From the NCBI RefSeq assembly GCF_000337575.1, contig NZ_AOIM01000015.1, forward strand, positions 54,794 through 94,933: a stretch of 40,140 bases of DNA, read 5' to 3'. A program made the translations under genes and the position numbers. Within the stretch, counting starts at the first letter, position 1; each line of letters begins with the position of its first letter. The notes beneath the pieces are model-generated. The model did not search any database and had not been told where the DNA came from. It saw nothing but the letters and a program-made list of their open reading frames with translations. This DNA comes from Natrialba hulunbeirensis JCM 10989. Its GTDB lineage: Archaea > Halobacteriota > Halobacteria > Halobacteriales > Natrialbaceae. This document shows, piece by piece, positions 1-40,140 of this stretch.

Positions 1-34
1 CCCTCGCGCCATCAGAGATGTGTATAAGAGACAG
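1..34. other. Nextera/Tn5 adapter sequence at contig edge
   Basis: Bases 16-34 are the 19-bp Tn5 mosaic end AGATGTGTATAAGAGACAG, and bases 1-15 (CCCTCGCGCCATCAG) match the end of an old Nextera/454-style primer. This is library adapter, not genome. It adds a false C-terminus to the ribonuclease fragment that follows. Genomic sequence starts at about position 35. Confidence 0.97.
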
Positions 35-548
35 CCTTGTCCAGGTGCATCTCGACGGTGTGGGCGAAACGCTCCTCGTTCGGCACGAGCGAGCAAACCG
101 ACTCCGCCAGAATCGGCGGCAGCATGTGGATCGTATAGCCCGGCAGATAGACCGTGTTACTGCGCTCGACGGCCTCGTCCCACATCGCCGTCTCCGGGTT
201 GACGTAGTGGGTCACGTCGGCGATGTGCACCCAGAGAACGTACTCGTCCTCGCGCTCTTCGATCGAGAGCGCGTCGTCGAAGTCCTGGGCGTCGATCGGG
301 TCCGTCGTCCAGGTCGTCAGGTCTCGCAGGTCCTTTCGGTCGTCGATCCCCTCCGAAATTTCCGACTGTACGTTCTGCGTTCGCGCTTCGGCCTCCTCGA
401 GTACCGCCTCGGGGAACTCGTCCCGAATCTCGAACTTCTCGAAGAGGTCGTCGCGTTTGTTCTCGAGATGGCGGGCGAGGTCCTCCGAGATCTGGACGGG
501 ACCCTGCCCTTCGGCCGTGCCGGCTTCGGCCTGTGCGTCGTCGCTCAT
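35..548 (-). CDS. RNB-domain exoribonuclease (RNase R/II family), C-terminally truncated by contig edge
   Basis: This is the N-terminal part of a 3'-5' exoribonuclease of the RNB (RNase II/R) family, which degrades RNA processively in the cytoplasm. About 171 genuine residues are present. After a short acidic linker, the RNB domain begins with the acidic active-site motif (DPIDAQDFDDALS, near residue 82), in which the family's Mg2+-binding aspartates are conserved, followed by the typical HIADVTHYV and SVCSLVPNEER segments. No cold-shock domain precedes it, as in short haloarchaeal RNB proteins. The ATG at 548 opens an MSDDAQ N-terminus. The last residues read from the ORF come from the adapter, so the true C-terminus lies outside the window. 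The family call is secure; RNase R versus another RNB subgroup cannot be decided. Confidence 0.9.
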
Positions 549-655
549 GGCGAGGGGTACGGACGAGAGGGTGAAAGTCGTGTCGGGATCGGGTTTCGAA
601 ACGGTTCCGGGTCGATACGTCGGCGAATCGAACGCGAGAGGAGGTTTCTGTGGTA

Positions 656-1864
656 TTAGACCGCTTGTTCCCGCTCGGTTTTCCCGTCCTGGTCGTCTTG
701 GCTGTCATGGTTGCCCTGACCGTCCGTTCCCCGCTGCTCTTCTCGTCCATCTCGCTCGTGTGTCGTCTCCACCGGCAACGTAAACGAAAACGTCGCACCC
801 TCCCCCGGTTCTGACTCCACCCAGATCTGCCCGTCGTGTCGCTCGACGATCCGCTTGCACAGTGCGAGTCCAATACCGGTTCCGGAGCGCTCCTCGTGGC
901 TGTGCAAGCGCTGGAATACTTCGAAGATCCGTTCCTGGTCATCCGCCTTGATACCGATCCCTCTGTCGTGAACCGAAATTTCCCACTCTATTCCCCGTTG
1001 TTCCGCCGTAATCGTGATCGCTGGCTGCTCGTCGCCGCTGTACTCGATCGCGTTCGAGAGCAAGTTCTGGAACAACTGGCGCAACTGATCCGCATCCCCA
1101 GCCACCGTCGGCAGTGACTCCGACTCGATCCGTGCGTCGTGCTCCTCGATCATTACCTGCAGATCCTGTCTGACGTCTACGAGCACGTCATCCAGCTCCG
1201 TCGGCGTCAGCGGATCGCCCTCCGTGTCGATCCGAGAGTACTCGAGTAACGCGTCGATCATGCTGCGCATTCGATCCGCGCCGTCGATGGCGAACTCGAG
1301 GAACTCCTCGCCGTCTTCGTCGAACCCGTCGCTGTAGCGCTGTTCGATGAGCTGGAGGTAGCTCGAGACCATCCGCAGGGGTTCTTGCAGGTCGTGGGAG
1401 GCGGCGTAGGCGAACTGCTCGAGTGACTGGTTGGACGCTTCGAGCTGTGAGATGTAGTGGAGGAGGTCTTTCGACTGTTCGCGGCGGACGAGCAGTGAGT
1501 TGAGTCGGCGAAAGAGCAGCGTGCGGTCCATCGGTGCGTCGATGATGTCGTCGATGAGGGAGGGAGTTACGCGCTCGTCGACGTCTGGAAGCGTAATTTG
1601 TGGATTGCTGTCGGCTCGACGGATGAGGACGACAGGACAGAAGACGGGTTCGCTTTCGGCGACGCGCTCTTCGAGGGCGGCGTGGTAGTCCGGGAACGAG
1701 TGATCGTCGACGAGGTAGAGGTCGGCTTGTCCGATGGATTGTGTGGTCCTGACCTCGTAGTGGTCCTCGAGGAGTTTGCGGATCGCGGCGCGATTTCCCT
1801 CCTCGTTGATGAGCAACTGTATCGTGTTGGTCTGGGTTCCGGCTGTGGATGTGTTCGAGCTCAT
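656..1864 (-). CDS. Sensor histidine kinase with receiver-like N-terminal domain
   Basis: A 402-residue soluble histidine kinase. Residues about 14-125 form a receiver-like domain with a candidate phospho-acceptor Asp53 (DLYLVDD), although the usual acidic pair at the end of beta-1 reads NEE, so it may be degenerate. A HisKA dimerisation domain follows with His157 in SHDLQEPLR. The HATPase domain shows the N box (NLLSNAIEY, about 267), G1 (DRGIGI, about 300) and G2 (GTGIGL, about 328). No membrane segment is present, so the signal is cytoplasmic. The C-terminal 30 residues are Asp/Gln/Glu rich. I chose the ATG at 1864 (MSSNTST) because a longer frame to 1990 translates an 18-bp tandem repeat. 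The gene lies downstream of a KaiC-like gene on the same strand, a pairing that recalls SasA with KaiC. No adjacent response regulator is seen. Confidence 0.88.
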   Translation of the reverse strand: MSSNTSTAGTQTNTIQLLINEEGNRAAIRKLLEDHYEVRTTQSIGQADLYLVDDHSFPDYHAALEERVAESEPVFCPVVLIRRADSNPQITLPDVDERVTPSLIDDIIDAPMDRTLLFRRLNSLLVRREQSKDLLHYISQLEASNQSLEQFAYAASHDLQEPLRMVSSYLQLIEQRYSDGFDEDGEEFLEFAIDGADRMRSMIDALLEYSRIDTEGDPLTPTELDDVLVDVRQDLQVMIEEHDARIESESLPTVAGDADQLRQLFQNLLSNAIEYSGDEQPAITITAEQRGIEWEISVHDRGIGIKADDQERIFEVFQRLHSHEERSGTGIGLALCKRIVERHDGQIWVESEPGEGATFSFTLPVETTHERDGREEQRGTDGQGNHDSQDDQDGKTEREQAV

Positions 1865-1911
1865 AGATGGGGTGTCTGTCCTGTGCGATCTGCGTGCGTT
1901 GGTTTCGCCGT

Positions 1912-1965
1912 CTGTGGTGTGTGAGCCGCCTGTGGTGTGTGAACCGCCTGTAATGTGTGAGCCGT
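1912..1965. repeat. Three-copy 18-bp tandem repeat upstream of the kinase
   Basis: Three units of 18 bp run head to tail: CTGTGGTGTGTGAGCCGC (1912-1929), a copy with one change (1930-1947) and a third with three changes (1948-1965). They end 47 bp upstream of the kinase start at 1864. The unit length is a multiple of three, so if the longer kinase frame were used it would encode SHTTGG-type hexapeptides. The rest of the 1865-2171 gap holds nothing recognisable. Confidence 0.85.
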
Positions 1966-2171
1966 GTGTAGCGCACAATCCACCTGCCACGTCTGGACCG
2001 CGTGAGATCTGTGAACCACGTCCGACGTCCAGGTCGGCTGCAGTGTATCGGTCGACCGTGATCGCCAGTCTCCACTGCCCCTACACCGATCAGGACGCTG
2101 CGCCGACACACCATTCGTCCGATCCCCATCTGCATCCCCGTTCGTAGTCGATACGTCCAGTCGACTGCCTC

Positions 2172-3644
2172 TCATTCGTAGGAGTTCGGTTCAGTCGGCC
2201 CGCCCGTTCGCGGCGTTCCCTGGAGGATGCCGTAGAGTCCGGTCAGGGGTTCACCGACACGGATCCCGCTGCTCGCGATTTCGAACTCTCGGAGATTGTG
2301 CTCGAAACTCCCCGAACGCTTCTTGAGAACACCAACGACCTTCCGGAGGCTGCCGTCCATCTCGACGTAACTCAGGAACATGAGATTGTCCGCGACGTAG
2401 CTCAGATTGTTACTCGTCGCGTTCGAGATGCCCGTAATCTCCGAAATTTCGTTCGTGATCATCACTGTCACGCCCCGATTCTTGAGATAGCGGGTAAGCG
2501 CGTGAAGCTTTCGGACGAGCATGTCCTCGTTGCCCTGAATTGAGGTCGTGTAGCCGTCAAGTCCGTCGATCATCACGATATCCGTCTCCCGCTTGTCGAC
2601 CTCCTGTTTGACCATGTGCGCGAACTCTTCGCCTGAAAGTGTCCGCGGTTCGATTTCGGTAATCGACAGCGTCCCCTCCTCGCGCATCGACGTTACCGGC
2701 ATTCCGATCGCCTCGGAACGATGCTCGTAGGTCTCCATATCCTCCTCGAAGAGGTACACTGCCGATTTCATCCCGTTTTTCGCCGCCTGTGCGAGAAACT
2801 GCGTCCCCGTCGAGGTCTTGCCCGCTCCCGTCGGACCGCTGATGAACGTCACGGTGCGCTTATCGAAGCCGCCGCCGACGAGTTCGTCCAGCCCCTCGAT
2901 ACCGAACTCGAGTTGGATCGATTCGAACGGGTGCTCGTGGCGCTCAGGGACCAGTTGCGGGAAGATTTCGAGGCCGTTGCCACGGATCTCCATCCCGTGG
3001 TCACCCTCGCGCTGGCCGAGTGCACGATGCTTGGCGACCTTGATGCGGCGACCGCCGTCGCCGCGTGTGAGTTCGACGATGCCGTCGCTGAGCGAGCGGA
3101 TTTCGGTGTCGTACTCCTGGTCCGTGGAGGGCGTTGCGGTCGTGACGACGGTGATCTCACGCTGTTTGAGAAACCGCATGAACGCGAGGATCCGTTTTCG
3201 GAACTGGTAGTCGTTCGCCTCGACGTACCGTAGCTGGGTGATAGGGTCGACGACGACCCGGTCGGGGTCGATCTCCCGAATTGCGTCGTGGATGTCCTGC
3301 GTGTATCGATCCTGTTCGATATCGCTCGGGTCGACCAGATCGTAGGAGTAGTCTTCGGTGAAGAAATCCGAGTCCGGGCCGAGATCGAGAAATTCCGCGT
3401 CCGTGACGTCGATACCGACTGCATTGCCGTTCGCGATGATCTCCTCTTTCGACTCCTCGCCGTGGATGAACAGTACCGTCTCGTTGTTGTTCAGCCCCTC
3501 CTCGAGAAAGTGCATCCCGAGCAACGTCTTCCCGGTGCCGGGTTGGCCGTGAACGAGATACATTCGCCCCGGAACGAACCCGCCGTGTAGAATATCGTCG
3601 AGGCCATCGACCCCGCTACTCACCGGGGACGTTCGATGTTTCAT
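2172..3644 (-). CDS. KaiC-like double-domain RecA-superfamily ATPase
   Basis: A 490-residue protein with two tandem KaiC domains, the size and layout of cyanobacterial KaiC. Domain 1 has Walker A GQPGTGKT (33-40), the paired catalytic glutamates (EE, 63-64) and Walker B ending VVVD (about 130). Domain 2 has Walker A GPTGAGKT (270-277), an EE pair (300-301) and Walker B IVMIDGLDGY (about 356). KaiC proteins form ATPase hexamers and act as clocks or signalling switches. The CII autophosphorylation Ser-Thr pair of clock KaiC is not clearly matched; the corresponding stretch reads ISNATSNNLS, so autophosphorylation is unproven. No kaiA or kaiB is nearby. A histidine kinase follows about 300 bp downstream on the same strand, suggesting a KaiC-kinase signalling pair. 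The ATG at 3644 gives the expected N-terminus. Confidence 0.9.
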   Translation of the reverse strand: MKHRTSPVSSGVDGLDDILHGGFVPGRMYLVHGQPGTGKTLLGMHFLEEGLNNNETVLFIHGEESKEEIIANGNAVGIDVTDAEFLDLGPDSDFFTEDYSYDLVDPSDIEQDRYTQDIHDAIREIDPDRVVVDPITQLRYVEANDYQFRKRILAFMRFLKQREITVVTTATPSTDQEYDTEIRSLSDGIVELTRGDGGRRIKVAKHRALGQREGDHGMEIRGNGLEIFPQLVPERHEHPFESIQLEFGIEGLDELVGGGFDKRTVTFISGPTGAGKTSTGTQFLAQAAKNGMKSAVYLFEEDMETYEHRSEAIGMPVTSMREEGTLSITEIEPRTLSGEEFAHMVKQEVDKRETDIVMIDGLDGYTTSIQGNEDMLVRKLHALTRYLKNRGVTVMITNEISEITGISNATSNNLSYVADNLMFLSYVEMDGSLRKVVGVLKKRSGSFEHNLREFEIASSGIRVGEPLTGLYGILQGTPRTGGPTEPNSYE

Positions 3645-3797
3645 GTAGGGTTTGAAAGCACTTGAGTGCCATTAAGTAATCGCTTGCGGGTGAGGAAAGA
3701 ACTCGCGCTACACGATAGCGTCTACCTGCCGCTAACTGCCGTTTTGGGTGAGATCGATCACCACAGATCGACGACCAGCCAACAGGAGCCGCGGCGA

Positions 3798-4622
3798 TTA
3801 CAGCTCGTACGTTTCGCCGTCAAGTGCCAGCGGCTCCACAAACGCATCGTCCGCCGGATAAAAGTGTGCGATGTGGACCAGCCGCGTTTGCGTGGCACCG
3901 AGATCGTCCGCGAGCGCGAGTGCACCCTCGCGCGTCATGTGTTTGGTTCCGAAGGTCCGCGCTACTCCCTCCTCGTCCTCGTGTCTCCCCCCGATCGGAT
4001 GTGCATCACAGAGTTCCGCGGGAACAATGGCGTCCGCCAGCAGCAGATCAGGGTCGGCAAGCACCTCACGCGAAGCCTGCGGAATCGCATAGCTCGTATC
4101 ACCCGACAGCGAGAGCTTCGCCCCGGTTTCGGGATCCTCGATGGCGAGCCCGTAACAGACGAGCGGCGGATGGTCGACCGGGACGAGCGTCACGTCGAAC
4201 CCACAGATTCGCGTGGACTCGAGTGGCGTCGTCGGCTGGACGGTGACGGCGTCGAGGTAGTCGTAGTCGCCGGCGACGGTTTCGGCGACGCTTTCGCCGA
4301 TTTCGGGGTCGGTTTCGTCGGCGGCGTAGACATCAAGCGAGTCGAAGACGCGAAAAACGTTGCCGAGACCGTCGAGGTGGTCGAAGTGGATGTGGGAGAC
4401 GATAGCGGCGTCGGGGAGCGCGACCGACTCGCGCAGGAACTGGTACCGAAAGTCAGGGCTAAAGTCGACGAGCAGGGACTCGCCAGTGCGGTCGTTCTCG
4501 ACGTGGACCGAGAAGCGCGTGCGCTCGATGTCGCGCTCGCGGGCGGTTTCGCAGGTGTCACACTCACAGCCGACGGTGGGTGTGCCGGTCGTATCACCGG
4601 TGCCGAGGAGCGTTACGCGCAC
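3798..4622 (-). CDS. MBL-fold phosphodiesterase, PhnP-like
   Basis: A 274-residue metallo-beta-lactamase-fold hydrolase. The N-terminus (LLGTGDTTGTPTVGCECDTC) is the PhnP/coenzyme PQQ-B-type opening with the Cys-rich zinc site; the metal motif HIHFDH gives His77, His79, Asp81 and His82, and later GDT and VHIAHF segments supply further ligands. PhnP hydrolyses phosphoribosyl cyclic phosphate in phosphonate breakdown, and relatives cleave other cyclic phosphodiesters. No other phosphonate genes are near, so the substrate is open. The start is a GTG (4622). The gene stands alone with a 153-bp gap to the divergently unrelated KaiC-like gene's start side. Confidence 0.85.
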   Translation of the reverse strand: MRVTLLGTGDTTGTPTVGCECDTCETARERDIERTRFSVHVENDRTGESLLVDFSPDFRYQFLRESVALPDAAIVSHIHFDHLDGLGNVFRVFDSLDVYAADETDPEIGESVAETVAGDYDYLDAVTVQPTTPLESTRICGFDVTLVPVDHPPLVCYGLAIEDPETGAKLSLSGDTSYAIPQASREVLADPDLLLADAIVPAELCDAHPIGGRHEDEEGVARTFGTKHMTREGALALADDLGATQTRLVHIAHFYPADDAFVEPLALDGETYEL

Positions 4623-4697
4623 GGGGTGGTCACCATGGTTGGACTGTATCGCCCTGCTTCGGCCCGTCCCTGCTCACGGCCGATCGGTCGCCGCCGA

Positions 4698-5183
4698 TTA
4701 CACATACGTCTGCCCTTCCGCCAGCGCCTGCTGGATCAACGGATGATTCGGTTGCGATTCGAACCGCTTCGCTGGGATGACGTACACCGAGACGACGATG
4801 CCGTGCTCGATGCCGATCGAGTCGCCAAGCGACTCGAGTTGGCGCTCGATTTCGTCGTCGAGTGCGTCCTCAGCGAGACCGACCAGAAGTTCCACGGACG
4901 CGTGGGCAGGGCGGTCGTTCTGGACGGCGTCACCGAACGCGACGAGACGGTCGATCGCGTCGCCGTACTCGGTCTGTGCCTGGTGGGCGAACGCTGCAGC
5001 GGGGTCTGAGGGAGAACGAGAACTGGTACTGGTGTTCGTACTGGAACTGGTACCGGAACCAGAACCGGCCCCACTGTCGACTCTGCCATGATCCGAACCG
5101 CGACGTGTGTCTCGGTTCGTCTCGCGGTTGCTCCGACCGTCAGCGTCGTACTCTCGGTCGCCTGGTCGTAGCCCATCAGTCAT
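4698..5183 (-). CDS. Degenerate nucleotidyltransferase-like protein
   Basis: A 161-residue protein with a disordered Ser/Thr/Gly/Arg-rich N-terminus (to about residue 55) and a C-terminal domain that follows the polymerase-beta-type (MNT) nucleotidyltransferase pattern. In place of the usual GSxARG and DSDxDL motifs it has FGDAVQND and HASVELLV, so the metal-binding acidic pair is incomplete and catalysis is doubtful. The C-terminal half ends with a segment like those of short NTases (VIPAKRFES, then HPLIQQALAEG). The ATG at 5183 is preferred to one at 5204 because a TATA-like TTTATG sits 26 nt upstream of it, which fits a leaderless transcript. There is no HEPN partner gene beside it, so I do not call it an antitoxin. 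Confidence 0.65.
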   Translation of the reverse strand: MTDGLRPGDREYDADGRSNRETNRDTRRGSDHGRVDSGAGSGSGTSSSTNTSTSSRSPSDPAAAFAHQAQTEYGDAIDRLVAFGDAVQNDRPAHASVELLVGLAEDALDDEIERQLESLGDSIGIEHGIVVSVYVIPAKRFESQPNHPLIQQALAEGQTYV

Positions 5184-5206
5184 TGTTAGCTCGTTTATCG
5201 CCATCG

Positions 5207-5212
5207 CATAAA
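5207..5212 (-). promoter_or_regulatory. TATA-like element for the NTase-like gene
   Basis: On the minus strand this reads TTTATG and is centred 26 nt before the ATG at 5183, the usual archaeal distance to the transcription start. A leaderless mRNA beginning at the start codon is implied. Confidence 0.5.
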
Positions 5213-5354
5213 GGGTATGCTGATTATGGAGGCGGCCGGTAACATGTACGCCTCTGCATGGGTCTTCCTCCCTCGATGCGGTTGCAACCGGACCGAATCA
5301 GCCTTACACTGCGGAGGGAGAACGTTTTTCTAAAGCAACCAATCAGCACGCAAT

Positions 5355-5633
5355 GTGGGAGAACGCGACACAGCCGTTCCACGGCTCAACGGCTACGGAA
5401 AGCTGACCGCCGGGAGTCTCATAGCCGGTCTCGCGGCGCTCGTTCTTGGCGACTCGAGTTCGTTTGCTATCTGGTTCGGTGGGCTCGCTGTCGTCGTTCT
5501 GGCCGTTGCGATGTATCGAAGTCCGGACGACGAGGACGACGAGGACGAGAACGACCGACGACGCGAAGACGAGACTGACTCCGGAACAGAACGAGTTCGA
5601 TCGAAAGAATCTGTCGAGGAGTTCGATTTGTAA
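5355..5633 (+). CDS. Small two-TM membrane protein with acidic tail
   Basis: A 92-residue protein starting at GTG 5355; an ATG two bases earlier is in another frame that stops quickly. Residues about 12-53 hold two hydrophobic helices (LTAGSLIAGLAALVLG and FAIWFGGLAVVVLAVAMY), followed by a highly charged cytoplasmic tail rich in Asp, Glu and Arg. I do not recognise a family beyond small haloarchaeal membrane proteins. It is transcribed towards the AAA ATPase gene, with which it is convergent. Confidence 0.65.
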   Translation: MGERDTAVPRLNGYGKLTAGSLIAGLAALVLGDSSSFAIWFGGLAVVVLAVAMYRSPDDEDDEDENDRRREDETDSGTERVRSKESVEEFDL

Positions 5634-5711
5634 CTGTGTGAGACCGGTGTCGGACGGTGCGTCGATTCGGAGTCCGACGGCCGACGCGGACTGCGGTACG
5701 GTCTTGTACGG

Positions 5712-7157
5712 TCAGTGGTCGTGGCTGTGATCGTGATCGTGATCGTGGTCGTGGTCATGGTCGTGATCGTGACCATGTCCACCATCGCTCGCTGTCCCCT
5801 CGATATCGCCACCCGCGACGAGCGCGTCGTGGTCGCCCTCGATCATATCCATGTTCTTCAGAGTATCCCGCTCTTCGAACTCTTCGACCGCGTTCAGCAG
5901 GTCCTCTTGCGTGAGGGTAGTTCGGTCCTCAGTGAGCGCCTCGAGTACCGCCTCGCGAAGTACCATCCGAAGGTCGCTACCGGTTAGCCCTTCCGTGGCC
6001 TCGGCGATGAGTTGCGGATCGAACTCCTCGATATCCATCGTACGGGTGATGACCTGCAGAATGTCCGCGCGCATCCCGTAGTCCGGCTTCGGGAAGTTGA
6101 TGATCTCGTCGAAGCGCCGCCAGGCCGCGTCGTCTAACTGGTCGGGGTGGTTCGTCGCACCGATCAGCAACACGTCGTCGTCGATCAGCGAGATATTGTC
6201 GACGGCTTTGAGCAGCGTGTTGACCGCACGCTTTAACGCCGCGTGCTCGTCGCTGCGGCGGGTCTTGGCGACGAAGTCGAACTCGTCGATAAAGAGAATA
6301 CACGGCGAGAGTCGCTTTGCGACCTCGAACGTCTTGTCCACGTTTTTCGCCGTCTCGCCCAAGTACTGCGAGGTAATCATCGAGAGTTTGACCTCGACGA
6401 ACGGGAGGTCCATATCTCGTGCGAGCGCCTGTGCAGTCGAGGTTTTCCCGGTTCCCGGTGGGCCGACGAACAGCAGTTTCCCGATCTCGCGCAGACCGAT
6501 CTCCGCGAGGTAGTCGCGGTGTTCGATCGCCTTCGAAATCTTGTCGATTTCGGCCTCCTGGTCGCCCGTCAACACCAGATCGTCGAGCGTGATGTCGACC
6601 TCCTCGGGCGCGCGAACGTCGACGAGATCGAGCATCTCCTCGTCCTCCTCGGTATCGAAGTACTCCTCGAGAAGGCTGTCGATCCAGACGCGGTCGGCCT
6701 GAATCGGTCGGTTGCGTTCGCGGGCCTCTTCGTGGCTCACATCGCCGTCGATAGCGTCGTGATCCGCAAAGTGCTTTGCGAGCGTTGGATTCTCGTGCAG
6801 GCGGTCGGCATCGACACGCTCTGCAAACCAGGATTCGGCCATCTCCTGTTGTGTCAGCGAGAGCGAACCGGAGAACTCGTCGCGGTCGGTGAACATCAGT
6901 TCGGAGACGGCGTCCCACGGCCGGTCGACGCCGGTTGCCTCGCGCGCGGTGCTGTTGGTCGCCGAGAGCGGGCGGCTGATACCGGTGTGGCGATGACGGT
7001 TCGGTTCATCCTCCTCATCCTCCTCGTTGTCGACACCGCCGGTCCAGAATACCCGGCGGAACGACGGCGGGAGATCGTTCTCGTCAAGCGTCCTGTCGTC
7101 CGAGTACACGCTCGTCGTGAGCAGGAACTCCACGACATCGAGCGCTGCATCACTCAT
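5712..7157 (-). CDS. AAA ATPase with His/Asp-rich C-terminal tail
   Basis: A 481-residue AAA-family ATPase. The first 200 residues are a helical, acidic region typical of a haloarchaeal family; the AAA module follows with Walker A GPPGTGKT (about 232-239), a pore-loop-like segment (SQYLGE), Walker B LFIDEFD (about 288), sensor 1 ATN, and the C-terminal helical lid (LTGSDLRMVLREA). The last 22 residues alternate His and Asp, with one Gly-His start and one Ser, which suggests metal binding. Such ATPases remodel or unfold protein partners; the partner is unknown here. I chose the ATG at 7157 (MSDAALDVV), which resembles related N-termini as I know them; an upstream ATG at 7205 adds 16 residues. 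The tail is encoded by a hexanucleotide repeat. Confidence 0.85.
   Translation of the reverse strand: MSDAALDVVEFLLTTSVYSDDRTLDENDLPPSFRRVFWTGGVDNEEDEEDEPNRHRHTGISRPLSATNSTAREATGVDRPWDAVSELMFTDRDEFSGSLSLTQQEMAESWFAERVDADRLHENPTLAKHFADHDAIDGDVSHEEARERNRPIQADRVWIDSLLEEYFDTEEDEEMLDLVDVRAPEEVDITLDDLVLTGDQEAEIDKISKAIEHRDYLAEIGLREIGKLLFVGPPGTGKTSTAQALARDMDLPFVEVKLSMITSQYLGETAKNVDKTFEVAKRLSPCILFIDEFDFVAKTRRSDEHAALKRAVNTLLKAVDNISLIDDDVLLIGATNHPDQLDDAAWRRFDEIINFPKPDYGMRADILQVITRTMDIEEFDPQLIAEATEGLTGSDLRMVLREAVLEALTEDRTTLTQEDLLNAVEEFEERDTLKNMDMIEGDHDALVAGGDIEGTASDGGHGHDHDHDHDHDHDHDHSHDH
5715..5777. repeat. Hexanucleotide (GTGATC/GTGGTC) repeat coding the His-Asp tail
   Basis: A run of imperfect six-base units such as GTGATC and GTGGTC, read on the minus strand as GAT/GAC and CAC/CAT codons. 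Because a six-base unit keeps frame, copy-number change would lengthen or shorten the His-Asp tail without breaking the ATPase. Confidence 0.8.
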
Positions 7158-7294
7158 TCGGTCATCGTACTCACCACACGGTCTTAACAGCGTCGTCACG
7201 TCCATCGTGTGTGAGTGACTCCCGACATCGTCTCCGCCAGTTGCCCGTCGTCTCTTGTTACCACGGCTGTGCTGGAACAGTGCCGGCAGACAAC

Positions 7295-7366
7295 GGAGAC
7301 TAGAAGACTAGGAGACAAGAGGACCAAAAGACCAGAAGAGCAGAGACCAGGAGACAACTGGCGACG
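7295..7366. repeat. Purine-rich imperfect direct repeats
   Basis: About 70 bases are almost all A and G on the plus strand, with recurring units of the AGACTAGAAGA, AGACTAGGAGA and AGACCAGGAGA kind. It lies in the 247-bp gap between the divergent AAA ATPase and UspA genes, just before the UspA promoter region. No function is known. Confidence 0.6.
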
Positions 7367-7404
7367 GCACAACGATTTTCGTCCCCCGGTGCACACCAAT
7401 CCGT

Positions 7405-7773
7405 ATGAACGTACTCGTGGGACTCGGCGGGAGCGACGAATCGATCAAAACACTCCGCCAAACCATCGATCGCACACAGGACGTTGGCGACGACCTCACC
7501 ATCGCCGTCCTCGAAAAACCCGAATCGAAACGCAGCCAGGACGAAATGTACGAGGAAGCCAACGCCCTGCTCTCTGAGGCCGGCGTCGACGCCGATCTCG
7601 TCCGACTCGAGGGCGACCCTGGCAGCGCGCTCGTCGACCACGCCGAACAGGGTGAGTTCGACCAGCTGGTCATCGGCGGCGGGACACTCAGCCCGATGGG
7701 GAAAATTCAGCTCGGCCCGATCACCGAGTTCGTCCTGCTAAACGCGCCGACGACCGTCAAACTGGTGCGATAA
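7405..7773 (+). CDS. Universal stress protein (UspA family)
   Basis: A 122-residue single-domain UspA-type protein. It opens with the typical beta-1 strand MNVLVGLGGSDESIKTL and ends with VIGGGTLSPMGKIQLGP and VKLVR, which correspond to the nucleotide-binding GxxGx9G(S/T) region; the last position is Pro rather than Ser/Thr, so ATP binding may be altered. Usp proteins dimerise in the cytoplasm and respond to stress. Its stop codon is followed after two bases by the start of a GNAT gene, so the two are very likely one transcript. Confidence 0.85.
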   Translation: MNVLVGLGGSDESIKTLRQTIDRTQDVGDDLTIAVLEKPESKRSQDEMYEEANALLSEAGVDADLVRLEGDPGSALVDHAEQGEFDQLVIGGGTLSPMGKIQLGPITEFVLLNAPTTVKLVR

Positions 7774-7775
7774 CG

Positions 7776-8384
7776 ATGGGACGTGCGCGACTCTACCCCG
7801 ACGAGCCGTCGGGACCGTTCCCATCGCCGCCGTCGACTATCGAGGACCGCGAGGGCCGGGACATCGAGATTCAGGCACCCGGCGAACTGACGACCGATCT
7901 CGACGCGGTCGTCGAAATGTACGACCGGTTCGACCCCACCGACCGCGCCCAGGGGATTCCACCGACGGGCGAAGACCGGATCCGAAACTGGCTCGAGACG
8001 ATTGCCGAGGAGAGCGTCAACGTGATCGCCCATCACAAGCCGAATGACGACGATATCGATGTCGACAGCGGCGCTGACAGTGGCGGCGACGTCATCGCCC
8101 ACGCAATGCTCGTCCCCGATGCCGACGACCCCGCGGCAATCGAGAACAACAGCGACATCGAGTGGGAACTCGCCATTTTCGTCCTACAGGACTACCAGCA
8201 GGCAGGGATCGGCACCCACCTGCTCAAACACCTACTCGGCCACGCCAGCGACGTCGGTATCGAACGCGTCTGGCTCACCGTCGAACGCTGGAACAATCCC
8301 GCCATCGCACTCTACGAACGCGTCGGCTTCGAAGCCTCCGGCACCGAGAGCTTCGAACAGGAGATGTCGATCCGACTCGAGTAG
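7776..8384 (+). CDS. GNAT-family N-acetyltransferase
   Basis: A 202-residue acetyltransferase of the GNAT fold, which moves an acetyl group from acetyl-CoA to an amine. The acetyl-CoA pyrophosphate-binding motif A is visible as QQAGIGTHLLKHLLGHA (about 141-157) after the IFVLQDYQ strand, and the C-terminal ERWNNPAIALYERVGFEASG (about 170-189) is the standard motif B region. An acidic Asp-rich insertion lies at about 90-105. It starts two bases after the UspA stop, so it probably acts with or is co-regulated with that stress protein. The substrate cannot be told from sequence. Confidence 0.85.
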   Translation: MGRARLYPDEPSGPFPSPPSTIEDREGRDIEIQAPGELTTDLDAVVEMYDRFDPTDRAQGIPPTGEDRIRNWLETIAEESVNVIAHHKPNDDDIDVDSGADSGGDVIAHAMLVPDADDPAAIENNSDIEWELAIFVLQDYQQAGIGTHLLKHLLGHASDVGIERVWLTVERWNNPAIALYERVGFEASGTESFEQEMSIRLE

Positions 8385-8421
8385 CCCGTCCTGACACCGG
8401 ACCTCATTTTGGCCGCGCCAC

Positions 8422-8889
8422 TCAGACAGACAGCACCGGCTGACTCGCATAGGACAGCACGTACTCGGCGACCTTCTCGAGTACCTCCGCCGACGCGGCG
8501 TCGGTAACGGGCTCGCGCGGGAGGACGATGAAGTCGGCATCGACGTCGTCTGCGGTGTCGAGGACGACGTTGCCGGGGTGGCGCGTCTTGCGGGTCTGGG
8601 AGAAGCCGTCGTCGATGGAGGTCGACAGCGCGACGCCTCGTTGGTCGGCGATCCGACCCACGTCTTCGAGGAAGCCCTGGGAGTTCTCGGCGACGGCGGC
8701 TTCGTCGACGGTGCCGGCGTCCATCCCGCGGACGACGCCGTGGCCGAGCACGTAGAGGACGTGGACCGACGCGTCATAGCGGTCTGCGATCGCGACGGCG
8801 TACTCGACGGCGGTCGCGGACTCATCGCTTCCGTCGACGGGGGCGAGAACGGTATCGATGGTCACCGGCTCGCTGTCGTCCATGGACAT
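8422..8889 (-). CDS. Universal stress protein (UspA family), degenerate nucleotide site
   Basis: A 155-residue UspA-domain protein with the opening VLAPVDGSDESATAVEYAVAIADRYDA and the VLYVLG strand typical of the fold. The C-terminal region lacks the GxxGx9G(S/T) ATP-binding motif, reading instead FIVLPREPVTDAASAEVLEKVAEYVL, so this paralogue is probably of the non-ATP-binding kind. It is convergent with the GNAT gene, only 37 bp apart. Start ATG 8889; a second ATG two codons on (8883) is equally possible. Confidence 0.82.
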   Translation of the reverse strand: MSMDDSEPVTIDTVLAPVDGSDESATAVEYAVAIADRYDASVHVLYVLGHGVVRGMDAGTVDEAAVAENSQGFLEDVGRIADQRGVALSTSIDDGFSQTRKTRHPGNVVLDTADDVDADFIVLPREPVTDAASAEVLEKVAEYVLSYASQPVLSV

Positions 8890-9147
8890 ATGGAGAGGAT
8901 GTGCGCGCAGTCGGCAAAAAGCCTCGGACCAGAACCGGTGTCGGAGGCAGTGATGGCTGCAGCACCCACTGGCAGGACAGTTCCCAGAGCCAGACGATCT
9001 CGTTTCGAACCGTGTCCAATTGAGAAACAGTTACAGCAGTTGGGACGCCAGCATAGAGACACACCGACGCACGGTCCCACATCGAGTCATCGATTCGGCC
9101 CGCTGCTGGTCTGACTCGAGTACGGACGTGCACGGCGAGTGATCACA

Positions 9148-9705
9148 ATGAGCGACGACATGGGACGCGACACAGCCGACCTCGACGAAAAGGACATTCA
9201 AATTCTCAAAGCGGTCGCCGCGAAGGGCGTCACCAGCCCCGACAAGATCCATCAGGAGACCGGCATCCCCAAATCCACGGTCCACTACCGCCTGGATCAG
9301 CTACAGGACGCGGGGGTACTCGAGAACGACCGCTACGACATGAACCTCGAGAAACTGGGGCTATCGATTACCCTCATCTCGGAGGTTTGGGCGGAGTTCG
9401 ACGAGGGGTATCACCAGACGGTGGGCGAGAAGCTCACCGCGATTGAGGGCGTCAATCAGGTGCACTTCACGATGGGCGAGACCGATTTCGTCGTTATCGC
9501 ACACGTGCCGAACCGGCAGATGGTCGAATCGCTGGTTGCGGACTACGAGTCGATCGACGAGATTCGGCGCACGAGTTCGAAGTTCGTCATCACGACGCTC
9601 AAGGACGAGCCGTTGCCGGTCAACGATTTCGAGTACGAGACGCTCGTTCACGCGTTGACGGATGCTGAGGTTGCGGTCGAGGGTCAGGACGTGGACGAGG
9701 ACTGA
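9148..9705 (+). CDS. Lrp/AsnC-family transcriptional regulator
   Basis: A 185-residue regulator. Residues about 10-60 form the AsnC-type winged helix-turn-helix (LDEKDIQILKAVAAKG ... IPKSTVHYRLDQLQDAGVLENDRY), and residues about 65-150 the RAM ligand-binding/dimerisation domain (VHFTMGETDFVVIAHV). The family binds DNA as dimers or octamers and often senses amino acids. The C-terminal 25 residues are acidic. The ATG at 9148 is preferred to a GTG at 9139. It lies between two UspA genes and could control one of them; no clear operator is visible. Confidence 0.87.
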   Translation: MSDDMGRDTADLDEKDIQILKAVAAKGVTSPDKIHQETGIPKSTVHYRLDQLQDAGVLENDRYDMNLEKLGLSITLISEVWAEFDEGYHQTVGEKLTAIEGVNQVHFTMGETDFVVIAHVPNRQMVESLVADYESIDEIRRTSSKFVITTLKDEPLPVNDFEYETLVHALTDAEVAVEGQDVDED

Positions 9706-9813
9706 GACGGAGACGGGCACAAACACGAACACGAACACAGAGACGGCCAACTGACTCCCATCGACGGCCATCCGCCGTGAGGGTTTATAGCGACGGCCAC
9801 CCAATCGTCGCCC

Positions 9814-10275
9814 ATGTTCGACACGGTCGTCGTCGCCACGGACGGCTCCGACAGCGTCACCCGCGCCATCGACGTCGCACTCGACCTGGCCGACCGATTC
9901 GACGCCGAGGTCCACGCCCTCTCGGTCGTCGACGCCAGCGAGGTCGACGCCTCACCCCAACAGCTCCGCGAGGAACTGCGCACCGCACTCGAGACGACCG
10001 CCGACGCCGCGCTCGCCACCGTCGAGGATCGGACAGACAACGAGATTACGACTGCGGCGCGCGAGGGGCGTCCCGCGGCCGAAATCTGTGAGTACGCTCG
10101 CGAGGTCGACGCCGACCTCGTCGCGACCGGTACCCGCGGCCGCCACGGCGAGAACCGCCTGCTGCTCGGCAGTGTCGCCGAGCGTATCGTCCGCACCTCG
10201 CCCGTGCCGGTGCTGACTGTGCGCCAACTCGAGTCGATAGCTGAGAGCGGAGACGATGCGGCTGCCGTGGCCTAA
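9814..10275 (+). CDS. Universal stress protein (UspA family)
   Basis: A 153-residue UspA protein with the most canonical nucleotide site of the three in this region: GTRGRHGENRLLLGS near residues 106-120 matches GxxGx9G(S/T), followed by VAERIVRTSPVPVLTVR. The N-terminus MFDTVVVATDGSDSVTRAIDVAL is the standard first strand and helix. ATP binding and dimerisation are expected. It sits about 110 bp after the Lrp-type gene, separated by a short ACGAAC microsatellite (about 9725-9740). Confidence 0.9.
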   Translation: MFDTVVVATDGSDSVTRAIDVALDLADRFDAEVHALSVVDASEVDASPQQLREELRTALETTADAALATVEDRTDNEITTAAREGRPAAEICEYAREVDADLVATGTRGRHGENRLLLGSVAERIVRTSPVPVLTVRQLESIAESGDDAAAVA

Positions 10276-10426
10276 CAGCGGTTAGTAACATATATTGGTA
10301 TCTGAAATTATCTAGAAGTGAATCAGGTAGCCGATCACTGTACGTTCCAACCTTTTGCTCTGCGCTCCCTCGCTTCGCTCGGTCGCTCGGAAAAACGTCG
10401 ATAAAAAGCACTGTGTCACCCCCTCA

Positions 10427-10445
10427 GCCGCGCCGATGGCGCGGC
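10427..10445. repeat. Perfect GC-rich hairpin (8-bp stem, 3-nt loop)
   Basis: GCCGCGCC, loop GAT, GGCGCGGC, flanked by CCCTC on the left and GAGGG on the right that could extend the pairing. It lies in a non-coding 277-bp stretch between a UspA gene and the IS remnant, beside two CTCGCTTCGCTCGGTC-type segments common in haloarchaeal intergenic and mobile DNA. It could be a terminator or the foldback end of a decayed element. Confidence 0.6.
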
Positions 10446-10552
10446 TTCGAGGGATTCCTTGGCCCGCTCGCTCACTCCGTTCGCTCGCGGTGAGTGCACA
10501 CTTCTCCGCCTGTACTGACCGCGAGTTTCACGACTCACTCTGAACAAAACGA

Positions 10553-11017
10553 CTCTGGTGAATCGCATGACTGCGTAGACTTCGACCGGTAGAACTAGAG
10601 AGTTGAAGCGGGAGGCGAACCATTAGGTCACGCTGCGATGGACGCGACGTTTTCGACCGCGAAAACGTCAGCAAACACTACTGCCGTCGGACGGATTATC
10701 GCGTCCAGACGCTCAAAACAACCGCACTCGTCGATACAGCGTCATAGGCTATCCTCGACGTTCACTGCACGACCGAGAAACGTCACGATACGCAGATCGG
10801 CTGGCAACTCGCCCGCCATAACGCGGGCGAGTTGCACAGCCTCGCTGCGGACAAAGGCTACGACTAGAAGCACTTACGTGAAAAATAGAGGGAAGAGGGC
10901 GTGACATCGCTGATCAAGCATCGGGAGTTCCGTGAAATTGTCCTGATGTGTGTTGTCTACAACATCAAGCATGCCATCAGACAATGAAATCAATCGCCGT
11001 ATGGAGATTCACCACAG
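10553..11017 (+). mobile_element. Internally deleted IS5-type element remnant
   Basis: The left end CTCTGGTGAATCGCAT (10553-10568) and the reverse complement of the right end (11001-11017), CTGTGGTGAATCTCCAT, match over the first 12 bases at all but one position and so look like terminal inverted repeats. Between them lies a broken transposase. At 465 bp the element is much shorter than an intact IS5-family copy, which shows internal deletion. No convincing target-site duplication was identified. Confidence 0.7.
10605..10987 (+). pseudogene. IS5-family transposase pseudogene
   Basis: In one frame from about 10650 the translation reads FDRENVSKHYCRRTDYRV, then RVQTLKTTALVDT and DVHCTTEKRHDTQIGWQLAR, then LAADKGYD, the recognisable core of haloarchaeal IS5-group DDE transposases. 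It is interrupted by TAG stops at 10745, 10865 and 10886. A one-base loss in the T run at about 10650 shifts the frame from upstream HAAMDATF. The expected segment between KHREF and the C-terminal FREIVLMCVVYNIKHAIRQ is missing, so a large deletion removed the last catalytic region. The N-terminus is also absent. It cannot make an active enzyme. Confidence 0.82.
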
Positions 11018-11054
11018 CCAACGAGAGGTAACAAATTCGTCGATTTCACCTATC

Positions 11055-11507
11055 TCAGCGAACAGCGAGCAGTACCAGACCTACAACGGCGAGGAACAGA
11101 ACCACAAACACTAGACGCCAGCGGCCAACGGATGCGTGGTTTGCGGCACCGTGTTGGCGAAGTTCGTATGCGATCCAGGTTCCGACGACGATGGGAATCG
11201 CCCCGATGAACGCGAGAATCAGGACGACGAAATCGAGTCCGAACAGCGACGAGCCGACGATCCAGCCGGTTGCCAATCCCAGTAATCCTCCACCGAGCAG
11301 TGAGGCCGTAGTGATTGCCCGCGACAGGCCCAGTCCCGCGGTGGCAAGCGCCAGCGCGACGAGCCAGACCGCCACCAGCAGGTCGCCGAAACCCCGAAGC
11401 GGAGCAGCCGTCAGCGCGAACAACGACAACCCGGGAGCTATCGCACCGAAGAGGAAGGCTTCGCCGAAGGTGTACAGATCCGGCCTGTCGTCTTGTTCGT
11501 GTGTCAT
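11055..11507 (-). CDS. Multi-pass membrane protein of unknown function
   Basis: A 150-residue protein with about five hydrophobic helices: AFLFGAIAPGLSLFALTAA, LLVAVWLVALALATAGLGL, ASLLGGGLLGLATGWIVG, FVVLILAFIGAIPIVVGTW and LVFVVLFLAVVGLVLLAV. I see no catalytic motif. The ATG at 11507 (MTHEQDD) is preferred over 11591 because the added segment is AT-rich and would encode an unlikely leader. The AT-rich stretch 11515-11570 probably holds its promoter. It lies between the IS remnant and the Tat-exported gene. Confidence 0.7.
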   Translation of the reverse strand: MTHEQDDRPDLYTFGEAFLFGAIAPGLSLFALTAAPLRGFGDLLVAVWLVALALATAGLGLSRAITTASLLGGGLLGLATGWIVGSSLFGLDFVVLILAFIGAIPIVVGTWIAYELRQHGAANHASVGRWRLVFVVLFLAVVGLVLLAVR

Positions 11508-11741
11508 TTGTACACGGGTTGGTATGAATGAATATGATCTTTGTGTTATTATATTGCGTAGCTGTAAAAAGAAGGGGATGTTGTCGGACACTAGAACGTC
11601 CTCACGGCTAGATGGTCACGTACTCGAGTCAATCGAGGAGGTCGATCACCCGACGCTGTCTGTCGGATTAATCGGTGAGTACGCACGGAACGGCACGTCG
11701 TAGCCGAAGGCGCACGTTCGTTGCGACCGTCCGAGCGCAGC

Positions 11742-12665
11742 TCAGTAGTCGTCGAAGATATGGCTGACCCGGTTGTTGTGATCCAGCCCGACGTCGACAG
11801 TGGCTTCGTAGTGATCCGCAACGCCAGGAACGTCCTCCATAAACCGGTGTTCCGCATCAAGATACGACTGTGCGACGTGACCTAACCCGTCGCCGTGGAC
11901 CACCGCGCTATCTTCGTGTGCGGCGACGAGGACCCGTCCGTTGTCGTAGTTCCAGAGGCGGCCGTGCCACCTCCCCGCGAATCCCAACGGTCCCGAGGCG
12001 ACGGATGCTTCGTGCTGGGTGAAGTCGCCGTCGACCAGTAGATAACGGGCCGCGTCGGCTACGGTCGTCGTCCAGGCGGGATTTCGCCCCGACTTACACT
12101 CGTCTCTGATGTGACTGTCGAGGTCGTCCGCGTCACCGAACGAGATCAGGTTGATCGGACCGCTCTGTTCCCACAGCCCTTCGTCAGTGTTTCGAAAGTA
12201 GTACTTCGGAACTCCGTCCGGGTACGAAACGGTCGCCTGTGTACTCACGTCTGAACCGGTCGTCTCCGCGTCCTGAACCGGAATCCACTCCTCGGTCTTT
12301 CCCACGTACGAATCCCACGGTTTTCGCTCTACTTTCGTCGACTGCCGTTCCGGAAGCTCGTCTTCTTCTGGGTGAGTGCGTTCCTTGACTTCCGTCTGGT
12401 GGATCGCACCGATCCCGTACCGCCTGTTGAGTTCGGGGCTCTGTTTCGTGATTTCGTAAATTACTTCGTCGGGTTCGATCGTACGACGAATAATCTGCTG
12501 TCCCGTGACTCGGATATCCTCGCGGTCGACAGTGTCGTCCGCTCTAGCGCTACCGATGGTACCTACACCGGCGAGTGACACTACTGCTGTCAGCCCACCG
12601 ATGAACGATCGACGGGACGTGCTACGGATTCGGTCCGGACACCGATTCTTGGATTTTTTATCCAT
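11742..12665 (-). CDS. Tat-exported protein of unknown function
   Basis: A 307-residue protein with a twin-arginine signal peptide near residues 16-45 (SRRSFIGGLTAVVSLAGVG, cleavage probably after SARA). The mature part is about 260 residues, rich in Asp, Glu, Tyr and Trp, with one Cys in a short DECKSG segment and several His residues in the C-terminal half (VAAHEDSAVVHGDGLGHV, HNNRVSHIF). I do not recognise a family. The ATG at 12665 is preferred to the TTG one codon earlier because a TATA element lies 26-27 nt upstream. It is divergent from the cysteine-rich precursor gene at 12897, and shared export by Tat suggests the two may work together. Confidence 0.8.
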   Translation of the reverse strand: MDKKSKNRCPDRIRSTSRRSFIGGLTAVVSLAGVGTIGSARADDTVDREDIRVTGQQIIRRTIEPDEVIYEITKQSPELNRRYGIGAIHQTEVKERTHPEEDELPERQSTKVERKPWDSYVGKTEEWIPVQDAETTGSDVSTQATVSYPDGVPKYYFRNTDEGLWEQSGPINLISFGDADDLDSHIRDECKSGRNPAWTTTVADAARYLLVDGDFTQHEASVASGPLGFAGRWHGRLWNYDNGRVLVAAHEDSAVVHGDGLGHVAQSYLDAEHRFMEDVPGVADHYEATVDVGLDHNNRVSHIFDDY

Positions 12666-12688
12666 CAACCCTATTTACAAATACATAA

Positions 12689-12694
12689 TATAAA
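12689..12694 (-). promoter_or_regulatory. TATA element of the Tat-exported gene
   Basis: On the minus strand TTTATA is centred about 26 nt before the ATG at 12665, inside an AT-rich island (12660-12710) that stands out from the GC-rich surroundings. This fits a leaderless transcript. Confidence 0.6.
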
Positions 12695-12866
12695 TAATTT
12701 CCTAATATTGGGTTGCACTAATTCGAGTGATCGAGAAATATAGAACAGTGGCGCTACCCCCACTCTAGTCCACTTCATCCACGAGGCCGTAACCCGAAAC
12801 GGGAGCGAGACGAACGCTGAGAAGTAGTTGCATACCAACGACTAATTTATATTAGTGATTCGAAGG

Positions 12867-12872
12867 TTATAA
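12867..12872 (+). promoter_or_regulatory. TATA element of the cysteine-rich precursor gene
   Basis: TTATAA centred 27 nt upstream of the ATG at 12897, in an AT-rich stretch (12841-12896). The distance suits a leaderless mRNA starting at the start codon. Confidence 0.6.
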
Positions 12873-12896
12873 CTGCAATAAGTTAATATACAAATT

Positions 12897-13631
12897 ATGG
12901 ATGAACAAAGTGGAAGTAGTGAACCGACTGGGCGTACGCTCAGCCGCAGGACTGTACTCAAAACGATGACGACCTCTACAGCTGTTCTCGGAACGAGTAC
13001 GGCCGCTGTCGTAGCGGAGTCCGACCGGGACCAGACAGGTACCGGCAACGACGCGGCTGCCGTCGGACGGTACCGTGACGCCGAACGCTTCGCCGAGGCG
13101 CTCGAGTCGGAACGGAAGTTCCTGCAACTGCTCGTTGAGGAGGGTGTGCTCGAACACGCCGGAGACGAGTTGCTCGACGGCGACGTATCGCCGGCCCCCG
13201 CCGGAGCGGTCGACGGAGAGCTCGTCGGCACCGTCGACACGCGAGACGGCCCGGTCGTACAACTGAACGTGATCAAAGAAATCGACGACGGCGCGGTCAA
13301 CGTTGTCATCTATCCTGAATCCGACCGCACAGCTTACGCCACGGTTACGCGCGTACGCGACGACACAATAGCTATCTACCGCCGCGAGAGAGGAGCTCCT
13401 GATGGCGCTCTTGAGGTGCTCATCGACGATTACGGTCTCGACGATGAAACAGTCTCAACCCAGGACTGGCCGAACTTCTGTGACTCGTGTCCGGACGATG
13501 ATCGGTGCTGTGAGTGTCGTAAAACGTGTGTCAATGATTGCTGTCAGTCGAGTTGTACTCCCGTCTATGAGTATCGCTGTTTCTGTGGAATTCGGTGCCA
13601 CGATCCGAGGTGCTGGTCAGACTGTTACTGA
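12897..13631 (+). CDS. Tat-exported precursor with 14-cysteine C-terminal peptide (halocin-like candidate)
   Basis: A 244-residue protein in three parts. Residues about 14-42 are a Tat signal (LSRRTVLKTMTTSTAVLG). Residues about 55-185 are a soluble helical then beta-rich domain with no cysteine. The last about 54 residues, from FCDSCPDDDRCCEC to CWSDCY, hold 14 cysteines in paired and CC patterns. The architecture (Tat leader, immunity-like middle domain, compact Cys-rich C-terminal peptide) is that of halocin C8, whose precursor is cleaved outside the cell to give a 10-Cys peptide antibiotic while the rest gives immunity. The cysteine spacing here is different from halocin C8, so it would be a separate type. 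A metal-binding secreted protein is the main alternative. It sits in an AT-rich accessory island divergent from another Tat protein. Confidence 0.75.
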   Translation: MDEQSGSSEPTGRTLSRRTVLKTMTTSTAVLGTSTAAVVAESDRDQTGTGNDAAAVGRYRDAERFAEALESERKFLQLLVEEGVLEHAGDELLDGDVSPAPAGAVDGELVGTVDTRDGPVVQLNVIKEIDDGAVNVVIYPESDRTAYATVTRVRDDTIAIYRRERGAPDGALEVLIDDYGLDDETVSTQDWPNFCDSCPDDDRCCECRKTCVNDCCQSSCTPVYEYRCFCGIRCHDPRCWSDCY

Positions 13632-13936
13632 AACGGTCGATCGTACGGATCTACCGGAGACAAAAATTTCTCAAGATACCGATTTTGGCAAAAGATAGAA
13701 TGACAACACCCCGGTAGGTGCTTCAGCAGGTGCAAGTTTGCGTAGGAAGTAAGCACTTTACGGCGCTTAGACACGAAGTTCATAATTTAATAATTAACAA
13801 ATCCCAAGAATACCGGTAACTGCTTCACCTGTACTTGCCGCGGGTTTCGCCAATAACTCTGAAAGAAGAAATCCCATTACCAACCATAGCCACCCAAGAC
13901 CGGCGGTTACTTCCCGCCCGCTCACCCAGTACCGGT
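13632..13936. other. Non-coding gap after the cysteine-rich precursor gene
   Basis: About 300 bp, AT-richer than its surroundings at 13660-13690 and 13780-13800 (AATTTAATAATTAACAAAT). I see no ORF that can be supported, no RNA gene and no clear inverted repeat. It probably holds the terminator of the upstream gene and the promoter of the DHH-family gene. Confidence 0.5.
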
Positions 13937-15190
13937 ATGTTCGACGAACTCATCGACAGCGGCGAGCTCCCAATCGCTCGCAAGTCTGTCCTCCCGGGCA
14001 CCGGCTTCTTTCTCCCGGACGAACTCGAGGAGGACTTCGAAGACGAACAGACGCAGGCAGCACTCGAGGGCGCGGATGTCGCAGTCATCGCCGACCCCGA
14101 CGCGGACGGTCTCGCCTGCGTCGCACTGATTCGCGAGGCGTACGACGACGTGCAGGCGGTGCCGGAGCCGGACGACGACACGGACATCGAGGACGCCGAG
14201 GGAACCGAAGAAACCGAAGCAATCGCCGCCGGCAACAACGGCGACGACCCACTCGAGGAACCCGAGCCAACACCCCACTCCGTCGCGCTCGTCCCCGCCA
14301 GCCCGCACAACGTCGAGGACGCCCTCGCCCGCGTCGCCGAGTTCGGCGACGACGGCATCGACCTCTTCGTCTGTGACCTCTGTCCCGACCGCTACGAGTA
14401 CGTCGAGGACGAACTCGACGCCGCACTCGACACCGCCGACAGCGTCGCCTGGTACGACCACCACCAGTGGGGCGACGACGTCGCTGATGCGGTTCGCGAT
14501 GCCGGTGCTGAACTCGTCGTCGGCGACTCCGACGAAGAGTGCAGCGCCGATGTTGTCTACCGGTCACTCGAGTACGAGTTCGATTCGATGTACGAGGAGT
14601 TGGCTGCGGTCACCCGGGATCACGACCTCTGGCTGCGCGAGGATCCGCGTAGCGACGATTTAGCGGATTACGCCTACTGGACGGACCCCGCGGAGTACGT
14701 CGAGGTCGTTCGCGAGTACGGCGTCGATCTGCCCGAGTGGGCCGAGGAGTTCATCGCCGAGCGCCGGATCGAGAAGGAGCAGTTGATCGATCAGGCGATC
14801 GGTCGCGCGGAGTTCCGCGAGATCGGCGACTACACGGTGGGGATCACCTACGGTCGGTGTTCGCAGAACGAGGTGGCAGAGGCGATGCGCGAGGACGGTG
14901 CCGATGCCTCGGTGATCGTCAAGCCCGCTGGCTCGGCGTCGATTCGCGGCACGGACGAGTTCGACCGCTGTCACGAGGTCGCGGGGAAGGTAAACGGCGG
15001 CGGGCATCCGAAGGCGGCGGGCTGTAAGCCCGATATCTACAACGACATGCTCGACTACGCGAATCACTGGACTTCCCGCGGTGCGGTGACGAAGCAGGTA
15101 ATTCTCGATGCGTTCCGCGACGTAGTGGAATCCGCAGCCGAGGAAGCTGAAGCCGAAGAAAGCGATACCGACGCAAGCAGCGACGCCTGA
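13937..15190 (+). CDS. DHH/DHHA1-family phosphoesterase
   Basis: A 417-residue DHH-family protein. The N-terminal domain has the DPDADG metal motif (53-58), a second Asp in the FVCDLCP strand (about 147) and the signature DHH (174-176, YDHHQW). The C-terminal DHHA1 domain carries GGGHPKAAG for substrate binding. Family members are RecJ-like nucleases, nanoRNases or cyclic dinucleotide phosphodiesterases that use Mn2+ or Mg2+. The haloarchaeal protein has an acidic insertion (about 77-112) and an Asp/Glu-rich C-terminus. The ATG at 13937 is chosen over 13835 since the extra residues look non-coding. Nanorase-like or RecJ-like activity cannot be separated from sequence alone. Confidence 0.87.
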   Translation: MFDELIDSGELPIARKSVLPGTGFFLPDELEEDFEDEQTQAALEGADVAVIADPDADGLACVALIREAYDDVQAVPEPDDDTDIEDAEGTEETEAIAAGNNGDDPLEEPEPTPHSVALVPASPHNVEDALARVAEFGDDGIDLFVCDLCPDRYEYVEDELDAALDTADSVAWYDHHQWGDDVADAVRDAGAELVVGDSDEECSADVVYRSLEYEFDSMYEELAAVTRDHDLWLREDPRSDDLADYAYWTDPAEYVEVVREYGVDLPEWAEEFIAERRIEKEQLIDQAIGRAEFREIGDYTVGITYGRCSQNEVAEAMREDGADASVIVKPAGSASIRGTDEFDRCHEVAGKVNGGGHPKAAGCKPDIYNDMLDYANHWTSRGAVTKQVILDAFRDVVESAAEEAEAEESDTDASSDA

Positions 15191-15240
15191 GACGGGTTTC
15201 GTTCGATCTGTCGCGCAACTGCGTGAGAACCGCTAAAAGA

Positions 15241-15945
15241 CTACTCCTGGGAGAGCACGTACCGCAACACCAGCTGGAGCACGTGGACGAAGACACCGGC
15301 CACGGCGATATAGACGCCGATCGTCTGCAACGCTGCCGAGGCGTCTCTGTTATCTCTGACCTGCCAGATCTCGTAGCCGAGACGAAGCAGAAAGCCGAGG
15401 AAGATCAGCACGAAGCCGACGAGCAACAGCACTGGCAGGACGAACGAGCCGACGAGGATCACGAGGACGCCGCCGATGAACGAGAAGTTCGCGAACCGCC
15501 CCCAGTGTTCGAACGTCGTACTCCGTGCGTAGACGTAGCCGGAGATCAGCGCGGTCATCACGGCGACGACGACCGCCGTCAGACCCAAAATTTCGACCTG
15601 CAATACCTGTGGCGCCTGCGAGAGGACGCCGGCTCCGAAAATCCCGAACGCGAGTTGCAGAATGAGCATCCCGACGAACGCGATTCCCATATCGCCGCCT
15701 TTGACGCCGCGTTCGGCGACGAGTTCGCCACCCATGATCGCCGCGCCGTAGACGATCACGCCGAGAATCGGTGCAACCCCGAACAGGTAATTGTTGATCT
15801 CCGCGAGCTGTGGAATCTGTGCGAAGGCGTACATCAGGACGACGTTGATCCCCATCAGTATGCTCGCACCGCCGATGACGCGCGCCTCCCGACTCGAGAG
15901 GCCGAAGCCGCGCTCTGTCTCCTGTGGTGTCTCGAAGGAACTCAT
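15241..15945 (-). CDS. Seven-helix membrane protein, uncharacterised
   Basis: A 234-residue integral membrane protein with about seven hydrophobic helices spread over nearly the whole length, for example VIGGASILMGINVVLMYAFA, LFGVAPILGVIVYGAAIMGG, GIAFVGMLILQLAFGIFGAG, TAVVVAVMTALISGYVYA, FIGGVLVILVGSFVLPVLLL and a final IGVYIAVAGVFVHVLQLVL. No catalytic or transport motif is seen. The general size and helix count resemble Bax-inhibitor-1-type proteins, but I cannot confirm that. It is convergent with the DHH gene (51-bp gap). Confidence 0.75.
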   Translation of the reverse strand: MSSFETPQETERGFGLSSREARVIGGASILMGINVVLMYAFAQIPQLAEINNYLFGVAPILGVIVYGAAIMGGELVAERGVKGGDMGIAFVGMLILQLAFGIFGAGVLSQAPQVLQVEILGLTAVVVAVMTALISGYVYARSTTFEHWGRFANFSFIGGVLVILVGSFVLPVLLLVGFVLIFLGFLLRLGYEIWQVRDNRDASAALQTIGVYIAVAGVFVHVLQLVLRYVLSQE

Positions 15946-16079
15946 TGGACGGTGCTACCGCAGCAGGGCTGAAAAGCGTGGTCCTTGCTGTCGGGCGATT
16001 ACGACAGTGACACAACCCCCTGCGTGACCGTCACGACCGAAAGACTGTCGGTAGCGCCACAACAAGTGCCGATATTCGG

Positions 16080-17447
16080 ATGGCACTACTGGACGAGCTC
16101 TCGGGCTACGAGTTCGAGGACCTGATGGTGGACGTCTTTCGCCACCTTGGCTACGAGAACGTCCGCCAGTCGGCGCGCACGGCCGACGAGGGACGCGATA
16201 TTCTGATGGAGGAAGTCGCCGACGGCCGGCGGCGCGCGGTCGTCGTGGAGTGTAAACACACAGACACGGTCAGCCGCCCCGTCGTCCAGAAACTCCACTC
16301 CGCGGTGGCGACGTACGACTACGATGGTCCAAAGCGCGGGATGGTGGCAACGACCGGTCGGTTCACCGGGCCGGCCAGAGAGTACGCCGACGAACTCGGA
16401 ACCACCACCGACGGCGGCGTCGAACTCGTCGACGGCACCGACCTCCGCGAGATCGGCGATGAAATCGGGATGGACCTCTACAACGGGCGCATCGAGATTC
16501 TCTGTGAGGAGGCGCTCGCGCCAACTCACCCAACGGCCGGCCGCGACGCACCTGTCTTCGAGACGCTCCGAGACGTCAGAAACATCGACCCCGAAACGAT
16601 TCCGACACCCGAGACGAGCGTCGCGTTCGAGCCGATGGTCACCGTGAGTGCCAAAACGAGCGCGACCTTCGAAACCTCCGTTGGCGTCATCCACAGCCTA
16701 AACGAGACGACGGAGCTGGTGCTCCACGCCGGCGGCGACGAACCGCGCGTCGCACGCGGCGACCGGCGGGACCTGGTCACCGACCGAACTGCACCGCGGG
16801 TTTCCCTCAAGGAGCGGGAGACTGAACTCGAGTGCACGTTCGATGGACTCGAGTACACGCGCTTCGGTCGGACCGAAACGGCGTACAAAGAGTGGGCGAT
16901 CGACCGGCTTCGGCAGGTCCATACGACGACGGTTCACTACACGGGCGACAACAACGTCGACTACGAGAAGACGTGTACGCCGAACCAGTCTGACGTGTCG
17001 GTACGCTCGATCGACCCGGTCTACCTGCCGCGCGTTCGCTCGCGACTCGCACTCGGGGAGTACGAGTACCGCTACGTGTACGATGCAGCGGGCTCGTCGC
17101 GGGCAGTGGTTCGAAACGAGTTCCGCGAGTGTGTCCACTGCGAGACCGGCGGCGCTGACGGCTCGTACACCTACTGCGACAACTGCGGGAGCATCAACTG
17201 TGAGGCGCACACGAAGACGGAGCGACTCGAGGACGAGCCGGTCTGTACCGGCTGTGCAGTTACCGAACGGTTCGCGTTGAAGACGAAGTACTTCTACGAC
17301 GAGGAGAACCGGGAGGCGTTTCGCGCGGAGTACGAGGAGATGGCGCTGCACGAGAAGGCGATGGAGAACGTCCCACTCGCCGTCGGGAGCGTCCTCGCGC
17401 TGCTGTTCACGCTGTTCGTCGTTGCGAGTTCGGCTGGCGTATTCTAG
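16080..17447 (+). CDS. Mrr-type restriction endonuclease fused to zinc finger and C-terminal TM helix
   Basis: A 455-residue protein. Residues about 8-130 are an Mrr_cat domain of the PD-(D/E)xK superfamily: Asp40 (DEGRDI), Glu57 and Lys59 (VVECKH) and Gln70, with the YEFEDLMVDVFRHLGY helix in front. Mrr enzymes cleave modified DNA (type IV restriction). The middle (about 165-340) is a beta-rich region of unknown role. A zinc ribbon-like cluster follows with Cys351, Cys354, Cys366, Cys369, Cys374, Cys389 and Cys392. A single hydrophobic helix (about 431-451) ends the protein and should anchor it in the membrane. No methylase or specificity gene is adjacent, consistent with a stand-alone nuclease. 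Start ATG 16080. Confidence 0.85.
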   Translation: MALLDELSGYEFEDLMVDVFRHLGYENVRQSARTADEGRDILMEEVADGRRRAVVVECKHTDTVSRPVVQKLHSAVATYDYDGPKRGMVATTGRFTGPAREYADELGTTTDGGVELVDGTDLREIGDEIGMDLYNGRIEILCEEALAPTHPTAGRDAPVFETLRDVRNIDPETIPTPETSVAFEPMVTVSAKTSATFETSVGVIHSLNETTELVLHAGGDEPRVARGDRRDLVTDRTAPRVSLKERETELECTFDGLEYTRFGRTETAYKEWAIDRLRQVHTTTVHYTGDNNVDYEKTCTPNQSDVSVRSIDPVYLPRVRSRLALGEYEYRYVYDAAGSSRAVVRNEFRECVHCETGGADGSYTYCDNCGSINCEAHTKTERLEDEPVCTGCAVTERFALKTKYFYDEENREAFRAEYEEMALHEKAMENVPLAVGSVLALLFTLFVVASSAGVF

Positions 17448-17482
17448 TGTTCTGACCTCGACGGTGGGGTCGCTGTCCGTGC

Positions 17483-18781
17483 TCAGGCGTCCGTCGACCA
17501 CGGCTCACCGAGTGCCGGCGCGCTCGCGTCGAATCCGTCTGCTCGCAACTCGTCTGCGAAGGCGACACACCGGTCGCCGTGGTTCACGAGAACCGTGCTG
17601 TCGCGATACGACTCGAGGAACGAGCGCAGTCCCTCGCGGTCTGCGTGTGCAGAGAAATCGTACTGCTCGACCTGCGCGCTGACGGGCATCATTCGGCCGT
17701 CGAGTTCGGCGCTGCCGGTGTCGAGCAGGTCGCGGCCGGGTGTGCCCTCGACCTGATAGCCCGTCATCGCGATTTTGTTCACCGGGTGCGAGCGAATCGC
17801 TGGAATGTACGTCATCGCCGGCCCGCCGTGGAGCATCCCGCTGGTGGTGATTATGACGGTGTTTTGTTCGGCGATCCGCTTGCGTTGTCCGCGAGACGGC
17901 CCCCGTCTCGCGTGGCCAGCAAGAGCTCCGCTCTTGCGCTGCCCGTCGCGACCGTCGACGAATCGGGCATTGCCCTTCGCACGCCGGACCAGTTCAGGAT
18001 CGCGCAAGAAGTCTCGATTCTCCGACTGCAGGAACCGCTCCGCGACGCGAGTTCCCAGCCCGTCGACGTAGCACTCGAGATCGTGCTGTTCGCAGATGCA
18101 CATGATTTCCTGAGTGCGCCCGATAGCGAACGCTGGGACGACGACGGTGCCACCCTCCCAGAGCGTGGTTTGGACGCTCTCGACGAATTCGGCTTCAATC
18201 TCACTTCGTGGGCGGCGACTCGTATCCGAGTAGGTGCTCTCGCAGACGACGATGTCGGCGTCGGGACGGGCCGTCGTTCCCGAGAGGAGTTGCTGGTCCT
18301 CGGTGTGGAAGTCGCCGGTGTAGAGCAGGCGCGTCTCGCCGTCGTCGATCAGGACGTGGGCGCTGCCAGGAACGTGCCCGGCGTCGTAGAAGGTGACCTC
18401 GTAGCCCGCCGCCTCGAACGTTTCGCGGTAGCCGTGGGTTTCAGAGACCTGCGTGAGCCGAGCGAGTTCGGCCTCCGTAAACGGGCAGTCGTAGGTCCCG
18501 CCATGGAGTTTGAGGGTATCTCTCGCCAGGAGCATCGTGAGGTCGTACGTCGGCGGCGTCCAGTGGACTGGCGGGCGGGCATCGCCAGCGAGCAGCGCGG
18601 GAATCGAGCCGACGTGGTCGAGGTGACCGTGGCTGACGACGACCGCCTCGGGGTCGACGTCGCCGACCGGAAACGCGGGCGGGTTCCCCGAGTCCATCCC
18701 GAAATCCAGCAAGAGCGTGTCGTCGACGACCAGCGCGCTTCGTCCGATCTCTCGCGCGCCGCCGACGAACTCGAGTTCCAT
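17483..18781 (-). CDS. Beta-CASP metallo-beta-lactamase ribonuclease (CPSF-like)
   Basis: A 432-residue protein with the MBL motif HGHLDH (His51, His53, Asp55, His56), the later motifs GSAH and TGDFHTED, a beta-CASP domain (VVPAFAIGRTQEIM) and an RMMBL end (FSAHADREGL). This layout is that of archaeal CPSF/RNase J-type enzymes, which cut and trim RNA with two zinc ions; it lacks N-terminal KH domains. A 20-residue insertion of unusual composition lies between two DGQRK/GQRKR copies near residues 265-285 and is encoded by two perfect hairpins. The ATG at 18781 gives the family N-terminus (MELEFVGGAREIG); a frame to 18940 runs further but overlaps the upstream gene. Confidence 0.87.
   Translation of the reverse strand: MELEFVGGAREIGRSALVVDDTLLLDFGMDSGNPPAFPVGDVDPEAVVVSHGHLDHVGSIPALLAGDARPPVHWTPPTYDLTMLLARDTLKLHGGTYDCPFTEAELARLTQVSETHGYRETFEAAGYEVTFYDAGHVPGSAHVLIDDGETRLLYTGDFHTEDQQLLSGTTARPDADIVVCESTYSDTSRRPRSEIEAEFVESVQTTLWEGGTVVVPAFAIGRTQEIMCICEQHDLECYVDGLGTRVAERFLQSENRDFLRDPELVRRAKGNARFVDGRDGQRKSGALAGHARRGPSRGQRKRIAEQNTVIITTSGMLHGGPAMTYIPAIRSHPVNKIAMTGYQVEGTPGRDLLDTGSAELDGRMMPVSAQVEQYDFSAHADREGLRSFLESYRDSTVLVNHGDRCVAFADELRADGFDASAPALGEPWSTDA
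17891..17937. repeat. Two adjacent perfect hairpins inside the beta-CASP gene
   Basis: GCGAGACGG, loop CCC, CCGTCTCGC (17891-17911; 9-bp stem) and GCAAGAGC, loop TCC, GCTCTTGC (17919-17937; 8-bp stem), seven bases apart. They fall inside the coding frame and encode the odd insertion. Flanking copies read CAACGCAAG and CAGCGCAAG on the minus strand, which looks like a short direct repeat around an inserted element. Confidence 0.8.
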
Positions 18782-18833
18782 CGGCTCGTGGTCGGGACTG
18801 GCGGGGTTTTCCTCTGTCGATTCGCTGGTGGGG

Positions 18834-19268
18834 CTACTTCGGTACGCCGTTGACGCCGTTCGATGGTTCGGAACGGGCTGCAAGACCGAGCAGGTAGATG
18901 TCGAGGAGACAAATGATGAGGACTGCCAGTGGAACCGCAACGTCGGCGTAGTTCACGGCGTCGAACTGCAGTGCCGTGATGACGAACGGTTCGCTGAGAT
19001 CGAACGCACCAGAGAGCGTGCGCGCGCTCAGGAACGCGAGTGCAAGCACGTAGAGGCCAAACCAGCTCGCACCGCGTTTCCACTGCCCCAGATACCAGTG
19101 ACCGAGTCCGGCAACGAACACAGAGAGTGGGTAGGCAGGCCATCGCGGGCGCGAAAGGGCTGTTTCGGGTCCGGAGTCAGACGCTGATTTTGCGTGGGAG
19201 TCTGCTCCTGGCTCTGCCTCGGAGACCGACGGTGGCGTGGGCTCGTTCTCGGACTCAGTATCAGTCAT
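18834..19268 (-). CDS. Small membrane protein with acidic N-terminus
   Basis: A 144-residue protein: residues 1-38 are acidic and disordered, then come about three hydrophobic helices (YPLSVFVAGLGHWYLGQW, SWFGLYVLALAFLSA and VAVPLAVLIICLLDIYLLGL). The GLGHWYLGQWKRG stretch resembles the TM2 domain glycine/Trp-Gly hairpin. The start ATG at 19268 overlaps the stop of the upstream gene by eight bases, so translation is probably coupled. Function unknown; its pairing with an isoprenoid-synthase-like protein suggests a role in or at the membrane. Confidence 0.75.
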   Translation of the reverse strand: MTDTESENEPTPPSVSEAEPGADSHAKSASDSGPETALSRPRWPAYPLSVFVAGLGHWYLGQWKRGASWFGLYVLALAFLSARTLSGAFDLSEPFVITALQFDAVNYADVAVPLAVLIICLLDIYLLGLAARSEPSNGVNGVPK

Positions 19269-20670
19269 CGTCTGTGTGGTCTGTTCCGGGCGCACCGGAT
19301 GGGATCGGGGCTGACCCCCCATTGCCGACCGGGACGCGTGTCGCCTGCTCGAGTGCAGTACGAACCGAATCCCGCTCGGAGTGGGCATCGCCCGTACCAT
19401 CGTCGAGCGCCGCAAGTGCAGCACGCGCAGCGTCGAGTGCGTCGTCGCGGCGCTGTTCGTGTGAGTGTCTTCGATCAGGCTCACGGTCGTGAGTCTTGTC
19501 AGGCTCCCCCTCACCGTGGTCGACAGACAGCGATGGCAACCGGTAGTGTCGGTACACGTCCGCTGGGACAGTCGCATCGGGGTCCGTAAACGAGAGTGTG
19601 AGGCTCCCATCGCTCGGCGACAGTGTCTGCTCCTGCTCTCGGGATGCCGTCCAGCCTGAAGAGAGTACAGCGACAGCGTCTGCGACAGGTGATGGCTCGT
19701 CAGCGGTCGCGTCACCGGCCGATTCGGTACCGTGATCGGCGTCACCATCGGGACTGTCAGCGTCAGTGCCACCAGCAGCGATAGTGGCAGTGCCAGCGCC
19801 ATCATCAGCATCGGTACGAACGCCAGCGTCAGCGCCAGCACCAGTGCCAGTGCCAGCGCCAGCGCCAGCGCCGGCAACACCAACAGCAGCCGCCACAAGC
19901 CCAGCCGTCAACGAACCGCTGTAGGACCGCAGTTCAGCTCTCGTCGCATCGGACGCACCCGCAGCGACAGCACCGAGTTCGGCTGCCGTCTCGGAGAGCG
20001 TGACGAGTGGATTCGGTCGGCTGACACCGTCGTCACCGATACTGGCCGCCGAAGCAATAGTCGCAGCCGTCGATCGAATCGAACCCGACTCTGTCCCCGA
20101 CTCACCCTCCGTGCAAGCACGGCCAACCGTCTGACCCTGCGAAACAGCAAGGAGCTGGTGTGAGAGCCGCGTCGATGCACCCGTCAGCAGCCGGTACAAC
20201 TCGAGTGCCCGCCGATCTGAGAGCGGTGCCTCAGCAACAGCGGCGTACGCGCCTGCGTGGAGGAAGTCACTGGCGAGGATGGCGGCGTCACGCGCCCGCG
20301 GATTCGTGTTGGGATAGCGGTCAGTTACGAGCAGATCGAGACGGAGCCGGACATAGGCCTCGAAGTAGGAGACTGCGGTTTCGACCGGTGTCAGAATCCT
20401 CTCGAGGTCGGGTGAGCGAGATGAGGTCGTATCCTCGGTGCTCGAGTTCGGGTCCGAGCCTGAGTCCGAGCCCGAATGTGCTCCAGAACCGGTCCCGCTC
20501 TCACGGTGTACTCGAGTGAGTTCGGCGGCGGCTCGACAGAGCGAGACTGGAAGTGACTGTGCCTGTGGCAGAACTGCATCGCGTACGATCGTCTGCATCG
20601 GTGGGGAGCGGCCAGCGAAGGACTCGGCGGCCATCGTCGTCGGTTCGTTAGTGGAGGTGTATTCGCTCAT
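19261..20670 (-). CDS. Degenerate isoprenoid-synthase-like protein
   Basis: A 469-residue protein whose helical segments follow polyprenyl-diphosphate synthases: a position equivalent to helix D reads DAAILASDFLHAGAYAAVAEA, and AAELGAVAAGASDATRAELRSYSGSLTAGL mirrors the GAIAAGA...YGxxLGxAFQ region. Neither Asp-rich (DDxxD) motif is present, so it should not make prenyl chains. Extended disordered stretches break the domain: a Gly/Ser/Asp segment near residues 60-80 and a Gly/Ala/Thr/Asp segment near residues 265-325. It overlaps the next small membrane protein by eight bases. A scaffolding or lipid-binding role is a guess from the fold. Confidence 0.65.
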   Translation of the reverse strand: MSEYTSTNEPTTMAAESFAGRSPPMQTIVRDAVLPQAQSLPVSLCRAAAELTRVHRESGTGSGAHSGSDSGSDPNSSTEDTTSSRSPDLERILTPVETAVSYFEAYVRLRLDLLVTDRYPNTNPRARDAAILASDFLHAGAYAAVAEAPLSDRRALELYRLLTGASTRLSHQLLAVSQGQTVGRACTEGESGTESGSIRSTAATIASAASIGDDGVSRPNPLVTLSETAAELGAVAAGASDATRAELRSYSGSLTAGLVAAAVGVAGAGAGAGTGTGAGADAGVRTDADDGAGTATIAAGGTDADSPDGDADHGTESAGDATADEPSPVADAVAVLSSGWTASREQEQTLSPSDGSLTLSFTDPDATVPADVYRHYRLPSLSVDHGEGEPDKTHDREPDRRHSHEQRRDDALDAARAALAALDDGTGDAHSERDSVRTALEQATRVPVGNGGSAPIPSGAPGTDHTDDD

Positions 20671-20703
20671 AGCTGGACTGAAACGCTACCGTGTTTGGTG
20701 TGG

Positions 20704-21588
20704 TTATGTGGTGTTGCCGTCGGTGTCGGCGTTGGCGTCGGTGTCGGCGTTGGCGTCGGTGTCGGCGTTGGCGTCGGTGTCGGCGTTGGTGTCGGCGTTG
20801 GTGTCGGTGTCGGCGGTGCTGTCGGAAGTAGTACCGTTGTTCGTGCTGTTGCTGTTGTCGCTGCTGCCGGAACCCCTGGTATCGCCAGCGTCGGCAGCGG
20901 TGTCACTGCTGCTGGCGGTCCCAGGGTCTCCGTTCGAGTGTCCGCGACGGCTCTGTTCGGGAGAGGCGTTCTGTCCGTTGCGGTCCGGGAATTCGACATC
21001 GTCTGCCAGAATATCATCGAAGATGCGATCGACGGCAGCAGACCGGACCTGATCGACGTAACTGTCGCGGTCGAGTGTAAGCTGTCGAATCCGGGCACCG
21101 TCGAGGGTTGCCATCAACAACGTCGCCATCTCCTCGGTGTCGTGGTCGATGAACTGGCCCGCTTCGATGCCGTCTTGCAGGATCTCTTCGAAGAGGTCTC
21201 GAAGGAAGTCGTCACTCTTTCGCAGGTTTTTACGGTACGGTTCGTGGTAGGGTGCCTGCGTTCGGAGTTCGAGCATCGCCGTGTGGAACGACTGGCGCTC
21301 GTCGTGGTCGTCGGACGAGCCATAGAGGAACCAATCGACGATGGTTGCAAGCCGGTCGACCGGCGAAAGCGATGCCGTCTCGACTGCGCGCTCGTCGAAC
21401 CAGTCGACCAGATACTCGACGAACTCGGCAACGAGCTCCTCTTTCGAGTCGTAGTGATAGAACAGGAGCGACTTGCTCTTGTCCGTTCGGTCGGCAATAG
21501 ACTGTGCCGTGAGCTCACTGTACCCATGCTCGCACAGCGCCTCGTAGGTGGCACGCATGATTTCCTCGCGAACGTCGGAGTCGGTCAC
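20704..21588 (-). CDS. TetR-family regulator with repeat-encoded acidic tail
   Basis: A 294-residue TetR regulator. The N-terminal helix-turn-helix (MRATYEALCEHGYSELTAQS, IADRTDKSKSLLFYHYDSKEELV) is standard, and the ligand domain runs to about residue 205. The last 90 residues are Asp, Asn, Ser, Thr and Ala, ending in repeated NADTDA units that an 18-bp DNA repeat encodes. I chose the GTG at 21588 because a TATA-like CATAAAAG sits 27 nt upstream; a frame from 21684 would overlap the neighbouring gene's coding region. TetR proteins usually repress efflux or metabolic genes; the target is not evident. Confidence 0.8.
   Translation of the reverse strand: MTDSDVREEIMRATYEALCEHGYSELTAQSIADRTDKSKSLLFYHYDSKEELVAEFVEYLVDWFDERAVETASLSPVDRLATIVDWFLYGSSDDHDERQSFHTAMLELRTQAPYHEPYRKNLRKSDDFLRDLFEEILQDGIEAGQFIDHDTEEMATLLMATLDGARIRQLTLDRDSYVDQVRSAAVDRIFDDILADDVEFPDRNGQNASPEQSRRGHSNGDPGTASSSDTAADAGDTRGSGSSDNSNSTNNGTTSDSTADTDTNADTNADTDANADTDANADTDANADTDGNTT
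20715..20814. repeat. 18-bp tandem repeats coding the TetR C-terminal tail
   Basis: About five copies of GTTGGCGTCGGTGTCGGC, with degenerate copies at both ends, read on the minus strand as Ala-Asp-Thr-Asp-Ala-Asn. The unit is a multiple of three, so slippage would change tail length without shifting the frame. It is not a CRISPR array: there are no spacers. Confidence 0.85.
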
Positions 21589-21612
21589 TACTGACTCTTT
21601 GGTCAGGAGCCC

Positions 21613-21618
21613 ATAAAA
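21613..21618 (-). promoter_or_regulatory. TATA-like element of the TetR gene
   Basis: Minus-strand TTTTAT centred about 27 nt before the GTG at 21588. It supports that start codon and a leaderless transcript. Confidence 0.5.
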
Positions 21619-21640
21619 GTCGTTTCGTTCGCCGTAGCTG

Positions 21641-21919
21641 TCACGTCCTGTACGCTCGAACCCCAAATCGGGCGTATCCACCAAACGCGAGTTCGAGCGA
21701 GCCGATCCACCAGTTCCACCGGTCAGCGACCGAACCGTCCGGCGCGTCAGCCAATTCGTCGACGACGACTGCAGCGGTGAGTGTTACGGCAGTGTCCCGT
21801 TCGTACTGGCCCGAATCAGCGAGATCGACCGCCTGCCGGACGACGACCCGACGTTCGCCGACGCCGCCGGAGTATTCCGTGGCCAGCAGATCGTCGAATC
21901 GATCCCGATCGAGTCCCAT
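21641..21919 (-). CDS. Small conserved-looking haloarchaeal protein, unknown function
   Basis: A 92-residue soluble protein ([20 protein letters not shown] start). It has an amphipathic helical middle and a Trp-rich end ([21 protein letters not shown]). No motif of known function. Codon usage matches true haloarchaeal genes (strong GC in third positions, acidic product). It lies just upstream of the TetR regulator on the same strand, with its stop 52 bp before the chosen TetR start, so they may be co-transcribed. Confidence 0.65.
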
Positions 21920-22071
21920 ATCGGTACTTCGGGCGCGAGGATCCTAACGGTATCCCGGTTGGCAGAACGACCATCGATCGCCACCGTTCACCGGAACAGT
22001 CGGGTCCAGACCCATCCCAGAGCGGCCCGTGTTTCGATGTGTTTTTGAGCGGCGACCGTTTTTTCCCGTGC

Positions 22072-22476
22072 ATGGTAAGTTTCACTGTTGTCGTTGGCGA
22101 CCCCGAATCCGGGTCGTCCTACCAGCTCGAAGCGGCGGAACAGGACGCAAACCGATTCCTCGGCAAGGAGATCGGCGAGGAAGTCGACGGCAGCGCCGTC
22201 GGCCTCGACGGCTACACGCTCGAGATCACGGGTGGCTCCGACGACGCCGGCCGCCCGCTCAACGGCGAGGTTGCAGGTGCGAACCTGACCGAAGTCCTGA
22301 TGGAAGGCCGCCAGACCGGCTACAGACCCGAGCGTGACGGTGAACGCCGCCGCATCACCGTCCGTGGACGCGAAGTCTCCGACGCTGTCGCACAGGTCAA
22401 CGCCTCGATCGTCGATCGCGGCAGCACCGACGTCGACGACCTCCTCGGCGAGGGCGAGGACGGAGACGACGAGTAA
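22072..22476 (+). CDS. rps6e: Ribosomal protein eS6
   Basis: A 134-residue archaeal/eukaryotic-type small-subunit protein eS6. It starts [20 protein letters not shown], followed by [27 protein letters not shown] and the [24 protein letters not shown] core typical of archaeal S6e. It binds 16S rRNA in the 30S subunit. Length agrees with archaeal homologues, which lack the phosphorylated C-terminal tail of eukaryotes. The acidic C-terminus (EGEDGDDE) is a haloarchaeal trait. Start ATG 22072. Confidence 0.95.
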
Positions 22477-22501
22477 TCCAATAGCGCGAGTTCAGTTCTT
22501 T

Positions 22502-22936
22502 ATGGCAGATAGAATCGCGAGCGATCATCCGTCAGTGCAGACGGTTCGTTCCACGTGTTCGGAGACAGCGACTGGTGTACAGCTTGCAATCCCGGCCGAC
22601 GACCGCGAGGCGTTCACGACCGACGACATCGTTCGAGTCGTCCTCGACGGTGACGAGTGCTTCGCACAGGTCGAGCGCGCACTCGTCGGTGACGAACTGA
22701 CGATTCCCGGCGTCTACGAAACACCTGACCTCGCGCGCGATCCAAGCGGCGGGACGGATCGCCTCGAAGCGTGGGTCGACGACCACGCCATTGCGAACGA
22801 CGGGTCAGTTCTGGTCGACATCGTCGAACCCGGCTTCCTCTACGGACTCCGCGAACCGGGATCGACCGTCTACTACGACGCCCACGAACCGCCAAGCGAT
22901 AGCCTGTCCTCGATTGCGAAGGATCTCGAAGAATAA
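22502..22936 (+). CDS. Haloarchaeal protein of unknown function
   Basis: A 144-residue soluble protein beginning MADRIASDHPSVQTVRST at ATG 22502, 25 bp after the eS6 stop, so it is probably co-transcribed with eS6. It has an AbrB/beta-barrel-like rhythm of short strands (GVQLAIPADDREAF, TDDIVRVVLDGDECFAQV) and a C-terminal part with GSTVYYDAHEPPSDSL. No catalytic motif is seen. I do not recognise the family with certainty, though the linkage to eS6 suggests a translation-related or regulatory role. Confidence 0.7.
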   Translation: MADRIASDHPSVQTVRSTCSETATGVQLAIPADDREAFTTDDIVRVVLDGDECFAQVERALVGDELTIPGVYETPDLARDPSGGTDRLEAWVDDHAIANDGSVLVDIVEPGFLYGLREPGSTVYYDAHEPPSDSLSSIAKDLEE

Positions 22937-23058
22937 CGCCGGCCCACGGAACACACCGGAACACTCACCCGGCCAGCTCGAACGGATCTGTGTAGCGGTT
23001 TTCCGGTGAGTAGTCCAGCGGAGCGGCGTTCGCCGGACTCAAATGACGGCCATCCGTC

Positions 23059-23622
23059 TCAGTACCGCGAGAGAAACACCGCGAGCAAGAGCCCGAACGC
23101 GAGATGCTCGAGCATCGTCTGTTCGAGCGTCGTTTGAACGGCGGGTTCGTCTGCCGTCGAGTACTCCTTGGTTCGGACTTTGGTGTGCATCGAGAGATAG
23201 CCGCTCTCCTCGAGTGCGTGGAGCGCCGGGTACACCGTTCCCGGGCTCAGATCCGTCCCGAAGTGCTGTGACAGATCCGTCAGGAGCTCGTCGCCGTGCG
23301 AGCCGTCGTGGAGCGCGATCAGGACGAGCAGGATTTCGTCGAGGTTGTGTTTGACGAGCTCATCGCTGAATTCGACCTCGGGAACGGGCAGTTCGGCCAG
23401 TGCCTGTGCCAGGAGTTCGTCGAGTTCAGAGTCGGCACTATCAGTGTCCTCGGTTTGCCGTTCGAACCCCGGGTTTTGGCCGCGCTCCCCCGAGGCGGCG
23501 CCAGCCCTGTCGGCGTTCTCAGTCCTGTCAGTGTCCACCGGTTGTTCGCTAGACAGTTCGGTCGTAGCCGTTTTCGAGAGCGCCTCGAAGAGTGTATCAG
23601 TTTTCTGTGACGTATCTCGCAT
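23059..23622 (-). CDS. PadR-like transcriptional regulator
   Basis: A 187-residue protein. The N-terminal 75 residues are acidic and disordered; the C-terminal half is a PadR-type winged helix (ILLVLIALHDGSHGDELLTD, then FGTDLSPGTVYPALHALEESGYLSMHTKVRTKEY). The usual PadR DNA-binding helix and wing are clear. A hydrophobic end (LAFGLLLAVFLSRY) may be a membrane anchor or a dimerisation helix. A perfect 6-bp inverted repeat lies 9 bp upstream of the start, a likely self-binding operator. Start ATG 23622. Confidence 0.8.
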   Translation of the reverse strand: MRDTSQKTDTLFEALSKTATTELSSEQPVDTDRTENADRAGAASGERGQNPGFERQTEDTDSADSELDELLAQALAELPVPEVEFSDELVKHNLDEILLVLIALHDGSHGDELLTDLSQHFGTDLSPGTVYPALHALEESGYLSMHTKVRTKEYSTADEPAVQTTLEQTMLEHLAFGLLLAVFLSRY

Positions 23623-23630
23623 TCACGATC

Positions 23631-23648
23631 ACCACATCCCAGTGTGGT
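23631..23648. promoter_or_regulatory. Candidate operator palindrome before the PadR gene
   Basis: ACCACA, 6-bp spacer, TGTGGT: a perfect inverted repeat beginning nine bases upstream of the PadR start at 23622. A further ACCACACT half-site lies near 23684. PadR regulators bind such palindromes and often repress their own genes. Confidence 0.5.
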
Positions 23649-24162
23649 ATCCGCCTGATCTCGGCCGTGGACGGCCGGGTGGCAGACCACACTACTCACA
23701 TCGAGTGAACGTCTGGACTTACCAATGTATAAACGGCAGGGTGTCAACCATACAGAACGTAGATAAATCAACAGTCATGAAGTGACATAATAACAGTTCG
23801 TTCAGCAGAGATCGATCTTTTGTCGATCCGGAACCAATATCTCGACTCCCATCCAACATGTGCTGTTTAAAGTGTTCATATGTCCACCATAGAACGGAAA
23901 TAGAATACACTGATAAGCATTGTGGCCGATTGTCGCTGAAAACTCGAGTATTGTGGCCGCAAATATCTCGGGCGCGGACGACAGGCGAGGGCAACTCTAG
24001 TCCATCCATCACGTATGTTTCGGTAGTGGCGATTCAGCAGCCACACAGCCACGACGTACTCTCGTATATGGAAACCGATACGACGCGGCAGCTGTCCGTC
24101 CACAACCGTGGTGTCATCCGACGAACAGCGGCCTTTTCCACGTCGAGCGCCAACCGCCGGCC
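23649..24162. other. Non-coding AT-richer gap
   Basis: About 510 bp with several AT-rich segments (23720-23780, 23860-23960) and no ORF with plausible codon use. A 97-codon minus-strand reading frame (23719-24012) has a Cys/His-rich, non-acidic product unlike its neighbours and is probably not a gene. Promoters for both flanking genes should lie here. Confidence 0.5.
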
Positions 24163-24654
24163 ATGAGTACCTCACGCGAGGAGTTCCTGGCCGGCGACCG
24201 GCCCGACGACGTCGCGTTGTTTCTCGCAGAATCGTACGTTTCAGACGAGCGTCTCGAGTCCTTCGGCGAGTCAGTCGAGGGTGGCGTCCTGATCATCGTC
24301 GACGGCGAACGTGGTCGAAACGCCTTCGAGGCGGCGACCGGCAGCCAGGCGATGGAGTTCGCTCAGTCCGCGATGGGACTCGAAGGACTCATCGACAGCG
24401 ACCTCGCCGGTGGCCGATGTCCGGAACGCCCTGCCAGTGAAACACCCAGTGACGACGATGGCGAGGCAGACGGCCAGACTCACACCCAGAACCAGACCGA
24501 CCACACGATTCAGTACGTCTTCGCCTTCGCCGAGGAGCAGAACGAAGACGTCGGCGGCATCTACGCCGAGGGCGATGTCGTCCACGCGTACGCGCAGTGT
24601 TCATGTGGAACCGCCTTCTCCGACCGCTGGAACGTCCAGCCGATCGACTCCTAA
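24163..24654 (+). CDS. Haloarchaeal protein of unknown function
   Basis: A 163-residue acidic soluble protein (MSTSREEFLAGDRPDDVALF start). The first half is helical with a VEGGVLIIVDGERGRNAFE strand-turn; the middle is an Asp/Thr/Gln-rich linker (about 92-115); the end (FAFAEEQNEDVGGIYAEGDVVHAYAQCSCGTAFSDRW) has a CSC pair. It resembles a small family found only in haloarchaea, with no established function. Start ATG 24163. Confidence 0.7.
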   Translation: MSTSREEFLAGDRPDDVALFLAESYVSDERLESFGESVEGGVLIIVDGERGRNAFEAATGSQAMEFAQSAMGLEGLIDSDLAGGRCPERPASETPSDDDGEADGQTHTQNQTDHTIQYVFAFAEEQNEDVGGIYAEGDVVHAYAQCSCGTAFSDRWNVQPIDS

Positions 24655-24705
24655 CTGGGCATCTGCGCGCAGAAACGTCTTTGAACTGTCTGCCATGCAT
24701 CCGCT

Positions 24706-25131
24706 ATGCCACCCAACTCCGACGACGGAAAGCATCCGCCCGACGCAGCGCTTGACCTCTCGGACGCAGAACGCGACGCCCTGCACGATCTCCAACTCGG
24801 GATCGAACACGTTCACCGAGCCTACGGCACGCTACTCGAGTTCCATCATCAACTGGGCCATGCAATGGATCGCATAAGCGACGCCGAAGACGAACTGCGC
24901 GAGGCCGGCCACGAGGAGTGGGCGGATACGATTCGCGACCAGCATCTCCCGGCGGGGGCGATCAGCGATCAGTGGACCTACGAACTCGTCGAGGAGTTCT
25001 CTGCGGAGTTCATCACGGAGATCGACGACTTCGAGACGGCGGTACGAGACGATCTGGCTGACGGTGTCGGCCACGTTCGCGAGCGGCGCCAACAGCGCCG
25101 GATTCGTGAGCGGGCGGCTGACGATTCTTGA
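24706..25131 (+). CDS. Helical haloarchaeal protein of unknown function
   Basis: A 141-residue, strongly helical acidic protein. Heptad-like spacing in LHDLQLGIEHVHRAYGTLLEFHHQLGHAMDRISDAEDELREAG suggests coiled-coil or four-helix-bundle packing, and several His and Glu residues (GIEHVHRAY, EFHHQLGHAMD) could in principle bind a metal. It ends in a basic tail (RERRQQRRIRERAADDS). It follows the 24163 gene by 51 bp in the same direction. No family assignment. Confidence 0.65.
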   Translation: MPPNSDDGKHPPDAALDLSDAERDALHDLQLGIEHVHRAYGTLLEFHHQLGHAMDRISDAEDELREAGHEEWADTIRDQHLPAGAISDQWTYELVEEFSAEFITEIDDFETAVRDDLADGVGHVRERRQQRRIRERAADDS

Positions 25132-25252
25132 CTCTGGATTCCTGACCTGCCCCTCCCCGTCCTCTTCACTTCACGTTCACCCCGCGTTCGACCGCTCCCG
25201 ACAACTGCGAGGGTGAGGAAGAATTTTCGACACCCCGGTCGTATCATCGGCT

Positions 25253-26383
25253 ATGACCGAACGGTACGACGTCATTGTCCTCGGCGTCGGCGGCATGGGA
25301 AGTGCAGCCGTCTCTCACCTCGCCGACCGCGGCGTCGACGTCCTCGGCCTCGAGCGCTACGACATCCCGCACGGCTACGGCTCCTCCCACGGCATCACGC
25401 GCATCTTCCGACTCGCGTACTACGAACACCCTGCCTACGTCCCGCTCCTCCAGCGCGCCGACGAGCTCTGGACGGCACTCGAGTCCACCCACAGCCAGCA
25501 GCTACTGCACCGCACCGGGTCGATCGACGCCGGCCCGCAGGACAGTTCACTCGTCGAAGGATCGAAACGCTCCTGTGCGGAACACGACCTCGACCACGAG
25601 GTGCTCTCGAGTAGCGAACTCACAGAGCGGTATCCAGGCTACCAGCTTCCAGCGGGGTACGAGGCACTCTACCAGCCCGAGGGTGGCTTTCTGGTTCCCG
25701 AGGAGTGTATCGTCGCACACGTCAATCGGGCACACCACAACGGGGCGACGGTTCGGGCCCGCGAACGGGTCGTCGAGTGGCAGCCGACGGACGATGACGG
25801 CGTGCGCGTCGAAACCGACTACGGCGTCTACGAGGCCGACAGGCTCGTCATCACCGCGGGTGCGTGGGCGGCGAAGTTCGTCGACGAACTGGAAGCCATT
25901 GCGGTCCCCGAACGACAGGTCCTCGCCTGGCTCCAGCCCGACAAGCCTGCCCGCTTCGAGCCCGACGCGTTCCCCGTCTGGAACCTGCAGGTCCCCGAGG
26001 GACGGTACTACGGCTTCCCAGTTCACGGCGTCCCAGGGTTCAAGTTCGGCCGGTACAACCACCGCGAGGAGACCGTCGACCCCGAGGCGTTCGAGCGCGA
26101 GCCGACACAGGCCGACGAACGCCTGCTGCGTGAGTTCGCCGACCAGTACTTCCCCGACGGTGCAGGCCCGACGATGCGCCTCGAGACCTGTCTGTTCACG
26201 AATACACCCGACGACCACTTCGTGATCGACACGCTGCCCGACTGTCCCCAGGTCTCCGTCGCCGCCGGCTTCTCGGGTCACGGCTTCAAGTTCGCCAGCG
26301 TGGTCGGCGAGATTATGGCCGACCTGGCACTCGAGGGCGAAACCGAACACGAGATCGAGATGTTCTCGCTGGACCGGTTCTGA
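25253..26383 (+). CDS. solA: FAD-dependent amine oxidase, SolA/monomeric sarcosine oxidase type
   Basis: A 376-residue flavoenzyme. The N-terminus has the FAD-binding Rossmann motif VIVLGVGGMGSAAVSHLA and Glu34 for the ADP-ribose, then the HGYGSSHGITRIFR segment typical of MSOX/SolA. Cys313 in ETCLFTNTPDDHF aligns with the cysteine that carries covalent FAD in monomeric sarcosine oxidase and N-methyltryptophan oxidase. The C-terminal GFSGHGFKFASVVGEIMADLAL completes the family. The reaction is oxidative demethylation or deamination of an N-methyl amino acid, releasing H2O2. The substrate cannot be fixed from sequence. It stands alone. Confidence 0.9.
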   Translation: MTERYDVIVLGVGGMGSAAVSHLADRGVDVLGLERYDIPHGYGSSHGITRIFRLAYYEHPAYVPLLQRADELWTALESTHSQQLLHRTGSIDAGPQDSSLVEGSKRSCAEHDLDHEVLSSSELTERYPGYQLPAGYEALYQPEGGFLVPEECIVAHVNRAHHNGATVRARERVVEWQPTDDDGVRVETDYGVYEADRLVITAGAWAAKFVDELEAIAVPERQVLAWLQPDKPARFEPDAFPVWNLQVPEGRYYGFPVHGVPGFKFGRYNHREETVDPEAFEREPTQADERLLREFADQYFPDGAGPTMRLETCLFTNTPDDHFVIDTLPDCPQVSVAAGFSGHGFKFASVVGEIMADLALEGETEHEIEMFSLDRF

Positions 26384-26422
26384 GTGGCGTGGCCTCGCTG
26401 GATCGGTTCTGAGTAGCGTGGC
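26365..26422. repeat. 29-bp tandem duplication spanning the solA stop codon
   Basis: Two copies of a 29-bp unit (26365-26393 and 26394-26422) differ at two positions. The first contains the solA stop codon (TGA). Since 29 is not a multiple of three, the second copy is outside the frame and leaves the protein intact. A recent slippage or local duplication is likely. Confidence 0.85.
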
Positions 26423-26477
26423 GGTACTCGAGTTGGTTCCAGTTTCCAACCTGCCGCAGCTCTCGATTTCGACGAGC

Positions 26478-28010
26478 CTACTGCGTCGTCGACGACGGGT
26501 TGGCGTCCTGAGCGGTCGGCTCGGTGTCCGTTTCAGCATCCGATTCTGATTCCGACGCCACCGTGTCACGTCCGTTCGTTTCACCGACCCACTCGAGTGT
26601 GTCTTCGTCCTCGCTGTCGTCGCTACCTTCGCACTCGCTTTCACTCTCGTCTTGCATCTGCGCTTGCTCTCGTTCCTGGTACGCCTGGTCCTGTTTCGGT
26701 TCCTGTTCCCGGTCCTGCGTCCGCCCCCGCCCTCGCTCTCCCTCACTGTCCACAGCCAGCACCCCAGTACTCGGCGGCTCGAATACGTACACCACATCCA
26801 CACCTCGAACCAGGTACCGCTCCGTTCGCTCGTCGAACACCAGTGGCGACTCGAGATCGATCGCCAGCTCAGCCAGCGCTGCCAGCGTCTCGACCGATGC
26901 CGTCGGCTCCGCGACCGCCGGTTCGGGTAGCACCACCCGCGTCGTCATCGGATCGAACTCCGCGCGCGCATCCAGGTACTCGAGTCGAGCCCGATCGGCG
27001 GGCGTCAGTTCTGGGAACCGACGCGAGGCAAGGGCGGTCCCCCCAAGACCTGCGAGTCCGAGCACGACCAGCAGCGGGCCGCCGAGAGCCTGGGACGGAC
27101 CCGGGTCAGCCGGCACGGTGGCAGTTTCGTGTTCGTCGTGGCGCTCGGTGTAGGCATCCCCCGCGGTGTCGGTCTCGAACTGGTAGGTCGATCCGTCGGC
27201 TGCCACGGAAATCGGGACCTGATAGTGGTCGACGACGACCTGGGAGGTGCCGTCGAACGTCCCCTCGATTTCGCGTTCGAACGCGAGGACGAGTTCGGCT
27301 TCACCGGGCGTTGCACCGACCTCGTCGCGGATGGACTCGAGTGTCGCGTGGGCGTCGGTGACGTTCAGGTCGAACGAGGCGGTGATATCATCGGTCGAAC
27401 TGACCTCCGATTCAGAGACGGTCGTGAGGTGCTCGCGTTCGGTCCAGTAGACGGTGCTATCACCAGTCGTACTGGTTTCGCCGCTATGTTGACTCTCGCC
27501 AGTGGTCTCCTGATAGACCAGATCGACGGTTACCGTCACAGTGACGTCTTCTGCGGTCGTTTCCGGCGCGAGGTCGTAGCCTGCGGTAACTGTCCCCGTC
27601 GCAGTCGGCGTTACGGCGGTGTAGTACAGGGGCTCGTCGGTGAGTTCCGCGCCTTCGTCGTGGACCGTCGTCGGTTCCGTGACGACTGCTGCGTGGCTGA
27701 CATCGCCGGTTGCCGTCCAATCGGTGACGACCTGCTGGTCGGTCTCGGTGCCGGGTGCGGCGTACGCGCCGTAGCTCAGCCAGATCCCCACGCCGAGCAA
27801 CGCGACGGCAAGGAGAGACAGCACAACCCGGTACTCCCAGAGCAGGGCTCGAAGTCGGAGTCTGCGATGAGCTTCGTCGCCAGGCTTGGCCGTGTTCTGT
27901 CTGTCGTTGTCACCGTCACCGTCGCCGTCCCCGTCACCCCGACGGACGCCATCACGGTCGTGTTCATCCCTCGATACTCCCCCAGACGTCGACTCATCCG
28001 ATGTGTGCAT
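26478..28010 (-). CDS. DUF5305 membrane protein
   Basis: A 510-residue protein. A short cytoplasmic N-terminus with a Gly-Asp repeat leads to a TM helix (about 61-83, VVLSLLAVALLGVGIWLSYG). The extracellular part (about 85-300, Thr/Val/Asp rich, e.g. VSHAAVVTEPTTVHDEGAEL) is the beta-rich DUF5305 domain, followed by a second TM (LLVVLGLAGLGGTALA) and a cytoplasmic domain with VVLPEPAVAEPTASVETLAALAELA and a charged, Gln/Glu-rich tail. The ATG at 28010 is two bases from the stop of the signal peptidase gene, so the two are one operon. DUF5305 genes often neighbour signal peptidases; a role in handling exported substrates is inferred. Confidence 0.8.
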   Translation of the reverse strand: MHTSDESTSGGVSRDEHDRDGVRRGDGDGDGDGDNDRQNTAKPGDEAHRRLRLRALLWEYRVVLSLLAVALLGVGIWLSYGAYAAPGTETDQQVVTDWTATGDVSHAAVVTEPTTVHDEGAELTDEPLYYTAVTPTATGTVTAGYDLAPETTAEDVTVTVTVDLVYQETTGESQHSGETSTTGDSTVYWTEREHLTTVSESEVSSTDDITASFDLNVTDAHATLESIRDEVGATPGEAELVLAFEREIEGTFDGTSQVVVDHYQVPISVAADGSTYQFETDTAGDAYTERHDEHETATVPADPGPSQALGGPLLVVLGLAGLGGTALASRRFPELTPADRARLEYLDARAEFDPMTTRVVLPEPAVAEPTASVETLAALAELAIDLESPLVFDERTERYLVRGVDVVYVFEPPSTGVLAVDSEGERGRGRTQDREQEPKQDQAYQEREQAQMQDESESECEGSDDSEDEDTLEWVGETNGRDTVASESESDAETDTEPTAQDANPSSTTQ

Positions 28011-28012
28011 TG

Positions 28013-29203
28013 TCAGTACAACCTCCGAACGAACGCGTGTATTCGCGACCGCCGCGACCGCTGTGATCTCCGTGATCGACGCAGTCGGCCGCGATTCGAA
28101 CCCTGTTGTGGCGTCTCCGATCCAAGCAGTAACCGACCGAGTCCGTAGATTCCGCCACCGAGGACGGCCAGAATCGCTCCGAGCGGAACCCACGGATGAA
28201 CGTCGTAGAGCACGTCGAGCACCGGTGCCGGTAGCAGGTGCAGATACCGGTACTCCGTCACGTACGCAGGATAGTACCCCGTCTCCTCGGGTGCCGTAAT
28301 CGTGACCGCAACCTCACTCGTCGATTGCGGGGCTACCGTTTCCCGACTCGCGTCGAGTGTCGCGTGTTCGCTCCCCGACTCCACGTACGAGACGACCGGT
28401 ACGTAGCCGGCGTTCGGAATCTGATAGGCCAGTTCATCCGACGTTCCGCGTTCGACGACGAGTGGCTGCTCCGAATCGAAATCCGCACTCACGACATCGT
28501 AGGTGTGCGTTCCGCCAGGAACGACCATCGCAGCCGCCGCACCAACGACGACTAGCACGGCAAACCCGGCACAGAGTTGGCGCTGCGTGAGGCCGGTACT
28601 CGAGTCCGAACCGGTGACCCGTGATTCGAACGTCTGTTGGCTGCGCTCGCGAACAGTCTCGACTGCGTAGAGCGTGACCGAGAGTGCAAGGATGAGGAGC
28701 GCGAGCCCTGAACTCCCGAGAAGTGACCGGACGCCGAGTGTCGTCGCGAGCCAGGTCTGGGCACGGTCAAGCGCCGACCCTGCAGCCATAATCGCAGTTC
28801 CAAGCGACGGAATCGTCACCGGCTCACCGCCGAGTTCCCACACAGAGGCGACGATCTGTCCGTCCTGAACGGGAGGTTCGCCATTGTCCTGGTCCGTGAA
28901 GGGGTTCGCGTCTCCCTGGGTCGTGTACCCGTGGTCGGCTTCCCCGACGATCCGGTGTGTCGTGAGTTCGCCGCCCTCGATCTCTTGTGCTTCGAAGACG
29001 ACAACATCGCCGGGTTCGGGGCTGCCGGTGAGTGCCGCAGGGACGGCGACGAAGCCGTCACCGGTGTCGATCGTTGGCTCCATACTGCCGGTTTCGACGA
29101 AGCCGAGCAGGACCGGTTGGCCGAGTAGTTGGCCGGCGACGAGCGCGATAAGAGCAACTGCGATGATCCCCTGTACCGCGAGTTCGACGGCCCCCTTGCT
29201 CAT
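28013..29203 (-). CDS. Signal peptidase I, archaeal/ER (SipW-like) type
   Basis: A 396-residue membrane protease of family S26B. The N-terminal TM (about 8-28) is followed by the catalytic ETGSMEPTI motif with Ser40, then THRIV with His83 in place of the bacterial Lys, and GDANPFTDQD with conserved aspartates (98, 104). This Ser-His pattern is that of archaeal, ER and SipW signal peptidases. The C-terminal half adds extra membrane helices (LLGSSGLALLILALSVTLYAV, LCAGFAVLVVVGAAAAMVV) and an extracellular beta domain, which is longer than housekeeping peptidases. Its neighbours are DUF5305 and DUF1102 genes, so it probably processes those exported proteins. Start ATG 29203. Confidence 0.9.
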   Translation of the reverse strand: MSKGAVELAVQGIIAVALIALVAGQLLGQPVLLGFVETGSMEPTIDTGDGFVAVPAALTGSPEPGDVVVFEAQEIEGGELTTHRIVGEADHGYTTQGDANPFTDQDNGEPPVQDGQIVASVWELGGEPVTIPSLGTAIMAAGSALDRAQTWLATTLGVRSLLGSSGLALLILALSVTLYAVETVRERSQQTFESRVTGSDSSTGLTQRQLCAGFAVLVVVGAAAAMVVPGGTHTYDVVSADFDSEQPLVVERGTSDELAYQIPNAGYVPVVSYVESGSEHATLDASRETVAPQSTSEVAVTITAPEETGYYPAYVTEYRYLHLLPAPVLDVLYDVHPWVPLGAILAVLGGGIYGLGRLLLGSETPQQGSNRGRLRRSRRSQRSRRSRIHAFVRRLY

Positions 29204-29229
29204 TGTCTGTACGCTACCGCCAACGTGGC

Positions 29230-29236
29230 TATATAT
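29230..29236 (-). promoter_or_regulatory. TATA element of the signal peptidase operon
   Basis: TATATAT at 29230-29236 (it reads ATATATA on the minus strand), about 30 nt before the ATG at 29203. It suggests that the peptidase-DUF5305 pair has its own promoter in the 133-bp gap behind the 564-residue gene. Confidence 0.5.
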
Positions 29237-29336
29237 TGAACTTTTGGCCTCGGGCGAATGTTCCGACTGATGGGAATTACTCTATGGGTCGCCACAGACG
29301 ACCCCCCTGACCCCGTTTCTGAGCCGATTCCCCGCC

Positions 29337-31031
29337 TCATGTGAGCCGGTACCGGAGTACGCCGATCGTGAGGACGATTGCAGCCACGGTGGCGGCGATC
29401 CCGCCCGGCCCAGTGCCGAAGACGGACGGAATCGAGTCGGTGACGATCGTTCCTGTCGTTCCGTCGTCGCCGCCACTACCGGATGCACCAGCACCCCTGT
29501 CTGCGGACTGGTCCCCTTCCCCGTCAGCACTGGGGCCACGGGGAGCATCACTGAGTGACTGTCCGGTCGCCTGGACAGTCCCTTCCGCAACGATGAACGA
29601 ACTCGAGGACGGCGTGTACGCGTATGAGAGCTCAACCGCCTCCGCCGACACCGACTCGTCGTCCCCCCCACCACTGCTGGTCACACTCGAGTCCAGTTCC
29701 GAACCAAGGTCGAACGACACGTCGGTCGACTCGTTCGGGTCTACTGTCAGTGTCCGCTCGGTGACGTGCTCGCCGCCGACGACGAGATCGAGCGCCACAG
29801 CTGCTTCTTCGTCCACTTCGTTTTCGATCGTCGTACTGACGACCGTCGTCTCATCCCCGCTCGCCGTCGGTTCCTCGACGGTGAGCGGCTCGACGCGCAA
29901 CAACGGCGCGTCGACACCGAGTGCGGTCACCACCGGCTCGCCACGGATGACACCAACGAGTTCCTCGTCGTGATCACCCTCCGTCTGTGCGCTATCGGCG
30001 AACTCGAGTTCGCGTTCCTGCCATGTCGTCCCGTCATACTGGTAGGCCGTCAGCGACGCAGTATCGAGTCCGGTCGTCTCGAGCCACGTCTGGTCGATTG
30101 CGACCGTCTGAACGGTCCCCAGCGGTTTCACGTCCTCCGTAGCCAGCCCACTGACGGTGTAGCTCCCGATCGGAGCCGAGCCGGTTTCCTCGTGAAGGTC
30201 ACCGACGGATCGCAACGGCGATTTGGGGCTATCGGTATCACCGGTGTCGGCATCCGACGTAAGAATCTCGAACGAAACTTCATCACCGCGTTCCGCCTCG
30301 TCCGTGAACGCAATCGCCATCGACTCGAGTACCGTCTCATCACCGATCGGAAGCGACTGCAGCGGAATCCGCTCGGGCTTGCAGGGCTGGACGTCCGTTA
30401 CGGAGACTGTCCGTTCACTCAGTGACGGCGAGTCAACGGCAACCGACGCTGGCTGACAGGTGCTGCCAGCCGGCGGAGCTGGTGTTGGTGTAGCCGAGCC
30501 ATCCGAGTCGTCCGCATCGTCAAGACCGACCGCGTTCACCTCAACGACTCCATCGAGCACATCGCCAGCAGCATACCCCGTCGCATCAAGCGTTACTCCA
30601 ACCGCAACGGACTCGTTCGGCTTGAGGACCACCCCTTCGTCTTCGCTTCCTATCGGTCCCGCAGCCGAATGGTACTCGAGTTCGGGACGATCGCTCTCGA
30701 GCCAGACCAGTGCCTGTTCGGTGCCGGTGTACGTAACCGTGAACACGTTCTGGATGTCGCTCACTGCGTCAGGTGGGACGCCAGTCCGGTCACCTGTTTC
30801 AGTGAGTTCGATCGCGAACGTCTCGTTTTCGACGACTGCGTAGACGCCGTTCGGCCCGTCGTGGGGCTCGAGGATGATATCGTCGATCACCGCATCCTGT
30901 TCGTGGGCAGAGTCCGCTCCAAAATCACTGACTGATTCGGTCGGTAGGGGTACGGCCCCGGTACCGACGGCAGAGGCTACGAACAGGACGGCGACGAGTA
31001 GGGTGAGGTGGACAGTTCGAGATTGGTTCAT
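29337..31031 (-). CDS. Large secreted, C-terminally anchored surface protein
   Basis: A 564-residue exported protein. It has a Sec-type signal (HLTLLVAVLFVASAVGTGA, cleavage near residue 25), a long beta-rich ectodomain (VYAVVENETFAIELTETGD, LVWLESDRPELEYHSAAG), two Cys residues (near 195 and 220, in GSTCQPAS and DVQPCKPER) that may form a disulphide, a Gly/Ser/Asp linker and a final TM helix (GIAATVAAIVLTIGVLRYRLT) with no PGF-CTERM or similar sorting motif. I do not recognise a named family. Lying between the 156-residue gene and the signal peptidase, it is a candidate anchor or minor component of the surface system. Confidence 0.72.
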   Translation of the reverse strand: MNQSRTVHLTLLVAVLFVASAVGTGAVPLPTESVSDFGADSAHEQDAVIDDIILEPHDGPNGVYAVVENETFAIELTETGDRTGVPPDAVSDIQNVFTVTYTGTEQALVWLESDRPELEYHSAAGPIGSEDEGVVLKPNESVAVGVTLDATGYAAGDVLDGVVEVNAVGLDDADDSDGSATPTPAPPAGSTCQPASVAVDSPSLSERTVSVTDVQPCKPERIPLQSLPIGDETVLESMAIAFTDEAERGDEVSFEILTSDADTGDTDSPKSPLRSVGDLHEETGSAPIGSYTVSGLATEDVKPLGTVQTVAIDQTWLETTGLDTASLTAYQYDGTTWQERELEFADSAQTEGDHDEELVGVIRGEPVVTALGVDAPLLRVEPLTVEEPTASGDETTVVSTTIENEVDEEAAVALDLVVGGEHVTERTLTVDPNESTDVSFDLGSELDSSVTSSGGGDDESVSAEAVELSYAYTPSSSSFIVAEGTVQATGQSLSDAPRGPSADGEGDQSADRGAGASGSGGDDGTTGTIVTDSIPSVFGTGPGGIAATVAAIVLTIGVLRYRLT

Positions 31032-31097
31032 GACTGGATTCGGTAGGTGGTCTGTGCGGTTGGGTTTCGCCTGGCAGATGCTGCTCGTGTGCTGTTG

Positions 31098-31568
31098 TTA
31101 GTGCTCAGTTTTGTTGCGGTGGTCGGGTCTGTCTGGTTCGTCAGATCCGCCAGATCCGTCAAATCCGTCAGGTCTGTCGGGTTCGCCAGGTTCGGCGGGT
31201 TCGTTCGGAGGGTCAGCAGTGCGAGTCGTCGGCCGTGCCCACAGTTTGACCTCCGAGACGAGGACGTGGTCCTGCTGATAGCCGTCGATGTCGTAATCGA
31301 CGGTAATGTAGGTAATTTCGCGGTCTTCGACGACATACGTGGTCTCCCTCGACTCCTCACGATAGCTAACGGCGTTCGTTTCAAAGTCACCCTCCGCTTT
31401 CGCGTCGACGAACGAGACGCGGTCGCCGATGTCGGGGATCACAATCGACGATGCATCGTAGATTGCGTCGACGAGTTCGTCGCTTTCGGATTCGTAAACG
31501 TAGAGGGAGATTTGATCGGTGTTCGGTCCTGCCGTTGGGTTGTGTACGTGTTCGTGTGTAGAGGTCAT
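31098..31568 (-). CDS. Acidic cytoplasmic protein of unknown function
   Basis: A 156-residue protein without signal peptide. The central ISLYVYESESDELVDAIYDA and SSIVIPDIGDRVSFVDAKAE region is a compact alpha/beta stretch seen in several haloarchaeal unknowns; the Tyr-rich YVVEDREITYITVDYDI follows. The C-terminal 45 residues are Asp/Gly/Pro/Glu repeats, encoded by short direct repeats (GGATCTGACGA-type, 31130-31210 on the minus strand). The ATG at 31568 is chosen over 31694 because the longer frame has no promoter support. Its stop is 66 bp upstream of the 564-residue gene. Confidence 0.65.
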   Translation of the reverse strand: MTSTHEHVHNPTAGPNTDQISLYVYESESDELVDAIYDASSIVIPDIGDRVSFVDAKAEGDFETNAVSYREESRETTYVVEDREITYITVDYDIDGYQQDHVLVSEVKLWARPTTRTADPPNEPAEPGEPDRPDGFDGSGGSDEPDRPDHRNKTEH

Positions 31569-32031
31569 TCTGAGATGTGTCGTGTGTTCGTCGTGGAAGG
31601 CAACGGGCCAGTTGGGGGACGTATCTCGCTGCGGTATGAGCAGAGGCTGCATCACCCCTAGTGCGCCGAAGCGTTCGTGGGAAATCCACAGCAAGGGCTG
31701 TTGTTCCTGTCCATATTGTAATACGACTATTGACTACGACACCGACTAAATCAATGCATAGACTGTCTGTTTGTACAACAGTATGGACACCATTTACCAA
31801 ATCAGGACACTACAATCGATCTTGAAATATTAGATTAGATGAGTCTCACGCACATTACAGCAGATCCAAAATAATTGGATATAGAAATAACACAGAATAA
31901 TGATATTAAATGTGGCGAGTAGTTTGATACAAGACACAAGAAGGTCGTCGATTCAACGAGATATCTTGGCTACCATGTAATCCAACTTCAATCAAAAAAG
32001 TCGAAATAAAAGTCAGTGTGCTCGAGTGTGA
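31569..32031. other. AT-rich non-coding region
   Basis: About 460 bp between the surface-protein genes and the DUF1102 genes. From 31770 to 32000 it is markedly AT-rich (AAAATAATTGGATATAGAAATAA, for example), well below the base composition of the neighbours. No ORF can be supported. It probably holds promoters and could carry regulator sites for the locus. Confidence 0.6.
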
Positions 32032-32667
32032 CTACTCGCTGGTGGCCGATCCGGTAATCTCGAGTATCTCGTCATATCGGTCGACATCTGCAACGCCAGA
32101 GGTATCAATTTCGAACCCTACCCGAAGTGCTTCACCGACACCGAGTGGTTCGTTGTCCTCTCGCTCTGAGAGGGTTTTCACCGTCTTCAGATCGGTTGGT
32201 GATCCGTCTGAATTGAGTGGTTCACCATCTGCATTGACAGGGAAGAGTCCAACCGACGGACCGTCTGTCTCTGGTTGCTCAGTCCTAACCTCGATTGAAT
32301 TAGTACCTTGATTCGTGATCTTTAGCAATCCTGCGACACCATCTGGGCCCTCACCAGCATCGTAGATGAAACGGTATGTCGAGTCCGAGCCAAGACCGAG
32401 GTCACCGTTCTGGTCTTGTTCATCATGCGAAGGGAATCTAAAACGGACCGTGTCTGGAGTTCCAGATTCACGACTTCGTTCCCCCTCGCTTAGGCCGTCA
32501 AGTCCATCTCCGAGTTGCTGGAGCCCAAGATATGCGTCGTTGTCTTTCTTGACCTCAACTGTCAAGTCCCTCTCCGCTCGTGTGAAGCTAAACGCTCCGC
32601 TTCCAAAGCTAAGGGCAGACAGGCCGGATGCACCGGCAAACAGGCCAAGGACCGTACGTCGTTTCAT
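32032..32667 (-). CDS. DUF1102 (TasA-like) secreted protein
   Basis: A 211-residue protein of the DUF1102 type. The leader MKRRTVLGLFAGASGLSA runs into SFGSGAFSFTRAERDLTVEVKKDNDAYLGL, the conserved opening of this family, with cleavage probably near GAFS. The rest is a beta-rich domain (RFRFPSHDEQDQNGDLGLG, LLKITNQGTNSIEVRTEQ, GEALRVGFEIDTSG). Its start lies only 16 bp after the stop of the next DUF1102 gene, so the pair is an operon. By family resemblance it is a candidate fibre or surface subunit. No sorting motif is present. Confidence 0.82.
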   Translation of the reverse strand: MKRRTVLGLFAGASGLSALSFGSGAFSFTRAERDLTVEVKKDNDAYLGLQQLGDGLDGLSEGERSRESGTPDTVRFRFPSHDEQDQNGDLGLGSDSTYRFIYDAGEGPDGVAGLLKITNQGTNSIEVRTEQPETDGPSVGLFPVNADGEPLNSDGSPTDLKTVKTLSEREDNEPLGVGEALRVGFEIDTSGVADVDRYDEILEITGSATSE

Positions 32668-32683
32668 AATCTTTCCCCTTTAT

Positions 32684-33208
32684 TTAGACTTCGTCAGCCA
32701 CGATGGAGAGGTGGTCGGGGAGATCGTCCTCGACGTTGTCGATCAGGTCGAAGATAACGTGGATAGAGATTGAATCTCCCTCCCCAAGCTCTGGATTGAC
32801 ATCGTTGACTTCATTGTCTTCCCAACCACCATCTTCCGAGTAGTACCAGGTTGCAGCGTCCGAACTGTATCCGATCTCACCGGATTCGTCATGGAACGAA
32901 ATTCTGACGGTATCCGTCCCCTGGTTTTGGATTTTGAAAACGTCCGTGAAGCGCGTTGACGAATTTTCGTTGAGACCATCACCATCGGCATCATCAGCAT
33001 CGTTCCAGTCCAGTTCCAGTTGGCCGCCACTGGTACCTGATGCGTACGCACTCGTTTCTTCGAGGCTGAGGTATGCCGCCTCATCACCTGCAACCTCAAC
33101 CGAGATATCACGTTCCGCACGAGCGAAGCTGAACGCACCCGTGCCCATCGCCGCCGCTGCTCCTGATGCCAGTGCTCCCATTCCGATTACGAACTTACGT
33201 CGTTGCAT
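32684..33208 (-). CDS. DUF1102 (TasA-like) secreted protein
   Basis: A 174-residue DUF1102 protein. The leader MQRRKFVIGMGALASGAAAAMG leads to GTGAFSFARAERDISVEVAGDEAAYLSL. The mature domain is a short beta fold with an Asp-rich loop (DWNDADDADGDGLNENSS) that looks like a Ca2+-binding stretch. The ATG at 33208 is preferred to a frame from 33274, which adds unlikely residues; a GGAG sits 10-13 bases before it. It is the first gene of a two-gene unit with the 32667 gene. Confidence 0.82.
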   Translation of the reverse strand: MQRRKFVIGMGALASGAAAAMGTGAFSFARAERDISVEVAGDEAAYLSLEETSAYASGTSGGQLELDWNDADDADGDGLNENSSTRFTDVFKIQNQGTDTVRISFHDESGEIGYSSDAATWYYSEDGGWEDNEVNDVNPELGEGDSISIHVIFDLIDNVEDDLPDHLSIVADEV

Positions 33209-33486
33209 TGTTGGATTCTCCGTGTGTTGTCGCCTGCACGTCGTCACCAGTGGACACGGCGTCCACCCCGACACCAGTCGTCACCGCCGCAATCCCCATC
33301 GAGGGATCACAGATCACGCATCTCGAGCACCGGGTATTGTAATATATTCGTGGACCGAATTCTGGGAAAAATTGAGTCCGGTCAACGGTGCCGAGAGAAC
33401 AGACCCGGAGCAGTATCAGACGAGTTGAAGCAACACCGACACAGTAAACAGCGTATAGACCCGCGTCAACCGGTCACATCTCGCCG

Positions 33487-34086
33487 TCAAAACTCGTGGA
33501 CGTCGAACGGGTTCGCAGCCGCTACAAACACAACCTGATCGAGAAGCGTCCCCGATCCGCCGTCTTCGAGGACCGTCGTATCGAGAACGATATCCACGCG
33601 CGCAGACTCTCCCGGACCGAACGACGCGGCTCGGACCGGAGCAGTCAGATCACTCTGCCCGCCATCCGGCCAGCTCTCCGTGGGAACGAACTGCACAACG
33701 TCTTCCGGGAGCGTTTCAGTTACGTCCTCGCCATCCGCAAAGAGGCGGGCACTGACTGCGCCACGGTCGTGCGGTCCCGAGACGTTTGATCCCTGGTATC
33801 GGAGTGTGAACGCTTCCGCGAGTCGTGTTACGGCGTTTTGATTAACTCCTTCACCGGCTGTGACACTTCCATCGAGTCGCACGCGAAACTGACCCGTCTC
33901 GTCCTGATCGACGAAGTCGGTCGAGTTCTCGGTCGCATCCAGTGCAAGATAGGCCGCCGAATCGTCTGCAACCGTTACGGAAACCGAGCGGCTTGCTTCG
34001 ACACTCGAGAACGCACCCGTTCCGAGTATCGTACCTGTTCCTGCGGTGAGGGCTCCCATTCCGAGTATGACTGTGCGTCGTTTCAT
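33487..34086 (-). CDS. DUF1102 (TasA-like) secreted protein
   Basis: A 199-residue DUF1102 protein: MKRRTVILGMGALTAGTGTI then LGTGAFSSVEASRSVSVTVADDSAAYLAL. The domain continues with TGQFRVRLDGSVTAGEGVNQNAVTRLAEAFTLRY and ends with VDIVLDTTVLEDG. The ATG at 34086 fits the family; a frame to 34257 is non-coding in character. It is a separate transcription unit from the other two, with a 278-bp gap. The conserved motif after the leader (SVxVxxDxxAYLxL) is shared with the other three paralogues here. Confidence 0.82.
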   Translation of the reverse strand: MKRRTVILGMGALTAGTGTILGTGAFSSVEASRSVSVTVADDSAAYLALDATENSTDFVDQDETGQFRVRLDGSVTAGEGVNQNAVTRLAEAFTLRYQGSNVSGPHDRGAVSARLFADGEDVTETLPEDVVQFVPTESWPDGGQSDLTAPVRAASFGPGESARVDIVLDTTVLEDGGSGTLLDQVVFVAAANPFDVHEF

Positions 34087-34642
34087 TGGTCGAGTTGGTT
34101 GTCTTTTAGTCGGCACCCCCGGGCGAAGCGACGAATACCCGCTCTGAAAGCGGGTTCTGCTCGGACGACAACGCTTCGATGAGGGACTAGTTCGGTGGTG
34201 GTTCGTCTTAGTTATTGTAATTGGTGAGTGTACGAAATGCTGTGAACCAGAGAGCATGTTCAGGCTGTGCCAGAACGGCGATTCGGACCGATCATGCGAC
34301 GAACGTGGGAGAGAGTGGGAGAGAGTGGTGAAGCATTGACGCTGGAACCGGTGACGAACACTGCTGGATAACGGACACCTGCAGACGCAGTCGGTTGCAG
34401 GTCCCGTATTGGCGCAGTTGACCGTCGTTCAAGCTCGACCAGAGCATGGACAACCGCTAGATATGTGCTGTTGACTCCGTGCCGATCAGGTATCACTACG
34501 CTTGACGAACGGTACGCAGACTCATGTGCTACACTCACTCACTGATAATGCCCTGAAATCGCGTGCTATCGAACGTCTACTACCTGCTCTCGTCCACATC
34601 CCGGATTGGTAATAGCCGAGTTTACTTCAGAAACCTTGAACG
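34087..34642. other. Mostly non-coding region before the winged-helix gene
   Basis: About 550 bp between a DUF1102 gene and the regulator gene. A minus-strand frame at 34260-34538 could encode 92 residues whose middle (STYLAVVHALVELERRSTAPIRDLQPT) loosely resembles a HalOD1 domain, but the match is weak and the end is not. I treat it as an unproven remnant. No other feature is visible. Confidence 0.4.
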
Positions 34643-34660
34643 ATAGATAGATTTATCTAT
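34643..34660. promoter_or_regulatory. Palindrome over the TATA box of the winged-helix gene
   Basis: ATAGATA, spacer GATT, TATCTAT: a perfect 7-bp inverted repeat. The right half plus the spacer (TTTATCTAT, about 34652-34660) is TATA-like and lies about 27 nt upstream of the ATG at 34683. A protein bound here would block the promoter, so self-repression by the winged-helix product is plausible. Confidence 0.55.
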
Positions 34661-34682
34661 AGAAATGTTGACCCACCAACTG

Positions 34683-35309
34683 ATGCGGGGGACCGGAATT
34701 GACTACACAACGGACGTACACGTCTCACAATCGAGTCAGGATGGGCTCACCGAGGACGAACTCTTCGAGTTGCTGTCGAACCGGCGACGGCGACACATTC
34801 TCCACACGCTCATTACCGAAACCGAGCAGGTCGATATCGGGACGCTCTCACAGGAGATCGCCGCCGAAGAAGACGAGCTCGCGTTCGACGAAGTAACGAG
34901 TAGCGACCGAAAGCGCGTCTACACTGCACTCCAGCAATCACACCTTCCGAAGATGGACAACGCGGGCGTACTCGAGTTCAACCGTGATCGTGGCACCGTC
35001 GAAGCGACGCCCGCGCTCGAGGATGTCGAAATTTACATGGATGTCGTCCGAGGGCGGGAGCTTCCGTGGAGTGACTACTATCTGGGACTGACGGCGGTTA
35101 TCGCCGTCGTTCTCGGGGGTGCGACGCTTGGACTCCCACCGTTTAGCTTCCTGACGATGACTGCGTGGGTCGCGTTTGTCGTCGTCGCACTCGGCGTTTC
35201 GTCGATCTCACACCGGTATTACGCGCGCAAGAACCGCCTTGGAATCGGGTCATCACCACCAGGGAGTACTGATACTGAACTCGAGTATGACGAGTCTGCG
35301 TCCAGGTAA
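34683..35309 (+). CDS. Membrane-tethered winged-helix regulator
   Basis: A 208-residue protein. The N-terminal part (about 25-110) is a winged helix of the haloarchaeal ArsR-like kind (LTEDELFELLSNRRRRHILHTL, RKRVYTALQQSHLPKMDNAGV). Two TM helices follow (YYLGLTAVIAVVLGGATLGL, AWVAFVVVALGVSSISHRYY), so the DNA-binding domain hangs at the membrane. Such one-component membrane regulators are common in haloarchaea; the signal is unknown. The ATG at 34683 is chosen over 34665 because the TATA element lies about 27 nt before it. Position between DUF1102 genes suggests it controls the surface-protein locus. Confidence 0.75.
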   Translation: MRGTGIDYTTDVHVSQSSQDGLTEDELFELLSNRRRRHILHTLITETEQVDIGTLSQEIAAEEDELAFDEVTSSDRKRVYTALQQSHLPKMDNAGVLEFNRDRGTVEATPALEDVEIYMDVVRGRELPWSDYYLGLTAVIAVVLGGATLGLPPFSFLTMTAWVAFVVVALGVSSISHRYYARKNRLGIGSSPPGSTDTELEYDESASR

Positions 35310-35366
35310 CGACGTGGGAAGAGCAGGGCAGTCGGTTCAACGGAGCGAGAGACCAGAACGAGGCCT

Positions 35367-35561
35367 ATGAGAGACAGCACAGAGACGAACGGAACGACAG
35401 AGATGGGGCGAGACGACAGTCAGAACGGTGTTGCCGAATCTGGACGAATTGGCGGATACAAGCGGCAGAAACGGGGCAAGCGAGACAGGCAAGACAAGCG
35501 GCACGAGCGGGGAGTGGCACTGAACAGAAATGAGACACACCGCGGACAGACAGCGCAATGA
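35367..35561 (+). CDS. Possible small basic protein overlapping the next start
   Basis: A 64-residue frame (MRDSTETNGTTEMGRDD start) that is Arg/Lys/Gln rich and ends in an ATGA overlap with the next gene. Translational coupling is possible. Its composition is unlike the acidic neighbours, so it could equally be a chance frame. Confidence 0.3.
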   Translation: MRDSTETNGTTEMGRDDSQNGVAESGRIGGYKRQKRGKRDRQDKRHERGVALNRNETHRGQTAQ

Positions 35562-36757
35562 AACGGACACGGCGTGGCGCGCTTGCACTGATCGTCGGTT
35601 CGAGTAGCCTACTTGCGGTCGAAACGCTCGGGTACTCGAGTGGCAGTGTAGATCGGTCGCTCAACGTCGATGTTGTCGACGACGAGCGGGCGTATCTGGG
35701 GCTCGATGAGGAGAGTCCGAACGACGGACGGTTGTTCGACAGTTCGCGGCTGGCACCGGCGGTGTTCGACATTGCGAATCAGTTTCCGGTGCCGATCGAG
35801 GTTTCGGTTGCACTCGAGGCTGGTGACGGTAGTGAGAAAGTGACGAGGAGTGAGCGTACCGACGGAAACGAGAACGGGAACGCGAACGCGAACAGAGGCG
35901 GAACCGAGAACCACCAGCAACCCGACAATACCAGGCCTGATCTCCGAGTCGGTACCCTCAACGCAGACAACTACATCATACCGGGAATCCACGCGTCACT
36001 CGCTCCCGGTACCCAACAGTCCAGACTCGCCATCGATCTGAACCCCTGTGGCATCAGTCGCGGCGAACTCGCCGCCGAGCGGTCCGGAACGCTCCACATT
36101 ACCGCCAAAAACAGTGCCACTGCCGCAGAGGGATCGGAAGCGATGGCGACAGTATCCAGATCGTTCGTACTCGAGTCGAATCTGCTCGCACGGATCGGCG
36201 TGCCGTGGTCAGATGCAGTTGCGGTGGTTAGAGAGCACCACGACGCCGAACTGGTGATCGAAGTCGTCGACTGTCCGAGCGGAGAAACCAGGGCTCGTCT
36301 CGAGAGTGGGCTACGACTGCCGGGGATTCTGCGGCTGGTTCCGGAAGTCGATGGAGAGTCGAGTTCACGACGACCGCAGCAAGAGTACCACGAGATCGTT
36401 GTCGATTCGACCGACGAAATCGAGGCATCGATTGAGGGGACGATGTCAAATGCGCCCGAAAATGGTGGCAGTGGGTCGGGAGAGAACCCCGGAAGTGGTC
36501 CTGAAAACGATCCAGGTGAGACGCCCGGAAACGGCTCAGGAAATGGGTCAGGGAACGGATCGCCGAGTACATCCGACGACGGGGACAGTGAGGACACCGA
36601 ATCTACCGAAGACAACGAAACTGACGACGGAGCGACACAGCAGGGCCAGGGTAGTGAGCCGTACGTCGAACTTGCACCCGACTCACTCACCCAGGGTGAA
36701 GCGAGCGCTGACGTTTCAACTGAAACGATTCGAATCCCGTTTCCGACGACTGACTGA
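35558..36757 (+). CDS. TasA/DUF1102-related secreted protein with long disordered tail
   Basis: A 399-residue exported protein. The leader (MKRTRRGALALIVGSSSLLAV) is followed by SGSVDRSLNVDVVDDERAYLGL, which shares the RSLNVDVxDDxxAYLGL pattern of the three DUF1102 genes. The domain has a second Asn-rich insertion (NENGNANANRGGTEN, near 105-120) and the C-terminus (about 290-375) is a Gly/Ser/Asn/Pro/Asp/Glu low-complexity stretch. There are two Cys residues (NPCGISR and VVDCPSGE). I infer a larger or adhesive member of the same surface system. Start ATG 35558, overlapping the 35367 frame by four bases. Confidence 0.72.
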   Translation: MKRTRRGALALIVGSSSLLAVETLGYSSGSVDRSLNVDVVDDERAYLGLDEESPNDGRLFDSSRLAPAVFDIANQFPVPIEVSVALEAGDGSEKVTRSERTDGNENGNANANRGGTENHQQPDNTRPDLRVGTLNADNYIIPGIHASLAPGTQQSRLAIDLNPCGISRGELAAERSGTLHITAKNSATAAEGSEAMATVSRSFVLESNLLARIGVPWSDAVAVVREHHDAELVIEVVDCPSGETRARLESGLRLPGILRLVPEVDGESSSRRPQQEYHEIVVDSTDEIEASIEGTMSNAPENGGSGSGENPGSGPENDPGETPGNGSGNGSGNGSPSTSDDGDSEDTESTEDNETDDGATQQGQGSEPYVELAPDSLTQGEASADVSTETIRIPFPTTD

Positions 36758-36862
36758 CCCCGAAACCGGCACTTCGAACGGGGTTTTCAGGTTCAAGTGT
36801 CACGTTCAGCTTTCACCGTCCTGCTTTCGAGAGGGCTGCTCGTAGTTGCTGGACAGTCACGC

Positions 36863-37783
36863 TCAGTGACGGGCCAGAATCCCATCGGCGAACCGCTCCA
36901 GTCCACGCTCTGCATTCTCGTTTTCAACCGAGACGATCACGTGGTCGAGACCCAGCGCGTCGAGTCGCTCAAAATAGTCCTGGAACCACTCCATTCCGGC
37001 CCGATAGCCGAGATGAAGCGGTTCTGGCTCCGCACCAGGGTCGTCGGCGAATTCGACGCGAACCGCAATAGCGAAGGGCTTCTCGCCGGCGGCCTCGCGC
37101 CACTGCTCGAGGTAGCTCTCGAGTGTCGGCTCTGGCAGATGGTAGAACAGCCAGCCGTCGCCGTGCTCGGCGATCCAGGCGTCGGACTGGCGTGCGTTGC
37201 CGGTCGGCAACAGTGGAATCGTCTCCGTCGTCGGCGTCGGAACGAGATCGAGATCGCCTGCAAGGTGGCCCCACTGGCCCTCGCGTTCGACGAAGTCCTC
37301 GCGCCAGAGCGCGCGGACGGTTTCGACGGCTTCGCGAAACAGCGCGCCGCGGTCCTCGCGTTCGACGCCGAACGCCGCATACTCGGGGTCGCGGTCGCCG
37401 GAGGCCACACCGAGGACGAGCCGGCCGTCCGAGAGCTGGTCCACCGTCGCGGCGGATTTCGCGACGTGAATCGGGTGCCGAAGCGGAAGAACGACACTCG
37501 AGGTGCCGAGTGCGATTTCGTCGGTGTGTGCCGCGACGTGTGAGAGCCACGGCCAGGTGTCGAACGTCTGGCCGGCATCCCCGAATTTCGGCCAGTAGGT
37601 CGGGACGTCACGCGCCCAGAGTCCGTCGAAGCCGAGTGTCTCGGCTCGCTGTGCGAGTTGTATCTCGGCTCCAACGTCAGGCATCGACCGATTCGTACCC
37701 GTTATGGGGAAGCCAGCACCGAACGTCAGACCGTCACCACCGAACAGCCGCCGATAGCCAGCGTTTTCGTGTCCAGTCGGCAT
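36863..37783 (-). CDS. Luciferase-like (LLM-class) oxidoreductase
   Basis: A 306-residue LLM-class flavin/F420-dependent oxidoreductase. It has the TIM-barrel opening GDGLTFGAGFPITG and GFDGLWARDVPTYWP, then TDEIALGTSSVVLPLRHPIHVAKSAATVDQLSDGRLVLGVASGDRDPEYAAFG, the standard core of this family, and an LYRG-like C-terminal loop. In haloarchaea the cofactor is often F420. The substrate is unknown. It is convergent with the TasA-related gene (105-bp gap) and divergent in no clear operon. Start ATG 37783. Confidence 0.87.
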   Translation of the reverse strand: MPTGHENAGYRRLFGGDGLTFGAGFPITGTNRSMPDVGAEIQLAQRAETLGFDGLWARDVPTYWPKFGDAGQTFDTWPWLSHVAAHTDEIALGTSSVVLPLRHPIHVAKSAATVDQLSDGRLVLGVASGDRDPEYAAFGVEREDRGALFREAVETVRALWREDFVEREGQWGHLAGDLDLVPTPTTETIPLLPTGNARQSDAWIAEHGDGWLFYHLPEPTLESYLEQWREAAGEKPFAIAVRVEFADDPGAEPEPLHLGYRAGMEWFQDYFERLDALGLDHVIVSVENENAERGLERFADGILARH

Positions 37784-37865
37784 TCGTCCGAGCTATCGGT
37801 GCCGAGCGGATGACGGTATCGGTCTGTACGCACGCCGAGGGGAAACGCCACAGTCGATGGCCTGC

Positions 37866-38936
37866 TCACAGATCGACTTCGAACGGCGCGAACTCGTCCG
37901 CACGGCTCGCGAACGCGCCAAGCAGCGTCGCAATCTCCTCGAGATCGTCCGTATCGATCACTTCGACGGGCGTGTGCATGTAGCGATTTGGTACGCTGAC
38001 CACCTGCGAGGGGATCGCCCCCGCCGCAGTGAAGAAACTGTCCGCGTCCGTCCCGGTTCCGCGACCGAGCGCTTCGACCTGCAACTCGAGTGTCCGCTCG
38101 TCCGCGATCGATCGCAGCGCGTCGAAGACGGCCGGATGGTTCGTGCTACCGCGGCCGAGCGCTGGGCCACCGCCGAGTTCCATCTGACTCGTCTTCTCGC
38201 TCGGCGCGGAGGGGTAGTCGACCGCGTGACCGACGTCGACAACGAGGACGGCGTCGGGTTCGAGGTCGAAGCCGACCATCTGTGCACCCTTTCGGCCGAC
38301 TTCCTCCTGAACCGTGGAGACGGCGTAGACGGTCGCATCGGTGCCGGTTTCGACGGCTTGGCGGAAGCCTTCGGCTGCTGCCCACGTCCCGACGCGGTTG
38401 TCGAGCCCGCGGCCGGCGAGGCGCGTCTCCGAGAGCCACGAGACCGTCGAGGAGAACGTGATCGGATCGCCGATCTCGATGCGCTCGCGCGCCGCGTCCT
38501 CGCTTTCGGCACCGATGTCGATCCAGAGATCGTCGATGTCGGCTTCTGACTCGTCTTCGCGAAGGTGGATCGCGTTCTGCCCGATCACACCCTCGACGGA
38601 CTCGTCGGCGGCGTGAATCGTAACGTGCTGGCCCTGTGCGACCGTCGGATCAGTACCGCCGACGCGGCCTGGTCGGACAAAACCGTTGTCGTCGATCGAC
38701 TTGACGAGGAAGCCGATTTCGTCCACGTGGCCGGTAAGCGCGATTTCGGGTGCGTCACCGTCGTCGGCACTGGCCCCCTCGTGTACCGCAACCGCGTTTC
38801 CGTAGGCGTCCGTCCGAACTTCGTCTGCGAACTGGCTGACGTAGTCGATCCAGACGCGCTGGCCGCGCGTTTCGTAGCCCGATGGCGAGGGCGTCTCGAG
38901 TAGATCCGTGAGAAAGGTACGCGAATCGTCGTGCAT
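37866..38936 (-). CDS. M42-family metalloaminopeptidase
   Basis: A 356-residue M42 peptidase (glutamyl/TET-type aminopeptidase). Ligands and catalytic residues are visible: GHVDEIG with His70 and Asp72, GRGLDNRVG with Asp179, QEEVGRKGA with Glu211 and Glu212, VVDVGHA with Asp234 and a final MHTPVEVID histidine. M42 enzymes trim peptides and form dodecameric TET complexes in the cytoplasm. The ATG at 38936 is chosen because the frame to 39041 adds an implausible leader. It is 82 bp downstream of nothing related; the luciferase-like gene follows on the same strand. Confidence 0.9.
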   Translation of the reverse strand: MHDDSRTFLTDLLETPSPSGYETRGQRVWIDYVSQFADEVRTDAYGNAVAVHEGASADDGDAPEIALTGHVDEIGFLVKSIDDNGFVRPGRVGGTDPTVAQGQHVTIHAADESVEGVIGQNAIHLREDESEADIDDLWIDIGAESEDAARERIEIGDPITFSSTVSWLSETRLAGRGLDNRVGTWAAAEGFRQAVETGTDATVYAVSTVQEEVGRKGAQMVGFDLEPDAVLVVDVGHAVDYPSAPSEKTSQMELGGGPALGRGSTNHPAVFDALRSIADERTLELQVEALGRGTGTDADSFFTAAGAIPSQVVSVPNRYMHTPVEVIDTDDLEEIATLLGAFASRADEFAPFEVDL

Positions 38937-39129
38937 AGTGATCGATTCGAACCGTTGTACTTTACGTCCCGTGGTTTCCGTGTCGTCACGGTTGGCCGGT
39001 TTCGCCACTGGTGGGTGGAGTTGGGAAGACTGTGGAGTCAACGGTTTTCGGTCGGCGCGTAAAAATGAAGACTAGTTGTCGAGCGGTCGAGCCGGGCGTG
39101 ATCAGTGACCAGCGGTCAGCGGTCAGCGA

Positions 39130-40118
39130 TCAGTCGTCAGCCGGCGTCGCGCCGCTTGCGCCCTCTGCCTGCTCGCGCGTCCAGGCGAGCTTGCCACCGG
39201 CGGCGAGGATGTCGCGCTCGCGCTCGGAGGCGTCGAGGGTTGCGGTGAACTCGTCGTCGCCAACGCGGACGGTGAATTCTTCCTGACCGCTCGTGACGGC
39301 GTCGTAGACGTCGTCGACGATCTCGACCTCGTCGCCCTGGTCGATCGACTCGTAGGTGTCCTCGTCGATCGTCAGCGGGACGATACCGAAGTTGAAGAGG
39401 TTCGCACGGTGGATCCGGGCGAAGCTCTGTGCGAGGACGGCCTCGATGCCGAGGTACATCGGACAGAGGGCTGCGTGTTCACGCGAGGAGCCCTGGCCGT
39501 AGTTCTCGCCGGCGACGAGGAAGCCGCCGTCGGCGTCGAGTGCGCGCTCGGCGAAGGTGTCGTCGACACGCGAGAGGGTGAACTCAGAGAGCTTGGGGAC
39601 GTTCGACCGGTACATCAGGATGTCCTGCGTTGCAGGGATGATGTGGTCGGTCGTGATGTTGTCCTCCATCTTGAGGAGTGCCTCACCCTCGACGTCGCTA
39701 CTGAGCTGGTCGCGGATCGGCACGTCGCCGATGTTCGGACCCTTGATGAGTTCGTCGTCGACGGCTTCGTCGGGTGCGATGAGGTCCGTCTTGGAACCGT
39801 CGTACTCTTCGGGGAGTTCGACGCCTGGGGCCTCGAGATCCTCTTCTTCCTCTTCGAGGTCTCGTGGGTCGATGATCTCGCCCTTGATCGCCGCGGCGGC
39901 GGCGACCTCCGGCGAACAGAGGTAGACGTTGTCGTCTTCGATACCCGAGCGACCCTCGAAGTTGCGGTTGAACGTCCGCAGCGAGACGGAGTCGCTCGCT
40001 GGCACGTGACCGATACCGATACAGGCACCGCAGGTTGCCTCGGAGAAGTTGACGCCGGCGGCCATCATCTCCGCGACCCAGCCCTCACGGGCGAGCATCT
40101 CGGAGGCCTGCTTCGAAC
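39130..40118 (-). CDS. acn: Aconitate hydratase, C-terminal part, truncated by contig edge
   Basis: About 330 residues of aconitase, the Fe-S enzyme that turns citrate into isocitrate in the TCA cycle. The visible part holds the Fe-S cysteine pair ([13 protein letters not shown]), the [16 protein letters not shown] segment, an acidic linker ([17 protein letters not shown]) and the swivelling domain 4 with [13 protein letters not shown] and [17 protein letters not shown]. The N-terminal domains and start codon are cut off by the adapter at 40119; the last readable codons before the edge give GSKQASEM. No stop or frameshift occurs inside. Confidence 0.93.
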
Positions 40119-40140
40119 CTGTCTCTTATACACATCTCTG
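40119..40140. other. Nextera/Tn5 adapter sequence at contig edge
   Basis: CTGTCTCTTATACACATCT (40119-40137) is the reverse complement of the Tn5 mosaic end, followed by CTG from the adapter. It matches the left-edge sequence in inverted orientation. The aconitase frame runs directly into it. Confidence 0.97.

Follow-up and report, generated by a model that had tools for sequence, protein, structure and literature searches.

In a 40,140-nucleotide stretch of the genome of Natrialba hulunbeirensis JCM 10989 (contig NZ_AOIM01000015.1; hereafter the window, to which all coordinates given without a locus number refer), we found a gene that may well encode the precursor of a secreted, cysteine-rich peptide antagonist, and beside it a second gene whose product is a candidate for protection of the producer. 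The best explanation of the locus as a whole is a released antagonistic cysteine-rich peptide with an immunity-type partner, and we put its probability at roughly 0.55. A wider proposal, to which we give slightly less than even odds, is that the precursor belongs to a large, unnamed haloarchaeal superfamily of modular disulphide mini-proteins on a shared carrier, in which one branch is prenylated on its C-terminal tryptophan by a ComQ/PalQ-like enzyme before export, as a first case in archaea; the window gene would then be a member that escapes prenylation and whose secreted partner confers immunity.

Results

The precursor gene (12897-13631, plus strand) starts with ATG and encodes a protein of 244 amino acids, in which a Tat signal, a middle domain and a cysteine-rich tail follow one another. 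The Tat signal region (12897-13019, plus strand) contains the motif SRRTVLK, with the two arginines at residues 17-18 (codons 12945-12950), and this RR motif was invariant across a 12-member alignment of the window protein and its relatives. The middle domain (residues about 49-178; 13041-13430, plus strand) is free of cysteine. The tail (residues 195-244; 13479-13628, plus strand) ends in CWSDCY and has cysteines at positions 195, 198, 204, 205, 207, 211, 215, 216, 220, 228, 230, 234, 239 and 243, that is, with the spacing C2C5CC1C3C3CC3C7C1C3C4C3C. The tail is conserved in two relatives (L065 and L067). There is no cysteine upstream of residue 195, and if the 14 residues were placed at random over the 203 positions that follow the signal, the last 50 would contain every one of them with a probability of about 6e-10. 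An earlier, sequence-only reading had described a Tat signal and 14 cysteines in the last 54 or so residues; both observations held, with exactly 14 cysteines counted, and the whole architecture that it outlined was found again in homologues from other genera. Because these homologues share the entire architecture, the open reading frame is not a chance reading. Its codon use is atypical, which fits an accessory gene, and for this reason it was overlooked by a simple codon-usage gene caller. The protein had no match in Pfam or NCBIfam or in searches of plasmids, phages and IMG/VR, and a genome-wide named search for it returned nothing.

The 231-bp intergenic stretch that separates the precursor gene from a divergent gene has a GC content of 38.5%, as against 61% for the window, and contains a TATA-like element, TTTATATTA (12846-12854, plus strand), about 45 bp upstream of the ATG. 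The AT-rich region and this putative element are compatible with a promoter of the precursor's own.

Both genes lie on a 3.5-kb accessory island (10341-13882) flanked by genes for UspA (9814-10275) and a DHH phosphoesterase (13937-15190). The island was missing from six congeners, which have retained the two flanking genes. In G002, G004 and G005 the homologous flanks are separated by just about 100-165 bp, and the remaining congeners have longer, unrelated stretches at this site, in which G001 and G003 carry different genes. In this genus, the interval from UspA to DHH (10275-13937) is an insertion hot spot whose gene content differs by species. The island also encodes a hydrophobic membrane protein of 150 amino acids (11055-11507, minus strand), which is unrelated to the small transmembrane protein of G388 and G027 described below. 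A Mrr-type restriction endonuclease-like protein is encoded near the island (16080-17447, plus strand; Pfam Mrr_cat, E = 4e-25), and a homologous DHH gene was seen in G277, close to a different precursor operon (L072).

A single-sequence search of the 392 genomes of the order returned two relatives with a similar tail, in G388 (L004/L065) and G027 (L002/L067), and several more proteins in which the Tat signal and middle domain were joined to other cysteine-rich tails. A profile (A2) built from 12 middle domains, with the window protein as one of its rows, matched 92 places in 44 of the 392 genomes, with up to eight per genome. Most of these places were fetched and the profile was iterated, giving 94 open reading frames and 89 members with a usable cysteine-rich tail, one relative (L210) having been added in. 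The window middle domain matched A2, which includes the window protein itself, at E = 1.5e-34 and a profile of all members at E = 2.8e-19. The roughly 90 members are built from a Tat signal, a folded domain of about 100 amino acids nearly without cysteine, and a C-terminal cysteine-rich tail. Seven profile matches (L159, L140, L116, L144, L145, L147 and L156) lacked a proper tail of this kind or looked frame-shifted or truncated, L144 and L147 having merely 3-4 tail cysteines. The family carries no name in Pfam or NCBIfam, and a PDB sequence search with the middle domain gave no match. Literature searches for cysteine-rich peptides secreted by haloarchaea turned up nothing relevant, a result that does not extend to the archaeal antimicrobial peptides surveyed by Makarova and co-workers (mBio, 2019).

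The number of tail cysteines ranged from 4 to 22, and the 89 tails had 76 spacing patterns. One middle domain is thus paired with many different cysteine-rich tails, which is the outcome that the sequence-only reading had expected of a toxin-immunity precursor family. The cysteine number was even in 88 of the 89 tails, including the 14 of the window protein, and the exception (L146) has one additional cysteine in its middle domain, making eight in total. Among other genes of the same loci with at least 6 cysteines, 29 had an even and 24 an odd number. On a tree of middle domains (91 rows), the cysteine number changed at least 44 times and parity only once, which would have a chance of about 3e-12 if parity were free; many forks of this tree are poorly supported, so that the number of changes is approximate. 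Since the number is even and parity was kept while the number changed, the tails are very likely disulphide mini-proteins. Gain and loss of cysteines in pairs suits disulphide-bonded secreted mini-proteins, which need pairs, whereas metal clusters do not; the strong constraint on parity across the family therefore favours disulphides rather than metal, and extends what had earlier been read from the even number in the window tail alone.

An AlphaFold2 model made with 50 aligned members placed four helices and six strands in the middle domain, with pLDDT values mostly above 90. In the model the tail stood apart from this domain, at pLDDT below 50 and without a resolved fold. Foldseek against PDB gave no solved relative of the precursor (best E 0.36). 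Shortly before the first tail cysteine, 9 of 88 pre-tail stretches contained V[ST][TI]Q, compared with 0.07 expected, and four halocin-C8-type precursors (L121, L131, L132 and L134) also have the motif ahead of their tails. Judging from this enrichment, the motif is a likely processing junction; in the window precursor it takes the form VSTQ (residues 186-189; 13452-13463, plus strand), shortly before the tail.

In close pairs of members, tail identity was usually equal to or higher than middle-domain identity, as in L158/L155 (93% in the tail, 79% in the middle domain). Exceptions were the L064 tandem pair, with 61% identity in the middle domain and 10% at non-cysteine tail positions, and L061/L062. 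Within the window's own trio, identity is 29% in the middle domain, and the window tail is 50-57% identical to those of its two nearest relatives. These comparisons indicate that the tail is the conserved working part inside a subtype and is swapped or remodelled between subtypes. Because the tail is conserved within subtypes as much as, or more than, the middle domain, it does not diverge fast in the manner of a toxin. Hypervariable, diversifying tails were ruled out for close pairs, in which tail conservation equals or exceeds that of the middle domain. A tail that does not vary relative to the middle domain had been named beforehand as evidence against a microhalocin; tails did differ between subtypes, but in the window's own subtype the tail was the more conserved part. 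The tails are acidic on average, as is the remainder of the protein.

The divergent gene (11742-12668, minus strand) encodes a Tat-exported protein of about 307 amino acids, a candidate immunity or processing protein that we call the partner. Its invariant His, Asp, Glu and Asn residues, among them H235, H251, D253, H258 and D296, suggest a metal site or an enzyme. The partner family had no match in Pfam, and Foldseek against PDB gave no fold match for the partner (best E 0.024). Each of the three genomes with a window-type tail has a partner gene within about 5 kb of the precursor gene, despite the 29% identity of the middle domains. The early hunch that this neighbour has to do with the precursor thus gained weight, as the linkage is kept in three genera. 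The two genes are divergent in the window's genome (G000) and in G388, and stand on the same strand in G027, with the partner past a transposase-like gene. In the congener G001, a distant partner homologue is divergent from a different cysteine-rich Tat precursor with 10 tail cysteines (L182, L210). The G388 partner is accompanied by a small transmembrane protein and a winged-helix regulator. This small transmembrane protein is linked to precursors in both G388 and G027 and was not found in the window's genome.

A winged-helix regulator (HVO_A0261_N), the small transmembrane protein and the Tat partner also occur together in G044 (L194, 6041-7985, minus strand), with no precursor nearby and a weak match (E = 0.018) elsewhere in that genome. 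If the partner genes conferred immunity, non-producers would be expected to carry them in this way, without a precursor. The partner family was found in 60 of the 392 genomes, and since no precursor was found beside the partner homologue in most of them, the partner may serve another role. We found no immunity partner common to the whole precursor family. Immunity is a tentative assignment for the partner, with odds somewhat below even.

In other subtypes, an ABC-2 ATPase gene lies directly downstream of the precursor, in an apparent operon, at two loci of one genome (L070, 5527-6492, plus strand; L072), and at L072 it is joined by a permease gene (both at 3067-4796, minus strand). Tandem precursor copies were present in L063, L064, L087 and L098. 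Five precursors lie near tatC (L097, L098, L100, L111 and L115), five near secDF (L061, L062, L071, L080 and L084) and two near aglB (L063 and L073), as checked with Pfam on representatives only. Such positions near export or glycosylation genes may be shared chromosomal positions.

Five precursor loci (L063, L066, L073, L109 and L120) contain an isoprenyl-synthase-like gene, and all seven precursors in them end in Trp (one in Trp-Leu). The enzyme matched nonaprenyl diphosphate synthase weakly but significantly (E = 1.8e-6) and had no match in Pfam. Its DDxxD motif is invariant, and its second motif is degenerate and preceded by an invariant Gln. A blind search with the enzyme returned six further strong loci (L226-L231), and in L230 and L231 a family precursor adjoins the enzyme gene, with the C-termini GVGW and GGGGW. 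Thus a C-terminal Trp was present in 9 of 9 precursors beside a prenyltransferase-like gene (one as Trp-Leu; seven loci) compared with 0 of 82 others, and on the tree this association involves at least five changes. The prenyltransferase-like genes of L226, L227, L228 and L229 (in G053, G236, G129 and G355, respectively) had no cysteine-rich precursor within the surrounding 7-15 kb, the one in G355 being on a short contig. The window's genome has no prenyltransferase-like gene, and the window tail lacks a terminal Trp. All trans-IDS-like prenyltransferases characterised so far act on Trp, PalQ requires a terminal Trp, and a Gln ahead of the second motif recognises the indole in these enzymes (review PMC13290415). 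The features of the Trp-terminal branch suggest tryptophan prenylation of the ComQ/PalQ type in archaea.

The sequence-only reading had taken the window precursor to reproduce the architecture of halocin C8 precursors. The order of parts is indeed the same, but homology was not supported. The halocin C8 domain model (TIGR04449, halocin_C8_dom) matched 29 of 195 genomes from the order but had no match in the window's genome, nor in any of 12 family members. By hmmsearch, the middle domain had no similarity to the HalI-like N-domains of ProC8-type precursors, and hhalign gave a probability of 0.3%. The absence of TIGR04449 and the unrelated middle domain in the profile comparison ruled out halocin C8 homology.

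Discussion

We propose that the window gene encodes a Tat-exported precursor whose cysteine-free middle domain would carry a 50-residue C-terminal mini-protein with seven disulphides. The ProC8 N-domain is reported to keep halocin C8 folded and inactive inside the producer, and by analogy the middle domain may hold the tail in the same state. Outside the cell, an extracellular serine protease would cut off the tail near VSTQ, and the freed tail would antagonise related haloarchaea. The partner would protect the producer by acting on the peptide outside the cell, either binding it or inactivating it, as its linkage, the precursor-less partners and the invariant His and Asp residues suggest. Release by an extracellular protease is plausible by comparison with haloarchaea in which secreted antagonist precursors activated by proteolysis have been documented (PMC12893001). 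We give an antagonistic action of the tail a little better than an even chance.

Release of an antagonistic peptide is supported at the level of the protein by the combination of one middle domain with many tails, cysteine parity, the two-domain AlphaFold2 model and the junction motif. At the level of the locus, it is supported by the empty sites in congeners, partner linkage, the precursor-less G044 cassette, operons with ABC-2 transporters of exporter or immunity type, and tandem arrays with diverged tails. Against it stands the evolution of the tail, which inside subtypes is as slow as or slower than that of the middle domain, unlike many fast-evolving toxins. The acidic character of the tails, the lack of one immunity partner for the whole family, the many partner homologues with no precursor beside them, the poorly modelled tail and the missing fold matches for both proteins also count against it.

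The strongest rivals are signalling and an uncleaved role at the cell surface, both of which we consider unlikely. If the tails were secreted signalling peptides (pheromones), one branch would bear a prenylated C-terminal Trp as in ComX/ComQ, and the window protein would be an unprenylated relative that tells kin about density. The Trp terminus of all nine prenyltransferase-adjacent precursors has a pheromone precedent in ComQ, which produces a quorum-sensing pheromone (PMC13290415). Conservation of the tail inside subtypes would suit a receptor-bound ligand, and the HTH gene adjoining the G388 precursor would fit regulation. However, no histidine kinase or other receptor recurred in the neighbourhoods examined, and the window's genome is without a prenyltransferase-like gene. 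Bacteriocins are the more typical setting for tandem copies whose tails differ, for ABC-2 transporters, for a sporadic location on islands and for precursor-less partners.

A secreted protein that remains uncleaved and has a structural, adhesive or metal-binding function at the cell surface would account for the fusion of tail and middle domain in every case, and for loci that adjoin conserved export genes (tatC, secDF, aglB) and not toxin-type genes. Metal binding agrees poorly with the even parity through 44 changes, which favours disulphides over metal clusters, and the patchy distribution and island location speak against housekeeping at the surface. We give this explanation about the same small share as signalling.

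Far less probable is a role of the disulphide-rich tail in inhibiting extracellular proteases, whether the cell's own halolysins or those of competitors. Short, protease-resistant disulphide folds are common among protease inhibitors. Haloarchaea do secrete active serine proteases (PMC12893001), but the neighbourhoods examined had no link to protease genes, and no sequence match to a known inhibitor family was found. Least probable of all is that the protein is a genuine halocin C8 family member with additional cysteines. The order of parts and the V[ST][TI]Q junction shared with the four halocin-C8-type precursors would speak for this reading, which conflicts with the missing TIGR04449 match, the hhalign result and a different cysteine spacing.

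We know of few archaeal peptide antagonists at the gene level. A family of some 90 detected precursors, spread over 44 of the 392 genomes sampled, with a conserved carrier domain, tails held by 2-11 bridges and partner genes that can be recognised, would make haloarchaeal chemical warfare or signalling searchable and testable. It also prompts one to ask how so many disulphides are formed in archaea, whether ahead of Tat export or following it. To our knowledge, there was no earlier candidate for peptide tryptophan prenylation in archaea, and the Trp branch would be the first.

Comparison with known systems

The Trp branch, as distinct from the window gene, resembles ComX/ComQ and PalQ in that a peptide with a C-terminal Trp is encoded next to a trans-isoprenyl-synthase-like enzyme. 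The first Asp-rich motif of this enzyme is intact, and the second is degenerate and preceded by an invariant Gln. Unlike in those systems, the precursors of the branch are archaeal, cysteine-rich and Tat-exported, the modification is predicted only, and the enzyme lies outside Pfam.

HmHapP of Haloferax mediterranei (HFX_0892), like the window precursor, is a secreted haloarchaeal precursor with a proposed proteolytic release of an antagonistic peptide. Its active part is N-terminal and helical, with cysteine unmentioned (PMC12893001), whereas the presumed effector of the window precursor is the C-terminal cysteine-rich part.

The closest parallel in design is ProC8. Like it, the window precursor has a Tat signal, a folded domain and then a C-terminal cysteine-rich peptide with an even number of cysteines, and V[ST][TI]Q-type junctions occur in some members of both groups. 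We take L124 to contain the authentic HalC8 sequence. Neither domain of the window precursor is detectably homologous to its counterpart in ProC8. The window tail has 14 cysteines with CC and CXC spacing and is acidic and hydrophilic, whereas HalC8 is a hydrophobic peptide of 76 amino acids with 10 cysteines. A single gene reportedly confers both halocin C8 production and immunity, as the title of Sun 2005 (cited in PMC12893001) has it, whereas a separate Tat-exported partner gene stands beside the window precursor. As far as sequence can tell, the likeness to halocin C8 lies in design and not in descent, and by this analogy the window precursor most likely works like the halocin C8 precursor.
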